DNA from: Bacteroides sp.
Lineage (GTDB): Bacteria; Bacteroidota; Bacteroidia; Bacteroidales; Bacteroidaceae
NCBI GenBank assembly: GCA_017472925.1
Contig: JAFUNS010000034.1
Location: forward strand, 186,001-250,000
DNA: 64,000 nucleotides
Direction of reading: 5' to 3'
Shown one piece after another: positions 1-64,000 of this stretch (position 1 is the stretch's first letter; every line of letters starts with the position of its first letter). Made by a program: the position numbers and the translations under genes. Below the pieces are notes generated by a model, which ran no database searches, was not told where the DNA came from, and saw only the letters and a program-made list of their open reading frames with translations.

Positions 1-1546
1 TTAATATATCTGCTTTTTTAGCTTTACCATATTTTTCAAGATATGGAGCTAATACTGCAAGAACCTGAGTTGCTGTCCAATCTACAAGTTTAGAATAATC
101 TGCAGTTTTACCAGCAACCTCATAATAATGCCTAGCAAGAGTATAGAACTGAGAATTAGTTTTACCATGCTTTTCTATACAATTCTTTTCTTCCAGTCTT
201 TTGGCAATATTCTTGTCTATGTTTTTATGTTGACCATCTCTAATTTTACACATCTCGATGACGTCAAAAACAGTCAGCTTTTCATTGTCTGGTAAATCAC
301 GCTGAATTGTTTGTACAAAAAGAGCAAAACTAGCATCTTTCACTAAAGCCGACAAAATGGCTGTAACATCAAAGTCGTCCGATTTAGAATAATCAGGTTC
401 TGGTTTACCTTCCGCAAGAGTATATAAGAAGATTTTGTCCATTCCTTGTCCGGAACGTTCTACGACACCAGTTTTTGATAAGACGTCTGCTAAAAGACGA
501 TTTCTAGGAGTGCTTGGTACAGTCAATAGGTTTTCCAATGAAACTCCTTGAGGGAATCCACCTGCATTGATTATATCCAATCTGGTAGGATATAATTTAA
601 TAACGATTTCGCTATTACGTCTATAATCACGATGTGCAAAAGCATTATTGACAATCTCTCTAATAACATCTTCATTGAAATAGGGGATGTCAAAAATATA
701 GGCACCTTCTCTAACGGGGAAAGAACCATTCTTGTCATTTATTTCATCCCACACTAAATCAATCAGTTTATAAAAAGGTTGGCCGAATTCTTTTCTATTA
801 TTAAATTCGATTTGTCCTTCTGTTCTTCTATATTCAAGCTTTACTTTGGCTTGTGGGAAAATCTTATTTATAACATCTTCTTTTCCGACGAGCAATACTG
901 CGGCATTGGTTACTTTTCCTTCTTTGATCAATCCTAAATCACTCAAGGCTTGGAAAGGTGGTAATGAAGTAAAAGAAGGATTTTTCTGTTTGATTGAATA
1001 CTTTTCTTTAAGGATTTCAATTGCTTCTAAATCCAAATCGTCAAATGTAGCTTCATCACAAATACGTTCTGAGAAGTCAGGCTCTTGTTCTTGAATAATA
1101 GAGATATATGTTTTATCATCCATTGGTTTGAGTTCTTCGCCAACTCGCATCAATGGAACATCTTCAAATTTATACAATTTTCCTGTTGGACGAGGTGGAA
1201 CTTCTATAACCAAAACTCTTTTCTTATTTTCGTCATAAAGTTCATAAATCATTGGGCGGATTCCCAAATCCTTATAGATTTCACTTTCTAACACTCCGAT
1301 TGCATTTAATGATTGCGATGTGCCAACAACTGCATGTGGATACGCATCATGCATTCCCAAAACCAATCGTCCACCATTTTCGTTACATAATGCAACGACA
1401 TATCCAAGAATACATTTTCTACGGTCCTTTGGATCCATTTTGCTTGCACCATTGTACGAGAAGTTTCCATTCTCAGCTTTCTTGAACTCAACATGGTCTT
1501 CAGACTCTCGTTGAAGTTGTAGTTCTTCTATCGTATATTTCTTCAT
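1..1546 (-). CDS. AlbA_2 (Schlafen-type) ATP-binding protein, partial
   Basis: The reading frame opens with ATG at 1546 and stays open to the window edge, so the C-terminus is missing; I translated about 515 residues by eye. The N-terminus has the AlbA_2 hallmark (EFKKAENG near residue 20, then ALCNENGGRLVLGM). A later part (EDVIREIVNNAFAHRDY, then GFPQGVSLENLL and ERSGQGMDKI) matches the GHKL-like ATPase half of the RecG-like/Schlafen AlbA_2 proteins. This family is usually called transcriptional regulator or ATP-binding protein and often accompanies phage-defence operons. It starts 42 bp after the methyltransferase stop and reads in the same direction, so it probably belongs to the same operon. 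Its biochemical role is not known from the sequence. Confidence 0.85.
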   Translation of the reverse strand, partial: MKKYTIEELQLQRESEDHVEFKKAENGNFSYNGASKMDPKDRRKCILGYVVALCNENGGRLVLGMHDAYPHAVVGTSQSLNAIGVLESEIYKDLGIRPMIYELYDENKKRVLVIEVPPRPTGKLYKFEDVPLMRVGEELKPMDDKTYISIIQEQEPDFSERICDEATFDDLDLEAIEILKEKYSIKQKNPSFTSLPPFQALSDLGLIKEGKVTNAAVLLVGKEDVINKIFPQAKVKLEYRRTEGQIEFNNRKEFGQPFYKLIDLVWDEINDKNGSFPVREGAYIFDIPYFNEDVIREIVNNAFAHRDYRRNSEIVIKLYPTRLDIINAGGFPQGVSLENLLTVPSTPRNRLLADVLSKTGVVERSGQGMDKIFLYTLAEGKPEPDYSKSDDFDVTAILSALVKDASFALFVQTIQRDLPDNEKLTVFDVIEMCKIRDGQHKNIDKNIAKRLEEKNCIEKHGKTNSQFYTLARHYYEVAGKTADYSKLVDWTATQVLAVLAPYLEKYGKAKKADIL

Positions 1547-1588
1547 ACTAAACAATTTCTAATCAATTACAAATATACCACCATTCCC

Positions 1589-4216
1589 TTACACTCTCAT
1601 TGAAGCGATGTCGTAGTACTGCAACAGTACTTCGTCTTCTTGGAGGAGTGATTCCTGTATATGGTCGCCCACGGTGACGATGGCTTGGTAATTCTTCTGC
1701 TTGTAGCATTCCTTGAAGCCATAGCGGAGCACTTCCAGACGAGTGTCTTTCATGCGCTTAGCTTTGGGCTTTGATGCTTGTTCGAGGTAGAGGTTGAATT
1801 CCTTCATCAACTTCTTACCACGGAGTATTTCGAGGTCGGCAGCCTTTTCTGCATCCGGTTTACGCCATTTCCCGTCTTCGTCTTTGATGAAGTTCTCTTC
1901 GAGGATAACAGCTAGCTCTGGCAATACGTCTCCCTTCTTGGGTGCTACCATGTCTTTCATCCAGTTAGGAAGAATTTCTTGGTAGGTCTGTGGTTCTGCA
2001 AGCTCACGCTTTAGCCATTCGATACCTTCGGCTTCACTACTGATGAAGAGTGCCATAGGTACAACGCCATCTGTCTTTTCTTTCTTCGCTTCGTATTCTA
2101 CCGTTTGCGATGCGGTAAAGAACATTCCATCACGTTCTATGAATCGTTCACGAAGAGCTTTTTGGAATTCTTGTGCATCCATAGGGATTGCATAACCATG
2201 TTGTACATAGTATGAAATCAATCGGTCATAAAGAATCTTTGGACTTCGTTCAATAACGGCTGTTGTTGAATTGTTCTTTTCCAAATGCACTGGTAAGTGG
2301 TAGAGCAATTCTTCAATAAAATCCATGGCATTGACGGACTTATCTGTGGATTGTTCGAACTTATTAATGAGTTCGGCTGTTGGTTTATAACAGGTAATAA
2401 CAAGGTCTTGCTTTACTGCTGTTGTAGTGGTTACAGCTTTAAATGAACCTTGTTTTTTATCAAGTGCAGCTACATTTACAATAATAAAACCAGAACTCTG
2501 AAGAGCATTTTGAATACTATTCCAAACTATTGCAGAAGTATTACTAAATTCTACCGTCATCCATTTTCCTGGTTTAAGAACTCTATAATATTCTTTCAAT
2601 GAATTAGTCATTAATGCATTATAAGCCATAGTGTTTTTGCTTTGTACACTGCTTATTACAGCTTCTTCAGTATTATTCGTTTTGGTTTGTAGCCATCCTT
2701 CCCATATCGAGCTTAATTCTGAATACATGATATTAGAACCAAATGGTGGATCTGTAAATATGTAATCTATAGAGTTGTTAGCTAATGACTCTATTTTTGT
2801 TGCAGAATTCAATGATATTATCGCATTTCCGCGTTCTATATAGTTAGTGGAACAAAAATCACGTACTTTCGCAAACAAGTTCCTTAAAGGATTAAATTCC
2901 ACATTAAATGATGGTATAAAGAATGTTCCGTATAGCATACTACCTTTTCGGTCGAGTCTAAATTTATACATTTTAGAGACGTTCAAAAGAATAGATGTAA
3001 ACCATGCTTGTAAGAAAATATCCCCCTTTACCAATTCATTAACTCGGCTTAAGAATATATAATTTCGATTTGAGTAAAAATGATGTATATGACTAATACC
3101 ATCCTTCTCATTTCTGCTAACTTCGTCTCCTTTAGGAATCTTAGATGTTCGCAATGTTCCTAGGTCTATTCGATTTATTCTATCTAACAGTTCTTTGTCA
3201 AGAGATGTAATATCGTGCTCTCCCCTTTTATTACCTATGATATAATTGATTCGAACAGGAACCTTCTTTGTTATGGAAGTCGTAGTTCCTAGAATGGTGT
3301 CAAAATAAGTGTCATGTACTTTTTCCAATATTTTTTTTGTACAATTTGCGCCACAATTAGGACAAGGAAATGAATCTTTCATTGTTTCGTTATCTAAATC
3401 TACTGATTCATCCCATAATACGATTTCATTTCCACATGTTGGGCAAGTGAAAACATCACTCCAAATGGTATAATTTATCTTTGCTTTTTTACCATTCACT
3501 TCTGTTTCGTACATCCACCCCAGTTCTTCCTCTACTTGGTTAAGAATCTTCGTTGCTTTTCTTTCAAAAGCAACAGGGTCGAACTTTAGGTTGTATGTAG
3601 CAGCAATCAATGAAGCAATAGGAGAGAGGTCGGAGCAAACAGCATGGCGTACACCAACTTTTACATCTTTTTCGTTTAAAGCCAATACGTCTTTTAGTGA
3701 ACCACATAACTGAGCTGCAACACCGGTCATACCTGTGCCACAGAAACCATCAAATACAATATCACCCGGTTGGGTATAGTGTAAAATATATCGCATTATT
3801 GCAGGATGTGGTACTTTGGTGTGGTATGCATGAGCCATATAGATAGGATTATTCTTGCCCTCACTTACATCGCTTGCGTAGGGTTCGTTTACTTCAAACT
3901 CTGCACTACGTTTCCCTTGTCTCTCCAATTCTACCTTTTCCTTTTCCCATTCAGCAATAAAGTCATTGAGCCAAGGGTTAGGACAGGCTGTATAATAAGG
4001 AGGGTCGGAAAGGTTGATAATATCCTCATCCTCCCCAATAGGGAATCCTTCTATCTGGCGTAGCTCAGGCAGTTTCTTGCGAAGCTCTTCGCGGAAATAT
4101 GCACGACGGGCATCGTCGCTTTCAAATTCCATACCAAGGCATACCACCTTTTCAGGAGTCAATTTTACTTCTTCAAACTCCTCGTCGCGAAACAAATTTA
4201 TATCAGGGTTGCTCAT
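1589..4216 (-). CDS. Zinc-ribbon DNA methyltransferase, PglX/DUF1156-like
   Basis: An 875-residue SAM-dependent DNA methyltransferase. The SAM-binding motif I is FDGFCGTGMTG near residue 155. There are two candidate catalytic motifs: DPPY at residues 71-74 (SDPPYYTACPNP) and DPPF near residue 490 (FTDPPFGSNIMY). Between motif I and DPPF are two zinc-ribbon cysteine pairs (CPTCGN near 256, CPNCGANC near 285), and the C-terminal third is charged and helical. Such proteins modify adenine or cytosine (N6/N4) and, in BREX/Pgl-type systems, mark host DNA as self. It starts 11 bp after the stop of the large ATPase, so the two are probably co-transcribed. The target base and site cannot be read from the sequence. 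The classification as the modification arm of a defence system rests on the neighbours. Confidence 0.8.
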   Translation of the reverse strand: MSNPDINLFRDEEFEEVKLTPEKVVCLGMEFESDDARRAYFREELRKKLPELRQIEGFPIGEDEDIINLSDPPYYTACPNPWLNDFIAEWEKEKVELERQGKRSAEFEVNEPYASDVSEGKNNPIYMAHAYHTKVPHPAIMRYILHYTQPGDIVFDGFCGTGMTGVAAQLCGSLKDVLALNEKDVKVGVRHAVCSDLSPIASLIAATYNLKFDPVAFERKATKILNQVEEELGWMYETEVNGKKAKINYTIWSDVFTCPTCGNEIVLWDESVDLDNETMKDSFPCPNCGANCTKKILEKVHDTYFDTILGTTTSITKKVPVRINYIIGNKRGEHDITSLDKELLDRINRIDLGTLRTSKIPKGDEVSRNEKDGISHIHHFYSNRNYIFLSRVNELVKGDIFLQAWFTSILLNVSKMYKFRLDRKGSMLYGTFFIPSFNVEFNPLRNLFAKVRDFCSTNYIERGNAIISLNSATKIESLANNSIDYIFTDPPFGSNIMYSELSSIWEGWLQTKTNNTEEAVISSVQSKNTMAYNALMTNSLKEYYRVLKPGKWMTVEFSNTSAIVWNSIQNALQSSGFIIVNVAALDKKQGSFKAVTTTTAVKQDLVITCYKPTAELINKFEQSTDKSVNAMDFIEELLYHLPVHLEKNNSTTAVIERSPKILYDRLISYYVQHGYAIPMDAQEFQKALRERFIERDGMFFTASQTVEYEAKKEKTDGVVPMALFISSEAEGIEWLKRELAEPQTYQEILPNWMKDMVAPKKGDVLPELAVILEENFIKDEDGKWRKPDAEKAADLEILRGKKLMKEFNLYLEQASKPKAKRMKDTRLEVLRYGFKECYKQKNYQAIVTVGDHIQESLLQEDEVLLQYYDIASMRV

Positions 4217-4227
4217 AGCTTTGTTCT

Positions 4228-7200
4228 TTACTTGATTATTATACGAATGTCCTCTTGGCGTTTTCCATAACTCTTTTCTTCGATGTACTCAGTCAAAGCA
4301 TCGATGGCCTGTTGCTTGGTCATTGGACGAGAGAAGATGCGGAGCATATCATCATGGGTAATCTCAATCTTAGTGAAATTACGTTGCAGTTTGCCGATAG
4401 CTTCCATCAAAGGACGGGCAAATTGACGATTCAAAGAAATTTGGTTATTCTCGAATTGCTCTATCAAACTCTTTTCATCATTATTGAGTACATCACGATT
4501 ACGACGAGTCATGGGGTCTTCCAATGCATCGTGGAATTGTCTTACATATTCTTCATAGATGCCTTTCAACTCGTCCTTCAAATCACCCACTTCTGGCAAT
4601 TGACTACGCTGAGTCGTAGGATTGAAACTATCCACGGAGGTCGGAGCATAGAGAATGCTTTGCTTGGTTACCTGTGGATTGGCCAATTTAAGACGATTCA
4701 GTTTTTGCTTCCACTGCTCATATTGTGCAGGGTTAATAAATGAAGCACCTGAAACAATTTCGCATACGCTATACTCTTCTGTGGCTTTGAGCGCTTGCGC
4801 CTTTTGGTAGTCCATTTCACAAACATGAACTTTGAGATATTCACCCATGTACCAATCGGCATAGCGATTCTTTATGGCATCCAGTTCGCCCTTGTAAGCG
4901 TTTCTGGCTGCTTCGTCCTTATCTACTATTTCCTTGACTTTTTCAATAGCCTCACAAATGTCACCACGAAGTGTCGGTTCGTTGATGTTGGAAAGTGCTG
5001 TACGCAAGTATGAAATATAGGATTCAAACTCTCTTAACTGCTTCAATGTACGTTCTGTATTTTCCAACTTCATGCGTGTTTCCTGCATAGCAGTACGAAC
5101 TAATTCGATAGGCCATTCGATGTTACGCATCTTGGCTTTGGAGTTGTAACGTTGAATTTGATTGGCAATGCCTTTCAGTTTGTCAAACTCATGGTTGAGC
5201 TGACGGGCATCCTCTTCTGATATGATTTCAATATTTCCTGCGAAACGATATCCACCATTTATCTTGTATTGTAATGCAACAACACGTTCTTCCATCTGCT
5301 TGGCTTTGCTTGACAAGTCGGCAAACACACTGCTTTCACGATTATCCAACTCCGATGTTCGGTCAATGCCCAAGAAGCCAATCATCAATTCACGTATCAG
5401 AGGAATGTTGATACCCTTAGGTGGACAAATGTTAGAGAAAGTATAGCAATCCTGTGGTGCCAAGTTGTTGAAGCTAGCAATGTTGCTTGCATTGATTCTG
5501 TTGCCGCCATTGAGAACGATTTCTATCTCACCCAAAGCAGCCATTGTACCCATTACAAGCATTTCCAAATCGGCTTCGATATGGAAGTCAGATGAAATAT
5601 ATTCGTGAGTATCTGCAAAGAAGAGTTCAAGTATCTCGTCACGATTGACCACCTGGCCCCCTTTTGCTTCCAATTTTTGCTTCAAGCTACGGGCATATTG
5701 TGAATGTTCGGTTGAAAGATGTCCGTCTTCCCACAAGCCGAGTCCCATCAAGATGGCCTCACCATTGCGGTTCATGGTCGTAGGATTGGCTATCTTTGAA
5801 CGAGCCGAACGTAACATGTTGTCACGATTTTCCTTTGTAAGTGGTTGCAACAATGCAGTGAACTTAGGGTAGCAAGAGTTCTCTGCTTCGAACTGTTGCT
5901 CCATGATGAAAGAGGTTACATTGCTAACAATGTCAATCTTAGAATCGCCTTGTGCCCCCTGCATTACCTGCAAAGGATGTTGCTCGCCCACATATTCCAC
6001 TTGGGTATTGCTGAGGAATTGAGTATTGAATAAGTTACGGGCTTCCTTGAAGTATTTATCGCGCAACAATTTGTATTTAGGCTTTTCATCACTGCTGGCA
6101 CTTCCTTCTTGTGAAAGGGCAGAACCATAGAGTGTAACCTTTTGTTTGAACTCTTCGCTCAAACCATCCATGATGAAATATACACTATCTATCTCGGCAT
6201 CATGTGCTTTTGCCGTATGGTTGAATATCGGCATGAAATAGATATAGAAGTGTTGTTGAGGTTGGGTAGTAGAACGGCTGTTCGGATTGCCCATAAAGAT
6301 ATAACCGGCACGGTTGCACTTGTGTGATTGCCATTCGATGGCATGTGGCCAGATGTTGAACCCAGTACGGTAAGTATCACCTTCTACAGGAAGTACCTCT
6401 GCTAAGAACTTGAAGAAGTATTCATCTTTTTGTTCTGGACTCATCTGTAGGGTGTAGTCCTTTACCTTCTGTTCGTAGTTGACACCACCTTCAATACGCA
6501 AATGGTATTCGTTTTCTCCTTTCTCGAAATATTGGCCGATAGTAGCAGAAACAATGGAGTCAAGCACACGAGTAAATGCAAGGTCAACCAATTCGTCGTA
6601 GTTTTCACAAGTGATGTCGATGTAGCAAAGGTCGTTTGCCAAAGAATCAGCTGTTACACCATTGGCATGACTGAGGTCTGCTTGCAACATTTTGATGGAT
6701 GCTGCAGCTACGATACGATGTGCCAAAGTCTTTTTGGGAGCCAATCCGCGGGTAAAGTTATCCTCAATCTTTTGATCAATGAGTGCAGCAATGTCGCTGA
6801 CCTTACTTACATCCGGATCGGCTTTCAAATCCACATTGCTCAACATGTCCTTCCAATAAGAGTCGTAGCAGATAAGTCCTGGTTCTGCATCAGGCACTTC
6901 GTTGTCCATGATGCTGGCAAACTTACGGGAAAGTGTCTTCAACACCTCGCGCTGGCTCTTACCGATACGGATAAGAGAGAAGTTTTCAAAATAACTTGGA
7001 TGAACTGGAAAGAGGTTGACGTATGTATCCAAATTGTTGTTCATGTGAGGGAACATTACAATGAACTGTGACAGATGTTGGTGTATCTGTGCTTTCTGAT
7101 GCTCATTCTTCTGCAACAGACGTTGTTGTACAATGAACTGTACATCTTCCTTTTGAATGGTCAAGTCGATATAGCGTTCATTGACATGACTCAACATTTC

Positions 7201-7893
7201 CTTGGCAAATTGGAATTCAGGAGAACGATATATCAATTCCTGTACACCAAACACCATACGGAAATGGGTACGGTCACTCATTTGGCCCAATGCCTGGAGT
7301 ACCGCCAAGTCACGATTTAACTTCGATGGTTCACTACGGCCTTTCAGATAAGAAAGCATTTCATCGATAACCAACATAAAGCCCTTATCTGGATATACCT
7401 CTTCGAAAGCAGCCATCATTAACTGAAGCTTTTCGGAATAGGTAGCAGGTGTCGTATCATCCGTAATTGAATAATCTACTCCCCATGCTGCCAATGCCTT
7501 ATCTATTTGGTAGCATACAATATCCCATAATTCTTGATTATTACCCAATTCAAAACGATAGACCATGTATTTACCGGCTATCGTCTTCAACCAATCCTTC
7601 GCTTTCTGACTTTGTAACAATGGCAGATAGTCTGCATTCTCAGCAATAATAGAGAATAGCGACATTAAGTGAGACTTACCCGTACCATAATTACCCACAA
7701 TCTGAATACCTTTGGTCTCGGTAGTAGCATTTAAGTCAAGCTTGGCACATATCTGCGGGATAATATGGGTCTCATACAAATTGGAACATACAAAGTTCTT
7801 GACGAGCTTCGCACGGTAATCATTGTTGTCAAGTTGTCCGAACTTGATAATTTCGTCGATGGGGTCGAATTGGATAAGGTCTTTATATTTCAT
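4228..7893 (-). CDS. Large P-loop ATPase, PglY/BrxC-like (DUF6079-like)
   Basis: A 1221-residue protein with an N-terminal AAA-like ATPase: Walker A GNYGTGKS at residues 67-74 and Walker B GFMLVIDEM at 171-179, with the DE pair at 177-178. The opening MKYKDLIQFDPIDEII and the overall size recall, from memory, the DUF6079 family, whose members are described as PglY/BrxC-type ATPases of phage-defence loci. The middle and C-terminal regions have long charged helical stretches and no enzymatic motif that I recognise. Its start overlaps the end of the 144-aa gene by 11 nt, suggesting translational coupling, and the methyltransferase follows 11 bp after its stop. In BREX, BrxC/PglY is an essential ATPase acting with the methylase and PglZ. 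That role here is inferred. Confidence 0.75.
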   Translation of the reverse strand: MKYKDLIQFDPIDEIIKFGQLDNNDYRAKLVKNFVCSNLYETHIIPQICAKLDLNATTETKGIQIVGNYGTGKSHLMSLFSIIAENADYLPLLQSQKAKDWLKTIAGKYMVYRFELGNNQELWDIVCYQIDKALAAWGVDYSITDDTTPATYSEKLQLMMAAFEEVYPDKGFMLVIDEMLSYLKGRSEPSKLNRDLAVLQALGQMSDRTHFRMVFGVQELIYRSPEFQFAKEMLSHVNERYIDLTIQKEDVQFIVQQRLLQKNEHQKAQIHQHLSQFIVMFPHMNNNLDTYVNLFPVHPSYFENFSLIRIGKSQREVLKTLSRKFASIMDNEVPDAEPGLICYDSYWKDMLSNVDLKADPDVSKVSDIAALIDQKIEDNFTRGLAPKKTLAHRIVAAASIKMLQADLSHANGVTADSLANDLCYIDITCENYDELVDLAFTRVLDSIVSATIGQYFEKGENEYHLRIEGGVNYEQKVKDYTLQMSPEQKDEYFFKFLAEVLPVEGDTYRTGFNIWPHAIEWQSHKCNRAGYIFMGNPNSRSTTQPQQHFYIYFMPIFNHTAKAHDAEIDSVYFIMDGLSEEFKQKVTLYGSALSQEGSASSDEKPKYKLLRDKYFKEARNLFNTQFLSNTQVEYVGEQHPLQVMQGAQGDSKIDIVSNVTSFIMEQQFEAENSCYPKFTALLQPLTKENRDNMLRSARSKIANPTTMNRNGEAILMGLGLWEDGHLSTEHSQYARSLKQKLEAKGGQVVNRDEILELFFADTHEYISSDFHIEADLEMLVMGTMAALGEIEIVLNGGNRINASNIASFNNLAPQDCYTFSNICPPKGINIPLIRELMIGFLGIDRTSELDNRESSVFADLSSKAKQMEERVVALQYKINGGYRFAGNIEIISEEDARQLNHEFDKLKGIANQIQRYNSKAKMRNIEWPIELVRTAMQETRMKLENTERTLKQLREFESYISYLRTALSNINEPTLRGDICEAIEKVKEIVDKDEAARNAYKGELDAIKNRYADWYMGEYLKVHVCEMDYQKAQALKATEEYSVCEIVSGASFINPAQYEQWKQKLNRLKLANPQVTKQSILYAPTSVDSFNPTTQRSQLPEVGDLKDELKGIYEEYVRQFHDALEDPMTRRNRDVLNNDEKSLIEQFENNQISLNRQFARPLMEAIGKLQRNFTKIEITHDDMLRIFSRPMTKQQAIDALTEYIEEKSYGKRQEDIRIIIK

Positions 7894-8317
7894 CGTAATG
7901 AATTTTATAGGATATGTCAGATAAATTTATTCTGTAAGAAGAGTCTGTATCACCCGCCAAATAGAAGATGTCCTTTTGGATTGTTCCTTCAGCACTATCT
8001 ACAATAAGCACGTATGCTTTTGACCATGTACTGAATTTTGCATGTAAATCGAGTCTTAAAGCAGGTTCAAATAGGATACCGATATTGCGGATGGCGATGT
8101 AATCTCCAATCTCGGAACTATGGCATACATTTGCCTTGATAATCTTTTCTAACTCTTCTTCAGCAACGAAAGAAAGATGTCGATTGGATAATGAAGATTC
8201 AATAGCACGAGCCAATAAAGCACCTATATCCACAAAGTTCATCCCTTCGGCATGATGCGAAGTGAACAGTAGCTTGTGGCGAGCGCCAGTTGGTATGTAT
8301 TGCTTCAATATCTTCAT
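7883..8317 (-). CDS. 144-aa protein of unknown function, coupled to the ATPase
   Basis: I do not recognise a family with certainty. The protein is soluble, mixed alpha/beta, and shows no Walker A motif, signal peptide or membrane segment. It lies 18 bp behind the XRE regulator and overlaps the ATPase start by 11 nt, so its synthesis is likely tied to the ATPase. In BREX type 3 a small protein of similar size (BrxF, which has a P-loop) sits at the same position ahead of BrxC/PglY. The second half here (ILFEPALRLDL, then KAYVLIVD) could be a diverged relative without the P-loop, but this is only positional and visual similarity. A partner or loading subunit for the ATPase is the best guess. Confidence 0.6.
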   Translation of the reverse strand: MKILKQYIPTGARHKLLFTSHHAEGMNFVDIGALLARAIESSLSNRHLSFVAEEELEKIIKANVCHSSEIGDYIAIRNIGILFEPALRLDLHAKFSTWSKAYVLIVDSAEGTIQKDIFYLAGDTDSSYRINLSDISYKIHYDEI

Positions 8318-8335
8318 TGTAATCTCTCCTTTAGA

Positions 8336-8575
8336 TTATACTCTCACGATCTTAAACTCTTCTTCTCTGGAAGAATTGAGTAGGTCTTTTACATCCACTT
8401 CAAGCAAATTAGCTACTTGGAGCAAAGTTGCCAAATCGGGTTGCGATGTATTGGTACACCATTTGGATATGGTAGCAGGGTCTTTGCCAAGCTGCTCTGC
8501 CAACCACTTGTTTGTTCTCTTCTTTTCTACGAGAACGACTTTTATTCGATTCAAATCTTTCATATTCACCGCCAT
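8336..8575 (-). CDS. XRE-family helix-turn-helix regulator (79 aa)
   Basis: A small Cro/C1-type DNA-binding protein. The helix-turn-helix covers roughly residues 19-45 (KWLAEQLGKDPATISKWCTN), followed by the typical ANLLEVDVKDLL helix of the family. An inner start at Met5 (8563) is also possible. It is the first gene of the putative defence operon, with a perfect -7 box 18 bp upstream of its start and a TTGCGT-CAA-ACGCAA palindrome over the promoter, so autoregulation is likely. Homologous small regulators control restriction-modification operons, where they delay or balance toxic components; that role is inferred here. Confidence 0.85.
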   Translation of the reverse strand: MAVNMKDLNRIKVVLVEKKRTNKWLAEQLGKDPATISKWCTNTSQPDLATLLQVANLLEVDVKDLLNSSREEEFKIVRV

Positions 8576-8580
8576 TTTTA

Positions 8581-8600
8581 TTGCGTCAAACGCAAAATTA
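8581..8600 (-). promoter_or_regulatory. Promoter and operator of the defence operon
   Basis: On the minus strand TAATTTTG (8593-8600) is a perfect match to the Bacteroides -7 consensus TAnnTTTG, followed at once by the palindrome TTGCGT-CAA-ACGCAA (8581-8595). A second, looser copy with the same GCG half-sites (TTTGCG...CGCAAA, 8627-8647) lies upstream. The XRE protein encoded next is the obvious candidate to bind both. Confidence 0.6.
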
Positions 8601-8665
8601 ATAATTATTCATTAAATTAAAGAAACTTTGCGGAGAATTTTCGCAAAACAGAGTGGTTTATGAAT

Positions 8666-8704
8666 AAAGTCCAATAGCAAATGGCTTTTATACTATTGGA
8701 CTTT
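8666..8704 (-). terminator. Hairpin ending the mobilization operon
   Basis: A perfect 12-bp inverted repeat (AAAGTCCAATAG / CTATTGGACTTT) with a 15-nt loop lies immediately after the stop of the 150-aa gene. The stem ends in a short T run on the minus strand, consistent with a terminator separating the mobilization genes from the defence operon. Confidence 0.55.
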
Positions 8705-8707
8705 GTG

Positions 8708-9160
8708 TTATACGAGACAAATTATAAGGATAGATATCAATAATAGCGAGCTGAGTATAACTATCGCTATTGTTTTGTAATATGCCACCTTTTGTGACTC
8801 GCGCTCCTTTCGATATTCTTTGATAAGGCCGTTTGCTATAGTTATCAGTTTATTTTCAATACCATTTAGAGGGGTAAGAGTAGGTTTGATGTATTGCTCA
8901 AAAAGATTCTTCTCTCTCTGGGTTGTCCAAGTTGCCATAGCTTGATGATGGCGCTTGGCTTCTTCGTCTTTCTCTATTTGAGACTTGTTAGGGAACTTTT
9001 CATTGAGCGCAATAAAGATGGATTCATCTACGATTTTCCCAATGTCATATTGTTGAATGGTATTTTGTAATTGTAGTATTGCCTGGCGGTTCTTTTTTAC
9101 CTCATTTACTAGGTCGTCAAACATTGATAGCAAAGCTGCATTTTCATTTTCTTTCTTCAT
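8708..9160 (-). CDS. Membrane-anchored coiled-coil protein of the mobilization region
   Basis: 150 residues. The N-terminal two thirds are charged and helical (heptad-like NRQAILQLQNTIQQYD), and a single hydrophobic segment ends the protein (TIAIVILSSLLLISILIICLV region, residues about 129-149), so it is probably a tail-anchored inner-membrane protein with its bulk in the cytoplasm. Its start overlaps the relaxase stop by 4 nt, and in this position Bacteroides mobilizable elements often encode a third mobilization protein. A function in docking the relaxosome to the membrane or coupling protein is plausible but not shown by any motif. Confidence 0.7.
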   Translation of the reverse strand: MKKENENAALLSMFDDLVNEVKKNRQAILQLQNTIQQYDIGKIVDESIFIALNEKFPNKSQIEKDEEAKRHHQAMATWTTQREKNLFEQYIKPTLTPLNGIENKLITIANGLIKEYRKERESQKVAYYKTIAIVILSSLLLISILIICLV

Positions 9161-10164
9161 CTTCTTCTAAATTTACGCGGTTTATTATTTTTATTGTCTT
9201 TGTCATTCTCTTCATCATCGGAAGAACCACCACCTCCACCACCGGATGAAGGCACAACATGAGGTTGTAATGCGAACTCAATAGCTGCATTTACCAGTTT
9301 TTCTCCTAATGATGGTCCATTATCAGTATTTGTGTTATCGGGTTCATATATTCGGATGACACTTCCATCATCCAACTTTTCTTGATAAACATGAGCAAAC
9401 GTATTTGGAGTTAACTCTTGTAGGTTCTGTTGGAACTGATCTGTTTTTCCTAACACATTAACTAATTTATTGTAACCCAAGCTACGGTCAATTTTTGAGC
9501 CACTATAGGTGTGACCATCTATAGTAAAGCATATACCATGCACATTGCCGTTTTCATTTCTTCGGAATGAAATAGTAATCCCTCTTCTTTCAAGTTTACG
9601 TTGGAAACTATCCCAATTATTACAATTGTGCAAGGAATCCAAGATGGATGTATATAATTGAAACTTTTCCTTATCCATACCGTGTAATCTATTCGACTTG
9701 ATTTTTTCTTTACCTTTAGGCATGTATAATCCGTACTGTAAGGTAATCTGTTTGCAAATAGCAGCACTGCGAATTTGATCTTTACTATCACTAATCGTAT
9801 GGCCATCGTTATCCACACGATTGTACACTATATGTATATGTGGATGGTCTTTATCGAAATGGCGAACTATAATGTATTGCGTATTTTTGATGCCCATCTT
9901 TTCCATGTAATCATGCGCAATTTGAATAATTCGTTCATTAGTCAATTTATGATTATCATTCTCGCTAAAACTTAGGGCTGTGTGCCCAACCATATTCTTC
10001 ACTTTGTCGTTTTGCGAAGCCTGGTCAGTGAAGCATGCAATAATGTTGGGTAAGGTATTTGTCCGAACACCTTCAGATGCCAATAACTTAGCATCTTTGC
10101 CATCTTTGAAGACGTAGTTTACGACATTACCAAAGCTGCTACGTTTCATAATCTTTGCAATCAT
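9157..10164 (-). CDS. MobA/VirD2-type relaxase
   Basis: A 335-residue relaxase that would nick oriT and pilot single-stranded DNA during conjugative mobilization. The metal-binding histidine cluster HFDKDHPHIH is at residues 102-111, and the N-terminal MIAKIMKRSSFGNVVNYVF is typical of Bacteroides MobB/MbpB-like relaxases (Pfam relaxase family PF03432). The C-terminus is Gly/Ser-rich then Lys/Asn/Arg-rich (residues about 308-335), a likely flexible basic tail. It overlaps the upstream MobC-like gene by 4 nt. No type IV secretion genes are visible here, so transfer would rely on a helper conjugative element. Confidence 0.92.
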   Translation of the reverse strand: MIAKIMKRSSFGNVVNYVFKDGKDAKLLASEGVRTNTLPNIIACFTDQASQNDKVKNMVGHTALSFSENDNHKLTNERIIQIAHDYMEKMGIKNTQYIIVRHFDKDHPHIHIVYNRVDNDGHTISDSKDQIRSAAICKQITLQYGLYMPKGKEKIKSNRLHGMDKEKFQLYTSILDSLHNCNNWDSFQRKLERRGITISFRRNENGNVHGICFTIDGHTYSGSKIDRSLGYNKLVNVLGKTDQFQQNLQELTPNTFAHVYQEKLDDGSVIRIYEPDNTNTDNGPSLGEKLVNAAIEFALQPHVVPSSGGGGGGSSDDEENDKDNKNNKPRKFRRR

Positions 10165-10514
10165 CCTCTAATCTTTTTAATAATGTTGTCCACTTCATCC
10201 ATCAAATGGCCGGCCTCAGTTGCCACATGAAGATAGCCATAAGTATTCGCACTCTTAGTCAATTGATTCAAGTTGTTGGCCATGCCAGCTAATACCCTTA
10301 TGTGCTTTACCTCTTCCGAAGTCAATCTGGATTTTATGCTTCCATTTACTGCACATTCTCTGATGTACTCAGCGGGCTTGACTCCAGACATTTTAGCCTT
10401 TCCTTTGATGGTATGTTTCTCTATGGGAGTACATTTGATTGTGAAAATCTCACTTCGTTTTTCTACTCTTGTCAGTTGCGGTCTTCCGCCTTTATTCTTA
10501 TCGTTGGTATTCAT
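10161..10514 (-). CDS. MobC-like relaxosome accessory protein
   Basis: 117 residues, starting with a basic segment (KNKGGRPQLTRVEKR) and continuing with the pattern of ribbon-helix-helix MobC proteins (RSEIFTIKCTPIEK, KAKMSGVKPAEYIREC, then LAGMANNLNQLTKSAN). Proteins of this type bind oriT and help the relaxase nick. It overlaps the relaxase gene by 4 nt, and the sequence directly upstream contains a set of inverted repeats that looks like oriT. Confidence 0.9.
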   Translation of the reverse strand: MNTNDKNKGGRPQLTRVEKRSEIFTIKCTPIEKHTIKGKAKMSGVKPAEYIRECAVNGSIKSRLTSEEVKHIRVLAGMANNLNQLTKSANTYGYLHVATEAGHLMDEVDNIIKKIRG

Positions 10515-10626
10515 TTTTTTCGGTTGAAAGTTTATTGTTGATGGAATGTGAGGAGTGGTTGAATCGTGGTTTTGGGATTACCAAAACATAAACTTGCTAA
10601 CCGAAAAAACTACATTCCTCCGTCAT
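10515..10626. other. Candidate oriT
   Basis: Long arms TTTTTTCGGTT (10515-10525) and AACCGAAAAAA (10599-10609) are complementary, and inside them AGTTTAT (10529-10535) pairs with ATAAACT (10588-10594). A perfect 7-bp hairpin GTTTTGG-GATTA-CCAAAAC (10569-10587) lies in the centre, and GGAATG (10543) is echoed by CATTCC further out. Nested inverted repeats directly upstream of mobC/relaxase genes are the usual place and form of an oriT. The nick site cannot be assigned by eye. Confidence 0.55.
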
Positions 10627-10663
10627 TCCGTTTTTATTCAGATTTATAAGGGTTAAATCTTCT

Positions 10664-11719
10664 TTATTTGTTCTCGAAATGGAAGCCTACCAGTTCCAAA
10701 TTGAGGAGTGCTATCATCTTCTTAAGAGAGGGATTTTTCTGGCACATACTTTGTAATATGGCTTCACCGGACTTCTCTTTTATCAGATAATCTGCAATGT
10801 CATATCCGTTTTCTTTTTCCTCTGCACTTGCATGTTGCCCCAAATAGTCAGACAGAATAACGTTGATGCCTTTTCGTCTCATCAAGAATGCTTTCTTTTG
10901 CCATTCATCTTCCATGCCGATGTCCGGAAAGAGGACCACATTCCTGCCGCAAAGAATATCAAAGTGCTGTTCATTAAAACAGCCATTCTTTCCACCTGTG
11001 GCTAACCAGATATAATTAGGTATATAAGCGGAAGCTATGATGGCAGTCTTTTCACTCTCAACAATGGCTACTGGTTTGTTATTGCCAGCCAACAGGTGTT
11101 CGCCAAAGAAACATTGGTTGAGTGTAAAAGAGGACAGATTAAGTACCGTATGTACCCATGAAATTTTAGCATATGGTTCTTTTACACGTTTGCCGGTGTT
11201 GGGATTGTAGAGCATGACTTTACCTGTATGTACTCTGCCTTCTTTGTCCACTTGCCAAAATACAGTAGAGTTACCCCATTTTTTTGCTGTACCTACATGA
11301 TACATTTGCATTTGTTGGATGGTGGTCTTTGTTCCGAGTTGTCCACACAGATATGCATATAGGTTGTTGCGTTCATAATGACGTAATGACTGTTCCATAA
11401 TCCGTCTGTCAATAAATGATGCGTCCATTGCTTCTGGTGTAAAAGGTTTTACATCCTTTGTGGTAGGGGGAGAGAAAGATTGTTCTCTTGTCTTTTCCCT
11501 TTCGTTTGGATTCTTGTCGAAATACATAGATGGGGAATAGTGATAACCGCATTTGTTCTCGCGATTGCATTTACCCACATAGTCAGGAAATTCAATACTG
11601 CCTTCAATGTCAATATAGCGTGAGAATTGAAACTTTTTTCCGCAACTTGGACAAGTGTAGCGGTTTCTTTTACTCCTGTTATATGGTTCTAATATGAATC
11701 TATAATTTGTCATTTGCAT
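10664..11719 (-). CDS. Zinc-finger/Toprim primase-like protein (DUF6371-like)
   Basis: 351 residues with an N-terminal zinc-binding set (Cys23, Cys26, Cys51, Cys57, with His60 nearby) like the CHC2 finger of DnaG-type primases, and a central Toprim-like fold: VAIVESEKTAIIAS near residue 215 supplies the Glu and NVVLFPDIG near 255 the Asp. Proteins of this kind accompany DUF3987 proteins in Bacteroides integrative elements, where they are thought to start DNA synthesis on the excised circle. It lies between the DUF3987 gene and the oriT-like repeats. The replication role is inferred from the family and context. Confidence 0.75.
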   Translation of the reverse strand: MQMTNYRFILEPYNRSKRNRYTCPSCGKKFQFSRYIDIEGSIEFPDYVGKCNRENKCGYHYSPSMYFDKNPNEREKTREQSFSPPTTKDVKPFTPEAMDASFIDRRIMEQSLRHYERNNLYAYLCGQLGTKTTIQQMQMYHVGTAKKWGNSTVFWQVDKEGRVHTGKVMLYNPNTGKRVKEPYAKISWVHTVLNLSSFTLNQCFFGEHLLAGNNKPVAIVESEKTAIIASAYIPNYIWLATGGKNGCFNEQHFDILCGRNVVLFPDIGMEDEWQKKAFLMRRKGINVILSDYLGQHASAEEKENGYDIADYLIKEKSGEAILQSMCQKNPSLKKMIALLNLELVGFHFENK

Positions 11720-11772
11720 TAAGTTTTTGTGATTGCTAAATTGCTAAAATGCTAAAATCGTCCATGAATTTG

Positions 11773-13146
11773 TCAATTTGGCATTTTGTTAAGTGCCTTT
11801 TGATAGTGCCCGAGGTATTTGGTGCTTGCCTTTTTCAAGAACCTGTCGAATGTGCTGGGATTCCATTCCAGTTGTATTGCAATCTCCAATCCTTCTGCAC
11901 GACTGAATTCTTCAGGGAGTTTCTGCAATAATACTTTCTGTTTGGCAGTTAGAAATATTCCATTCATCATATCATTAACCAATAAAGCTGTTCCCTTGTA
12001 GTAATCTACCAGTTTAATAGCCTTAGTGACAGTATCAAAATCCACTTTATCTACGCTCCCTTCATTGCAAAGCCATTTGCAGACTTGGATAATGAGACAA
12101 AAGCGGTGAATGAATATCTCAAATTTGCTATAGATACCTTTCTTCTTGTCAGACTCTTCCTCGTTAATCATATCAGTCCAGTTTCGCTGCCATTCCAATA
12201 GAAGTTTCTTTGCTTCTAGCTCGTACTCTATTGTTGTTGGTATTACGCGGCCAGTTTCATCTGTTGAAATTTTCAAGTGAATGAGTTTTTGAATGATATT
12301 ATCCCAATCACCGTAATAGGAAGCGTCCATATCTGTATCATTCCAATAGGATTTTTCTTGTTCTTCTGGAATAGCAAACAGGATTCTTTCGGCAAAGCCA
12401 TTGTCGCTTTTACTCCCTTTGAGCATTTCAGTAAGTATAGCCGGTTGTATTGTCCCAATGATACAAGCAAAAGGATCGTCGATGCAATTATTGTTTGTAT
12501 CTCCTTTTCGGTCGGATATATAGCAGCTTCCGTTAAAAAGAGAAATATAAAACTGTTCTTCGGAACCATTATTATAACGGGTGAAATTCTTTACCCAGCC
12601 TTGAAGTTCATCCATGTATAAACATATACCTCTACGATTCTCGGCAAGAGCCTTGACCATTGCTTCCTGCGTGATATCAGATACCAAGAATCGTTTGCGG
12701 ACTGGCAACGTGGGGTCTGTCTCATATCCCTGTTCCATCCGTTCCTTCTTCTTTATTCCCATAATTTTGTTATAGCGATTCAGTTCCTCGCTAAATTTTC
12801 GGTATTGCTCGCTATCAAATTCAAAATATGGACGTAGAACAGTACGGAGGGGGTGGCTTTTGTTTGCACCAGGTCTTCCAACAAGCGCCATATAGAGGAT
12901 ATCTTTAACAGTCCATTCACTTTTGAATTTCAATACATGGGTGTTACCTATGCCTACAGCTATGGCAACTAACATACTTGAGGCTGTATAGTCTACCGGA
13001 TATGTCAATGCTTCTTTCATCTTCCAAATGATTTTACGAATCATTGTGGGGAATATTTCAACCGGGAACTGAGACTTGCAGACTTGATTTATCAGTTTGT
13101 CCGCATCTTCCATGATTCCTTTTGCGGTAATTCTTGTTTCATTCAT
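11773..13146 (-). CDS. DUF3987 helicase/primase-like ATPase
   Basis: 457 residues from Met at 13146, which is preferred to 13176 because it reduces overlap with the upstream HTH gene to 8 nt. A variant Walker A, GRPGANKSHP, is at residues 90-99, and a Walker B-like ICLYMDELQGW follows near residue 170. The architecture matches DUF3987 proteins, which are common in Bacteroidetes mobile elements and related to virus-type helicases. It probably unwinds DNA for replication of the excised element, together with the Toprim protein downstream. Confidence 0.8.
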   Translation of the reverse strand: MNETRITAKGIMEDADKLINQVCKSQFPVEIFPTMIRKIIWKMKEALTYPVDYTASSMLVAIAVGIGNTHVLKFKSEWTVKDILYMALVGRPGANKSHPLRTVLRPYFEFDSEQYRKFSEELNRYNKIMGIKKKERMEQGYETDPTLPVRKRFLVSDITQEAMVKALAENRRGICLYMDELQGWVKNFTRYNNGSEEQFYISLFNGSCYISDRKGDTNNNCIDDPFACIIGTIQPAILTEMLKGSKSDNGFAERILFAIPEEQEKSYWNDTDMDASYYGDWDNIIQKLIHLKISTDETGRVIPTTIEYELEAKKLLLEWQRNWTDMINEEESDKKKGIYSKFEIFIHRFCLIIQVCKWLCNEGSVDKVDFDTVTKAIKLVDYYKGTALLVNDMMNGIFLTAKQKVLLQKLPEEFSRAEGLEIAIQLEWNPSTFDRFLKKASTKYLGHYQKALNKMPN

Positions 13147-13495
13147 AGACCTCCCCTTTCTGAATACGTTCCACATCGGATAATTTGTAGCGTACCTTAT
13201 TGCCTACTTTTGTAGTGGTCAGATATCCTTCCTTGTTCCAACGCCAAAGAGTAGAACGATCTACTTTTAATCTCCTGGCTGTCTCTTCCACGCTTAAATA
13301 CACTTCGGGCTTGTTTTCTCGCTTCTCCAATAGACGGTTAACAGCGTCTTGAACAACATTCTCTAAATCATCTTTAGAGACAATCATTAGCGTTTGTGTG
13401 CTTTTGTTGAATTCGTTCATCATATTTGTGAAAGTGGGTTTGTTGGCAGCCATCATTGGTGATACGTTCACCGCTGCGCCCACTTGGGTCTCCAC
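13139..13495 (-). CDS. Excisionase-like helix-turn-helix protein
   Basis: 118 residues. The C-terminal half is a MerR/excisionase-type winged helix (YLSVEETARRLKVDRSTLWR, then KVGNKVRYKLSDVERIQ), matching the HTH_17 family typical of Bacteroides element excision or regulatory proteins. The N-terminal 50 residues are low in features, and a later start (Met14, Met25 or Met26) cannot be excluded. A -7 box TACATTTG (13530-13537) lies upstream and probably drives the whole replication and mobilization operon. It may act as Xis or as regulator of the operon. Confidence 0.8.
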   Translation of the reverse strand: METQVGAAVNVSPMMAANKPTFTNMMNEFNKSTQTLMIVSKDDLENVVQDAVNRLLEKRENKPEVYLSVEETARRLKVDRSTLWRWNKEGYLTTTKVGNKVRYKLSDVERIQKGEVYE

Positions 13496-13529
13496 TCGTT
13501 ACAATGATGAAATAACGGCTTTGACGCTG

Positions 13530-13537
13530 CAAATGTA
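13530..13537 (-). promoter_or_regulatory. -7 box of the replication/mobilization operon
   Basis: TACATTTG on the minus strand, 34 bp upstream of the HTH start, matches TAnnTTTG exactly. A TTTG at 13557-13560 is a possible -33 element, slightly far away. Confidence 0.5.
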
Positions 13538-13905
13538 ATATGCTAAAATTGATATGCAAAGGCTTGAAATATTACTTAACAAATTGATAATAAGCTGAAT
13601 AATCAAACTTTTGCCAGACACTAAAAAGGGAAAATGCCAGAACCGTTCCACATCATTTGCCACATAATAGTCAGAGTCGTGTCCAGATGTTTTAGTGAAT
13701 TTAGACTGATATCATAACATGTTAGCATATTTGAATAAAATATGAGTGTCCACATGTTGCTCAAAGTTTATGCCACATCATTTGCCACATTTATGCCAAT
13801 TAGAGGAAAGGGGTATTGTACAATAAAAACAAAAAATCGGACAACAATCTTTAACATTTGATTGTGCATCCGATTCTATTTTTAATGCAAAAAGTTGAAT
13901 GTTGA
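13538..13905. repeat. Noncoding gap with two 18-bp direct repeats
   Basis: No gene is visible between the integrase stop and the HTH promoter. CCACATCATTTGCCACAT occurs twice, at 13648-13665 and 13773-13790, exactly 125 bp apart and in the same orientation. Shorter related pieces (GTCCACATGTTGC) lie nearby. Possible uses are binding sites of integrase arm domains or excisionase, or iterons for a replication initiator. Confidence 0.6.
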
Positions 13906-15315
13906 CTATGCCTCTTCTATTATGTTAAGTTCCTTGTCAACCTTATAAAGTGGTTGTTTGTATGCAGCACTCATTAGAATAAAACGGTCTTTTAGGGATA
14001 AAGAAGAATAGTGTTTAACAGCGTTGCTCCCTTCTTTGTGATGTCCTGAAACATACATGTTGACTTGTACCTTTGTAAGCATATCTATATGTGTCTTACG
14101 ACAAATTTTGCTACTGCCCATAGAATAAAGAGGATTATAGATATTCTCAGAAGACTTTTCATCAAAGATTCTTACCTCTCTGTCTATTTGGCAATATTCG
14201 AGCAATTTTCTGATTTTTACGTTATACCCGCTTTTGCCCGTAACATATTTAAGAATAGGAAAGTTGAATTGCCATTTCTTTATTATGTCTAATGCATATC
14301 TTACAATAGGAATTTCCACTTCATCCTTATGTTCGTTGCTTTTAAGTGTCTTTTGTGGTAGATAACGTAAATAAGGAATACCATCAGTACTCACTGTGAC
14401 TTTATCCATACTGAGAGCTTTGAAATCTTCAATACGACTACCAAAGGCACATTGAAGCAGAAAACACTCTTTTGTTTCCTGTAATGTTTCCGGTACTTCC
14501 GTGCTCATTACCTTTAAAAGTTCTTCCTGTAGCAGATAAATAGGAGCGTCATAGCTTTCTTTCATCACTGCTTTTCTTCTATTCCTGCCAAGCTTTCTGA
14601 ATGGGGAGACTTCTATTTCATCTCGCTCTTCCAGTTCTGTGTAGAAAGCTTGTAACATTCTTAATTTTATGGCTACTGTATTTTGTGCGCGTTCTTTGGT
14701 GGGCAAACATTGTTCTTTTACATCGGCATATAGCGAAGGGTATTTACTGACATATTTATATTCCTCAAAAAGGAAGATACGTAATTCCATTAAATCGTCA
14801 GCTGTAAAATGCTTTGGCAATATGCTTGTTTGATGGTGGATGGCTAGATAACGTTTCAATTCTTTATAGAGGCCATTATATTGAAGGACTCTTTTTTCCG
14901 CAAAAGTTCCGTCACGAAAACCTTCTTTTATAAATCGGCTGTATCTCTCCAACAAAGTCTCCTCTTTAGTTATGGCAATATAATCTTCAGGGTGTAGATG
15001 CCGACTAATTGTTTCTTCAAAAAGTTCTGCTGTTATAAGGCTTTTATCCATCTTTCCACATAACTCTATATATGCAGATTCAATGGCTTTGATTTCTTTG
15101 TCGATTTTTTCCTTAAGCTCGTGGTTGTAGATAGATACCTTGGGACGAAGTTCACCATCGTCTTCAAATTTTGATAAATCCTTGAGGTCGGCTTTTATTT
15201 CACTCTTATGATAAAGGTCAACTCCACGACCATCCCTTAATCGGAATCTAAGTTTGATGGTTCCCTCTGATTTTGTGGTTCTTCTGAATAATGTTAGTCC
15301 TTTCATTGCATGCAT
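13906..15315 (-). CDS. Tyrosine recombinase (integrase) of the element
   Basis: 469 residues with the arrangement of Bacteroides integrases: N-terminal arm-binding domain, SAM-like core-binding domain (residues about 115-240), and catalytic domain. The first catalytic Arg is in CAFGSRIEDF near residue 291 and the nucleophile Tyr in VKHYSSL near residue 435, preceded by GHHKEGSN. The usual HxxR box reads KICR before KTHIDML, so its His appears replaced by Lys, as in some family members. The gene is at the right end of the element and reads inward, the normal position next to the attachment site. Its promoter is covered by GTGGTGCAAAT repeats. Confidence 0.93.
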   Translation of the reverse strand: MHAMKGLTLFRRTTKSEGTIKLRFRLRDGRGVDLYHKSEIKADLKDLSKFEDDGELRPKVSIYNHELKEKIDKEIKAIESAYIELCGKMDKSLITAELFEETISRHLHPEDYIAITKEETLLERYSRFIKEGFRDGTFAEKRVLQYNGLYKELKRYLAIHHQTSILPKHFTADDLMELRIFLFEEYKYVSKYPSLYADVKEQCLPTKERAQNTVAIKLRMLQAFYTELEERDEIEVSPFRKLGRNRRKAVMKESYDAPIYLLQEELLKVMSTEVPETLQETKECFLLQCAFGSRIEDFKALSMDKVTVSTDGIPYLRYLPQKTLKSNEHKDEVEIPIVRYALDIIKKWQFNFPILKYVTGKSGYNVKIRKLLEYCQIDREVRIFDEKSSENIYNPLYSMGSSKICRKTHIDMLTKVQVNMYVSGHHKEGSNAVKHYSSLSLKDRFILMSAAYKQPLYKVDKELNIIEEA

Positions 15316-15323
15316 TATTTAAT

Positions 15324-15373
15324 GTGGTGCAAATATACAAAATTTGCACCACTGAATCGCAATATTGCACCAC
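15324..15373 (-). promoter_or_regulatory. Integrase promoter with operator-like repeats
   Basis: The minus-strand -7 box TATATTTG (15330-15337) is inside a perfect 11-bp inverted repeat, GTGGTGCAAAT (15324-15334) and ATTTGCACCAC (15342-15352). A third copy, ATTGCACCAC, is at 15364-15373. The overlap with the promoter suggests repression of int by the integrase itself or by a DNA-binding partner. Confidence 0.55.
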
Positions 15374-15450
15374 AATTATACAATATAATGCAAAAGATTT
15401 AACATTTATAAATATGGTTATCAATGTATTATGTTTTATTACTATTGCGT

Positions 15451-15480
15451 ATGGGTTTAATTCCTGACTCCCGCTTCGAG
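15451..15480 (+). other. Candidate attachment site (tRNA 3'-end-like)
   Basis: The sequence ATTCCTGACTCCCGCT (15460-15475) looks like the end of a T-arm plus the 3' acceptor strand of a tRNA whose 5' strand would be GCGGGAG, and it is followed by an intrinsic terminator as a real tRNA gene would be. No 5' half is present. It would fit a tRNA 3' fragment left at the element's right junction. The T-arm pairing is imperfect and I cannot see the left junction, so this is tentative. Confidence 0.3.
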
Positions 15481-15492
15481 TACTCTGTAAAG

Positions 15493-15526
15493 CTCTTGTA
15501 AGTCAAAGGACTTATGAGGGTTTTTT
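15493..15526 (+). terminator. Intrinsic terminator at the element's right edge
   Basis: CTCTTGTAAGTC (15493-15504), loop AAAG, then GACTTATGAGGG (15509-15520) and six Ts. There is no gene just upstream on the + strand, so it probably belonged to the gene (perhaps a tRNA) interrupted by the integration. The rest of 15527-15748 is AT-rich with no recognisable feature. Confidence 0.65.
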
Positions 15527-15748
15527 ATTTATATGTGTATACATGATATCAGTTGATTTGATAGAATTGATAAAGCCTCTTAATTTTGGCCTTATAGTGA
15601 ATAGAGTTTTGGTATTCTTTTTTAAATAAATCAGCTATAGTTTTGAGTTTTCAGAATTTAGGTCTATATTTGAAAAATACAAAGGAGAATTAATAGAAGG
15701 AGAAAAAGCATTTTACGGTTAATAATTTGAAAGAAATCTCTAAATAGC

Positions 15749-16366
15749 ATGAAAAAGGTACTTATGATATTAGGAATAATCTTATTGCTGCTTGCGTTAC
15801 CATTCAGCTCAATGGTAACAGAAACTCTGACCGCTCAAACCGAACCTATCAAAGAAGTAAAAGAGGGTGATGTAATTTTTCAAACATCGCTGTCACAACA
15901 ATCACCTTTGATTCAAATGGCTACACGTTCTAAAATTAGCCATTGTGGAATTATTGTGATAAAAGATGGCAAGCCTTATGTACTTGAAACATTAAAAACG
16001 TTGGTCATTACTCCATTAGATAAGTTCATAGCTCGTGGTGAAAATGGAAAATATTGGGTGAAGCGTAGCAATAAGGAAAATGTCAAAATTAAATACGAGA
16101 GTTATTTAGGCATACCATACGATTTGGCCTTTAAGTTTGATAATGATAAGTTTTATTGCTCTGAACTGATTTATGATATATATAAGAATCAGTTAGGCAT
16201 TGAATTGTGTAAACCAAAAAAAGTAAGCGATTATCTGATTTTGGGCTTAAGTAATCTGCCTCAATTGGAAAAGGTTATGGAGAAGCGAGAAATCACGAAG
16301 GAACAATATGTGGTTGCTCCTGTAGATATATTTGAATCTGACTATTTAGAGGATGTTAAACAATAG
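15749..16366 (+). CDS. YiiX/YebB-like permuted papain-fold hydrolase
   Basis: 205 residues with an N-terminal hydrophobic signal or anchor (residues 4-22), so it is exported or membrane-tethered. The permuted NlpC/P60-type catalytic pair is visible: His65 in KISHCGIIV and Cys137 in KFYCSELI, in the His-before-Cys order of the YiiX/YebB group. These enzymes cleave amide or ester bonds in peptidoglycan or lipids; the substrate here is unknown. The lipoprotein gene follows 19 bp downstream, so the two may be co-transcribed. It is the first chromosomal gene beyond the mobile element. Confidence 0.85.
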   Translation: MKKVLMILGIILLLLALPFSSMVTETLTAQTEPIKEVKEGDVIFQTSLSQQSPLIQMATRSKISHCGIIVIKDGKPYVLETLKTLVITPLDKFIARGENGKYWVKRSNKENVKIKYESYLGIPYDLAFKFDNDKFYCSELIYDIYKNQLGIELCKPKKVSDYLILGLSNLPQLEKVMEKREITKEQYVVAPVDIFESDYLEDVKQ

Positions 16367-16385
16367 AGTCGTTAAACAAGCATTT

Positions 16386-16868
16386 ATGAAACCACTACTT
16401 TACTTTATTCCTTTTCTGTTAGTAGCCTGTCAGCATAATAGTAGCTATACTATGAAGGATAGTCTTTTTATCGGGAAATTGCTTCCAGGTGATACTTTAA
16501 AGATTGTCAATGAAAAGAATTATTGTGAAGATGGCCCATTCTCTGAAACCTACAACATTTATTATGTCAATCAAAGTGATACGCTAAGATGCGACCTATA
16601 CGTGGAAATCGGTTGGACAAGTATAGGTAAGCAATTTGTAGAAAAACGAGTTTACGAAGTCTCGCCTAAAACTCTAAAGAAATATTTGACTTTTGAAAAA
16701 GATGTAATCGACAAAGCAACCGGGGCAGACGGAAACGGTTGTACTTTCTTTGAATTTTTTGATATCATATTAAATAAGGATACTATAAGTTCTTCACATA
16801 CCAATTGTAATTATCAGGGGTTCGGAGATTTTTGCATGGAATTAGAGAAAAACCTAATTCTAGAATAA
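16386..16868 (+). CDS. Small hypothetical lipoprotein
   Basis: 160 residues from Met at 16386; this start gives a clean lipoprotein signal with lipobox LVAC and Cys15, whereas the upstream Met at 16353 would add a non-signal extension overlapping the previous gene. The mature part has an even mix of beta-type segments and no recognised domain. It follows the YiiX-like gene by 19 bp. Function unknown. Confidence 0.7.
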   Translation: MKPLLYFIPFLLVACQHNSSYTMKDSLFIGKLLPGDTLKIVNEKNYCEDGPFSETYNIYYVNQSDTLRCDLYVEIGWTSIGKQFVEKRVYEVSPKTLKKYLTFEKDVIDKATGADGNGCTFFEFFDIILNKDTISSSHTNCNYQGFGDFCMELEKNLILE

Positions 16869-16873
16869 TTATA

Positions 16874-16914
16874 TCCTTTCAAGTATCTATAGGTTTGATG
16901 GATACAAGAAAGGA
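16874..16914 (+). terminator. Hairpin after the lipoprotein gene
   Basis: TCCTTTC-AA-GTATC (16874-16887) pairs with GATAC-AA-GAAAGGA (16901-16914): 12 of 14 positions, with an A/A internal loop. It lies 6 bp after the stop. It has no T run, so it may protect the mRNA 3' end rather than terminate. Confidence 0.45.
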
Positions 16915-17055
16915 CAAGTAAAAGACGCTCCCTTTTATGGGGGATTTCCCACTTTTGCAGCATTCGTCTCAGATGAGTAACTATACCGATGGGCAGCTTG
17001 TTTCTTGTCCTTATGGCATATCTGCATTTCACAAAAACCTCATTTTTTTGAAACA

Positions 17056-17083
17056 TTTGTGAAATGTTTTCCCGATACTTTTG
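17056..17083 (+). promoter_or_regulatory. Promoter of the TonB receptor/phosphatase genes
   Basis: -33 TTTG (17056-17059) and -7 TACTTTTG (17076-17083), 20 bp start to start, match the Bacteroides sigma-ABfr consensus. Transcription would begin only about 10-15 nt before the ATG at 17102, leaving no room for a leader riboswitch. Confidence 0.65.
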
Positions 17084-17101
17084 CATCGTCAAATTAAAAC
17101 G

Positions 17102-19963
17102 ATGAAAAAGAAAATGAAGACAATTTTTAAAGCAGTCTTATTGCTACTGCTAATGAGCGGAACCACTTTTTCTGCTCAAGCCGAAGAAAAAGTTCTGAAC
17201 CCCAAAAACGGAACTATCAGTGGGCGAGTAATTGACAATGTGCAACAAACGTTACCTGGAGCTTCTATATACATTGAGAAGTTGCATACAGGAGTTATCA
17301 GTGACATTAATGGTTTTTATTCATTGCCTAATCTGGAACCCGGCGAGTATGTTGTTAAAGTGACTTATGTGGGTTATGAACCCATAGAAATGAAACTGAC
17401 AGTACCTGAAGGAAAAACCTTGGAATATGATATTGTAATGAACGAAGGTATCGAGCTGCAACAAATAGAAGTAAAAGGAGCTTTCCAAGGACAAAAACGG
17501 GCGGTGAATATGCAGAAGAATGCAATGGGAGTAAAAAATGTAGTTTCTGCCGACCAAGTAGGAAAATTCCCGGACTCCAATATTGGTGATGCCCTCAAGC
17601 GTATCAATGGAATCAATGTACAATATGATATGGGTGAGGCCCGCTTCGGTCAGGTAAGAGGTACAAGTGCCGACTTGACTTCTGTGACAGTTAATGGGAA
17701 CCGTATACCTTCGGCCGAAGGAGATACGCGTAACGTACAGCTCGACTTGATACCTGCCGACATGGTACAAACCATCGAAGTGAGCAAAGTGGTAACCAGT
17801 GATATGGATGGCGACGCCATCGGGGGATCCATCAACCTGGTGACAAAGAATACACCTTATAAAAGAGTACTGAATGCAACCGCAGGAAGCGGATACAATT
17901 GGGTAGCCGATAAGATGCAGCTCAACTTGGGTTTGACGTATGGTGACCGCTATTTTGATGACAAATTAGGTATGATGTTGGCAGCAAGCTATCAGAATGC
18001 ACCGGGTGGAGCAGACAATGTGGAGTTTGAATACGATGTGGACGACGATGGAAAAGTCTATCTCGACAAGGCCGAAATGCGTCAGTATTATGTCACCCGT
18101 GAACGCCAAAGCTATTCGTTGGCTACCGACTATCAGTTCAATGCCAATCATAAGATTTCGTTCAAAGGAATGTACAACCGACGGAGTGATTGGGAAAACC
18201 GTTATCGCATCACATACAAGAAACTGAATGATGCCCCTTCCAAGCAATCCATTGTATTGCAGACCAAAGGTGGTTTAGACAACAACCGGAATGCCCGTTT
18301 GGAATTGCAGCAAACGATGGACTTCACTCTTGACGGGGAACACACCTTCGGACGATTGAACATGGATTGGGCAGGTTCTTATTCACGAGCTACTGAAGAC
18401 CGTCCCGACGAACGTTACTTCGGGGTGGCGATGAAAGGAAAGAAGAACGAAGATTATTTCAGTGGCTTGCAATTCGTGAATGCCGGTGGACGCAATCCTT
18501 ATCCGAATAAAGGCATAGGACAATTGAGTGGCTATGACTGGAGCATTGACGAACTGACCAATTCTGATCAAGAAATCAGTGAAAATGAATGGAAGTTCCG
18601 CTTGAACTTCGAACTTCCTCTTCATCAAGGTCTCTATGCCAATAAACTTCGTTTCGGTGCCAAATATACCGATAAGTCGAAGGAGAAGGAAGTGCATTGC
18701 TTTGACTATATCGAACCATACGAAGAAACGTACGATGAGGCTTGGATGAATCAACTGAACGGACAAATCCGTAGCGGATTCATGCCTGAAGGAAATTATC
18801 CGACTAATACATCCTTCATTACAAAAGAATATTTGGGAAGCCTGACAATGAATCCCAACCAAGCTGGTGCATACGAACTTTATGAAGAAGCATCGGGTAA
18901 CTACAAGGCAAGTGAAAAGATAACCAGTGCCTATCTGCGTTTCGACCAGCAGTTGGGTAGCAAGTTCGATATGGTGCTTGGCCTTCGCTTGGAGCATACG
19001 GCATTGAACTATAACGGATTCAATTGGGTGGTAGATGATTTGGAAAACGAACAAGGACGATTGGAAGCCACAGGTGAGAAGAAGAACGATTATACCAACT
19101 GGTTACCGAGTATTCTGTTGAAGTATAATGCCACCGACGATTTGAAGTTCCGTGCTTCGTTTACCAAAACTTTATCGCGTCCCAAGTATTCGGCACTTGT
19201 GCCTTGCATCCATTACAACATTGCAGAGGAAGAGGCCATGTTCGGTAATGCCAATCTGAAGCCGACTACTTCTTATAACTTTGACCTCAGCGGTGAATAC
19301 TATTTCGAGAGTGTAGGATTGGTTAGTCTTGGATTCTTCTATAAGAATGTGAAGGACGTCATTGCAGAGGAGAAATGGAAATCTACCAACGACCCCAATA
19401 TCCCGTCAGGTCTCTTGAATGAAGATGGCGAACCGGTGAAGTACGAAATAACCAAGCCTATCAATGCGTATGATGCTGACCTCTTCGGCTTGGAATTTGC
19501 CTATCAGCGTGACTTTGGTTTCATCGCTCCGGCTTTGAAGTGCATCGGCTTCTATGGTACCTATACCTATACACATAGCTCAACCAAAAACCACAAATTC
19601 GAGTATCGCACGATGGAAGAAGGCGAGGACATCAAGATGACCGGTTCGCCGGAACACACTGCTAACGCTTCACTATATTTTGAAAAGAAAGGATTGAATG
19701 TAAGATTGTCCTATAACTTTGCCTCTGAGTTTGTAGATGAGTTTGGCACCGTGGCTGCTCTTGACCGATATTATGACAAGGTGAACTACTTGGATGCCAA
19801 TGCCAGCTATACCTTTGGCGACAAGTTCAAAACCACTTTCTATGTGGAAGCCAACAACTTGCTTAACCAACCCTTGCGCTATTATCAAGGTACGAAGGAC
19901 AGAACCATGCAAGAAGAATATTATGGTATTCGTCTGAATGCCGGAGTAAAGATTAACTTTTAA
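17102..19963 (+). CDS. TonB-dependent receptor of the phosphorus cluster
   Basis: 953 residues from ATG 17102; the in-frame TTG at 17081 lies inside the -7 box and is not a credible start. After a signal peptide comes a carboxypeptidase-like beta-sandwich (GTISGRVIDNVQQTLPGASI), then a plug domain (NIGDALKRINGINVQ, RGTSADLTSVTVNG, GGSINLVTKNT) and a 22-strand barrel ending in aromatic INF. The plug resembles the TonB-Xanth-Caul type of receptor rather than SusC, and there is no SusD partner. It is followed 12 bp later by a secreted phosphoesterase and then by the Pst system, so uptake of organic phosphate or a phosphorylated nutrient across the outer membrane is the likely role. The substrate is inferred only from context. 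Confidence 0.9.
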   Translation: MKKKMKTIFKAVLLLLLMSGTTFSAQAEEKVLNPKNGTISGRVIDNVQQTLPGASIYIEKLHTGVISDINGFYSLPNLEPGEYVVKVTYVGYEPIEMKLTVPEGKTLEYDIVMNEGIELQQIEVKGAFQGQKRAVNMQKNAMGVKNVVSADQVGKFPDSNIGDALKRINGINVQYDMGEARFGQVRGTSADLTSVTVNGNRIPSAEGDTRNVQLDLIPADMVQTIEVSKVVTSDMDGDAIGGSINLVTKNTPYKRVLNATAGSGYNWVADKMQLNLGLTYGDRYFDDKLGMMLAASYQNAPGGADNVEFEYDVDDDGKVYLDKAEMRQYYVTRERQSYSLATDYQFNANHKISFKGMYNRRSDWENRYRITYKKLNDAPSKQSIVLQTKGGLDNNRNARLELQQTMDFTLDGEHTFGRLNMDWAGSYSRATEDRPDERYFGVAMKGKKNEDYFSGLQFVNAGGRNPYPNKGIGQLSGYDWSIDELTNSDQEISENEWKFRLNFELPLHQGLYANKLRFGAKYTDKSKEKEVHCFDYIEPYEETYDEAWMNQLNGQIRSGFMPEGNYPTNTSFITKEYLGSLTMNPNQAGAYELYEEASGNYKASEKITSAYLRFDQQLGSKFDMVLGLRLEHTALNYNGFNWVVDDLENEQGRLEATGEKKNDYTNWLPSILLKYNATDDLKFRASFTKTLSRPKYSALVPCIHYNIAEEEAMFGNANLKPTTSYNFDLSGEYYFESVGLVSLGFFYKNVKDVIAEEKWKSTNDPNIPSGLLNEDGEPVKYEITKPINAYDADLFGLEFAYQRDFGFIAPALKCIGFYGTYTYTHSSTKNHKFEYRTMEEGEDIKMTGSPEHTANASLYFEKKGLNVRLSYNFASEFVDEFGTVAALDRYYDKVNYLDANASYTFGDKFKTTFYVEANNLLNQPLRYYQGTKDRTMQEEYYGIRLNAGVKINF

Positions 19964-19975
19964 AAGAACAGAACA

Positions 19976-20911
19976 ATGAAAAGAATGACAACATGGGCCA
20001 TCCTGTTGATGGCAACCCTTACCGCTTTTGCCCAAACTCCCGAACAATGGGCTACTTTGAAGAAAGAAGTCAACTTCTTCCTTGCCAACGACCTGGGACG
20101 AAACGGATATTATGACCAGAAACCTATTGCTGAATTGATGGGCTTGATGGCCGAAGAAATAGGACCGGAATGTGTATTGGCAGCCGGTGACGTGCATCAC
20201 TTCGATGGTGTGCAGAGTGTCAATGACCCGTTGTGGATGACCAACTATGAACTTATTTATAGCCATCCAGAACTGATGATCGACTGGCTCCCAATTTTGG
20301 GAAATCACGAATATCGGGGAAGTACACAGGCTGTGATGGACTATTCGGATGTAAGTCGTCGTTGGGAGATGCCTGCCCGTTACTATACCCGTGTCTATGA
20401 AGAAGAAGGTACATCTGTTCGTCTTGTGATGGTCGATACCACTCCGTTGATGAGCAAGTATCGCGAAGAAAATCAGAAATACCCCGAAGCCTGTCTTCAA
20501 GACAATGAAAAGCAGTTGGCTTGGGTCGATTCGGTCCTGAATGTAGCCAAGGAGGATTGGGTCATGGTAGTAGGCCATCATCCCATTTATGCCGAGACAC
20601 CGAAGGATGAAAGTGAACGTATCGATATGCAAAATACTTTAGGCAAGGTACTTCGCAAGTACCCGAAAGTGGCGATGTACTTGTGCGGACATATCCACAA
20701 TTTCCAACACATCCGTGTACCAGACAGTTCGATAGATTATGTAGTCAACTCATCAGCTTCACTCAGTCGTAAAGTCAAACCGATAGAGGGTACACAATTC
20801 TGTAGTCCTGAATCCGGTTTTTCAGTAATAGCAGCAGACAAGAACGAACTTTGTCTGCACATGATAGACAAGAAGGGAAATATATTATATTCTGTGAAGC
20901 GGACAAAATAG
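19976..20911 (+). CDS. Secreted metallophosphoesterase (acid-phosphatase-like)
   Basis: 311 residues with an N-terminal signal peptide (MKRMTTWAILLMATLTAFAQ). The calcineurin-like metal-binding motifs appear in order: NDLGRNG near residue 35, AAGDVHHFDG near 68, GNHEY near 106, VVGHHPIY near 199 and GHIHNFQ near 240. The pattern resembles purple/tartrate-resistant acid phosphatases. It would release phosphate from organic esters in the periplasm. It is 12 bp behind the TonB receptor and followed, after a terminator, by pstS, which supports joint work in phosphate scavenging. Confidence 0.88.
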   Translation: MKRMTTWAILLMATLTAFAQTPEQWATLKKEVNFFLANDLGRNGYYDQKPIAELMGLMAEEIGPECVLAAGDVHHFDGVQSVNDPLWMTNYELIYSHPELMIDWLPILGNHEYRGSTQAVMDYSDVSRRWEMPARYYTRVYEEEGTSVRLVMVDTTPLMSKYREENQKYPEACLQDNEKQLAWVDSVLNVAKEDWVMVVGHHPIYAETPKDESERIDMQNTLGKVLRKYPKVAMYLCGHIHNFQHIRVPDSSIDYVVNSSASLSRKVKPIEGTQFCSPESGFSVIAADKNELCLHMIDKKGNILYSVKRTK

Positions 20912-20960
20912 ATTAAAGGCTGAAAACATTTTTTCCATTAAGCTATAAATAGCTATTTTC

Positions 20961-21000
20961 GCTCTTGCCTGAAGTGATTTCATGCAAGAGCTTTCTTTTA
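20961..21000 (+). terminator. Terminator after the phosphoesterase
   Basis: GCTCTTGC (20961-20968) pairs with GCAAGAGC (20984-20991), with further pairing inside the loop (GAA/TTT), followed by TTTCTTTTA. It separates the receptor/phosphatase unit from pstS. Confidence 0.7.
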
Positions 21001-21027
21001 ATATTAACTTATCTGTTTTGAAATGAT

Positions 21028-21053
21028 TTTGAAACAAATAATCTGTTCTTTTG
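21028..21053 (+). promoter_or_regulatory. pst promoter
   Basis: -7 TTCTTTTG (21046-21053; one mismatch to TAnnTTTG) with a TTTG at 21028-21031 as -33, 27 bp before the pstS start. I see no clear PhoB-like box by eye. Confidence 0.45.
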
Positions 21054-21079
21054 CAACGTAATTTTCAAGACAGTAAAAT

Positions 21080-22141
21080 ATGAAAAAGATTATTCAGTCA
21101 GTTATGACATTGGTCATTGCAATTGCAATGGTATCGTGTAGTGGTAATTCTAACAAGGATGGTCGTGAAGCCCAAGAACTCTCGGGAGCAGGTGCTACCT
21201 TCCCACTTCCTTTCTATAATGTAGTATTCGAACAGTTTGGACAAGTAAACGGCGACCAAGTTGCTTACGGTGGTATCGGTTCGGGCGGTGGCGTACGTAA
21301 TTTGCGTGACAAGATTGTCGATTTTGCAGGTAGCGATGCTTATCTTTCGGATAAGGAGATGGCAGAGATGGCTCCCGTTGTACATATCCCTACTTGTATG
21401 GGTGCTGTGGTTGTTGCCTACAACCTCGATGGTGTAGATGAGTTGAAACTAACCGGCGAACTGGTTGCCGATATTTTTGCGGGAGAAGTGAAAATGTGGA
21501 ATGATACTCGTTTGGCAGAGTTGAACCCGGGTGTGAAACTTCCCAATGAATCTATTATTCCTGTATATCGCTCAGACGGTTCGGGTACCACATTCGTATT
21601 CACCGATTACCTCACAAAAGTGAGTCCCATGTGGGCATCAAAATATGGTGTAGGAAAATCTGTAAACTTCCCTTCGGGACAAGCTGCCAAGGGTAATCCA
21701 GGTGTAGCAGGCGTAATTAAGCAGACCAAGAATACAATTGGTTATGTGGGTTCTGAATATGCTTTTGCGCAGAAGATTCCTTATGCAAGCATTCAGAATC
21801 AGCGAGGTGAGTTTGTATTACCTTCATCGGCAACCATCTCAGCTGCAGCATCGGGCGATATTCCTGCCGATACTCGCTGCTCCATAACAAATTCTGATGC
21901 AGCCGGTGCTTATCCTATTTCAACCTTTACTTGGATGATTATCTACAAGGAACAGAACTATTCTGACCGTACAAAAGAGCAGGCTATGGCAACACTTGAT
22001 CTCTTGAAATATATTCTTTCGGATGAGGCACAAGGTATTACATCAGAGGTGCATTATGCGCCACTTCCTGCTAAGGCCAAGGAGTTGAGTATGACCAATT
22101 TGAAGGCCGTTACTTATGACGGGGTTTCAATCATGCAATAA
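21080..22141 (+). CDS. pstS: Phosphate-binding lipoprotein PstS
   Basis: 353 residues with a lipobox (AMVSC), so it is anchored in the membrane facing the periplasm. The phosphate-binding loops are clear: ELSGAGATFPLPFY near residue 36, FAGSDAYLSDKEM near 87 and VYRSDGSGTTFVFTDYL near 163. It captures inorganic phosphate for the PstCAB transporter, whose three genes follow immediately (8, 2 and -13 bp spacing). No phoU or phoBR gene follows in this window, so regulation must be encoded elsewhere. Confidence 0.96.
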   Translation: MKKIIQSVMTLVIAIAMVSCSGNSNKDGREAQELSGAGATFPLPFYNVVFEQFGQVNGDQVAYGGIGSGGGVRNLRDKIVDFAGSDAYLSDKEMAEMAPVVHIPTCMGAVVVAYNLDGVDELKLTGELVADIFAGEVKMWNDTRLAELNPGVKLPNESIIPVYRSDGSGTTFVFTDYLTKVSPMWASKYGVGKSVNFPSGQAAKGNPGVAGVIKQTKNTIGYVGSEYAFAQKIPYASIQNQRGEFVLPSSATISAAASGDIPADTRCSITNSDAAGAYPISTFTWMIIYKEQNYSDRTKEQAMATLDLLKYILSDEAQGITSEVHYAPLPAKAKELSMTNLKAVTYDGVSIMQ

Positions 22142-22149
22142 CAAATGCT

Positions 22150-23007
22150 ATGAACGATAAAATCTATAAGATCCTATTGTTTACAGCAGCATTGATAATG
22201 CCGATAGTGTGCGGGGGTGTAGTGTATGCCCTCGTCACTGACGCATACGAGGCTTTCGAACATTTTGGATTTTTCAAGTTTCTAACCTCCTCGGAATGGA
22301 GTTATACCGATGGGGCTGAGCAGTATGGTGCCTTACCCTTCATTACAGGCACACTGATGACAACCTTGTTGGCGCTTGTGTTTTGCATTCCTTTCTCCCT
22401 GCCCGTTGCATTGTTCGTTGGCGAGTATTTCAAAGGAACACGCATTGCCGCTATATTGAGTACTGTAACAGATTTGCTGGCGGGTATTCCCTCTATCATA
22501 TATGGCTTGTGGGGATTTTATACCTTGCGTCCGCTCATAATGGCTCTCAACATCTCACCACAAGGTTCAGGCATTCTTACGGCTTCGTTGGTGCTGGCGA
22601 TTATGATTGTACCTTACGCTGCTTCGCTGAGTGCCGAGTTCATCAAAATGGTTCCCAATGATTTGAAGGAGGGTGCATACAGCTTGGGAGCAACTCGTGC
22701 TGAGGTTATTCGTAAGGTGGTATTCCCTGTGGCCGGTTCGGGTGTCTTCTCGTCTTATGTTTTGGCCATTGGTCGTGCATTGGGCGAGACAATGACCGTA
22801 ACGATGCTTATCGGTAATACCAATAACATCCCTGATTCAATCACATCAACAGGAAACTCAATGGCATCCATTATCGCTAACCAGTTTGGAGAAGCTTCCG
22901 ATTTGCGTTTCTCCTCATTGATTGCCATTGGTCTTGTGTTATTCTTTATTACGGCATTCATCAATATGATTGGTAAAATGATGATTAAACGCGCAAGAAT
23001 ATCTTAA
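22150..23007 (+). CDS. pstC: Phosphate ABC permease PstC
   Basis: 285 residues with about six membrane segments and the binding-protein-dependent transport signature (EFIKMVPNDLKEGAYSLGAT near residue 160, then GRALGETM near 214). It forms the inner-membrane channel with PstA. It lies 8 bp behind pstS and 2 bp ahead of pstA, as expected in a pstSCAB operon. Confidence 0.95.
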   Translation: MNDKIYKILLFTAALIMPIVCGGVVYALVTDAYEAFEHFGFFKFLTSSEWSYTDGAEQYGALPFITGTLMTTLLALVFCIPFSLPVALFVGEYFKGTRIAAILSTVTDLLAGIPSIIYGLWGFYTLRPLIMALNISPQGSGILTASLVLAIMIVPYAASLSAEFIKMVPNDLKEGAYSLGATRAEVIRKVVFPVAGSGVFSSYVLAIGRALGETMTVTMLIGNTNNIPDSITSTGNSMASIIANQFGEASDLRFSSLIAIGLVLFFITAFINMIGKMMIKRARIS

Positions 23008-23009
23008 TT

Positions 23010-23876
23010 ATGTCTACAATAAAAATAAAGAATCGTTTGGCAAAGGATAAAGCAATGCTTTGGATGGTATGTCTGTTTGCAGCGCTTACGGCTGTACCTC
23101 TATTTGCCATCTTGGGAGAAGTGCTACTGCGTGGCTACGACCAACTGACGTGGTCTTTCTTTACAGAACCAACGCCTACAGCCTTCAAAGCAATGAAAGC
23201 TATTGAAGCCGGTGAACCTATTCCCGGTGGAATCGCAAATGGTATTATTGGTACTATGATTATGCTTGGTATGGCTGCTGTTTTTGCTGTCCCAACAGGC
23301 ATTATGTGTGGCGCATTTTTGGCTGAAAATCCCAAAAGCCGTTTTGCCCAAGTGGTAAGTTATCTTACCGACTTGTTGCAAGGTACACCTTCTGTTATTA
23401 TTGGTATTGTAACCTATATTTGGATAGTGGTTCCAATGAAAGGTTATTCTGCCATTGCAGGAAGCGTTGCCCTATTTGTTATGATGCTTCCTTTGATTAT
23501 CCGTTCAACCGAGGAAACGTTGAAGATCCTACCTGCATCACTCAAGGAGGCAGGTCTGGCATTGGGTGGCAATCGTGCCCGTGTGATGTTGAAAGTACAG
23601 CTTCCTGCGGCATTTGGAGGTATCTTTACGGGTGTATTGCTTGCCATATCACGAGTGATTGGCGAAACGGCACCGCTTATGTTTACCGCACTTGGTTGCT
23701 CATTCATCCGCTTTGCGATAGACAAACCCATTTCGGCAGTACCTCTGCTAATTTGGGAGTTTTTCAACGATCCCAATCTTCAAGAACTGATTTGGGGTGC
23801 GTCACTCTTTCTCTTATTATTTGTATTAACATTGAATCTTACAGCTAAGTATCTTGCAAAGAAATGGAATCAGTAA
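23010..23876 (+). CDS. pstA: Phosphate ABC permease PstA
   Basis: 288 residues with six hydrophobic segments. The permease motif ETLKILPASLKEAGLALGGN and SRVIGETAPL mark the EAA loop and the conserved PstA segment. Second half of the phosphate channel. Its 3' end overlaps pstB by 13 nt, suggesting coupled translation. Confidence 0.95.
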   Translation: MSTIKIKNRLAKDKAMLWMVCLFAALTAVPLFAILGEVLLRGYDQLTWSFFTEPTPTAFKAMKAIEAGEPIPGGIANGIIGTMIMLGMAAVFAVPTGIMCGAFLAENPKSRFAQVVSYLTDLLQGTPSVIIGIVTYIWIVVPMKGYSAIAGSVALFVMMLPLIIRSTEETLKILPASLKEAGLALGGNRARVMLKVQLPAAFGGIFTGVLLAISRVIGETAPLMFTALGCSFIRFAIDKPISAVPLLIWEFFNDPNLQELIWGASLFLLLFVLTLNLTAKYLAKKWNQ

Positions 23877-24631
23877 CACCTATACTTGAATTTAAGAAGA
23901 CTTGCGTATCCTATACCAAGCAGACAATGGCGGTAAAATATGTATCGGCGGCCATCGAACGAAACACCATCACTGCCATTATGGGACCTTCGGGTTGTGG
24001 CAAATCTACATTATTACGTGCTGTGAATCTGATGCACAACCTCTATCCCAATATTCGTGTGGATGGCGAGATATTATTGAATGGCGAAAACATCCTTTCA
24101 ATGGAGCCTATTGATGTACGCCGACGTGTGGGTATGGTCTTTCAGCGTCCTGCACCATTCCCTACCATGAGCATCTACGACAATGTGCTTTCGGGCTATG
24201 CACTCAATGGCGTCCGCTTACCGAAAACTGAGAAAGATGAAACCGTTGAACGTTGTTTGAAGAGTGTTGCATTATGGGACGAGGTAAAGGATGTGTTGAA
24301 TAAAAAAGGTACTTTCCTTTCGGGTGGTCAACAACAACGATTATGTATTGCCCGTGCATTGGCAATGAAACCCGATGTATTGCTGATGGACGAGCCTACA
24401 TCTGCACTCGATCCTATTGCCACTGCCCATATCGAAGAATTGATACAGGAACTTCATAAGGAAGTGACCATCCTCATCGTTACTCACAATATGGGACAAG
24501 CCATGCGTATATCATCGAAATCGATGTTTATGTACTTGGGCGAATTGGTTGAGTATGGCGATACGGCTACTATGTTCTCCAATCCTTCGGACGAGCGTAC
24601 CAAAGCTTACCTTATGGGTAAAATAGGGTAA
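23864..24631 (+). CDS. pstB: Phosphate ABC ATPase PstB
   Basis: 255 residues: Walker A GPSGCGKSTLL near residue 41, Q-loop VFQRP, signature LSGGQQQRLCIARAL, Walker B DVLLMDEPTSALDP, and the switch His in VTHNMGQAMR. It powers phosphate import with PstC and PstA. In many bacteria phoU comes next; here a 667-bp gene-poor region with repeats follows. Confidence 0.96.
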   Translation: MESVTPILEFKKTCVSYTKQTMAVKYVSAAIERNTITAIMGPSGCGKSTLLRAVNLMHNLYPNIRVDGEILLNGENILSMEPIDVRRRVGMVFQRPAPFPTMSIYDNVLSGYALNGVRLPKTEKDETVERCLKSVALWDEVKDVLNKKGTFLSGGQQQRLCIARALAMKPDVLLMDEPTSALDPIATAHIEELIQELHKEVTILIVTHNMGQAMRISSKSMFMYLGELVEYGDTATMFSNPSDERTKAYLMGKIG

Positions 24632-24764
24632 TTGAAAAATAAATGTGTAAGGAATTCCAATATAAGGAGAAACAAACTTCCTTCAAATTATAAATTTACT
24701 AATTATTTGAATTAAAGTGATTTAGTTTATGCGTTTTTTCTGGCTCTATACGTTTATTTATTCA

Positions 24765-24848
24765 TACTACAGTGGAGTACGATGATACTCCACTGTAGTA
24801 CCATTGTACTGCATCGCAGTTTGTTCGTACTCCACCGCAGTACAATGG
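24765..24848. repeat. Palindromic repeat array A (GTACTCCACTGCAGTAC-type)
   Basis: Two adjacent hairpins: a perfect 15-bp inverted repeat, TACTACAGTGGAGTA (24765-24779) and TACTCCACTGTAGTA (24786-24800); then CCATTGTACTGC (24801-24812) and GCAGTACAATGG (24837-24848), perfect over 12 bp. The loop of the second hairpin holds another copy of GTACTCCACC. It may terminate pst transcription, but there is no strong T run. Confidence 0.8.
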
Positions 24849-24925
24849 CTTTTCCTTACAAAATTTGTATTTATCTTTTTATTTCACTATATTTATAAGT
24901 AATAAGAATGATTAATGGAAATACC

Positions 24926-25045
24926 ATGGCAAAGTATATCAAACAAGAAATGACCGACTTACAGAAGACGGGCGAGCAGAAGTCGTTCTACCGGATGAAG
25001 GTTGAACGGAATATAGATATTCAGGAGTTTGTAGAATGCATGTGA
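24926..25045 (+). pseudogene. Remnant of an HU-like DNA-binding protein gene
   Basis: A 39-codon frame MAKYIKQEMTDLQKTGEQKS... ends in VECM-stop. The opening MAKYIKQEM...KTGE and ERNIDIQEFV match, from memory, the N-terminus of Bacteroides HU-family/histone-like DNA-binding proteins of about 120-150 residues. The domain is cut off soon after the conserved IDxxEFV, and the other frames continue for only about 30 codons without a clear match. I read it as a decayed gene fragment; a short functional peptide is less likely. Confidence 0.5.
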
Positions 25046-25151
25046 TACCCCTGTTCGGACATCACTGTTATGGGACGCGGTGTTGTGTAGCGTATGTATT
25101 AAGCTGATTTCAAGATATTTAAGCAGTAAAAGCCTTTGAAATATTAAGAAA

Positions 25152-25204
25152 AGTGTGTAGGTAAAGTGTGTAGGTGGCTTACCTACACATTTTACCTACA
25201 CACT
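25152..25204. terminator. Long palindrome B between convergent genes
   Basis: A 24-nt arm (25152-25175) and its complement (25181-25204) differ at one position and enclose the 5-nt loop GGCTT. Each arm itself holds the word GTGTAGGT twice. It lies 94 bp after the ACT-protein stop, between convergent pstB and ACT genes, so a bidirectional terminator is possible. Confidence 0.65.
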
Positions 25205-25298
25205 CTATCTTATTGATACTCAGTGGTGAGTGTAAGATGCAAGTAAAATCGAGAAAAACTTTTTGTGATTATCCCACTCGACTACCTGCTTCTGTTTA

Positions 25299-25709
25299 TC
25301 AGAACTTGTTGGTAATGTTACAAGTACATTCTTGCAAGACTTGCACACACTTTTCGATATCGTTCGGACGAATCACTACATTTGCTTTGTCGCCTTCGGC
25401 AAAAGCATACATGTATTCGATGAAAATTTCTTGTTCAGCCAATTTGTCCAAAATAGTGGATAGTGAACCGGCTTCATTGGGACAGCTGATGCATACCACA
25501 TCGGTGAGCATCACGGCAAAATTCTCATTGCGGAGCACTTCCACAGCCTTGTCCACCTCGCGGACAATAAGGCGGAGGATACCGAAATCTGTTGATTCTG
25601 CCATGCTGAATGCATGCATATTGATACCGTGCTTGCCCAAAATCTTGGTCACTTCGTTGATTCTACCGGTCTTGTTTTCGAGGAAAACAGATAATTGCTT
25701 GATTGTCAT
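25299..25709 (-). CDS. Tandem-ACT-domain protein
   Basis: 136 residues formed of two ACT domains: IKQLSVFLENKTGRINEVTKIL (first) and VVCISCPNEAGSLSTILDKL (second, from about residue 70). ACT domains bind amino acids or related acids and regulate enzymes. Such proteins commonly accompany phenylacetate-CoA ligase genes in anaerobes, and here the ligase is 15 bp upstream in the same orientation. It probably senses aromatic amino acids for this pathway; no catalytic motif is present. Confidence 0.88.
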   Translation of the reverse strand: MTIKQLSVFLENKTGRINEVTKILGKHGINMHAFSMAESTDFGILRLIVREVDKAVEVLRNENFAVMLTDVVCISCPNEAGSLSTILDKLAEQEIFIEYMYAFAEGDKANVVIRPNDIEKCVQVLQECTCNITNKF

Positions 25710-25724
25710 ATGTCAGAGGTTTTA

Positions 25725-27026
25725 TTAAACTAACTTACGGTTGTCTATCACATGCTTGCCCTTTCCTTGGCTACGCTCGATGCTGCCCGGTTCCATCAAC
25801 TTCACATCGGCACTGATGGAAAGCACACTCTTCAACTTGTCGGCCAATGCCTTCTTCATGGCAAGCATACGGCCCATATCGTCGCTGAAGAAGTCCTTGC
25901 GCACTTCAACCTGAACTTGGAGGGTGTCGAGGTTCTTTACACGGTCTACTATGAGCATGTATTGCGGTTCGAATTCCGGCATGGTGAGGATGACACTTTC
26001 TACTTGCGATGGGAATACATTGATACCACGGATGATGAGCATATCGTCGCTTCGACCCACGATGCGGCCCATCTTCACGGCTGTACGTCCGCAAGGACAA
26101 GGATCGTTATACAATGTACAGAGGTCTTTGGTGCGATAGCGGAGTAATGGCATACCTTCCTTGGTCAATGTGGTGAACACCAATTCGCCCTGAGTGCCGT
26201 ATGGCAATTGTTCAAGGGTTTCGGGGTTGATGATTTCGGGGTAGAAATGGTCTTCGCAAATGTGTGATCCGTTCTGTTCCTGACATTCGTAGGATACGCC
26301 CGGTCCCATGATTTCGCTCAAGCCATAGATGTTGTAGCCCTTCAATCCGAGACGTTCTTCAATCTCCTTACGCATGTTTTCGGTCCATGGTTCGGCACCG
26401 AATGCACCGATGCGCAAGCCGATGTCTTCCTTGGTCAAGCCCATCTTTTCAAGGGTTTCGGCCATATAAAGTGCATACGAAGGTGTACAGGCTACCCCGC
26501 TAATCTTCAAATCGCGAATGAGGCGGATGTGCTTTTCGGTACTACCTGTAGAAGCCGGGATAACGGTTGCACCCAAGTTTTCCACGCCATAATGGGCACC
26601 CAAGCCACCGGTGAACAATCCGTAACCGTATGCCACCGAGAAAGTGTCGTCACGAGTCACACCAAACGCGGTGAGGCATCGTGCCATCACTTCCGACCAC
26701 ACGGCCAAGTCCTTGCGGGTGTAGCCCACGATGGTAGGGTTACCGGTGGTTCCCGATGAAGCATGCACGCGAACAATTTCGGAAGCAGGAGCTGCCTGCA
26801 AGCCGTAAGGGTAATTGTCGCGCAAGTCCTGCTTGGTGGTGAAAGGCAACTTCACAATATCGTCGATGCTGCGGATGTCTTCCGGAGAAAGGTCCATCCC
26901 CTGCATTTTGTTTCTATAAAAAGGTACGTTGTGGTAAACGTATGTTACCAACTTCTGGAGCCGTTTGCTTTGCAACGCGTGCATTTCGTCACGGCTCATG
27001 CATTCTTTGTTAGGATTCCAAATCAT
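25725..27026 (-). CDS. paaK: Phenylacetate-CoA ligase
   Basis: 433 residues of the adenylate-forming family. The ATP-binding loop VHASSGTTGNPTI is at about residues 87-99, and later motifs include YNIYGLSEIMGPGVSYEC, ELVFTTLTKEGMPLLRYRTKDL and GRSDDMLIIRGINVFPSQVE. It interconverts aryl-acetate plus CoA plus ATP and aryl-acetyl-CoA. In this operon, downstream of IorAB and an aminotransferase, it could run in the reverse direction and conserve energy from aryl-acetyl-CoA while releasing phenylacetate or indoleacetate. Overexpression of direction cannot be read from sequence. Confidence 0.93.
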   Translation of the reverse strand: MIWNPNKECMSRDEMHALQSKRLQKLVTYVYHNVPFYRNKMQGMDLSPEDIRSIDDIVKLPFTTKQDLRDNYPYGLQAAPASEIVRVHASSGTTGNPTIVGYTRKDLAVWSEVMARCLTAFGVTRDDTFSVAYGYGLFTGGLGAHYGVENLGATVIPASTGSTEKHIRLIRDLKISGVACTPSYALYMAETLEKMGLTKEDIGLRIGAFGAEPWTENMRKEIEERLGLKGYNIYGLSEIMGPGVSYECQEQNGSHICEDHFYPEIINPETLEQLPYGTQGELVFTTLTKEGMPLLRYRTKDLCTLYNDPCPCGRTAVKMGRIVGRSDDMLIIRGINVFPSQVESVILTMPEFEPQYMLIVDRVKNLDTLQVQVEVRKDFFSDDMGRMLAMKKALADKLKSVLSISADVKLMEPGSIERSQGKGKHVIDNRKLV

Positions 27027-27030
27027 AATT

Positions 27031-28362
27031 TTATATTGTTTTTTTATTGTTTTCTATTGGATGGTCTTCATGGAATGCCTTCATGCGTTCTTCCATCACT
27101 CCGTAAAGATTGTCTTTCATGCGCGAGGTGCAGGCACGCACACCTTGCTGTTTGCTTCCGGTGGTGGAAAGCGAGATGCTGCTCACACCATAATAAAGCA
27201 ATTCCTTCAGCAAGTCGCCTCCGCTCATGTTTCCATAGCCAATGGTAAAGAAGAATCCGTCGCCCACTTTCTGGGTAGCATCGTAATCATATACGATGTG
27301 GAAACCGTTGTCGGTGAAAATCTTTTTCATCTTTTCGGCACGGACGGCATATTCGCGGGTGTCTTCCACAAAATTGATTTTCCCCTCGGTCGAGAGGCGG
27401 AGCATTTCGGCATAGGCATATTGCGTAGAGGCGGTACAGCCCGAAGTTATCATATATAGAATGGAGGCGATGAGTGTTTGCCCGAACACGCCGGCGTCCT
27501 TATACCTTTCGGCCAAAGCAGGGAAATGACGGTCGAACAGCTTGTCACTGATGCAGACCAGAGCCATGCGCTGTCCGGCATAGCTGAAGATCTTCGACGA
27601 AGAAAGCATCAGGATATAGTTGTCGGTATATTTGGCCACTGTAGGTGCATAGGGAGGTTCGAAGGGATGACCCATGTCCTGACGGAAGTCCATGCAGAAA
27701 TAAGCCAAGTCTTCCATCACAATGACATCGTGCTTGGTAGCCAGCTCACCGATGATGGCCAACTCTTCCTCTTCCAGGCATATCCATGCAGGGTTATTGG
27801 GATTGCTGTAGATAATAGCGGCTATGTCGCCCTCTTGTAGCATTTCTTCCAACTTGCCTCGCAATGCTTCACCTCGATAAGGGTAGATGTCGAACTCCAC
27901 CCAATCGGCGCCAATCACCCGTAGTTGCGACTTCTGTATGGGAAAACCCGGGTCGATGAAAAGTACCTTGTTCTTGCCCGGTGTACGTTGGGTGCACGCA
28001 ATGAACGAGCCGAACGAACCGGCCACACTGCCCACTGTAGGTACACAAGAACGGGCTGAGATATCCACATCAAGGAAAGCCTTCACAAAACGTGAGGCGG
28101 CTTCTTTCAGTTCAGGTACACCCGCAGCTGCCGGATATTGGGAGCCTACACCGCGGTCGAGTGCTGCTTTCTCGGCTTCTACGCCTGCTTGGTTCACAGG
28201 CAATCCGGGTGAACCTTGGTCCATGCGGATGAAGGGAATGCCCGTTTCTTTCTCCAAATATTGTGCCACCAGCAGCACTTCGCCAATGGTCGCTCTCGAA
28301 AGGTCGGCTACCTTACATTCCTTGGCCGCCTTTTCTACTAGTTCTTCACTGAATATTTTCAT
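27031..28362 (-). CDS. PLP-dependent aminotransferase, class I/II
   Basis: 443 residues with the fold-type I pattern: IIYSNPNNPAWICLEEEEL near residue 185, VMEDLAYFCMDF near 215, and the PLP lysine in LMLSSSKIFSYAGQR near residue 256. It ends 5 bp upstream of paaK. In this context the substrate is probably an aromatic amino acid, giving the arylpyruvate that IorAB oxidises. The substrate is inferred from the operon, not from residues. Confidence 0.88.
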   Translation of the reverse strand: MKIFSEELVEKAAKECKVADLSRATIGEVLLVAQYLEKETGIPFIRMDQGSPGLPVNQAGVEAEKAALDRGVGSQYPAAAGVPELKEAASRFVKAFLDVDISARSCVPTVGSVAGSFGSFIACTQRTPGKNKVLFIDPGFPIQKSQLRVIGADWVEFDIYPYRGEALRGKLEEMLQEGDIAAIIYSNPNNPAWICLEEEELAIIGELATKHDVIVMEDLAYFCMDFRQDMGHPFEPPYAPTVAKYTDNYILMLSSSKIFSYAGQRMALVCISDKLFDRHFPALAERYKDAGVFGQTLIASILYMITSGCTASTQYAYAEMLRLSTEGKINFVEDTREYAVRAEKMKKIFTDNGFHIVYDYDATQKVGDGFFFTIGYGNMSGGDLLKELLYYGVSSISLSTTGSKQQGVRACTSRMKDNLYGVMEERMKAFHEDHPIENNKKTI

Positions 28363-28379
28363 TTGGTTATTTTTCTTTT

Positions 28380-28494
28380 GGCACGGATTACACGGATTTC
28401 ACGGAACCCGTCCACTGCTTTTCGTAGTCTTTGGTCGTTCGGACAACACAGAAACATCAAGTATGAAACCGTGTTAATCCGTGTAATCCGTGCC
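28380..28494. repeat. 19-bp inverted repeat (CACGGATTACACGG family)
   Basis: GGCACGGATTACACGGATT (28380-28398) and its exact complement (28476-28494) flank 77 bp without a gene, between iorB and the aminotransferase gene. This word is an interspersed intergenic repeat that I recall from many unrelated bacterial genomes. Confidence 0.8.
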
Positions 28495-28500
28495 TAAAAA

Positions 28501-29076
28501 TCATTTTACTGCATTCAATCCCAAATCAAATGCTATTTGATTAGCTTCTACAATCTTTTCTCCCTTCGATGCAAATACGCGGGCAATGCTTTCACGCAAT
28601 TGTTCGGGAGTGAGGATTTCGATGTACTTGGCGGCCATGCCGAGCAACACCACATTGGCACTCTTCGGCAGGTTGTTTTCCTTTGCTACATCTTCTATCG
28701 GGAGGGCGGCTACCTTCGGTAAGTTGTTCAATTCCTGCATCAAGGCTTCTTCTTCCGGATAGTTGGGGATGTTCTTGAACGGATGCGAGGAGGTTACCAC
28801 CCAACCTTCCCTGTTCAGATAAGGCAGATAGCGAAGCGCTTCCATCGGCTCCATGGAGATAATCAAATCGGCTGCTCCTTGCTTAATCAAATCCGAGTGG
28901 ATAAGGTCGGTCGAGAGGCGGAGGTTGGATTGCACATCCCCTCCACGCTGACTCATGCCATGAACTTCGGCCTGCTTCAAGTTCAAGCCTGCGGCGGTGG
29001 CCGCATCGCCAATGATGGTGGCAATGGTGAGGATGCCTTGTCCCCCCACGCCGGCAAGTATGATGTCTTTTTTCAT
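28501..29076 (-). CDS. iorB: Indolepyruvate:ferredoxin oxidoreductase, beta subunit
   Basis: 191 residues with the gamma-domain start of 2-oxoacid oxidoreductases (DIILAGVGGQGILTIATIIG) and EVHGMSQRGGDVQSNLRLS. It pairs with IorA for oxidative decarboxylation of arylpyruvates to aryl-acetyl-CoA, reducing ferredoxin. It overlaps iorA by 4 nt and belongs to the same operon as paaK. Confidence 0.94.
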   Translation of the reverse strand: MKKDIILAGVGGQGILTIATIIGDAATAAGLNLKQAEVHGMSQRGGDVQSNLRLSTDLIHSDLIKQGAADLIISMEPMEALRYLPYLNREGWVVTSSHPFKNIPNYPEEEALMQELNNLPKVAALPIEDVAKENNLPKSANVVLLGMAAKYIEILTPEQLRESIARVFASKGEKIVEANQIAFDLGLNAVK

Positions 29077-30662
29077 TTCTTCTTGTTTCTGAGTTTACGT
29101 TGGAGGGTCTGCATACATTCCCGGCGAGGGATGATGACAGATACGCCCTTGTATTCGATTTCTTCGCGGATGGTACGGGTGATTTCTTCCATATTTTTGG
29201 GCAATGGAACCACTACGCGTACATGCTCTGGAGCCAAGCCCAATCCTAAGCAGATGGCTTCAAACTTATTGGTGCCGGCCGAATCCTGTCCACCGGTCAT
29301 GGCGGTAGTCAAGTTATCCGAAATCACTACGGTAATATTAGCATTGTCGTTGATGGCATCGAGCAAGCCGGTCATGCCCGAGTGAGTGAAGGTGGAGTCA
29401 CCAATCACAGCAATGGCAGGGAATACACCCGCATCGGCCGCACCCTTCGCCATGGTGATGGATGCACCCATGTCCACACAACTGTCGATGGCACGGAACG
29501 GAGGCAAAGCGCCCAATGTATAACAACCGATGTCGCCAAAGATACGGGCACCTTCGTACTCGGCAGCTACCTTATTGAGAGCATCGTATACATCGCGGTG
29601 GCCACAACCCTGACAAAGGGCCGGTGGACGAGGCATCACGTTTTGAGCATTCGCATAAGGTTGTTCGATGTGTACACCAAGAGCAGCTCCTACACTGTCC
29701 GGAGTCAATTCGCCCATGCGAGGCAAATCGCCTGTCAAGCGACCTTTCAATGGATAATCGGCACCGAGGATTGACTTTACTTGTTCTTCCACGAGTGGCT
29801 GACCGTCTTCAGCAATGAGTAACGCTTCACATTGTTCGGCCAATGCCTTGATAGCGACTTCCGGCAACGGATATTGCGAAACTTTCAAAACAGGAATGTC
29901 TTGTTTTTGAGGTTCGTTCTCCATTACATAGTTATAAGCGATACCGCAAGCAATGACACCGAGCTTGGCCTTTCCTTCGGCTGATACTTTCTTATTATAA
30001 GGTGAAGCTTCCGAAGAAGCCAGCAAATCTCCTTGCTTGCCTACCAAACCGGCATATTGGCGACGGGCATTGGCCGGAAGCAATACCCAATGGGTACGGT
30101 CGGTTTCAGGGTTCAATCCGTTTTGTGGCAACGGTTTCTTCACTACCACACCGGCACGCGAGTGTGCCAAGCGGGTAACTACACGCATCAACACAGGAAG
30201 CTTGGTCTCTTCCGACAACTGATAGGCATAGGCCATCATGTCATAAGCTTCTTGTTGGGTGGAAGGTTCGAGGATAGGAATCATAGCGAACTTACCATAG
30301 AAACGGGAGTCCTGCTCGTTCTGTGACGAGTGCATCGAGGGGTCATCGGCGGCTAAAACCACCAAACCACCATTCACTCCCGTAATGGCTGAGTTGACAA
30401 AAGCATCAGCAGCCACGTTCATTCCTACATGTTTCATACAAACCAAGGCACGTTTGCCGGCATAAGCCATACCGAGGGCAGCTTCCATGGCTGTCTTTTC
30501 ATTGGTACACCAACGGCTGCGCACTTCGGGCGCATGACCTTGGATAAATTCGGTTATCTCTGTCGAGGGCGTTCCAGGATATGCATACACACCGCTGATG
30601 CCGGCATGGATGGCTCCCAAAGCTATCGCTTCATCGCCCAAAAGTAATTTTCTTTCTATCAT
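29073..30662 (-). CDS. iorA: Indolepyruvate:ferredoxin oxidoreductase, alpha subunit
   Basis: 529 residues. The N-terminal pyrimidine-type domain (GDEAIALGAIHAGISGVYAY, YPGTPSTEI) is followed by the thiamine-diphosphate domain (PPALCQGCGHRDVYDAL, IFGDIGCYTLG, then GDSTFTHSGMTGLLDAIND). The well-known archaeal IorA is longer and ends in a ferredoxin-like part with Cys clusters; this one ends in a basic RKLRNKKK tail with a single Cys nearby, so electron transfer must use another protein. It is 6 bp behind the amidase-like gene and overlaps iorB. Confidence 0.94.
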   Translation of the reverse strand: MIERKLLLGDEAIALGAIHAGISGVYAYPGTPSTEITEFIQGHAPEVRSRWCTNEKTAMEAALGMAYAGKRALVCMKHVGMNVAADAFVNSAITGVNGGLVVLAADDPSMHSSQNEQDSRFYGKFAMIPILEPSTQQEAYDMMAYAYQLSEETKLPVLMRVVTRLAHSRAGVVVKKPLPQNGLNPETDRTHWVLLPANARRQYAGLVGKQGDLLASSEASPYNKKVSAEGKAKLGVIACGIAYNYVMENEPQKQDIPVLKVSQYPLPEVAIKALAEQCEALLIAEDGQPLVEEQVKSILGADYPLKGRLTGDLPRMGELTPDSVGAALGVHIEQPYANAQNVMPRPPALCQGCGHRDVYDALNKVAAEYEGARIFGDIGCYTLGALPPFRAIDSCVDMGASITMAKGAADAGVFPAIAVIGDSTFTHSGMTGLLDAINDNANITVVISDNLTTAMTGGQDSAGTNKFEAICLGLGLAPEHVRVVVPLPKNMEEITRTIREEIEYKGVSVIIPRRECMQTLQRKLRNKKK

Positions 30663-30668
30663 AGTTAT

Positions 30669-31430
30669 TTATTTTCTTTCAAAATCATCGGCATCACTCA
30701 ATACCGGAAATTTCTCTCTAAACGCATTCAGCTTGTCCATATCCACTTCGGCAGAGGCTTCGCACTCTTGGTTCATTTCGCAAGCTGCAAGAGTTTTTCC
30801 ATACGGGTCGATGATGACACTTCCACCGCAATACTCACAAGCAGGATCTGTTCCTACGCGGTTCACTCCGACTACATAGCATTGGTTTTCGATGGCACGA
30901 GCCACGAGCAATGCGCTCCATGCCGATACTCTTGGAGTAGGCCAACTGGCTACGTAGAGAATCATGTCGTAATCGCCCCGATTGCGTGCCCATACGGGGA
31001 AACGTAGGTCGTAGCACACTTCCAATAGGATGCGTACTCCTTTCCATTCTACTACCACGCGTTCTTCTCCGGCGGTAAAACGAAGATGTTCACCCCCATA
31101 AGTAAAGAGATGCTTCTTGTCGTAATGGGTTACATTTCCATCGGGTTTCACAAAATAGAAGCGGTTGTAATATTTTCCATCCTCGGTCACAGCTACACTT
31201 CCGGCAATGGCAGCATCAGTGGTTGCTGCCTTATCCTTCATCCATTGCAGAGTATTGCTTTCAGCACTTTCGGCAATGCCTTCGGGGTTAGTACAGAAAC
31301 CGGTTGAAAACATTTCGGGCAGCACATAGAGGTCGGCACCTGGATTTTGATTGATGGCTTCGTCCGCCTTACGTACATTAGCGGTAGGATTGGCCCATAC
31401 GATATTTTGTTGGAGTATTGTAATTTTCAT
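30669..31430 (-). CDS. Nitrilase-superfamily amidohydrolase (omega-amidase, YafV-like)
   Basis: 253 residues with the nitrilase triad: Glu in LYVLPEMFSTGF near residue 39, Lys in HYDKKHLFTYG near 106 and Cys in LEVCYDLRFP near 138. YafV-type omega-amidases hydrolyse alpha-ketoglutaramate or alpha-ketosuccinamate, products of glutamine or asparagine transaminases. It is the first gene of the arylpyruvate operon, so it may pull a glutamine-dependent transamination forward. That link to the aminotransferase is inference. Confidence 0.87.
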   Translation of the reverse strand: MKITILQQNIVWANPTANVRKADEAINQNPGADLYVLPEMFSTGFCTNPEGIAESAESNTLQWMKDKAATTDAAIAGSVAVTEDGKYYNRFYFVKPDGNVTHYDKKHLFTYGGEHLRFTAGEERVVVEWKGVRILLEVCYDLRFPVWARNRGDYDMILYVASWPTPRVSAWSALLVARAIENQCYVVGVNRVGTDPACEYCGGSVIIDPYGKTLAACEMNQECEASAEVDMDKLNAFREKFPVLSDADDFERK

Positions 31431-31451
31431 GTTTTTAAAGCTCTAATTGCG

Positions 31452-31459
31452 CAAAGATA
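31452..31459 (-). promoter_or_regulatory. -7 box of the arylpyruvate operon
   Basis: TATCTTTG on the minus strand, 22 bp before the amidase start, matches TAnnTTTG exactly. Confidence 0.6.
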
Positions 31460-31514
31460 GATATTTTCGAGATAAAATGAAATAATAAATAGAAAAACTG
31501 CTTCATTTTGATAA

Positions 31515-32717
<1,203 letters not shown>

Positions 32718-32721
32718 AAAA

Positions 32722-32759
32722 AAGTGGGTGTGTCGAAATGCACATCCACTTCTTTTTTT
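32722..32759. terminator. Bidirectional terminator
   Basis: AAGTGGGTGTG and CACATCCACTT form an 11-bp stem (one G-T pair) around TCGAAATG, with A runs before and T runs after, between the convergent esterase and S28 peptidase genes. Confidence 0.85.
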
Positions 32760-32776
32760 AGGTACGGTTACTTTTG

Positions 32777-34078
32777 TTATTCTTCCAACCATTTTTGAAT
32801 CAAGGCTTTCGCTTCTTTCTGCATATCTTCCGGAAGAGTGCTGATGCGCGCCTTGTGGCTTCCTCTTGGCTCTACAAAAATGTGGAGGTTCTTTTTCTTA
32901 TTGGTGTTCAACCAAGTTACAGCAGCAGCCGACCATGGGTCAATCTCACCATAGATGAAGATCATCTTCGGGTCGTTCTTCTTCAAGAATTTAGTGATTT
33001 TCTTTCCTAAAGTCTTGTCGAACTTCACAAACTGAGCATCTTCGGGAAGCATAAGTCTGCGCAAATAATCCTTGGTGCTCTTGATGACCATGTAATCCTT
33101 GAACGGACGCATGTCGTATCCGTAGTATCCCAATTCGCGACAGGCTTGTACGTTGAATGAAGCATACGGTCCATTAACATCAAAATAAGAAGGATCGCTG
33201 ATAGCCAATAAATGCTTGAAGATTTCTTCATCACTTGCATCGAGAGAAGGAATGGTGCTGATTGGGGTTCCCCATTGCCACAAAGCAAACGGATATTCCA
33301 AAACGGCATAGTCATAAATTTCTTCAAGCGGTGCACGGAATTCATACTTCTTCTCAGCACAATGTTTGTCGAAAAGAGGTTGGAGTGTGGCTCTGCGTTT
33401 CAAAACTTCGAACTGGAAATTTTCAATGGTGCGTCGTTCTTCGGCTGTTCCCACTTTGTAACGCAAGAATGGTTCATGGCGTCCATCTTCCACTCCATAA
33501 CAAAGAGGAGCTACATAAGGAACGGAAATGTCTACATCGTCTGGATAGAATGTACGATAAAGCATGGTTGTTTGTCCACCCTTGCTGATACCGGTGGCAA
33601 TCCATTTGCCTGGATAGATTTGCTTGAAGGCATTGCGGATAGCATGAAGGTCGTCTGCACTGTTCTTAGTGGTGAGATATTGCCAGTCACGTGGTTCTGG
33701 AGTCGATTCCAAAAAATAACGATATTCCACAAAAATCATATTGGTATTAAACCATTTGGAGAGCTCTTCACGATATCTAGGATTGGAAGCATAAGAAGCT
33801 CCGTATCCTTCGGTCACCAATACGGTAGGACGGTCAAAACCTACATGCGAAACAAATACACGTTGGCGGAAGGTACCCAATTCAGGATTTTCATGATCAA
33901 TGGGCTGAGTAAAGTATGTGACATACTTTTCTGCAAATTCTTCACTTTCCAACGCCTTTACTTCGGTAATGTTGGCAATTTCTTTCATCTTGTTCTGCAA
34001 CTCAGTTTGTGCAGCAACGGATAATGGCAGGCAAAGTCCTACCAACAGCAGAATGCTGTAGAAGAGTGTTTTTTTCAT
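32777..34078 (-). CDS. S28-family secreted serine peptidase
   Basis: 433 residues with a signal peptide (KTLFYSILLLVGLCLPLSVAA). The nucleophile is in ATGISKGGQTTMLYR near residue 157, and the family signature YFTQPIDHENPELGTFRQRV is at about residue 55. S28 enzymes (Pro-X carboxypeptidase/DPP-II type, PS-10 in Bacteroides) cleave peptides after proline. The Asp and His of the triad fit IYGEIDPWSAAAV near 378 and EPRGSHKARI near 408. It is probably transcribed alone; a TATCTTTA box (34107-34114) lies upstream. Confidence 0.9.
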   Translation of the reverse strand: MKKTLFYSILLLVGLCLPLSVAAQTELQNKMKEIANITEVKALESEEFAEKYVTYFTQPIDHENPELGTFRQRVFVSHVGFDRPTVLVTEGYGASYASNPRYREELSKWFNTNMIFVEYRYFLESTPEPRDWQYLTTKNSADDLHAIRNAFKQIYPGKWIATGISKGGQTTMLYRTFYPDDVDISVPYVAPLCYGVEDGRHEPFLRYKVGTAEERRTIENFQFEVLKRRATLQPLFDKHCAEKKYEFRAPLEEIYDYAVLEYPFALWQWGTPISTIPSLDASDEEIFKHLLAISDPSYFDVNGPYASFNVQACRELGYYGYDMRPFKDYMVIKSTKDYLRRLMLPEDAQFVKFDKTLGKKITKFLKKNDPKMIFIYGEIDPWSAAAVTWLNTNKKKNLHIFVEPRGSHKARISTLPEDMQKEAKALIQKWLEE

Positions 34079-34148
34079 TTTTATTCGAGATTAATCGTTA
34101 GTGGGGTAAAGATAAGGAGTTTTTATGTCTCTACCAAATAACGGCACT

Positions 34149-35585
34149 TTATTCCTCAACTATTATTCCTCTTTGTTGGTTATGGGGAAGGATGACTTGT
34201 TGTTGATTGAGATATTTTATGAGTCCATCCACCGCTTTAATCGGCATCTCTTGATGAGGTAGGGATTTATCAAACTGATAACTGCTGGCTATGTAGCTGT
34301 TCATACCTACCCGATAGCGTTTGTTTTCATCCAAAGTTTGTCCGGTAGAATCGGTTACTTTGATTTGGGTTACCTTGTTATGATGAGTGTAGATGGTATA
34401 TTGTAGTCCGGCAGGAATTAAATCGACACTTTTGTCGCCTTTTCGGTAGGAGTTTTTCAGTAGGGTACGAATCTCTTCGGGTGTCATTTCGTAAACGATA
34501 ATGGAATTGCCGAAAGGGTCTAGCCGATATACATCTTCCAAAGTGATGTCACCTTTAGGGAGCATACCTATGCGGATACCTCCGGAGTTCTGGAAAGCGA
34601 AAACGGTTTGTTGGATGTTCACAATGGCATCGGTCATCAGGGCTCCTAAAGGATGTTTCCCGTTAAATTGGGCAGAGGCTTTGGCCAACACTTTTTCCAA
34701 AGGCATTTCATCGGAATAACGTTGGATGTTTTGTTTGATGACACTGTCCTCTTCTGTCAGGTCTTCTACTTTTATCAGCTCGAATTTCTTACCGGTTACT
34801 TGATTGCCTTGAAAGGTGAGGGTGGTTTTACCGATGTATTTCAAATCATCTTCAGCTTGGGTGACGAGTACACCGTTTACCAATCGGGTGGATGGAATAC
34901 GGGTATGGGTATGTCCACCGATGATTACGTCTAGCTCAGGCATGGCTTGTGCTATCTTCTTGTCTGTATCATAACCTGTATGGAAGAGCCCAATAAACAA
35001 ATCGCATTCTTGCCGAAGGTGTTTGTAGGTTAAAGCTGCCTCGAAGGGAGGAGTGAATGACAGACCTTTCAGACGGTCGGGATGGGCAGAAGGTATGGGC
35101 TTTCCTAGGAATTGTTTGGTCGTTTCTACCAGTCCAAGGATACATATACGTATTTCTCCCTTCCGGAAAATAACATAAGGCTTGGGTTGGCTGAAGGAAG
35201 AATTGTTGGACTTTACGTTGGCGCAAATCAGTTCAAAATGGGCATTTTTGATACAGTTGGTCAAAGCTTCCAAACCATAGTCGAATTCATGATTTCCAAA
35301 AACAGCATATTGATAACCTGTTTGGTTCATCAGGTCTATCATGGGTAGACCTCGTTGGGGATATTGGTCTACAATTGGATTGCCGGTGAATACATCTCCT
35401 CCACTCAGAACCAATGTGTGGGTATAGTTGATGCGGTCTTTCTTTATATAACGGGCTATTTTGGCGAAATTAGTCAAATGACCATGTACATCGTTGGTAG
35501 AGTAAATGGCAAGAGTCGTTTCTTGGGCTTGCAAAGTTCCCAAGCAAATAGACAGGAAGAATAGAAAACCAAGTAGTTTTTTCAT
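34149..35585 (-). CDS. 5'-nucleotidase/UDP-sugar hydrolase family protein
   Basis: 478 residues with a signal peptide. The metallophosphatase motifs are IYSTNDVHGHL near residue 31, GGDVFTGNP near 63, VFGNHEFDYG near 95 and IIGGHTHTRIPS near 220, followed by the C-terminal 5'-nucleotidase domain (AFQNSGGIRIGMLPKGDITL, DPFGNSIIVYEMT). It would release phosphate and nucleosides in the periplasm. A perfect -7 box TATCTTTG lies 26 bp upstream (35611-35618), so it is probably transcribed apart from the glycosidase operon ahead of it. Confidence 0.92.
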   Translation of the reverse strand: MKKLLGFLFFLSICLGTLQAQETTLAIYSTNDVHGHLTNFAKIARYIKKDRINYTHTLVLSGGDVFTGNPIVDQYPQRGLPMIDLMNQTGYQYAVFGNHEFDYGLEALTNCIKNAHFELICANVKSNNSSFSQPKPYVIFRKGEIRICILGLVETTKQFLGKPIPSAHPDRLKGLSFTPPFEAALTYKHLRQECDLFIGLFHTGYDTDKKIAQAMPELDVIIGGHTHTRIPSTRLVNGVLVTQAEDDLKYIGKTTLTFQGNQVTGKKFELIKVEDLTEEDSVIKQNIQRYSDEMPLEKVLAKASAQFNGKHPLGALMTDAIVNIQQTVFAFQNSGGIRIGMLPKGDITLEDVYRLDPFGNSIIVYEMTPEEIRTLLKNSYRKGDKSVDLIPAGLQYTIYTHHNKVTQIKVTDSTGQTLDENKRYRVGMNSYIASSYQFDKSLPHQEMPIKAVDGLIKYLNQQQVILPHNQQRGIIVEE

Positions 35586-35610
35586 AATCTCTGGAACGTA
35601 TATTACGCTA

Positions 35611-35618
35611 CAAAGATA
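35611..35618 (-). promoter_or_regulatory. -7 box of the 5'-nucleotidase gene
   Basis: TATCTTTG on the minus strand, between the histidine-phosphatase stop and the 5'-nucleotidase start. Confidence 0.55.
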
Positions 35619-35627
35619 ATGAAAAAA

Positions 35628-37358
35628 TTATAAAAGATTCTGCCAATAGGCTTTTACTACTTCCCAACGATAGTAAGGTGCATGCTCGCTGTCTACAGGC
35701 AACTTGACGGGCTTTTCGTTTAATAATGCCTTGACCCAAATTTCTTCTTTGGAATTGCGATAGAATATTAACTGTAAATTGCCTGCCATGGGCGAAAGAC
35801 GGAAGTCTTGCCATGCCAAATGGTATTTCTCCGCATCCTTTTCTCGAAGAGCGCAATTCTCTATCTTCATCAAGTTAAGCAGACGAAGCATGTCTGTATC
35901 ATGTCCAAAACGGAAATCTGCACCGGTTGTTCCTCTTTCTATTGCTTGTTGAGCCTGATCAAGGATGTGCTTGAGCAACGGGCGGGCACTTCTGGCCGCG
36001 GCTCCCTTGTTAAGGGGAGCATTACCATTGCATACATACATGCGGTGGTTGATGCATTGCCAAATGCCGAACAAATCTGCAGGGGTAAAAAGGTCGTAGA
36101 AGGATAAATCCAAATCGGTGTCTTGCATATCCGAAGCAATCCAATAGAGGCCTATCATCAGTTCATGGGGTTGCTTGACTTCTTCGGGGTGTACAAATAG
36201 GCGTGCCATCAAGCGGTGTGGCTGCACCCGTTTTTCGGCAAAAGCCAAATAATCTTTTCTCCACGGAGCATCTTTGGAACTGAATGCTTGAAGTTCAGGC
36301 GAAGTCTGATGCATAAAGTCCATGTGTTTTTCCTCGGCATTCAGTTGGAAAACCAAAGATGGATTTAATTCCTTTAAGCGTGCGGTAAATGCCTCCATGC
36401 TTTTGATGGCTCTGTCCGATGTACTTGAATAAGCTTGTATTTGAGTAGTTCCCTGAAATATATCGCTATACTTCCGATACATTCGTTCGGCTATTTCAGC
36501 ATGTTGTCTGGCCCCTTTAGGTGTCAGTTTACCACCATTCCCTTGAGCATCGGCCCATACTTTGTCAAGTCTTTGACTGACTTCCTTTCCATAAGGTGTC
36601 AGTTCATGTTCTTTAAACACATCGAGCACTTGTGTGTAACGGTTGTCATCGGTCATCCAACGGGAACCATGACGACCATAGTGAGCTATGTAAAAAGGAA
36701 TACATCCCATTGGGGGGATTGAAAAATCTTCGGTAGGAGTAGGGTATGCATAATAGATGCTACCAGTCTTTTCCGGACAGTCAGCCAATTCCTTTTGAAT
36801 GTTTTGAGGAGTAATGGATCTATCACTCTCTACTTGCCAATTGATGCCTACAGGGTTGTTGCTCATTTGCCAAATAAGAGGTAAGTTAGGGTAGTCGAGA
36901 ATCCACATTTGTCCACCTTCCACTTGGTCGACAGCATGAAGCAAATTGTAACCAAGGGCTTTCTCATGACAAGGAAGGGCTGTATAAGTTACACCGTTAC
37001 AGATGAAACTTCCTGATTCCTTCAATTGGTTGAGTTGTTTCCGTGAAATCATCCATACTGTTTCTGTTGGCGAGACGGTCAAGTGTTGTCCATCTGTGGG
37101 CTGTATCCAACAAAGCGCTTCGCCGTTTCCCATGGAAGCGGGTGTCAAGGTATAACTGCCTACCCACCATTTCATGTTGCGTAGGATGGTCCAATGCAAA
37201 ATCACTTGATTGTCCTGCTGTTCATAAGCTACTTTAAATCGGCGTGTTTGTCCATAGAGCTTGAACGAATAACGTAGGGTATCGGTTACGGTAATTTGAC
37301 CGAAAGCTTGGCTGATGCAGCCCCATACTATGCAGAGGAGGAATATTAGCTTTTTCAT
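35628..37358 (-). CDS. Secreted histidine phosphatase (MINPP/phytase-like)
   Basis: 576 residues from Met at 37358, which gives a clean signal peptide (MKKLIFLLCIVWGCISQAFG); the earlier Met at 37388 would overlap the GH92 gene. The first about 190 residues form a beta-rich domain of unknown kind. The phosphatase part starts with the RHG motif (IAHYGRHGSRW near residue 235), the phosphohistidine loop of branch-2 histidine phosphatases such as MINPP and phytases, and the distal HD motif is in FRFGHDTDML near 490. It probably releases phosphate from inositol phosphates or other esters. It is the last gene of the GH92-GH28-GH92 operon, 13 bp after the GH92 stop. Confidence 0.87.
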   Translation of the reverse strand: MKKLIFLLCIVWGCISQAFGQITVTDTLRYSFKLYGQTRRFKVAYEQQDNQVILHWTILRNMKWWVGSYTLTPASMGNGEALCWIQPTDGQHLTVSPTETVWMISRKQLNQLKESGSFICNGVTYTALPCHEKALGYNLLHAVDQVEGGQMWILDYPNLPLIWQMSNNPVGINWQVESDRSITPQNIQKELADCPEKTGSIYYAYPTPTEDFSIPPMGCIPFYIAHYGRHGSRWMTDDNRYTQVLDVFKEHELTPYGKEVSQRLDKVWADAQGNGGKLTPKGARQHAEIAERMYRKYSDIFQGTTQIQAYSSTSDRAIKSMEAFTARLKELNPSLVFQLNAEEKHMDFMHQTSPELQAFSSKDAPWRKDYLAFAEKRVQPHRLMARLFVHPEEVKQPHELMIGLYWIASDMQDTDLDLSFYDLFTPADLFGIWQCINHRMYVCNGNAPLNKGAAARSARPLLKHILDQAQQAIERGTTGADFRFGHDTDMLRLLNLMKIENCALREKDAEKYHLAWQDFRLSPMAGNLQLIFYRNSKEEIWVKALLNEKPVKLPVDSEHAPYYRWEVVKAYWQNLL

Positions 37359-37371
37359 TTCTTCATACATA

Positions 37372-39645
37372 TCATAATCCCAAATCATTTCCCCAATTAC
37401 TTGGTTTGTTACCCATTTTCAGTATCATTTCTCCTCCGGCTACGATGTCTTTATGTCGGAGTGCAGAATATGGATACTCTTTGCCATTTAACAGGATAGA
37501 TTGGATATAGCGGTTCTTGTTCGATAATTTTTCAGCTTTGATACGGAAAGTCTTTCCATTCGTCAGGCGGAAGGTGGTTTCTTTCAATATCGGTGTATTG
37601 ATTAAATAATAATCTTGACCGGCATTGGGATAGAGTCCCATCATGTGGAACGCCAACCAGGATGACATGGCTCCAGAATCATCGTTCCCTGGTAATCCGC
37701 CCGGTGAATCGTTGAAGTGAGTATTGATAATCGCATGGATACGGTCGCTACTCTTGTCGGGACGTCCTATCCAATGATAAAGACATGGAGTAAGGAAGGA
37801 CGGTTCATTGTTTACGTTGTAATAATTCTTGTTGAAGAAAGTATCCAATCGTTTTTCAAAAGCTTCTTTACCTCCACTTTTGTTTATCAATCCCGGAACA
37901 TCATGAGGGATGCTGAGGGAATACTCCCAGGAAGTGGCTTCGTAGAAGAACATACTCCACCAAGGAGTGTACCAAGGTCCTTCCATGGTCAGTGGGGTAT
38001 AGGTAAAGGTGGGTTTCTGTATTTTGCTGCTGCCAAACGGAACTTCATCCAACCAATTGCCTTTTTCATCTCTTGGAAGAATGAAACCCTTTGAACCATC
38101 GTGTTCGTAATCATCGCGCCACAGATTCTTCCAATTGCCCGATTGCTTGAGGTATTGTTGATAGAGTTCTTCTTTTCCCAATCCCTTAGCCACTAAAGCG
38201 ATGGCATAATCGCAATAGGCATATTCAATGGTACGATTCCCAGCTCGAGGGATTCCATGTGGTATATATCCCAATTCCAAATAAGGGATGAGGCCTCCTC
38301 GTCCTTCGGCCTCTTCGTTTCCACCAGGAGGAACAGTGGCATCTTTCAGCATAGCTTCCAAAGCATGTTCATAATCAATGCCTTCCAAACCCTTTACAAA
38401 AGCATCGGCTATGACAATTTCTCCGTTCGATCCTCCTTGTGTACGACCGTTACAGTTACCACTACGTGCATCAGGCATGAATCCATCCCGTTTGTAGATA
38501 TTGAGCATGGAACGTACAATATCGACTTCTCGGTCGGGGTCGACTAATGTAATGAGTGGGGTAGAGGTACGATAGGTATCCCAAATGGCATAGAAATCAT
38601 CGTAATAAGGTTCATTGTCGGTCCACCCGGGATTTTCACCGCTTCGGTCTACTGGCATAATCATGGTGTGATACATGCCTGTATAGAACATACGTTTGTA
38701 ATGTTCGGGCGTATCGGGAGCAATTTCAATGCGCTGTAGCAAAGTCTCCCATTTGTCCAGTAACTCTTGATGGACTTTTTCAAAATTCCAATGACCAATT
38801 TCGGTATGGGCATTATGTTTGGCTTTCAAACAGCTGAGGAATGAAATGCCAATTTTTAGCTTGACGGAATCGGTTGAGGCTGGGAAGCGGAGTAGAGCAC
38901 CGGTCTTCTTTCCGCTATCAAATTGAACTTTGTCTGTAGTAATGGTTGTTCCTTTCCATGTGACCGTTTCAGTAAACGGTACGTTGGTTTCTGCATAAAA
39001 ATATACAGTATAGGCACGACCGTTGTTCCATCCTCCTCGGATTCGGGTATAGCCACACACTTCATGGTTGGAAAGTATTTGTATTTCCGAACCGACAAAT
39101 TGCTGGGCTTCGCGTGCATCGGGTACCGGACTTTCACCCAAGAAGAATCCGGCATCGACTGCCAATCCCTTTTCTGAGGATTGTGGATAAGTGAAACGAT
39201 AGAAAGAAGCCCTTTCGGCTGTCGTAATTTCCGTACGGATACTACTGTTCTTAAAGGTTGTATCGTAATATCCCAATCGGATTTCTTCGTACTTACGGTA
39301 GTCTATGTGGCTGGTTTTGTCAAGTGCTCCTAAAAATGGAGTCACTAAAATATTGCCATACTTGGGGCCACCTCCGGTACCACTGACGTGTACTTGGGAA
39401 AAACCATCCACTTGTTCGGGCATAGGAGCCCAACCGCTGTTGTTCTTGCAAGTACAATCTGGTGACGGCTTTACCATACCATACGGACATGAAGGACCGA
39501 TAAATGTACGTCCTAATCCTGTAGAACCTATTTTAGGATCTACATAATTAAAAAGGCTGGCTACTTCCTGCGCCATGCCCATCACGGGGAAACACAGAAA
39601 GAACGCCAGTCTTAACAAAGAAACTCGAATGGAAATTTGAGTCAT
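37372..39645 (-). CDS. GH92 exo-alpha-mannosidase
   Basis: 757 residues with a signal peptide. GH92 markers: VDPKIGSTGLGRTFIGPSCP at the N-terminus, MFYTGMYHTMIMPVDRSG near residue 318, and the catalytic-region motif GLPGNDDSGAMSSWL near 660, where the Asp pair acts as base in the calcium-dependent inverting mechanism. GH92 enzymes remove alpha-1,2/1,3/1,4/1,6 mannose from N-glycans or fungal mannans. It follows the GH28 gene by 2 bp. Confidence 0.94.
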   Translation of the reverse strand: MTQISIRVSLLRLAFFLCFPVMGMAQEVASLFNYVDPKIGSTGLGRTFIGPSCPYGMVKPSPDCTCKNNSGWAPMPEQVDGFSQVHVSGTGGGPKYGNILVTPFLGALDKTSHIDYRKYEEIRLGYYDTTFKNSSIRTEITTAERASFYRFTYPQSSEKGLAVDAGFFLGESPVPDAREAQQFVGSEIQILSNHEVCGYTRIRGGWNNGRAYTVYFYAETNVPFTETVTWKGTTITTDKVQFDSGKKTGALLRFPASTDSVKLKIGISFLSCLKAKHNAHTEIGHWNFEKVHQELLDKWETLLQRIEIAPDTPEHYKRMFYTGMYHTMIMPVDRSGENPGWTDNEPYYDDFYAIWDTYRTSTPLITLVDPDREVDIVRSMLNIYKRDGFMPDARSGNCNGRTQGGSNGEIVIADAFVKGLEGIDYEHALEAMLKDATVPPGGNEEAEGRGGLIPYLELGYIPHGIPRAGNRTIEYAYCDYAIALVAKGLGKEELYQQYLKQSGNWKNLWRDDYEHDGSKGFILPRDEKGNWLDEVPFGSSKIQKPTFTYTPLTMEGPWYTPWWSMFFYEATSWEYSLSIPHDVPGLINKSGGKEAFEKRLDTFFNKNYYNVNNEPSFLTPCLYHWIGRPDKSSDRIHAIINTHFNDSPGGLPGNDDSGAMSSWLAFHMMGLYPNAGQDYYLINTPILKETTFRLTNGKTFRIKAEKLSNKNRYIQSILLNGKEYPYSALRHKDIVAGGEMILKMGNKPSNWGNDLGL

Positions 39646-39647
39646 AT

Positions 39648-41051
39648 TTAATTCTTTACTTTAACGTTTTGAGTATTGATTTGCTTTAACATTCCACCGA
39701 ATGGTCGGCCGAATCCTTCTTCGCGCACGCTACAATCGGTTATTTCTATATCGTTGGCAGTATCGATGTAGAATGCATAAGTCTTGTCTTGGGCGAAGCC
39801 TTCACCCAAACATGGGCGCTTGTCGTATACACCACCTGGATAATCGGTACGTTTTACCAAACGGATATCCACTTCGTCGAAATGGATGTTGTTTACTTTT
39901 CCGGGTACATCTCCTCCTACGAAAATGCCGTTTTCGCCGGTGCATTTCACATTGTGGAACCAAATGTTGCTTACTTCGCCGCAGCGGCCCTCAGTTGCTC
40001 CTTTGGGGAAACGCCAACCGGCGTCTTTGTGGTTACCAACTGCACGAGGGTATGAAGTAACATAGATAGGTTCGGCTTTGCCCCACCATACATCACTGAA
40101 CAACTTGCTGTCGACCAGCATGTTCGAGAATACCACATTGGTTACGGTACCTTCGTCGCGGTTCTGTATACCGATGCCACGATTGCTGTCACGAATGATG
40201 CAGTTGTCAAACAATACATTGTTGATCTTGTCCATATTCTCAGATCCTATCTTGATGGCACAAGAACGGGAAGTCATCACGCAATTGGTTACAACGATGT
40301 CTTCACACGAACCATATTCTTCAAATTCGCGGCGGTTCTTCAAACAGATACAATCGTCGCCACTTTCAATGAAGCAATTGGCTATACGCACTTTACGGGA
40401 ATGATCTACGTCAATACCATCGCCATTACGAATCTTCAAATTGTTCAATAGGCTGATACCATCTATCAGCGCATCGTAGCAGCCGATAAGGTGTACGGTC
40501 CAATAAGCTCCGTTGCAAATGGTCACATCCTTGATTATCAGTTTCTCTACATCAATCAAAGTCAGAACGTGCGGACGGGGGTCGAAGTCGGTTACCGGCT
40601 TCAACTCATACGAATCGTCCAATTCCTTTCCCATAAAGGCTACACCGTTTCCATCAATCGTTCCTGTACCGGTAATGCTGATGTTCTTGGCACTTTGTGC
40701 ATAAATCCACATCATGCCTTCACCTTCGTTGGCACGGAATGCACTCAAGTGATAGATGCTTTCATCGGGATTGGCCAACCAACGACTGTTCATTTCCAAG
40801 TGATAATCTACATTTGATTTCAATTCCACCGGTCCACTCATAAAGGTATATCCGGTAGGGAAAACCACTTGGCCGCCACCTGCTTCCGTACAGGCATCGA
40901 TGGCTTGTTGGATGGCTTTGGCGTCATCGGTCACACCATCGCCCTTGGCACCATAATCCAGTACATTATATACATTGCCTTGTTTCCCTCCACAAGCAAT
41001 GAGAAAGAATGCCAGGCATAGGGTTGCGATATGTGTCAGTTGCTTTTTCAT
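39648..41051 (-). CDS. GH28-family lipoprotein glycosidase
   Basis: 467 residues with a lipoprotein signal (LAFFLIACGGK; Cys20). The right-handed beta-helix of GH28 is preceded by the N-terminal NVLDYGAKGDGVTDDAKAI. Catalytic Asp motifs are present: NGDGIDVDHS near residue 208 and ESGDDCICLKN near 228. The usual GHG motif is replaced by SCAIKIGSE, so it is not a typical endo-polygalacturonase and may act on terminal galacturonic acid or another uronic sugar. It lies between the two GH92 genes in one operon. Confidence 0.9.
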   Translation of the reverse strand: MKKQLTHIATLCLAFFLIACGGKQGNVYNVLDYGAKGDGVTDDAKAIQQAIDACTEAGGGQVVFPTGYTFMSGPVELKSNVDYHLEMNSRWLANPDESIYHLSAFRANEGEGMMWIYAQSAKNISITGTGTIDGNGVAFMGKELDDSYELKPVTDFDPRPHVLTLIDVEKLIIKDVTICNGAYWTVHLIGCYDALIDGISLLNNLKIRNGDGIDVDHSRKVRIANCFIESGDDCICLKNRREFEEYGSCEDIVVTNCVMTSRSCAIKIGSENMDKINNVLFDNCIIRDSNRGIGIQNRDEGTVTNVVFSNMLVDSKLFSDVWWGKAEPIYVTSYPRAVGNHKDAGWRFPKGATEGRCGEVSNIWFHNVKCTGENGIFVGGDVPGKVNNIHFDEVDIRLVKRTDYPGGVYDKRPCLGEGFAQDKTYAFYIDTANDIEITDCSVREEGFGRPFGGMLKQINTQNVKVKN

Positions 41052-41061
41052 ATTTCTTTAG

Positions 41062-43410
41062 TTATTTGTCCTTGATGTTTACAGATCCTTCGCTTCGCTC
41101 AGGATGACATGGGTTAGACATTAAATTGGGAATACAATCTTCGGCTTTACTTCCCCATTCTTTGTTAGGCTCTGAGCCCATTACAAAACAGAAGTGTCCG
41201 CCCGTCATCATATCATCGTGATGAATATAATTCTTAGTATAAGGTTCTCCATTCAGTGTGGCCGACTGGATGTAGATATTTTCATCTGAAGCGTTGATGG
41301 CTTCTATAGTGAATGTTTTGCCATTTTCCAATTGGATACTCAATTTTGGGAAAGTAGGACTACCCAATGCATAATACGGTGTGCCCGGGCATACCGGATA
41401 GAATCCCATGGCCGAGAAGAGATACCAGGCCGACATCTGACCGGCATCGTCATTCCCCGACAAACCACCCGGTGCCTGTAAATATTCTGTTTGCAGAATA
41501 TGACGGACAGCCTGTTGCGTCTTCCAAGGCTCACCGGCATAGTTGAACATGTATGCCACTTGGTGACAAGGCTCGTTGCCGTGCCAGTATCGCAATTCAC
41601 TGAACATGGAATCCAACTTGGCTACGTAATTGGCTTTACCTCCCATACACTCCATGAGTCCGTAGGGGTCTTGTGGTACATACCAGGTATAATGACAAGG
41701 TGCACCTTCGGTGATGAAGCGTGCGAAGTTGAATGGATTACTCTCTGGTAAGAAAGTGCCATCAGCATATCTGCCTTGTGCGTAACCTGTGTTAGGATTG
41801 ATAACATTTTGATAATTCTGTGCACGTTTCATTAAGATTTCAGCGTCATGTTCCTTTCCTAATGCTTTTGCCACTTGTGCCAAAGCAAAGTCGTCGTAGG
41901 CATATTCCAATGTACGCGATACTTGTTCTTCGGTGTGATAAGCATCGGGGACCTGATCTTCCAACGGAATGTATCCATATTTCAGGTAAGAGTCGAGGGC
42001 ACGTCGTCCCATACCGTTCTTATAATCGGCTATGTCGGTCGGTTGTTCGAAAGCGTTTTGGCGCATGGCCTTATAAGCTGTTTCGATATCGAAGTTACGA
42101 ATACCTTTTACATAGGCATCGCTGATAGCCGAAATGCAATGATCGCCTATCATGGCTGCGGTGTAGCTGTTCCAACAAGGGAAGATGGGCAACCATCCGC
42201 TTTGTTCATATTTGTATACCAAGGACTGCATCATGTGGCCTCCTTTGGTAGGAGTGAGCAAATTAATCAGCGGATGTAGGGCACGGTAAGTATCCCACAT
42301 GCTGTAACCGTCGTAATAGGTTTCTCCCTCGGGTAGTTGACGGATAGGAGTCCCTGTAGCAAAGCTTGGATAGCGTCCGTCCACATCATTGAAGGTGTGG
42401 GGTAGGAACGAAGCCCGATAGAGTGCCCCATAGAATAATTGTTTGTCTTCTACGGTTGGTGTCTCTATGCTGATTTGTGCCAATCGCTTTTCCCAAATAT
42501 CAATCAACTCGTTTCGGTTCTGTTCAAAATTCCAATGCGGAATTTCCGCTTTTAGATTTTGTCTGGCGCCTTCCATGTCGGTGAACGATGAACCTACCTT
42601 TACCAATATCGGCTTGGAGGTTTCCTTGAAACGGATATAGGCACCTATGGCAGCTCCCTTGGGCATTACGGTCTGTCCGGCAAAGAGTGTGTCGCCGTGG
42701 AAGGTGCCGTATTCGGCTATTTCATCTTGATAGCTGATAACGAAATATCCATTGTATCCGGCAGGTTCTCCCCATCCCTGATAGATGCGGTGAACAGGAT
42801 TGTATCCTCGTATTTCCTTTCGGAGAGTATCTATTTCGATGAATCCTTCGCCTTCGTCGCTATTAGGATTCACTACCAACCATGCATTGTCTTTATTGTG
42901 ATAAGTAAAACGGAAGATGGCAGAGCGCGAACGACCGGTCATCTCGGCTTGGATATGATAGTCTTCCAATGTTACCGCATAATAGGCCGGTGTAGCTGTT
43001 TCTGTTTGATGGCTGAAGCGACTTGCACGTGCTTCGGGCTGGTATTTCAAAGTTCCGGCTACCGGCATCAAAGTCATACTGCCATAATCTTGGGTGCATC
43101 CGCCTACAATCCAGTGTGAGTTACGGAAACCTTGCATCAGCGAATCTTTATAATAATAAGGAGCTTTACACTTCCGTTCGGTGTCTTGCGTTTGAGGAGT
43201 CCAGAAATTCATACCGTTTGGTTCCAGTACGGCAGGTATCACCTGTCCGTATTCCTCTGTTTTCTTCCCGAAGAGTCCGGCAGTCTTGGTAATACTGGCT
43301 GCGGTTCCTACCCGGGTATCTACATAGGTCAACAGACTTTCTGCTTTACGCGTCGTACAAGCGCAGAGCAGGAAGCATGTCAGGACGATTCCAAATAGTA
43401 TATTTTTCAT
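41062..43410 (-). CDS. GH92 exo-alpha-mannosidase (lipoprotein)
   Basis: 782 residues from Met at 43410, chosen because it gives a lipoprotein signal (FGIVLTCFLLCACTT); the frame extends 69 codons further upstream into the regulatory region, which is not credible. GH92 markers: LLTYVDTRVGTAAS, LFYGALYRASFLPHTFNDVDG and GLSGNDDAGQMSAWYLF near residue 695. It probably sits on the cell surface. The last residues SNPCHPERSEGSVNIKDK are encoded by an intergenic-type repeat that has entered the 3' end of the gene. First gene of the glycosidase operon; the GH28 gene follows after 10 bp. Confidence 0.93.
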   Translation of the reverse strand: MKNILFGIVLTCFLLCACTTRKAESLLTYVDTRVGTAASITKTAGLFGKKTEEYGQVIPAVLEPNGMNFWTPQTQDTERKCKAPYYYKDSLMQGFRNSHWIVGGCTQDYGSMTLMPVAGTLKYQPEARASRFSHQTETATPAYYAVTLEDYHIQAEMTGRSRSAIFRFTYHNKDNAWLVVNPNSDEGEGFIEIDTLRKEIRGYNPVHRIYQGWGEPAGYNGYFVISYQDEIAEYGTFHGDTLFAGQTVMPKGAAIGAYIRFKETSKPILVKVGSSFTDMEGARQNLKAEIPHWNFEQNRNELIDIWEKRLAQISIETPTVEDKQLFYGALYRASFLPHTFNDVDGRYPSFATGTPIRQLPEGETYYDGYSMWDTYRALHPLINLLTPTKGGHMMQSLVYKYEQSGWLPIFPCWNSYTAAMIGDHCISAISDAYVKGIRNFDIETAYKAMRQNAFEQPTDIADYKNGMGRRALDSYLKYGYIPLEDQVPDAYHTEEQVSRTLEYAYDDFALAQVAKALGKEHDAEILMKRAQNYQNVINPNTGYAQGRYADGTFLPESNPFNFARFITEGAPCHYTWYVPQDPYGLMECMGGKANYVAKLDSMFSELRYWHGNEPCHQVAYMFNYAGEPWKTQQAVRHILQTEYLQAPGGLSGNDDAGQMSAWYLFSAMGFYPVCPGTPYYALGSPTFPKLSIQLENGKTFTIEAINASDENIYIQSATLNGEPYTKNYIHHDDMMTGGHFCFVMGSEPNKEWGSKAEDCIPNLMSNPCHPERSEGSVNIKDK
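41082..41108. repeat. Interspersed repeat in the GH92 3' end
   Basis: The words GATCCTTCGCTTCGCTCAGG and the following ATGACA are the widely seen palindromic repeat whose translation reads CHPERSEGS in many genomes. Here it is read in frame as the C-terminal tail of the GH92 protein. Confidence 0.75.
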
Positions 43411-43519
43411 TTGTTCCTTTTTTATTCGTTTCTTATTCTCTCTTGTTTTTTGACGAAAGGAAAAAGGAATAATGGATTTTAGTGAATAATCTGGAATCAG
43501 AGTATGCCGTTTCTCCTGT

Positions 43520-43557
43520 AAGAAACCACCGTTTTCTGTGCAAGAAACCGTCGTTTT
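43520..43557 (-). promoter_or_regulatory. Tandem 22-bp-spaced direct repeat upstream of the glycosidase operon
   Basis: AAGAAACC-AC-CGTTTT (43520-43535) and AAGAAACC-GT-CGTTTT (43542-43557): 14 of 16 identical with a period of 22 bp, that is about two helical turns. Such spacing suits an AraC-type activator dimer. It lies 110-150 bp before the GH92 start. A -7-like TATTTTTG (43615-43622) is further upstream. Confidence 0.45.
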
Positions 43558-43621
43558 GTAGTTGGTATTACGGCAGGATTCTTGCATGACAGACAATCGA
43601 AAAAAAATAAAGTTCAAAAAT

Positions 43622-43818
43622 AGGCTTCACAAGTTTCACATGTGTGCAAATAGCAGATATTCAAAGACTTTAGGTGAAACTTGGATGCTTTCACCCAGTT
43701 TCACATGTTTCACCATTACCCTGAGTGTGAAACTTGTGAAACCTCTGTGAAGGCTTGATGTTTCACCGCTATCTGCTGTGTATCAATAGCTTATACGAGT
43801 GTGAAACTTGTGAAGGCT
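43622..43818. repeat. Palindromic repeat array C (GTGAAACTTGTGAA-type)
   Basis: At least five copies of a word near GTGAAACTTGTGAA in both orientations. CTTCACAAGTTTCACA near 43625-43640 is the complement of TGTGAAACTTGTGAAG near 43800, and another copy is at 43728-43741. Nested arms AGCAGAT and ATCTGCT lie inside. It begins just after the ORF6N stop and occupies the rest of the gap before the GH92 operon promoter. Confidence 0.75.
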
Positions 43819-43839
43819 GTTCTCATACTTAAAAAGTAA

Positions 43840-44424
43840 TTATTTATATTCTCTGAATCCGATAGGCTTTCTTCCCGTTGTTTTGTTTGAGTCCTTTTGT
43901 TTGTCGGCCAGTTGAGATAATGCCAAATAAATATCGTCAAGTTCTCTACGGGTATCTTCGCTAAGTTCGTTGATAGCTTCTAAAGTATCTTCGCTCCCTT
44001 GTTCCAATACTTTCAAACGATGTTTCAAATTTTCGATTTCTTGACTCATCTGTTGATTGGCATAGAGATATTGACGGACGGCAACAAATGCTCGCATGAT
44101 TCGAATATTTATTTCTATAGCAGTTGTACTACGAAGTACACTTGAAAGCATGGCTACTCCTTGCTCGGTAAAAGCAAAAGGAGCGTAGGCGATACCTCCT
44201 TGTCTTGAGGTTCCATTTTGGAACTTCATGCTGTTTTTCAATGAGTTAAACTCACTATTGTTAAGCTCGAACATAAAATCTGAGGGGAATCTTTCTAAAT
44301 TTCTCCTGACAGCCTTTTTAAGATTTTTTGTTTCTATTCCATAGAGTTCCGCCAAGTCGAAGTCCAGCATAACCCGTTGCCCTCTAATCTCATAAATTTT
44401 GTTCTGTATTACCTGTGTATCCAT
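43840..44424 (-). CDS. ORF6N-domain DNA-binding protein
   Basis: 194 residues. The N-terminal ORF6N domain is clear (IYEIRGQRVMLDFDLAELYG, KNLKKAVRRNLERFPSDFMF, then AFTEQGVAMLSSVLRS near residue 88), followed by a coiled-coil helix (QEIENLKHRLKVLEQGSEDT, residues about 120-160). ORF6N/KilA-N proteins come from phages and mobile elements and probably bind DNA; their role in Bacteroides chromosomes is poorly understood. It stands alone between two repeat arrays, between susD and the glycosidase operon. Confidence 0.92.
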   Translation of the reverse strand: MDTQVIQNKIYEIRGQRVMLDFDLAELYGIETKNLKKAVRRNLERFPSDFMFELNNSEFNSLKNSMKFQNGTSRQGGIAYAPFAFTEQGVAMLSSVLRSTTAIEINIRIMRAFVAVRQYLYANQQMSQEIENLKHRLKVLEQGSEDTLEAINELSEDTRRELDDIYLALSQLADKQKDSNKTTGRKPIGFREYK

Positions 44425-44598
44425 TATATAAACTTTCTTTCGAAATTTATCGTATTACAAAGTTAGTTATATATTCTGGATATACCATAATATATATGTG
44501 GTATTTTAAACTAAAGAGACTCTTTACGAAGCATAGAAAGGCTTATTAGAATAACCTCATTATTTCTTTTTCCAATACGTCAAAGAACGAATGTTGTA

Positions 44599-44725
44599 TG
44601 AGAGTACTCTCATGGGGTTATGAGACTGCTCTCGTTGATAGGCGAGACTACTCTCGCACCCCCTATGAGACTACTTTTGTTTGGTTATGTGACTACTCTC
44701 ACTTAGCAATGAGAGTAGTCTCGCC
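44599..44725. repeat. Palindromic repeat array D (GAGACTACTCTC-type)
   Basis: Five or more variants of GAGACTACTCTC in both orientations. TGAGAGTACTCTCA (44599-44612) is a perfect palindrome; GGCGAGACTACTCTC (44641-44655) pairs perfectly with GAGAGTAGTCTCGCC (44711-44725); further copies begin at 44621, 44666 and 44690. It ends 14 bp after the susD stop and may end that transcript. The remaining 44425-44598 shows nothing else. Confidence 0.8.
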
Positions 44726-44739
44726 TTTATAACATGTTA

Positions 44740-46350
44740 TTAATAACCCGGATTTTGTTTCCAGTTGGTATTAACATTCATCCAATCTTTGTGAATTGGA
44801 TAAATTCTACGGAACTTTTCAGTTTTGGCTGCAGGATTGATAACATGTTTCAAACCCCAATCATCTTCAAATTTACCAAAACGGATCAAGTCGTTACGAC
44901 GCCAGTTTTCGTCAAAGAATTCACGACCACGTTCATCCAACAAATCTTGCAATGTAGGATTACCTTCTACTGCAGGTGCGCCCACATATGCACGAATTTG
45001 GTTCATCAATGAAGCCGGTGTATCACCATTGGTAGCGCTACCGCCACGAAGAATGGCTTCGGCCTTAGTCAAGATAATATCTGCAAAACGGAAGATAGGA
45101 ACATCATTGTTCTGGTTACGTCCATTCTTATAATCGTCATAAGCAGGGAACCATTTTACAGACTTGTAACCTTGTGACCAACCGTTTACATCCTTACCTA
45201 CATTGAGTTGTTCACTTTGTTCTTTCAATGTAATTTCTTTTGTAAAGACCAATTGCTCACCATTGTATATTACAGGATTATTGGTTAATTCACGGTTCTC
45301 ATTGAAGAAATAGATGGGGCCACCTACAATCATTTTATTACGTTCGTCACCTGGAAGTGTAAGTAAATCCACGACATTCGGGTTGACAGCAAAGTTACCA
45401 CCAACAGATGCTTCCAGTTTGAATCCATAAATTCCTGGATCCAATTTGTTCATCTGACGCCAAGTACGGTAACGAGCATAGCACATACCTTGTTGGGTGA
45501 TACGGTCGAATGGCATTGCATAGATAAAGTCCTTAATGTGTGCTCCGTTTTCTGGCCAGAACTTTTCAAGATAGCCGTCGGAAAGGTCGAATATTCCTGA
45601 GGCGATAATTTCATCACAAACCTTGATACAATCATTCAACTTTTCATTCTTAGCAGTTGCTGCATCGTATTGAGCAACATCGGCGCTAGTATAAACCGGC
45701 CAGTTGATATAAAGCTTAGCAAGTAATGCTTGAGCCATCCAATAGGTTGGCTTTCCGTAAGTGTAAGCGCTTACTTCTTTGGTCAAATTAGGTAATGCCT
45801 TTAACAAGTCTGATTCTATGAACGCTGCAACTTGTGCACGTGGAGAACGGTCAATCGCTTCATTGTCTTCCAGCATACGATTTAATATAGGCATATCTCC
45901 AAAACATTCCATAAGTATGAAATGATAGAATGCACGCATAGCTAATGCCGGAGCTGCCCCTGGTGTATCTTCACCACCAAGATCCAATATAGCTTTGTTA
46001 CATCTGGTAATACCACCAGTTAAATCTTCTCCCCAATGCCAAAGTGTTGCATCGTCAGGAGTCATCTTGTGTAAGGTTGGATATGCATTTTCACCACTGT
46101 TCCAATAGTCACCGTCAAAAGAAATACCGGTAAATTCATCAGAAGAAAGAGTTACTACATCACTATAACGACGTCCCAAGATACCACGGAATGCATAATA
46201 AATATCTGCCATTTTTGCTTCAGCGGCAATTTCTGAATTAGGGAATTCTGTCAGTTGAGACTTGATGTCTACATCCAAGTCTGTACAGCCTGTTGTTGCA
46301 GATAACAGACCTACTGCCAAATATAATTTAATTTTATTTTTCATAATCAT
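44740..46350 (-). CDS. susD: SusD-family glycan-binding lipoprotein
   Basis: 536 residues with lipobox ATTGC (Cys22), so it is surface-anchored. SusD/RagB features: TPR-like helices (LGGEDTPGAAPALAMRAFYHF, MECFGDMPIL) and the C-terminal RGREFFDENWRRNDLIRFGKF. It captures glycan fragments for the SusC partner 9 bp upstream. A start at Met3 (46344) is also possible. SusD is used as a family name, not as starch specificity. Confidence 0.94.
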   Translation of the reverse strand: MIMKNKIKLYLAVGLLSATTGCTDLDVDIKSQLTEFPNSEIAAEAKMADIYYAFRGILGRRYSDVVTLSSDEFTGISFDGDYWNSGENAYPTLHKMTPDDATLWHWGEDLTGGITRCNKAILDLGGEDTPGAAPALAMRAFYHFILMECFGDMPILNRMLEDNEAIDRSPRAQVAAFIESDLLKALPNLTKEVSAYTYGKPTYWMAQALLAKLYINWPVYTSADVAQYDAATAKNEKLNDCIKVCDEIIASGIFDLSDGYLEKFWPENGAHIKDFIYAMPFDRITQQGMCYARYRTWRQMNKLDPGIYGFKLEASVGGNFAVNPNVVDLLTLPGDERNKMIVGGPIYFFNENRELTNNPVIYNGEQLVFTKEITLKEQSEQLNVGKDVNGWSQGYKSVKWFPAYDDYKNGRNQNNDVPIFRFADIILTKAEAILRGGSATNGDTPASLMNQIRAYVGAPAVEGNPTLQDLLDERGREFFDENWRRNDLIRFGKFEDDWGLKHVINPAAKTEKFRRIYPIHKDWMNVNTNWKQNPGY

Positions 46351-46359
46351 TAATTCTAT

Positions 46360-49341
46360 TTAGAAGTTAACATTTAATCCTAACATAAATGTACGAGTTC
46401 TCGGATAGAACGATTCACGATAATCTACACCCGGAGTTAAACCGCCTAAACTTACTTCTGGGTCAACACCTTTATAATTTGTGATTGTAAATACATTGTT
46501 ACAAGTTGCTGTAACCTTTAAGCTATTTACCCAATTACCAATCTTTCCGAAATTGTAACCTAAACTCAAAGAAGACAAACGTAGATAACTACCTTTTTCT
46601 AAATAACGATCTGAAGGTGCTTGGGCATTTGTATCTGTTGCTTTCTGTTCAAGTATTTCTTTCAAACCGTTTTTGCCGACCTTAATGTTTGTTACATTAT
46701 TGTATTGCGCACGGGTGCCATTGAAGATTTTGTTGCCAAATACACCTTGTACAAAAGCTGTTAATGACCAATTCTTGTATGTCACAGTATTGTTCCAACC
46801 TAAATTTAATTTTGGTTGTGCACTACCTACATTTACACGGTCTTTTTCTCCAGGATTTGCTGTTGTTCCAATCAATTTGCCATCTTCGTCATATTCGTTG
46901 AATACTGAAAGACCATCTTCGTTATATCCAGCCCATTCCCACATGTAGAAAGTACCAATAGGTTCACCTTCCATAATGCGTTGGATGGAATTGGCTTGCG
47001 AGAATCCACCAATATTTGGATTGGCTTGATTGATATAATTTACGGAATAAGTATCATTAGATAACTTGTCTACTGTATTCTTGTTGTGAGATAAGTTCAA
47101 GCTTGTTGACCATTGGAAATCTTTAGTTTGTACAGGAATAACATTAATAGCTAATTCAATCCCCTTGTTAGTGATGTCACCTACATTAGCAGTCATCTTA
47201 TCAAATGGATAACGGCTTGTAGAGACTGCATAATCGTAAATCAAATCAGATGTTTTCTTGTTATAGTATTCAATGGTACCGCTCAAACGGCCGCCCCATA
47301 CAGCGAAATCCAAACCAATATTGAACATGGCAGTTTCTTCCCATTTCAAATCAGGGTTTGAGTTGCGAATTGCAGCTAAAATACGATATTTTTCAGTCTC
47401 GCTACGATCATACCAACCTCTAGCTCCATACACTTGAGTTGCAATGTAAGGATCGAATCCCAATGAGTTACCGCTGATACCATAGCCTACGCGGAATTTT
47501 AAATCATCGAATATATTTAAGTCCTTAATGAACTCTTCTTCACTAATACGCCATGCAGCAGATGCTGAAGGGAATGTACCCCAACGATTGTTCTTACCAA
47601 ATGCAGAAGAACCATCACGACGTACGGTAGCTTGTACCATATACTTGCTGTTGAATGAATAATTAGCACGTCCGAAGAATGAAATCATACGTAAAGTAGA
47701 TTCAGCTGAAGACCAAATACCATTGATGTCCATTTTATTGGCCATCCCCAAATCTTTATAACCTAAATCATCATTATAGAAATCATATACAGTCAAGCCA
47801 AAACCATCAGCTACAGTTGTTTCTTCCCATGAATAACCGGCCATCAAACCAAGTTTATGTACTTCGTTGAAGGTCTTGTCATAATTCAAATATGTTTCAA
47901 ATACTTTTTTATGGTCTGATGTTGTGCGACGGTGCGCTTGACCGTTGTTCTTAATACCTGTCAACTGAGTTTTTGAAGTATGGTATTCCCCCCAAATAAA
48001 TTGTTCGTTCTGATAAGAAACGGTTGCATTCCAAACCAATCCATCGATAATTTGCAAAGCTGCTTTGGCAGTACCTTGCAATTTCTTGGTTTCATGATCG
48101 TAAGGGTCTTCATTAATCATTGACAATGGGTTGTAATTTTGAGATACACCTTCATACTTGCTCCAATTCCCGTTTGCATCGTATACAGGTACTAATGGAG
48201 AATAGTAATTCATGGCATCGTAAACACTTGCGCCGTCTGTAGCAGTGTTTACAGAATGATTGTTTGTTATACTTGCATTTACATTGAATGAAAGTGTCAA
48301 ACGGTCATTCAAAGCTTTTGTTTGAATAAATGCACGACCAATCAAACGATCCATTTCAGTACCCTTGATAACACCTTGCTTATCCAAGTAAGTGAAGCTG
48401 GTGTTGTAAGAAGTTTGATCATTACCACCACTAATTGATACATTGTGATTATGGGTAACAGCTGTACGTTGTACTTCTTTTTGCCAGTCGGTATTGGCAC
48501 CCATATCATTGTCAATAGTGAAGTTGTTGGCTTTGGCATAAGCGCGAAGTTCAGATGCTGACAACATATCGAGATTTTTCATGACGTTGTCCAATGCAAC
48601 ATATCCATTGTAAGTAACGGATGCTTTGCCGCTCTTTCCTTTCTTGGTAGTTACAATGATTACACCATTAGCAGCTTTTGAACCATAAATAGCTGTAGCT
48701 GTAGCGTCGCGAAGAACGTCGATACTTTCAATATCTTCGGGAGCGATTGTAGCTAATGATACACCCGGAACACCGTCTATTACATAATAAGGTTCCATGG
48801 CAGCACCACTACGAAGTGATGAAGCACCACGCAGTTGGATAGAAGAAGTTCCACCATTAGGGTCACTGCTCTGTGTGATAGATAATCCTGGAACTTTACC
48901 TTGCAACAACTGTGCTGGATCAGTATAAGTACCTACATTCAATTTGTCTGCCTTAACGGTAGTAATGGAAGATGTTACGTCTTTACGGGTCATGCTACCA
49001 TAACCTACTACTACCACTTCGTCCAACATGGCATTGTCTTCTGCCAAAATGATGTTGAGGTTGCGACCAGCTGTAATTTCCTGAGTCTTGTAGCCAATGT
49101 AGGAAATCAGCAAAGTCTTTCCAGGAGCTACGTTCAATGTAAACTTACCGTCTACATCGGTTACTGTACCATTAGTAGTACCTTTTTCGATAACGTTCAC
49201 ACCAATCAAAGGTTCACCGGCGGAGTCCTTCACCACACCGTTTACTGTTGACTGCGCAAACGCCCAAGTGCTGTTCAATAAGAATAGGGCCACCATCATG
49301 ATGTGCGACCACAATCTTTTGCTTTCTTGTAATTTACACAT
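46360..49341 (-). CDS. susC: SusC-family TonB-dependent transporter
   Basis: 993 residues with a signal peptide, the N-terminal carboxypeptidase-like domain (STVNGVVKDSAGEPLIGVNV), the TonB box-like DEVVVVGYGSMTRKDVTSS, a plug (VPGLSITQSSDPNGGTSSIQ, IESIDVLRDATATAIYGSKA) and a barrel ending RTFMLGLNVNF. It imports the oligosaccharides bound by SusD. It lies 37 bp behind the acetyltransferase gene, so the order GH89-acetyltransferase-SusC-SusD suggests one operon. Confidence 0.95.
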   Translation of the reverse strand: MCKLQESKRLWSHIMMVALFLLNSTWAFAQSTVNGVVKDSAGEPLIGVNVIEKGTTNGTVTDVDGKFTLNVAPGKTLLISYIGYKTQEITAGRNLNIILAEDNAMLDEVVVVGYGSMTRKDVTSSITTVKADKLNVGTYTDPAQLLQGKVPGLSITQSSDPNGGTSSIQLRGASSLRSGAAMEPYYVIDGVPGVSLATIAPEDIESIDVLRDATATAIYGSKAANGVIIVTTKKGKSGKASVTYNGYVALDNVMKNLDMLSASELRAYAKANNFTIDNDMGANTDWQKEVQRTAVTHNHNVSISGGNDQTSYNTSFTYLDKQGVIKGTEMDRLIGRAFIQTKALNDRLTLSFNVNASITNNHSVNTATDGASVYDAMNYYSPLVPVYDANGNWSKYEGVSQNYNPLSMINEDPYDHETKKLQGTAKAALQIIDGLVWNATVSYQNEQFIWGEYHTSKTQLTGIKNNGQAHRRTTSDHKKVFETYLNYDKTFNEVHKLGLMAGYSWEETTVADGFGLTVYDFYNDDLGYKDLGMANKMDINGIWSSAESTLRMISFFGRANYSFNSKYMVQATVRRDGSSAFGKNNRWGTFPSASAAWRISEEEFIKDLNIFDDLKFRVGYGISGNSLGFDPYIATQVYGARGWYDRSETEKYRILAAIRNSNPDLKWEETAMFNIGLDFAVWGGRLSGTIEYYNKKTSDLIYDYAVSTSRYPFDKMTANVGDITNKGIELAINVIPVQTKDFQWSTSLNLSHNKNTVDKLSNDTYSVNYINQANPNIGGFSQANSIQRIMEGEPIGTFYMWEWAGYNEDGLSVFNEYDEDGKLIGTTANPGEKDRVNVGSAQPKLNLGWNNTVTYKNWSLTAFVQGVFGNKIFNGTRAQYNNVTNIKVGKNGLKEILEQKATDTNAQAPSDRYLEKGSYLRLSSLSLGYNFGKIGNWVNSLKVTATCNNVFTITNYKGVDPEVSLGGLTPGVDYRESFYPRTRTFMLGLNVNF

Positions 49342-49378
49342 AGTTTTTAATTTTTGAGTTAATATTTAAGGTGTTAAT

Positions 49379-50458
49379 TTAAATCTTTATATAAATCTTC
49401 TTTTTCCATAATGGATAGCCGATGGCTCCCAACAAAAGCATAAAACCAATTGCATAGGTGGCCGATGCCACGCATCCATCGCCCATCAAAGAACTTATAC
49501 CGTTATAAATACTTGTCTTGAGACCGGTGTGACCAAACACAATGGCAAGTACTTCGCTACCTACATAAAGGAAGAGAGGGTTCACTCCGAATATAAGGAA
49601 GAAACGGGCCCATGATTTTTTACCTTTTATATCTATTATATACATGAATAGAGCCAATAACGAAGCAGCCAATCCGCAAGTCACCAACACGAAAGTTGGA
49701 CTCCAGATGCGCTTGTTCAGTGGCAATGCAAAGGTAAATAGTAATCCGATGGCGGTGATGACAAAACCAATAAGGAACAGTTGCAATACTTTTTCATCGG
49801 TTTTGTGAGTGCGTGAAATGAGTTTACCGCAATGGAACCCTATCAATGTATGGGCAATGGCACCTATGGTGCTAACCAAACCTTCGGGATCAATTGGGCG
49901 TTTGGTATATAAATGGGATTCACCAATCAGATTACGATCTCCTATTGCTAAAATGTTACTTTCATCGTTTATATATCCGTTGCCGCTCAGCAAAAGAATG
50001 GCATAACCAATGAGCAATAACATCGCTATAGATAAGGTATGGCGATGATTACCATATAATGCAAACAATGAAACGATGCAGTAGCATACAGCAATGCGTG
50101 GCAATACACCGGTAAGGCGTAGATGGTCAAAGGGGAAGAAGTCGCCTCCGCAAGCGTTGCCGAACCAATGGATGGCCCAACCAATTAGCAGTATCACTAC
50201 TGTGCGTTTGAAAATCTTGCGGATGACTCCCCCGGAAACTATAAAATGGAATTTGTTTAATGAAAGATAGGTGGAAATCCCTACCATGAACAGGAAGAAT
50301 GGGAACACCAGGTCGCAAGGGGTCAACCCGTTCCAATCGGCATGGTGAAGCGGAGCGAAGGTATTTCGACCTCCACTATTGTTCACCAAAATCATGCCGG
50401 CTACGGTCAGCCCTCGCAAGACATCCAGTGACATCAGTCTTTTGCTGTTCTCTTTCAT
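49379..50458 (-). CDS. HGSNAT-like membrane acetyltransferase (DUF5009)
   Basis: 359 residues from Met at 50458, four bp after the GH89 stop; the longer frame to 50578 only overlaps GH89. About ten membrane helices. The N-terminal RLMSLDVLRGLTVAGMILVN and HHADWNGLTPCDLVFPFFLF match the bacterial relatives of human heparan-alpha-glucosaminide N-acetyltransferase, and the His before WNG corresponds, as I recall, to the catalytic His of the human enzyme. It would transfer acetyl from cytoplasmic acetyl-CoA to a terminal glucosamine (or another sugar) in the periplasm. Translational coupling to GH89 supports a shared pathway. Confidence 0.85.
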   Translation of the reverse strand: MKENSKRLMSLDVLRGLTVAGMILVNNSGGRNTFAPLHHADWNGLTPCDLVFPFFLFMVGISTYLSLNKFHFIVSGGVIRKIFKRTVVILLIGWAIHWFGNACGGDFFPFDHLRLTGVLPRIAVCYCIVSLFALYGNHRHTLSIAMLLLIGYAILLLSGNGYINDESNILAIGDRNLIGESHLYTKRPIDPEGLVSTIGAIAHTLIGFHCGKLISRTHKTDEKVLQLFLIGFVITAIGLLFTFALPLNKRIWSPTFVLVTCGLAASLLALFMYIIDIKGKKSWARFFLIFGVNPLFLYVGSEVLAIVFGHTGLKTSIYNGISSLMGDGCVASATYAIGFMLLLGAIGYPLWKKKIYIKI

Positions 50459-50462
50459 TGTA

Positions 50463-52622
50463 TTATTTAAATGTCTTCTCAAACACTTCTTTTGCGATAT
50501 CGATACAATCACCCTCAGGTATGGAAGAATACGGAGTCTTGTCCAAAGTCCAGGGTTCTTCCATCGCATAATAGTCAAGGATTACTTCCGGCTTACCTTC
50601 CAATTGGTCTTTTAACGTTTTCCAATAAGCTTCCCATCGTTTGTAGTAGAAGTCTTTTAGGATTCCGTTCCATTCCTTATGGGCATAATCGCGTAATTTG
50701 CCGGTATCGGCACAATATCGATTACCCCAAGTGGTGATTTGCACGCGGGCATTCCATTCGTACAAATCCTTTTCTTCGGGGGTATTACCTAATTTACGTG
50801 CCTTCTCAATCCAATTGCCTACTCGGAATTCCTTGCGGGTACCAAGCAGCTTGTCTTGAAGAAGAAGTAAATTCAGGAATTCCTTGTGATTCTTGTCAAA
50901 ACTACGCTTGTCGAAGTTTTTGAAATCGGCTATGGTGTGGTTGTAGACGATGCGTCCACGGTCAGCTATAGCCTGACGGACAATATCTACCAAATCATAT
51001 TCAAAGTTGTTATTTCCTCTATACTTTTCGGCTACTTCCAACATCAGTCGGGCAGCTTCTGCTGTAGTGGTGGGGTCGTAGTAGTTCTTCATCTTCGACC
51101 AACTGGAAACTTGGAAGTTGGTGAGTGAAGGACGACCACAGAATATGGATTCGTGAGGACCTTGTTGATTATTGCCACGCGGACAATTATAGATTTCATT
51201 AGCTAAAATCATCCATGCTTGTTCAATCTTTTCATCTTTTACTCCATAACGGGCTACCAAATAGTCTTTAAGCCATTCTTCCTTAGTGATTTTTTCAGGA
51301 CGCCAAGGGAGTTCGCTCATCAGTTCAAACATAACAGGATTATTTTCGCTACCTTCCATGGTAAGGCCAAATCCGGTCATGTGTTTGGCCAATGGATTTG
51401 TCTTGGTCTCGTAGAAGTTTTCCAATAATTGATCCATACGACCGTGCAATCCCACGTTGGCTCCGAAATTCTGTAAGAAACAGAAAGCCCAATTGTGATG
51501 AATGAATCCTTCTTTGCGTTGCCACAAGGAAGGGATACCCCATTGAGGACGACATTCACTGAACAAATCGAGTATGAGCATATCGCCGTTCTTCAGATTC
51601 TTGATCATGTCATATTGTGGGTTCTTGTCCCATGCTTGTACTACCCAAACGGCTTTGGGATTGACACGCTTCATGGTTTTCATGATAATCTGTCCGGCTG
51701 CATCATAATCAATCTCGCCAATCATCTTGCTTTCATGGAAAGGGTCCATGGAATAATAGTTGGCTTTTCCGAACAAGGCTTCTTGTTCCTTATAATAAGC
51801 AGCGGCCATTTCTTCGAAACGAGGGTCGAATGGTTGGAGAATGGCTGGACGGGTAAAACCATTCCAAGGCGCAGATTCAGTGATGTTGAGACCCATTTTC
51901 TTGTCGGCATTGTGAGGAACCATACCGGAATAACCTGGTAGTACCGGCTCAATGCCATATTCTTTCATACGCTTCAGAATCTTTTTTTGCAAAGCTTCCT
52001 GTTGGGTATACCAAGAATCTGGATTAGGACCACCCCAACCTTCCAAATTGTTCATGGCCCACCAAGCCAAGAAAGCAGGGCCTGCAATAAATTCGTTGAT
52101 TTCTTCTTTACTATATCCAAACTTCTTGAGCATATTGAACCATACACATTCTTGTCCAACAGCAGCCAAAGGAAGGTTGATGCCATGTAAAGCCATCCAG
52201 TCTATTTCCTGCTCCCAACGTTCCCAGTCCCAAAATGCCATGGTATAGGAATAGGTACAATAATTGAAATTGTAGCGTTGGGTCAATGAAGTTTCGCGGC
52301 GTTCCTTTTTAGTAACGGGAGGTAGTACATCGGGAAGTTCGGCTTTCATTCCGTTCCATGACAAGTGGATACCGGCATAATATTTCAAATACCAGTTGAG
52401 GCCCGTAGCCACATTGATATAGTTATTACCACGAACCACCACTTTCCGGCCTCTTTGGTCGAGCTCGAAAAAATCCGTATTACTTTTCCTGATTTCGATG
52501 ATGAATTTCTTGGATGCACCTTCGTCGATTCTTTCCAACAATCCTTTAATAGGGTTGGCAAACAGGCTTAAAGGGAGTATAAGCATCCCAAATAGGATGG
52601 CACGTGTAATTTTCGCATTCAT
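50463..52622 (-). CDS. GH89 alpha-N-acetylglucosaminidase (NAGLU-like)
   Basis: 719 residues with a signal peptide. GH89 landmarks: QRYNFNYCTYSYTMAFWDWE near residue 115, WMALHGINLPLAAVGQECVW near 142, then the catalytic-acid region YYSMDPFHESKMIGE near 292 and the second Glu in NNPVMFELMSELPW near 430. It removes terminal alpha-linked GlcNAc, as in heparan-type chains or alpha-1,4-GlcNAc-capped mucin glycans. First gene of the SusCD operon; its promoter carries a -7 box and a 21-bp direct repeat. Confidence 0.94.
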   Translation of the reverse strand: MNAKITRAILFGMLILPLSLFANPIKGLLERIDEGASKKFIIEIRKSNTDFFELDQRGRKVVVRGNNYINVATGLNWYLKYYAGIHLSWNGMKAELPDVLPPVTKKERRETSLTQRYNFNYCTYSYTMAFWDWERWEQEIDWMALHGINLPLAAVGQECVWFNMLKKFGYSKEEINEFIAGPAFLAWWAMNNLEGWGGPNPDSWYTQQEALQKKILKRMKEYGIEPVLPGYSGMVPHNADKKMGLNITESAPWNGFTRPAILQPFDPRFEEMAAAYYKEQEALFGKANYYSMDPFHESKMIGEIDYDAAGQIIMKTMKRVNPKAVWVVQAWDKNPQYDMIKNLKNGDMLILDLFSECRPQWGIPSLWQRKEGFIHHNWAFCFLQNFGANVGLHGRMDQLLENFYETKTNPLAKHMTGFGLTMEGSENNPVMFELMSELPWRPEKITKEEWLKDYLVARYGVKDEKIEQAWMILANEIYNCPRGNNQQGPHESIFCGRPSLTNFQVSSWSKMKNYYDPTTTAEAARLMLEVAEKYRGNNNFEYDLVDIVRQAIADRGRIVYNHTIADFKNFDKRSFDKNHKEFLNLLLLQDKLLGTRKEFRVGNWIEKARKLGNTPEEKDLYEWNARVQITTWGNRYCADTGKLRDYAHKEWNGILKDFYYKRWEAYWKTLKDQLEGKPEVILDYYAMEEPWTLDKTPYSSIPEGDCIDIAKEVFEKTFK

Positions 52623-52642
52623 AGTAGATTCTTTGTTTGCTG

Positions 52643-52703
52643 CAAATATAGACGTTCGGCCGATAGCCGAGGGGGAAAATAGAACAGAAAGGGGATAAAA
52701 TAG
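52643..52703 (-). promoter_or_regulatory. GH89-susCD promoter with a candidate HTCS-binding repeat
   Basis: -7 box TATATTTG (52643-52650), no clear -33. Upstream are a small palindrome TCGGC-CGATA-GCCGA (52656-52670) and a direct repeat with a 21-bp period: GGGNNAAAATAG at 52671-52682 and 52692-52703, with further matching bases after it. The repeat is about 25-55 bp upstream of the -7 box, the usual position for an AraC-type activator. The HTCS encoded next door is the likely protein. Confidence 0.5.
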
Positions 52704-52723
52704 TAAAGTCGTGTGTTTTTCTC

Positions 52724-55700
52724 TTATTTTATATCACTTGGAAGTATTCCAAACAGCTCTTTGAAACAGCGGGTAAAATATTTGGGGTCGTTGAAACCTA
52801 CTGCGTAAGCAATCTCGGAAACAGACATACCACTGCCTTTTTCCAACGATACTTTAGCTATATTCAATCGGTAGTTTTTCATGAAAACTCCGATGGATTG
52901 GCCGGTAATTGATTGTAGTTTTTCGTTGACAAGTGTCTTGCTGTATCCCATGTCCTTGACAAAACGCTCCAAATTATATTCCGAATTGCTGTAGTTCTCT
53001 TTTATCAAATTGAGTGCCCTTTCCATGAATATACTGTCTTTTGAGGTTTTGGCAATGCTGAGCGATTCGTAGCTCATCTGATTGGTAAAGCGTTGCTTGA
53101 ATTTCTCTCGTGTACTTAATATATTATGGATACGTAGACGTAGGATATCCTCGTCGAAAGGTTTATGTAGGTATTCGTCCACTCCTATTTCGTAACTGAG
53201 CTTTTCTTGTTGTTCGGATTGTATAGCTGTGAGCATTAGGAAAGGAATGTGTGAAGTGGCCAGATTAGCCTTTACTTGTTTGGACAGTTCGTTGCCATCC
53301 ATGACAGGCATCATTAAGTCGCTAATGATAAGATCGGTATTTTGTTGAGCTAAATGTTCCAATGCTTCAGCTCCGTTTTGTGCCAATATCACATCGTAGT
53401 CTTTCTGTAGAATGGATTGGATATAGGCTCTCATGTCAGGGTTATCTTCGGCAACCAGAATCGTTTTTCTTTCGGCTGTTTGTTTATCTTTGGACAATTC
53501 TTCAGTTGTTTCAATGATCGATGAAATCGGTGCTTTTTGAATGTCTTCTCCTTTTTCTAACGGTAGAAGTACACGGAAATAAGCGCCTCCTGTAGGGTTA
53601 TTCCCAGCTTGTATTTCACCTCCGTGTAATGCCACTATCCTTTTACATAAGAATAAACCGATACCTGTACTACTTTGGCCATATACCGGATACTTCACAC
53701 TTTTGGGTGATTGATAGAAGCGTTCGAAAATTCGTTCGGTATCTTCGGGCGCAATACCGTGCCCGGTGTCACGAATATCAAAAAAGATACCTTCTTTCCC
53801 GTCCTTTGCTTTCAAGTAGGCCACATAGATAGAGATACGCCCGTTGTCGGGAGTGAACTTGATAGCGTTGGAAATGAGGTTGACCAATGCCTTGCGCAAA
53901 TACTCCTCGTCGAATATCCAATAGGGGGTACTTAGGCGGTAAAAAGTACGCAAGGTAATGTTCCTTTCGCGAGCAAACACTTCAAAAGGCATTATCAAAT
54001 TTTGCATGAAACTCTTCAAGTCCCGGTTTTGTGGTTGAAGCACTACCTTCTCGGCATCCAGTTTTCGGAAGTCCATCAGTTCATTGACCAAAGAAAGAAG
54101 GTAATTGGTGTTCTTTTCAGCCAATTTCAATTGTTCTTGTACTTGGGGCTCGGAGCTTTCTTTCAAGGCGCGTTTCAGTGGGCCGTTGATGAGTGTTACG
54201 GGTGTACGGAATTCGTGGGTAATGTTGGTGAAGAACGTAATCTTTTCTTCGGTTATCTCTTCCACGTGTTTGGCCATAGCTTCCAATTGCTTGTTTTGCT
54301 CAGCCAATTCTTGGGTACGTTGTTCTACGATTCGCTCCAAGCGTTTCTTCTGTTGTTGATAGAGGCGGGCACGTCGTTGGTAGAAATAATACACGCCGAA
54401 ACCAATAAGAAGAATCAGCAATAAATAAAACCATATTGTTTTGTAGAAATAAGGAGTGACGTGAATCTCTATTTCTGTTATATCTTCGCCCCAATGCCCT
54501 TTCTCGTCAGTGGCTCGTACTTGGAATACATAGTCGCCTGCGGGTATGGCATTGTATTTGGCACTGTATTCACCGTTTTGCGTGGAGGTCCAATCGCGTT
54601 CGTATCCTTTCAGACGGTATTCGTATTTTACACGATTGCAGTTCCCATAGTTCAAGGTTGAGAATTCCATGGTAAATCCATGATCTTTCTCATGCAAACA
54701 AATGGTATTTGCATCGCTATAGATATGGGGTGCATTAGTTGCCATGGGGGGATAAGTCACATTACCCGATATACTGATGGAACTGATGGTCACTTTCGCT
54801 TTTTGGATATCAGCCAAATCCACTTGTGGGTCAATGGCGACCAATCCGTTGATGGTACCGAAATAGAGAAGGTCACTTCGTTCTGAAGAATAATAGGCAT
54901 TGCTGAAAAAATGATTGTTGGGCAGACCGTCTTCTTTAGTAAAATTGGTAAAGAACAAGGTGTTCCGGTCCAATCGGGAAATACCATAATTGGTAGTCAT
55001 CCATAAATTGTTATAATTGTCTTCTACAATCCCGATGATGTAATTGTTCGGCAGTCCATTCTTGCGGGTATAGTTGTTGAAGCGGAACTGATTGGGGGCT
55101 TCTTCTATAGCTTGGTAAAGTCCATGCCCGTTGGAACCTAACCAGATTCCTCCGTCTTTGTCTTCCAGTATGCAGTTGATCTTTTCCAATTTCATGGAAG
55201 AAGGATTATCCAACTTATATTTTAAATAGGTATAATCGAATTTGGTATGTGATAGGGTAAAGGAGTGGAGATTCATAATGAATACACCTTCCGAAGTTCC
55301 CCACCACAAACGGTTCTGCTTGTCGATAAGCAGTGAACTGTTGCCTTCGAACTCATTGTCTGATTGGTCGAATAACACGCGTGTGAAATGTTTGTTGGTC
55401 TTGTTGTAGAAATGCAATCCTCTGGTAGTCCCAAACCAAATACCATTATTCAGTGGGTCCTCGCAGGCGCAACTGAGGAAGTCTCCTTCCAAGCCTAAAG
55501 AATCTTCACGAATATGACGGATAAAGCGTTGGTTGTTAGGTATGTTTAAGTCTAATTCGTTGATACCCGTACCCCATGTATATGCCCACAAGTGATTATC
55601 GGAATCTATCATCAGCCCGTTGATGGAATTGGTGCTGATGGAAGTTTCTTTTGAACGGTCGAATGTGAAGTGGATAAACTCGTCAGTATCTTTGGCTTTT

Positions 55701-56872
55701 TTGTTCAATCCTCCTTCGATGGTTCCTACCCAGAGATTGCCTTCTTTGTCCTCCCGAATACCAGTGACGGGATTGGGTGAAAGAGAGTTTTCTTTCCGGT
55801 AATTATAATCCCATACCTGGGTTTCCAGACATTGGGGTGTCAACAGGTTAATGCCACCAATTTCGGTGCCTATCCATATCTGTTCTTCATCAATGTATAA
55901 GCAATTGATGTAGTTGCTGTTCAATGATTTGTCTGGGTCTCTATTGTCTTGACGGATATAGAAAAAATTGTCATCCTTCTCATTGTATACGTTCAGACCG
56001 TTCAAGGTTGAAATGATGACTTTTCCACGCGAAGTAATTTTAATATCAGTGATATAGGCTTGACTCAACATGCCTGGACGATGACTGGAATATCGATAAC
56101 GTTGGGTAGTCTGTTTGTTGTGGTTGTACTTGAATAGTCCTCTGTTGGTGCCAATCCACAAATCATCTCCATGCGTTTCCATGCATAAAATTCGCCAGTC
56201 TTGGGTAAAAGGCTCCAATAATTTGGAGAAGTTACCCACCTTTAATTGATGTTTGGGTGAACGTTTGATTTGGCAGACATGGTTGTCAATGCCTGCACAA
56301 ATACACCAACCTAAATCAATGATTGCGTGGATAGAGGATTGTGCGCCGTGTTCCAGATGATAGTAATCTTGTATGGCTCCTTCGTCATTGAATTCCAGGC
56401 ACCACAAACTTTTGTCGGTAGAAATCCACAAATTCCCTTCTTTATCTTTATAAATGGTTTCGATGTTGGAGTGGAATATTTCGTTTGTTTCCGGATAAAT
56501 ATCCGAAAGGATGGATGTCTCCTGGTAATTGTTCAAGTGGATGATGCTGATGCCTTCTTCTGTGCCTATCCATAGTCGTTGGTGGTTGTCTTCACAAATT
56601 TTGTGGACAAAGTTGCTTTTAAGTTTTACGCTTGAAGTCCGGGTGTCATAATGAAGGAACTGATAACCGTTATATCGTCCAATTCCGTTATGGGTAGCTA
56701 CCCAAATATATCCTTTGGAATCTTTATATATGTCGTCTATGTAATTATGTGGCAATCCCACCTCTTCAGTAATGAAACTGAAATTGTATTTGCTGAAGAA
56801 ATTGTTGTATTTTTCGGCAAAGGTTGATATATATAGCCAAATGGCAACTGTCAATAGGATTAGTCTTCTCAT
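52724..56872 (-). CDS. Hybrid two-component system regulator (HTCS)
   Basis: 1382 residues in one chain: signal or first anchor, a periplasmic double beta-propeller of Reg_prop repeats (W-[IV]-[GA]-T motifs such as IWVATHNGIGRYNG and LWIGTEEGISII), a Y_Y_Y domain, one membrane helix near residues 812-832, histidine kinase (phospho-His in THEFRTPVTLI near 885; NLISNAIKFTPD ATP lid region), receiver (VAEDNPDMRAYI, then phospho-Asp in LIISDLMMPVMDG near 1185) and an AraC-type DNA-binding domain at the C-terminus (GMSVSEIAYAVGFNDPKYFT). It senses a glycan breakdown product and activates the neighbouring GH89-SusCD operon. All key residues are present. Confidence 0.96.
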   Translation of the reverse strand: MRRLILLTVAIWLYISTFAEKYNNFFSKYNFSFITEEVGLPHNYIDDIYKDSKGYIWVATHNGIGRYNGYQFLHYDTRTSSVKLKSNFVHKICEDNHQRLWIGTEEGISIIHLNNYQETSILSDIYPETNEIFHSNIETIYKDKEGNLWISTDKSLWCLEFNDEGAIQDYYHLEHGAQSSIHAIIDLGWCICAGIDNHVCQIKRSPKHQLKVGNFSKLLEPFTQDWRILCMETHGDDLWIGTNRGLFKYNHNKQTTQRYRYSSHRPGMLSQAYITDIKITSRGKVIISTLNGLNVYNEKDDNFFYIRQDNRDPDKSLNSNYINCLYIDEEQIWIGTEIGGINLLTPQCLETQVWDYNYRKENSLSPNPVTGIREDKEGNLWVGTIEGGLNKKAKDTDEFIHFTFDRSKETSISTNSINGLMIDSDNHLWAYTWGTGINELDLNIPNNQRFIRHIREDSLGLEGDFLSCACEDPLNNGIWFGTTRGLHFYNKTNKHFTRVLFDQSDNEFEGNSSLLIDKQNRLWWGTSEGVFIMNLHSFTLSHTKFDYTYLKYKLDNPSSMKLEKINCILEDKDGGIWLGSNGHGLYQAIEEAPNQFRFNNYTRKNGLPNNYIIGIVEDNYNNLWMTTNYGISRLDRNTLFFTNFTKEDGLPNNHFFSNAYYSSERSDLLYFGTINGLVAIDPQVDLADIQKAKVTISSISISGNVTYPPMATNAPHIYSDANTICLHEKDHGFTMEFSTLNYGNCNRVKYEYRLKGYERDWTSTQNGEYSAKYNAIPAGDYVFQVRATDEKGHWGEDITEIEIHVTPYFYKTIWFYLLLILLIGFGVYYFYQRRARLYQQQKKRLERIVEQRTQELAEQNKQLEAMAKHVEEITEEKITFFTNITHEFRTPVTLINGPLKRALKESSEPQVQEQLKLAEKNTNYLLSLVNELMDFRKLDAEKVVLQPQNRDLKSFMQNLIMPFEVFARERNITLRTFYRLSTPYWIFDEEYLRKALVNLISNAIKFTPDNGRISIYVAYLKAKDGKEGIFFDIRDTGHGIAPEDTERIFERFYQSPKSVKYPVYGQSSTGIGLFLCKRIVALHGGEIQAGNNPTGGAYFRVLLPLEKGEDIQKAPISSIIETTEELSKDKQTAERKTILVAEDNPDMRAYIQSILQKDYDVILAQNGAEALEHLAQQNTDLIISDLMMPVMDGNELSKQVKANLATSHIPFLMLTAIQSEQQEKLSYEIGVDEYLHKPFDEDILRLRIHNILSTREKFKQRFTNQMSYESLSIAKTSKDSIFMERALNLIKENYSNSEYNLERFVKDMGYSKTLVNEKLQSITGQSIGVFMKNYRLNIAKVSLEKGSGMSVSEIAYAVGFNDPKYFTRCFKELFGILPSDIK

Positions 56873-56889
56873 AATTACAGATTATGGGG

Positions 56890-56897
56890 CAAATATA
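56890..56897 (-). promoter_or_regulatory. -7 box of the HTCS gene
   Basis: TATATTTG on the minus strand, 18 bp before the HTCS start, is a perfect match to TAnnTTTG. Confidence 0.55.
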
Positions 56898-56930
56898 CGG
56901 GAATGTTGTGAGGTGGCAAAACAAAAGGGG

Positions 56931-56966
56931 GAGGAAAACAAAAAAGGTTCGCTAATGCGAACCTTT
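56931..56966 (-). terminator. Terminator of the tRNA-Asn transcript
   Basis: A perfect 10-bp stem, AAAGGTTCGC (56943-56952) and GCGAACCTTT (56957-56966), loop TAAT. On the minus strand it is followed by a T-rich tract (TTTTTGTTTT), just after the tRNA genes. Confidence 0.85.
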
Positions 56967-56969
56967 CTG

Positions 56970-57043
56970 CTCTTCCTCTTGGACTTGAACCAAGGACCCT
57001 CTGATTAACAGTCAGATGCTCTAACCGACTGAGCTAAGGAAGA
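56970..57043 (-). tRNA. tRNA-Asn (GTT), copy 1
   Basis: 74 nt. Acceptor stem TCTTCCT/AGGAAGA is fully paired, D-stem GCTC/GAGC, anticodon stem TCTGA/TCAGA with loop CTGTTAA (anticodon GTT), T-arm CTTGG-TTCAAGT-CCAAG. CCA is not encoded. Confidence 0.96.
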
Positions 57044-57064
57044 ATTTGCACATGATTTTCTTCG

Positions 57065-57138
57065 CTCTTCCTCTTGGACTTGAACCAAGGACCCTCTGAT
57101 TAACAGTCAGATGCTCTAACCGACTGAGCTAAGGAAGA
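57065..57138 (-). tRNA. tRNA-Asn (GTT), copy 2
   Basis: Identical by eye to the copy 21 nt downstream; the same 74-nt cloverleaf with anticodon GTT. The two are probably transcribed together and end at the hairpin before 56931. Confidence 0.96.
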
Positions 57139-57193
57139 ATGTTATTTTTCTCAAATGCGGTGCAAAGATAATAGGTTTTTTCGAATTATGCAA

Positions 57194-57201
57194 TATCTTT
57201 G
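57194..57201 (+). promoter_or_regulatory. -7 box of the S41 protease gene
   Basis: TATCTTTG on the + strand, 17 bp before the ATG, with a T-rich stretch about 18 bp upstream as possible -33. Confidence 0.55.
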
Positions 57202-57218
57202 CAGAAAAATTTAAAGAA

Positions 57219-58916
57219 ATGAAGAAAAAAATAGGAATAACCTCGGTTTTGGCAGGTGCAGCCGTGTGCTGTGGAGTCTTTTTAGGCTTTAAGAACAGTG
57301 ACGAACGAAGTTTTCAGATAGTAAAGAGTCTGGATGTATTCAATGCTGTCTTTAAGGAGTTGGATATGCTTTATGTAGATACCATTGATCCAAAGAAGGT
57401 GGTAGAATATGGAATCAAGGCAATGTTAACGCAAACCGACCCTTATACGGAGTATTATCCGGAGGAAGATAATACGTTGAAGGAAATGCGTACGGGTAAG
57501 TTTGGAGGAATCGGCTCGGTCATCCGCTATTACTCACCGCGTAAACGAGTAGCTATCATCGAACCGTCGGAAGGAAATCCGGCTGCAGAAGCAGGATTGA
57601 AAGCAGGCGACATTATTTTGGAAATTAATGGGAAGGAAATGTTGCAGGAAAACCGTACTCCTAATGAAATGACTTCGTATGTGAGTGATAACCTCAGAGG
57701 AGATCCGGGTACACTCTGTGTCATAAAGGTGGATCGTCCTACTTCAGATAGCACTTATGTGCCGATGGAATTCAAGATTACCCGTGGCACTATCCGTACC
57801 AATCCTATACCTTATTATGGTATGGTGACTGATAGCATAGGATATATTTATCTAAGTACATTCTCTATCGAGGGTGTATCGAAAGAGGTAAAGAAAGCCA
57901 TCATAGAATTGAAGCAACAAGGAGCCAAGTCGTTGGTGCTTGATTTGCGTGGCAATGGTGGAGGACTATTGAGTGAGGCGGTAAATATCGTAAACTTCTT
58001 TGTGCCAAAAGGAAAAGATATTGTGGTGACCAAAGGAAAGATTAAACAGGCTGAGCATACTTATCGTACCACTAACGAACCGCTTGATTTGGATATCCCG
58101 TTGGCTGTATTGGTGGATGGTAGCACTGCCTCTGCTTCAGAAATTGTTTCGGGCTCTTTACAGGATTTGGATCGTGCAGTTGTTATAGGTAACCGTACTT
58201 ACGGTAAGGGATTGGTGCAGACACTCCGCGATTTACCTTACAATAGCACGATGAAAATTACGACATCGAAATACTATATCCCCAGCGGGCGTTGCATACA
58301 GGCCATTGATTATTCCAAACGAAGCATAGATGGGTCAAACGGTCGTATTCCCGATAGCTTGACAACCGTATTCCATACAGCTGCCGGTCGTGAAGTACGC
58401 GATGGTGGCGGTATTCGTCCTGATATTGAAGTGAAAGCTGATAAGGTACCTAATATCTTGTTCTATTTGGTAAACGATGATATGATATTCGATTATGCTA
58501 CCCAATATTGCATCAAGCATCCGGAAATAGCTTCGGTAGAAGAGTTTGAAATAACCGATGCCGATTATGCGGATTTCAAGGCTTTGGTAAAGAAACGTAA
58601 CTTTACTTACGATCGTCAGAGCGAGGCTGTACTGAAGAATTTGAAGGAATTGGCGGAATTTGAAGGATACATGGAAAACGCTTCTGAAGAGTTTGCCGCT
58701 TTGGAAAAGAAACTCACGCATAACTTGGATCTGGAACTCGATCGTTTTGCCAAGCCGATTAAAGAAGCGATGGTTGATGAAATAGTGAAGCGCTATTATT
58801 ACGAACGTGGCTCGGTTCAAGCTGCTTTAAAGGATAATCCGGATTTGGAAAAGGCTATTGAAATATTGAATGACTCCGTACAATATAATAAGGTGTTTGC
58901 GGTGGCTCTTCCTTAA
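57219..58916 (+). CDS. S41-family C-terminal processing protease
   Basis: 565 residues with an N-terminal anchor. A PDZ domain (GGIGSVIRYYSPRKRVAIIE, AGDIILEINGKEM; residues about 88-175) precedes the S41 catalytic domain: VLDLRGNGGGLLSEAV near residue 243, catalytic Ser in VDGSTASASEIVSGSL near 305 and Lys in IGNRTYGKGLVQ near 331. It degrades or trims periplasmic proteins. The C-terminal about 130 residues are helical. It has its own promoter and stands between the tRNA genes and the convergent housekeeping operon. Confidence 0.95.
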   Translation: MKKKIGITSVLAGAAVCCGVFLGFKNSDERSFQIVKSLDVFNAVFKELDMLYVDTIDPKKVVEYGIKAMLTQTDPYTEYYPEEDNTLKEMRTGKFGGIGSVIRYYSPRKRVAIIEPSEGNPAAEAGLKAGDIILEINGKEMLQENRTPNEMTSYVSDNLRGDPGTLCVIKVDRPTSDSTYVPMEFKITRGTIRTNPIPYYGMVTDSIGYIYLSTFSIEGVSKEVKKAIIELKQQGAKSLVLDLRGNGGGLLSEAVNIVNFFVPKGKDIVVTKGKIKQAEHTYRTTNEPLDLDIPLAVLVDGSTASASEIVSGSLQDLDRAVVIGNRTYGKGLVQTLRDLPYNSTMKITTSKYYIPSGRCIQAIDYSKRSIDGSNGRIPDSLTTVFHTAAGREVRDGGGIRPDIEVKADKVPNILFYLVNDDMIFDYATQYCIKHPEIASVEEFEITDADYADFKALVKKRNFTYDRQSEAVLKNLKELAEFEGYMENASEEFAALEKKLTHNLDLELDRFAKPIKEAMVDEIVKRYYYERGSVQAALKDNPDLEKAIEILNDSVQYNKVFAVALP

Positions 58917-58949
58917 TGAATAAATAATAAATGAATAGGGCTGGACTTC

Positions 58950-60248
58950 TTAGGAAAGTTTCAGCTCTTTTCGTATAATCCAATAACCTACTTTGCTTTC
59001 CGAGATGCCTTTCTTTAATTGGTAACTACAGATAAATCGGTCATCTTTGATTTCAGATTCCATATAATAAAATTGACAGGACGGGTGTTGCTCGAAGTAT
59101 TTAGCATATTCTAATATGTGAGTAGAAATCAAAAAGTGGCTGTTTGGGTATCCCATTAGTAGCTGATTGACTGCCACAGATGCTTCGTAGGCATCTTGGG
59201 CATTGGTGCCTCGGAACATTTCATCAAGGACAATCAGACATCTCATGTTCGAACGAGCTTGTATTAGTACTTCCTTAATTCTAAACACTTCAGCCATAAA
59301 ATGGCTGCGTCCGTCGCGAAGCGAGTCGGGGAGGTTGATGGAAGTGTATATAGCATTGTATACAGGACAGGATATAGTATCGGCGGGAACGGGTAATCCG
59401 CAATGTGCAAGCCAAATGGTGGAGACGATAGCTTTCAAAGTCGTGGATTTTCCGGCCATGTTTGAACCAGTAAAGATGGAGATATTTCCGTTTGTCAAGT
59501 GCCAGTCGTTCTTTTGTGCATCTTTAACGAACGGATGGCGAAAACCTTGGATGCTGCACTCTTCGGTTTCGTTAATGTTAGGAGTGAGGCAGTAGTTTCT
59601 TGATAATGCAACCCTACGTGCTGTGTGGCAAACATCGAGGGTGTAGATGCCTGTCAACAAATTGCGTAAGGTGTTGTAATGAACTTGTCTGAAGAGATAA
59701 TCATATTGGTCGATGATGAAATCTGACAAGTTCGCTTCTTCCATATTCAGCGTTTCTTTCAGTTCCTTAATATAGAAGGCATCTCGTATTTGGTTTGCCC
59801 ATTCTTGGATGAGGGTTGGAGGATTGTCGGAAAGTTTATTCCATGTTTTGTTCAATTGTTGGAGTAAATGAATACAGAGTTTTACTCCTCGGGAAATGAT
59901 GTAACGAGTAGAATCGTATTTGAAAATACGGTCTATCTTGTTGAAAAAAGAAATAAAGTTTCCTTTGATGGATAGTTGATCGCGAAAAGCCAAATAATGC
60001 TCTAAAAAATCCAGTTCTTCTTCATCCAAAGGCAAAGAGGGTAGAGAATCGTAAGCTATGGCTTCTTGTCGTGCCCTGATAGTGGCAAGGTCGCTCAATG
60101 GTTGGGCAATCCATTGGCGTATCATCCGCTTTCCTTCCTTTGTTCCTGTTTGTAAAAATAAGGAGGAAAGTGGACGTTCGCCATTGGGGTTATCTTGTAT
60201 ACCGAGGTCGTTCAGCGTCTGTATGTCTGTCTTCAAGTATTGGAGCAT
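58950..60248 (-). CDS. MutS-like ATPase without the mismatch-recognition domain
   Basis: 432 residues. It starts directly in a MutS core/lever region (PLSSLFLQTGTKEGKRMIRQW) and ends in the MutS ABC-type ATPase: Walker A FTGSNMAGKSTTLKAI near residue 258, Walker B CLIVLDEMFRGTNAQDA near 346, and HILEYAKYF. The N-terminal mismatch-binding domain I and the Smr domain of MutS2 are absent, so classical mismatch repair is unlikely. Short MutS-related proteins of this kind are found in Bacteroidetes; function is unknown. It lies 2 bp behind ispG. Confidence 0.87.
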   Translation of the reverse strand: MLQYLKTDIQTLNDLGIQDNPNGERPLSSLFLQTGTKEGKRMIRQWIAQPLSDLATIRARQEAIAYDSLPSLPLDEEELDFLEHYLAFRDQLSIKGNFISFFNKIDRIFKYDSTRYIISRGVKLCIHLLQQLNKTWNKLSDNPPTLIQEWANQIRDAFYIKELKETLNMEEANLSDFIIDQYDYLFRQVHYNTLRNLLTGIYTLDVCHTARRVALSRNYCLTPNINETEECSIQGFRHPFVKDAQKNDWHLTNGNISIFTGSNMAGKSTTLKAIVSTIWLAHCGLPVPADTISCPVYNAIYTSINLPDSLRDGRSHFMAEVFRIKEVLIQARSNMRCLIVLDEMFRGTNAQDAYEASVAVNQLLMGYPNSHFLISTHILEYAKYFEQHPSCQFYYMESEIKDDRFICSYQLKKGISESKVGYWIIRKELKLS

Positions 60249-60250
60249 TT

Positions 60251-62095
60251 TTATTTCTCTATATAGTCCCCATTGCTTCGAATTAACTCGATGAGTTTGT
60301 CTACAGCTTGTTCTTCGGGAATATTCTTTTCAATACATTCCTTTTTCTTATAAAGGCTGACTTTTCCACGGCCGGCTCCCACATAACCATAATCGGCATC
60401 GGCCATTTCGCCAGGTCCGTTTACAATGCAGCCCATGATACCTATCTTCAGCCCTTTCAAATGAGAAGTGGCAGCTTTGATGCGGGCAATGGTCGATTCA
60501 AGGTCGTAAAGTGTGCGTCCGCAACCGGGGCAGGAGATGTATTCTGTCTTACTGGTACGGATGCGTCCGGCTTGTAAGATACCAAATGCGGTTGTATCTA
60601 CCACCGTGTGAGGTAAATTGCCTTGGTTGAACAAGAAAATACCGTCGCACAATCCGTCAAATACCAAGGCTCCCATATCAGCAGCCGATTTGATTTGTAA
60701 ATCTTCGGCCTTATCTTCTTGATAGTGTTGGAAGAAGACTACCGGGTTTTTCAACCCTTCGTACATCAGCTCGTGTACCATGGCACGGAACTCGCCCAAA
60801 CGGTTGGGATGGTTGCTTTGTGCCACAATCACCACTTCGGGATGATGTTTCAGAGCGGCTACCACTTCGTCGGTCATGGCCATATAAGAGAGAAACAGGA
60901 ACTTGAGCGGGCATTGCACATGATGCAATCCTATCATCTGTTCGTAGTTGAAAGCCGGATATACATTCTTTTCTTCCGGATTCCAGACGTTGGCATCTAC
61001 AATGTAGCCGATATCTTCCCGACGGTCTTCGGGTAAAGACTTTCCGCAATAGATATAATCGGGCTTGAATTGTTCATCCACTTCCGTACTACCGTCCAGA
61101 CGGTCGGCTATGACGATGGGCAGGTTATCGCCACCAACATTTTTGATGGCAGTGGTCTCTCTACGAACGGGGGAGAGGTAATTGAATGTAGTCGCCATCC
61201 GACCCGGAATGTACGGGTGACCATTTCGTTGCAAGATATAGTCCACTAATTTGCGGGCTACCGGAATTTCGGCTTCGGGAGCTTCACTGAGCGATACGCG
61301 GATGGTATCTCCCAATCCATCGGCTAACAATGCACCGATACCTAATGCCGATTTGATGCGACCATCTTCTCCGTCTCCGGCCTCGGTCACTCCTAAATGA
61401 AGCGGAAATGCCATGCCTTCCTTTTCCATCTCAGCAGCCAATAGGCGTACGGTCTTTACCATCACTACCGTGTTCGATGCCTTGATGGAGATGACTACAT
61501 CCTTGAATTGCTCGGCTACACAGATGCGCAGGAATTCCATGCAAGATTCTACCATACCTTCCGGAGTATCACCATAGCGTGACATGATACGGTCGGAAAG
61601 TGAACCATGGTTTACTCCGATACGTATAGCTGTCTGGTTTTCCTTGCAGATGTTGAGGAAAGGAACCAAACGCGAGCGTATCTTTTCAATCTCTTGGGCA
61701 TACTCTTCGTCTGTATATTCCAGTTTCTTGAAGGTGCGGGCAGCGTCTACATAGTTGCCTGGGTTGATGCGCACCTTTTCTACATATTGGGCGGCTACAT
61801 CCGCTACGTTGGGGTTGAAGTGTACATCGGCAACCAATGGAGTGTTATATCCTTGCGAACGCAAACCGATGTTGATGTGCTTCATGTTTTCGGCTTCGCG
61901 CACTCCTTGGGTAGTGAGGCGTACATATTCTCCTCCTGCATCGATGATGCGTTTGGCTTGTTCTACACAAGCTTCTGTATCCAATGTGACGGTATTCGTC
62001 ATACTCTGGATACGTATAGGATTGGCGCCACCCATAGGGGTAGCGCCAATGTTTACTTCTGTTGACTCACGGCGTGAGTAGTTGAATAAATCCAT
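60251..62095 (-). CDS. ispG: 4-hydroxy-3-methylbut-2-enyl diphosphate synthase (long form)
   Basis: 614 residues, the long Bacteroidetes/plant-type IspG with an insertion between the TIM barrel (GATPMGGANPIRIQSMTNT at the start) and the C-terminal 4Fe-4S domain. The cluster cysteines are in YISCPGCGRTL near residue 520 and GIMGCIVNGPGEMADADYG near 560. It makes HMBDP in the MEP isoprenoid pathway. Its ATG overlaps the purE stop by one base (TAATG), and the MutS-like gene follows after 2 bp. Confidence 0.97.
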   Translation of the reverse strand: MDLFNYSRRESTEVNIGATPMGGANPIRIQSMTNTVTLDTEACVEQAKRIIDAGGEYVRLTTQGVREAENMKHINIGLRSQGYNTPLVADVHFNPNVADVAAQYVEKVRINPGNYVDAARTFKKLEYTDEEYAQEIEKIRSRLVPFLNICKENQTAIRIGVNHGSLSDRIMSRYGDTPEGMVESCMEFLRICVAEQFKDVVISIKASNTVVMVKTVRLLAAEMEKEGMAFPLHLGVTEAGDGEDGRIKSALGIGALLADGLGDTIRVSLSEAPEAEIPVARKLVDYILQRNGHPYIPGRMATTFNYLSPVRRETTAIKNVGGDNLPIVIADRLDGSTEVDEQFKPDYIYCGKSLPEDRREDIGYIVDANVWNPEEKNVYPAFNYEQMIGLHHVQCPLKFLFLSYMAMTDEVVAALKHHPEVVIVAQSNHPNRLGEFRAMVHELMYEGLKNPVVFFQHYQEDKAEDLQIKSAADMGALVFDGLCDGIFLFNQGNLPHTVVDTTAFGILQAGRIRTSKTEYISCPGCGRTLYDLESTIARIKAATSHLKGLKIGIMGCIVNGPGEMADADYGYVGAGRGKVSLYKKKECIEKNIPEEQAVDKLIELIRSNGDYIEK

Positions 62096-62604
62096 TAATT
62101 CGTTTTATAGGTGTACTTCACTTCTTTCAGCTCTTCGTTGGCCTTTACAATCTTGTTCTTTAGTCCTGTCTTGTAAGCGGCAAACTTTTCGGCCAGTCCG
62201 TCATCGGCCAAAGCCAATATCTGTACGGCAAGGATGGCAGCGTTCATGGCTCCGTTAATAGCTACGGTAGCCACAGGAATGCCCGGAGGCATCTGGATAA
62301 TCGAATAGAGTGCATCTACGCCGTCGAGTACGGAGCCTTTGATAGGTACGCCAATAACGGGGAGGGTAGTGCTGGCTGCAATGACTCCCGGTAGTGCGGC
62401 TGCCATTCCGGCTGCGGCAATAATCACTTTAATACCACGGTCTGCTGCATTCTTGGCAAACTCCTCTACAGCTTCCGGTGTGCGGTGTGCCGAAAGAGCA
62501 TTCATTTCAAAAGGTACTTGCATCTCGTCGAGCAACTTGGCCGCCTTCTCCATAACGGGGAGGTCGGAAGTGCTGCCCATGATAATACTTACGATTGGTT
62601 TCAT
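62095..62604 (-). CDS. purE: N5-carboxyaminoimidazole ribonucleotide mutase
   Basis: 169 residues with MGSTSDLPVMEKAA, the active-site SAHRTPE near residue 41, IIAAAGMAAALPG near 65 and PVIGVPI near 86. It converts N5-CAIR to CAIR in purine synthesis. It is in a tight operon between gcvH and ispG. Confidence 0.97.
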   Translation of the reverse strand: MKPIVSIIMGSTSDLPVMEKAAKLLDEMQVPFEMNALSAHRTPEAVEEFAKNAADRGIKVIIAAAGMAAALPGVIAASTTLPVIGVPIKGSVLDGVDALYSIIQMPPGIPVATVAINGAMNAAILAVQILALADDGLAEKFAAYKTGLKNKIVKANEELKEVKYTYKTN

Positions 62605-62622
62605 TCTTTATTATTAAAATTA

Positions 62623-63000
62623 TTATTCCAACCCAGCCTGATAAGCTGCTGCATCGAGCAAGCCTTCTACATCGGCTACGTCGTTGGGTTTAATCTTGAT
62701 TAACCAGCCTTCGCCATACGGATCTTGGTTTACCAATTCCGGATTGTCGGCCAAAGCTTCGTTTTGTTCCAAAACTTCTCCTGCTACAGGGAGGAAAAGG
62801 TCAGATACAGTCTTTACTACTTCAATAGTACCAAAAACTTCACCTTGTTCCAAGGTTTCGCCTACAGAAGGGATATCGATGAATACGATGTCGCCCAATT
62901 GGTCTTGTGCATAGTCGGTAATACCTACATACGCTTCGTCGCCTTCGATGCGTATCCATTCATGTTCACTGGTGTACTTGATGTTAGTTGGATAGTTCAT
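62623..63000 (-). CDS. gcvH: Glycine cleavage system H protein
   Basis: 125 residues from Met at 63000; the ORF can be extended 22 codons, but the H-protein normally begins [16 protein letters not shown]. The lipoylated Lys is in [12 protein letters not shown] near residue 63. It carries the aminomethyl group between the P, T and L proteins, which are not in this window. It shares an operon with purE (18 bp downstream). Confidence 0.96.
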
Positions 63001-63035
63001 GATGTTACATTTATTAAGGTTAATATAATTTTTCG

Positions 63036-63680
63036 TCAAATAAACAAAATTCCTATGACACCGCAAAACATTCCGACCACAAATCCGGCAAAAACTTCAA
63101 ATAAGCTATGTTGTCTAAGGATAATTCGGGCGGTACCCAACATTCCTGCTAACAAAATGGCAGCACTAAGATACCACACCGGATTGAAATGGAACAGCAT
63201 GCCATAAGCAAACAGTCCGCCTACCAACATACCGCTACTGGCTACATGGGTGCTTACTTTCCAGCGGAAATTGAGCAGGGTACAAATAATCATGCACATC
63301 AAGGCTGCTATAATAATGCCCGACATGTAGTGGGGCAAATGCATGCGGTGCATGGTTATCAAACATGTTACATAACTCAGTATGGTAAGTAGATAGGGGA
63401 TGAAGCGCTTTTTCCGTTCCCCCAACTCCTTGATGCCCCATCCGTTGGCTTTTTGGAACAGATAGATAACCAGCATGGGCATAATTACCGTGAAACTGAA
63501 AACCATTCCCATCACCACTAATTTATATATAATAGGTAATATGTATAGGTAGGTACAGAAAAATAGCAAAAGAAAAGCAAGGGTAGGTGTCATGAACGGA
63601 GTGAACAGAGCCGACAATACCTGTGCGCTTCTTTCCAATGTGGTTCTTTGGGGCTTTGCGGTTATTGTTGTATCTTCCAT
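63036..63680 (-). CDS. PAP2-like integral membrane protein
   Basis: 214 residues with about six membrane helices. The end of the PAP2 phosphatase signature is visible ([12 protein letters not shown] near residue 142, then [19 protein letters not shown] near 186, with SxxxxHxxSG- and RxxxxxHSxxxxxxG-like spacing), but the first KxxxxxxRP motif is degenerate (ERKKRF). It probably acts on a lipid phosphate or is an inactive relative. It lies 2 bp behind rpoN and 35 bp ahead of gcvH. Confidence 0.8.
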
Positions 63681-63682
63681 AA

Positions 63683-64000
63683 TTATATTCTTCTTAACCG
63701 TGCAACGGGTATGTTAAGTTGTTGGCGGTATTTGGCTACTGTACGTCGGGCAATGGAATAGCCTTTTTCGTTCAGTATGTCAGCCAATTCATCATCGTTA
63801 TAAGGTTGCTCCTTGTTCTCGTGGTCTACACAGTCCTTCAATATCCGTTTTATTTCGCGGATAGAATATTCCTCTCCACTTTCAGTAGTAAACCCATCGT
63901 CAAAGAAGAAGCGTAAAGGATATACACCATAGTTGGTCTGTACATATTTGCTGTTGCTCACTCGTGATATAGTGGATATGTCGAGTTTGCACCGTTCGGC
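63683..64000 (-). CDS. rpoN: RNA polymerase sigma-54 factor, C-terminal part
   Basis: The frame is open to the window edge; about 105 C-terminal residues are visible. The core-binding/HTH end reads ISRVSNSKYVQTNYG, then IRRTVAKYR-like RpoN box (ARRTVAKYRQQLNIPVARLR), which reads the -24 element. The GTG-like start at 63961 is only the edge of the visible part. First gene of the rpoN-PAP2-gcvH-purE-ispG-mutS-like operon. Confidence 0.95.
   Translation of the reverse strand, partial: AERCKLDISTISRVSNSKYVQTNYGVYPLRFFFDDGFTTESGEEYSIREIKRILKDCVDHENKEQPYNDDELADILNEKGYSIARRTVAKYRQQLNIPVARLRRI

Follow-up and report, generated by a model that had tools for sequence, protein, structure and literature searches.

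What kind of system is encoded by the five closely packed genes at the left end of the window, and how does it vary among close relatives? The window is the whole 64,000-nucleotide stretch that was analysed, and it corresponds to C21:186001-250000, where C21 is a contig of a Bacteroides sp. draft genome (2.81 Mb, 79 contigs, 79.7% complete). The genes lie on the minus strand (window 8575-1) in the order HTH, 144 aa, 1221 aa, 875 aa, and AlbA_2, and their successive gaps are 18 bp, an 11-bp overlap, 11 bp, and 33 bp. A sequence-only reading of the window had described this order and spacing correctly, and the domains that it named, a P-loop ATPase, a zinc-ribbon methyltransferase, and an AlbA_2 protein, are supported by Pfam matches and, for the methyltransferase, also by four conserved cysteines. 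The same reading proposed either a mobile, type 3-like BREX variant or a distinct ATPase-methyltransferase-AlbA_2 defence system, and it considered the gene content unusual.

Type-3 BREX consists of six components, BrxF, BrxC, BrxXI/PglXI, BrxHII, PglZ, and BrxA (PMC12839542, Nucleic Acids Res 2026). The window operon begins with a predicted HTH (XRE/Cro-like) regulator of 79 aa at 8336..8575, which matches HTH_3 (E 1.2e-8) and HTH_26 (E 1.4e-8). It is followed at 7883..8317 by a 144-aa BrxF-like protein, a putative inactive STAND NTPase counterpart (iSTAND), which matches NCBIfam BREX_3_BrxF with an E of 4.6e-4 and PADLOC BrxF with an E of 5.9e-4. The NCBIfam score of 19.9 bits is under the 50-bit cut-off; 38 of 43 aligned family members, the window protein among them, match the BrxF model at E≤0.001, the best with 6.5e-60. 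The 1221-aa protein at 4228..7893 is the BrxC ATPase, a DUF6079 protein that matches PF19557 over its full length (E 1.4e-231, 771.8 bits, cut-off 23), its sole Pfam match at E≤0.1, and PADLOC identifies it as BrxC with an E of 7.8e-242. The 875-aa protein at 1589..4216 is the DNA methyltransferase BrxXI/PglXI (PADLOC PglXI E 0, 1068 bits; N6_N4_Mtase E 5.6e-18). It features the motifs FDGFCGTGMTG at residue 155 and DPPFGSN at residue 489, and between them four cysteines, Cys258, Cys261, Cys285, and Cys288, that are invariant in 36 aligned rows.

The AlbA_2 gene crosses the left edge of the window and occupies 1..1555 on the minus strand, with its last 200 bases outside (full gene C21:185801-187555). 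It encodes a 584-aa Schlafen-type auxiliary protein with an AlbA_2 domain (E 4e-9) and a HATPase_c_4 domain (E 1e-16), and both domains are found in all 16 aligned members of its family. The consensus E-x4-E-F-K, whose residues we take to be catalytic, is largely conserved among relatives, E23 and K25 being shared by 90% or more of the 16 rows. No C-terminal wHTH is recognised by Pfam in the window protein; nine of the 16 members match Fic-like_C and one matches MarR_2. A Schlafen RNase in fusion with a minimal histidine kinase and a wHTH has been catalogued as a BREX auxiliary in at least 1017 taxa (PMC12839542). The window protein resembles these auxiliaries in its AlbA_2 and HATPase_c_4 domains and in its place in the operon beside core genes, and differs in that no wHTH was recognised in it by Pfam. 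As the Schlafen gene is a catalogued auxiliary, an unusual gene content is not supported.

The operon continues on the same strand to the left of the window, where the sequence-only reading had advised that the contig be extended, and the extension located the remaining core genes just outside. The first is a 922-aa helicase at C21:182921-185689 with an SNF2 domain (E 1.2e-15). The top PADLOC model for this protein (listed as BrxHI|BrxHII, E 9.2e-254) is described as 'BrxHI', and the model described as BrxHII gives 2.2e-78. Its best NCBIfam model is DISARM DrmD (E 1.7e-99, under the cut-off), and a RapA-like match covers most of its length. The helicase is assigned to BrxHII because the SNF2 domain and the RapA-like match agree with the definition in PMC12839542. 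At C21:181465-182928 lies a 487-aa PglZ (Pfam PF08665 E 3.5e-13, 50.3 bits, cut-off 25) whose best NCBIfam model is BREX_PglZ_3 (E 2.3e-47, 161.7 bits against a 250-bit cut-off). All 27 rows compared have D246, T280, D393, H394, and H469. Against solved structures, the PglZ profile finds response regulators, presumably PorX-like ones, with a best E of 1.6e-30, and an NCBIfam PorX match is also present. With three fragments that stop at contig or stretch ends set aside, PglZ in relatives is either about 480-494 aa or 596-692 aa long; the short PglZ of this operon is not a lesion, since the 480-494 aa form is common to many relatives. The last core gene, at C21:180852-181463, encodes a 203-aa BrxA-like protein that matches PADLOC BrxA (E 2.3e-6) and gave no match in NCBIfam or Pfam. 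The sequence-only reading had seen neither PglZ nor BrxL before the left edge. It missed PglZ because the start of this gene is about 3 kb beyond the left edge; BrxL is not among the PADLOC matches listed for 12 different operon and cargo proteins, as is expected of type 3.

All six core genes are counted as present, BrxF as a probable one whose weak match is backed by its family. The locus shares with the published type-3 BREX (PMC12839542) the six core components so counted, the DUF6079 ATPase, and four cysteines where an insert is described, and it differs in the short PglZ and in BrxF and BrxA proteins that are far from the curated models. On gene content we are highly confident that the locus is a type-3 BREX phage-defence operon, HTH-BrxF-BrxC-BrxXI-Schlafen-BrxHII-PglZ-BrxA, complete in its core set and borne together with further cargo by a 26.4-kb mobilizable element in a tRNA-Leu(TAA) gene. 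Two other identities were weighed. A BREX-related (BR) type-3 system would feature a DUF499 ATPase, a DUF1156 methyltransferase, a BrxHII-like helicase, a stand-alone PglZ, and iSTAND. The short PglZ without a long N-terminal part would fit such a system, and DUF1156-type models do match the methyltransferase secondarily and weakly, at about 32 bits; however, this compares with 1068 bits for PglXI, the ATPase is a DUF6079 protein (772 bits) with DUF499 not among its Pfam matches at E≤0.1, and a BrxA-like gene is at the right place, so that we regard a BR type-3 system as very improbable. We give almost no credence to a new ATPase-methyltransferase-AlbA_2 system separate from BREX. The close packing of these three genes is what suggests it, but BrxHII, PglZ, and BrxA follow directly downstream and complete the type-3 set together with the BrxF-like gene, and the AlbA_2 gene is optional, occupies one or the other of two positions flanking BrxXI, and belongs to a different kind in a relative with a near-identical backbone (L008, below).

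The conservation of the type-3 BREX operon was assessed with 63 loci (L numbers) from a single BrxXI scan of GTDB genome contigs. Gene counts were restricted to the 34 loci whose flanks reach at least 4.5 kb ahead of BrxXI and at least 7 kb past it, and even here a gene scored as missing may sit past the end of the stretch, as in the long operons of L024 and L050. BrxC and PglZ were each found in 32 of these loci, BrxF in 31, BrxA in 30, and BrxHII in 26; the share of BrxHII in type 3 has been published as 77% (PMC12839542). All six core genes are present in 23 of the 34 and a Schlafen gene in eight, whereas none of the other core genes was seen in L040 and L048. The sequence-only reading had named scattering of the genes in other genomes as a result that would speak against it; the core genes co-occur instead. 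The order BrxF-BrxC-BrxXI-(BrxHII)-PglZ-BrxA recurs among relatives, and relatives of the HTH gene lie directly ahead of BrxF or overlap its start in L004, L006, L008, L017, L035, L049, L057, and L058. Among 393 genomes sampled from the order, a close BrxC was found by DNA comparison at E≤1e-50 only in the window's own genome. A rearranged locus, L054:274-10768, has BrxXI ahead of BrxC and carries BrxA and BrxHII in the reverse orientation. Four loci (L028, L032, L036, and L038) feature a tandem pair of BrxXI genes within one type-3 operon, which suggests two specificities at once. The type-3 BREX of Phocaeicola vulgatus ATCC 8482 (L004, NC_009614.1) has the same gene order as the window operon and the same place for its Schlafen gene, whereas its BrxC is 72% identical and the Schlafen gene itself is another one.

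The mobilizable element that carries the operon spans 26.4 kb, and besides the operon and its cargo it encodes a relaxase, MobC, primase-like, helicase-like, and excisionase-like proteins, and a presumed integrase, all on the minus strand. The mobilization module (8708..10514) comprises a 150-aa protein without a significant match (8708-9160), a MobA/VirD2 relaxase (9157-10164, Relaxase E 1e-36), and a MobC/NikA protein (10161-10514, NikA-like E 6e-21, MobC E 2e-9). It is followed by a primase-like protein (10664-11719, PHROGs primase E 9.3e-6), a helicase-like protein (11773-13176, PHROGs helicase E 6.5e-72), and an excisionase-like protein (13139-13495, PHROGs excisionase and regulator E 9.7e-11). 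The sequence-only reading was right that the operon is mobile, and the relaxase that it named is borne out; its integrase, a 469-aa protein at 13906..15315, has no significant family match, with no PHROGs family at E≤0.01 and an E of 0.11 on the Pfam SAM-like integrase domain. A 40%-identical relative of this protein reaches 7e-4 on the same domain, under its cut-off. We call it a presumed tyrosine integrase because of its place beside the attachment site and the weak SAM-like domain. A fragment with 79% identity to this integrase is found at G002:C3:48217-49089, about 1.8 kb from the same tRNA-Leu, in a genome of the same genus without a BrxC match.

Both ends of the element are marked by a 15-bp sequence that repeats the 3' terminus of tRNA-Leu(TAA). 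On the left it lies at C21:175071-175085, within the tRNA gene at C21:175000-175085, and on the right, as the right attachment site, at 15469..15483 of the window. An empty site was found in five (G061, G009, G081, G030, and G060) of 60 genus genomes, a total that counts the window's own, and there the left-flank and right-flank matches overlap by exactly 15 bases, the right-flank matches being short (35-57 bases). A Bacteroidaceae MAG, RGIG4261 (L008), carries the same mobilizable element, ending at the same tRNA-Leu/tRNA-Gly pair, with 90.3% DNA identity over 10.5 kb and a relaxase that is 77% identical in amino acids. A plasmid or phage home was rejected: BrxC relatives occur in seven of 72,556 plasmid records, all with less than 60% identity, none of 50,697 phage records matches BrxXI at E≤1e-10, and IMG/VR gave one partial BrxC relative that is 56% identical.

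As a BREX locus the operon is ordinary, and the fresh point is the exchange of a methyltransferase segment among close relatives. L006 and L008 are relatives from roe-deer gut whose BrxC is 98% identical to that of the window, with the lowest identity of any 40-aa stretch of BrxC at 92.5% against L006 and 80% against L008. The N-terminal 160 residues of BrxXI are 92% and 94% identical to those of L006 and L008, and the part beyond residue 600 is 98% and 80% identical. In contrast, residues ~165-480 (window 2777..3724, minus strand), which hold the four cysteines, are only 35% and 32% identical in amino acids. At the DNA level, residues 1-150 are 73-93% identical to L006, residues 181-480 are 39-57% identical to L006, and this second stretch is 37-58% identical to L008. 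The segment begins directly after motif I (155-165), and this lower edge is cleaner than the upper one: in both L006 and L008 the identity rises to 71-79% around DPPF (489) and falls to 52% at 511-540, and in L008 it stays low until about residue 720. Residues ~165-480 are the expected place of the target-recognition insert. BrxXI has been described as interrupted within its catalytic domain by an insert that carries a four-cysteine motif, and the type-3 recognition domain was assigned from sequence and structure analysis (PMC12839542); in type-1 PglX the recognition domain instead follows the methyltransferase domain (PMC11341690). In either type it is a methyltransferase domain that would set specificity and is expected to vary. 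Profile comparison of BrxXI with solved structures gave matches only at profile positions 120-183, and none was found in the segment beyond them.

The segment and the backbone have different relatives. BrxC of the window joins L006 and L008 with support of 100 in a quick tree, and this grouping rests on the tree together with the 98% identity. The segment joins L004 and L007, a Prevotellaceae locus, also with support of 100 in a quick tree; its identity is 60% to L004, the closest, and 55% to L007, while the corresponding BrxC proteins are 72% and 45% identical. Comparisons beyond these loci drew on 43 loci in which BrxXI measures 800 aa or more and BrxC 1100 aa or more (44 with the window's own), of which 41 entered the pair counts after L028, L036, and L038 were dropped for having more than one such BrxXI. 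Among the 14 pairs with BrxC at least 80% identical, which involve 17 loci and are not independent since loci are shared among pairs, the segment is at most 40% identical in nine, eight of them with N-terminal identity of at least 80%, and above 40% in the remaining five. One of the nine is the pair of two strain records, L061 and L057, with 80% identity in BrxC, 88% in the N-terminal part, 34% in the segment, and 88% in the C-terminal part. Type-3 BREX thus often, though not universally, keeps its backbone and exchanges residues ~165-480 of BrxXI, and such an exchange would probably alter the DNA target.

The low identity of the segment might instead reflect fast divergence in place, with no exchange. 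Target-recognition domains do diverge fast (PMC12839542), and the median identity of the segment over all 820 pairs is 33%. Against divergence in place, the window's segment is closer to L004 and L007, with their more distant BrxC, than to L006 and L008; a clade of the window, L006, and L008 is rejected on the segment by the AU test (p-AU 0.00015, for a group picked after the data were seen), and 12 of the 704 pairs with BrxC less than 50% identical have a segment that is at least 50% identical. We consider this explanation unlikely. An assembly artefact of metagenome bins, which might also produce a mosaic BrxXI, has a clearly smaller chance of being correct: L006 and L008 are MAGs and the window genome is itself an incomplete draft, but the changes of identity fall within one open gene, and the pattern recurs in the nine pairs above, that between the strain records included. 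Divergence of pglX between two type-1 loci (PMC9009780) and phase variation of pglX (PMC11341690) have been reported. A literature search that did not extend to subscription papers and preprints found no published account of such an exchange in BrxXI of type-3 systems, and the main text of PMC12839542 has no words beginning with swap, recombin, or exchange.

The genes beside BrxXI and behind BrxA vary as well. Schlafen genes lie within 400 bases of BrxXI, on either side, in 15 of the 63 loci (16 genes). In L006, where the core genes aside from the BrxXI segment are about 92% DNA-identical to those of the window, the Schlafen protein is 98% identical, whereas the L008 protein belongs to a different kind and has its nearest counterpart in L004 (48%). 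An AAA_14/DUF4143 gene is placed between BrxC and BrxXI at L006:7179-8765. After BrxA the window operon has four genes, L006 one of 1057 aa or more, and L008 a single 627-aa gene. The four cargo genes of the window element (C21:175212-180901, or L002:9212-14901, left of the window) encode proteins of 609 aa (no family match), 444 aa (HSDR_N and DUF2971), and 454 aa and 288 aa (both without family). A stretch of the 609-aa protein resembles a PD-(D/E)XK core as judged by eye. Among 295 genomes of the class, 10 have a match to it, counting the window's own, and BLASTP shows it to be unrelated to the 627-aa protein of L008 (best E 0.13). A Pfam scan of a selection of 18 other ORFs flanking BrxXI and two genes from behind BrxA identified AAA_14/DUF4143, AAA_21 with RloB, AbiGi, AAA_15 (twice), AAA_13, ORF6N, Fic, HipA, AIPR, a subtilase beside an AAA protein, and DUF4145; six of the 20 scanned genes had no Pfam match (both behind BrxA, one in L057, two in L061, and one in L034).

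By analogy with type-1 BREX, an active window operon would use BrxXI to methylate adenine in one short non-palindromic host motif, and BrxC, BrxF, BrxA, BrxHII, and PglZ would detect and stop DNA without this mark, with PglZ as the likely nuclease of the set. The Schlafen protein may act as a second-line (reserve) RNase. It is probable, with appreciable room for doubt, that type-3 BREX changes its DNA target by homologous replacement of BrxXI residues ~165-480, from motif I to DPPF and sometimes further, and its second-line effector by gene swaps in two slots flanking BrxXI, while the backbone and the element remain nearly constant. The window, L006, and L008 provide a natural experiment of three operons that are 98% identical in BrxC and differ in the expected target-recognition segment, and their methylation motifs would tell if the segment sets the target of type-3 BREX. 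If the proposed changes of target and effector are real, the element would serve as a platform whose specificity and effector parts can be interchanged, much as HsdS is exchanged in type I restriction systems.
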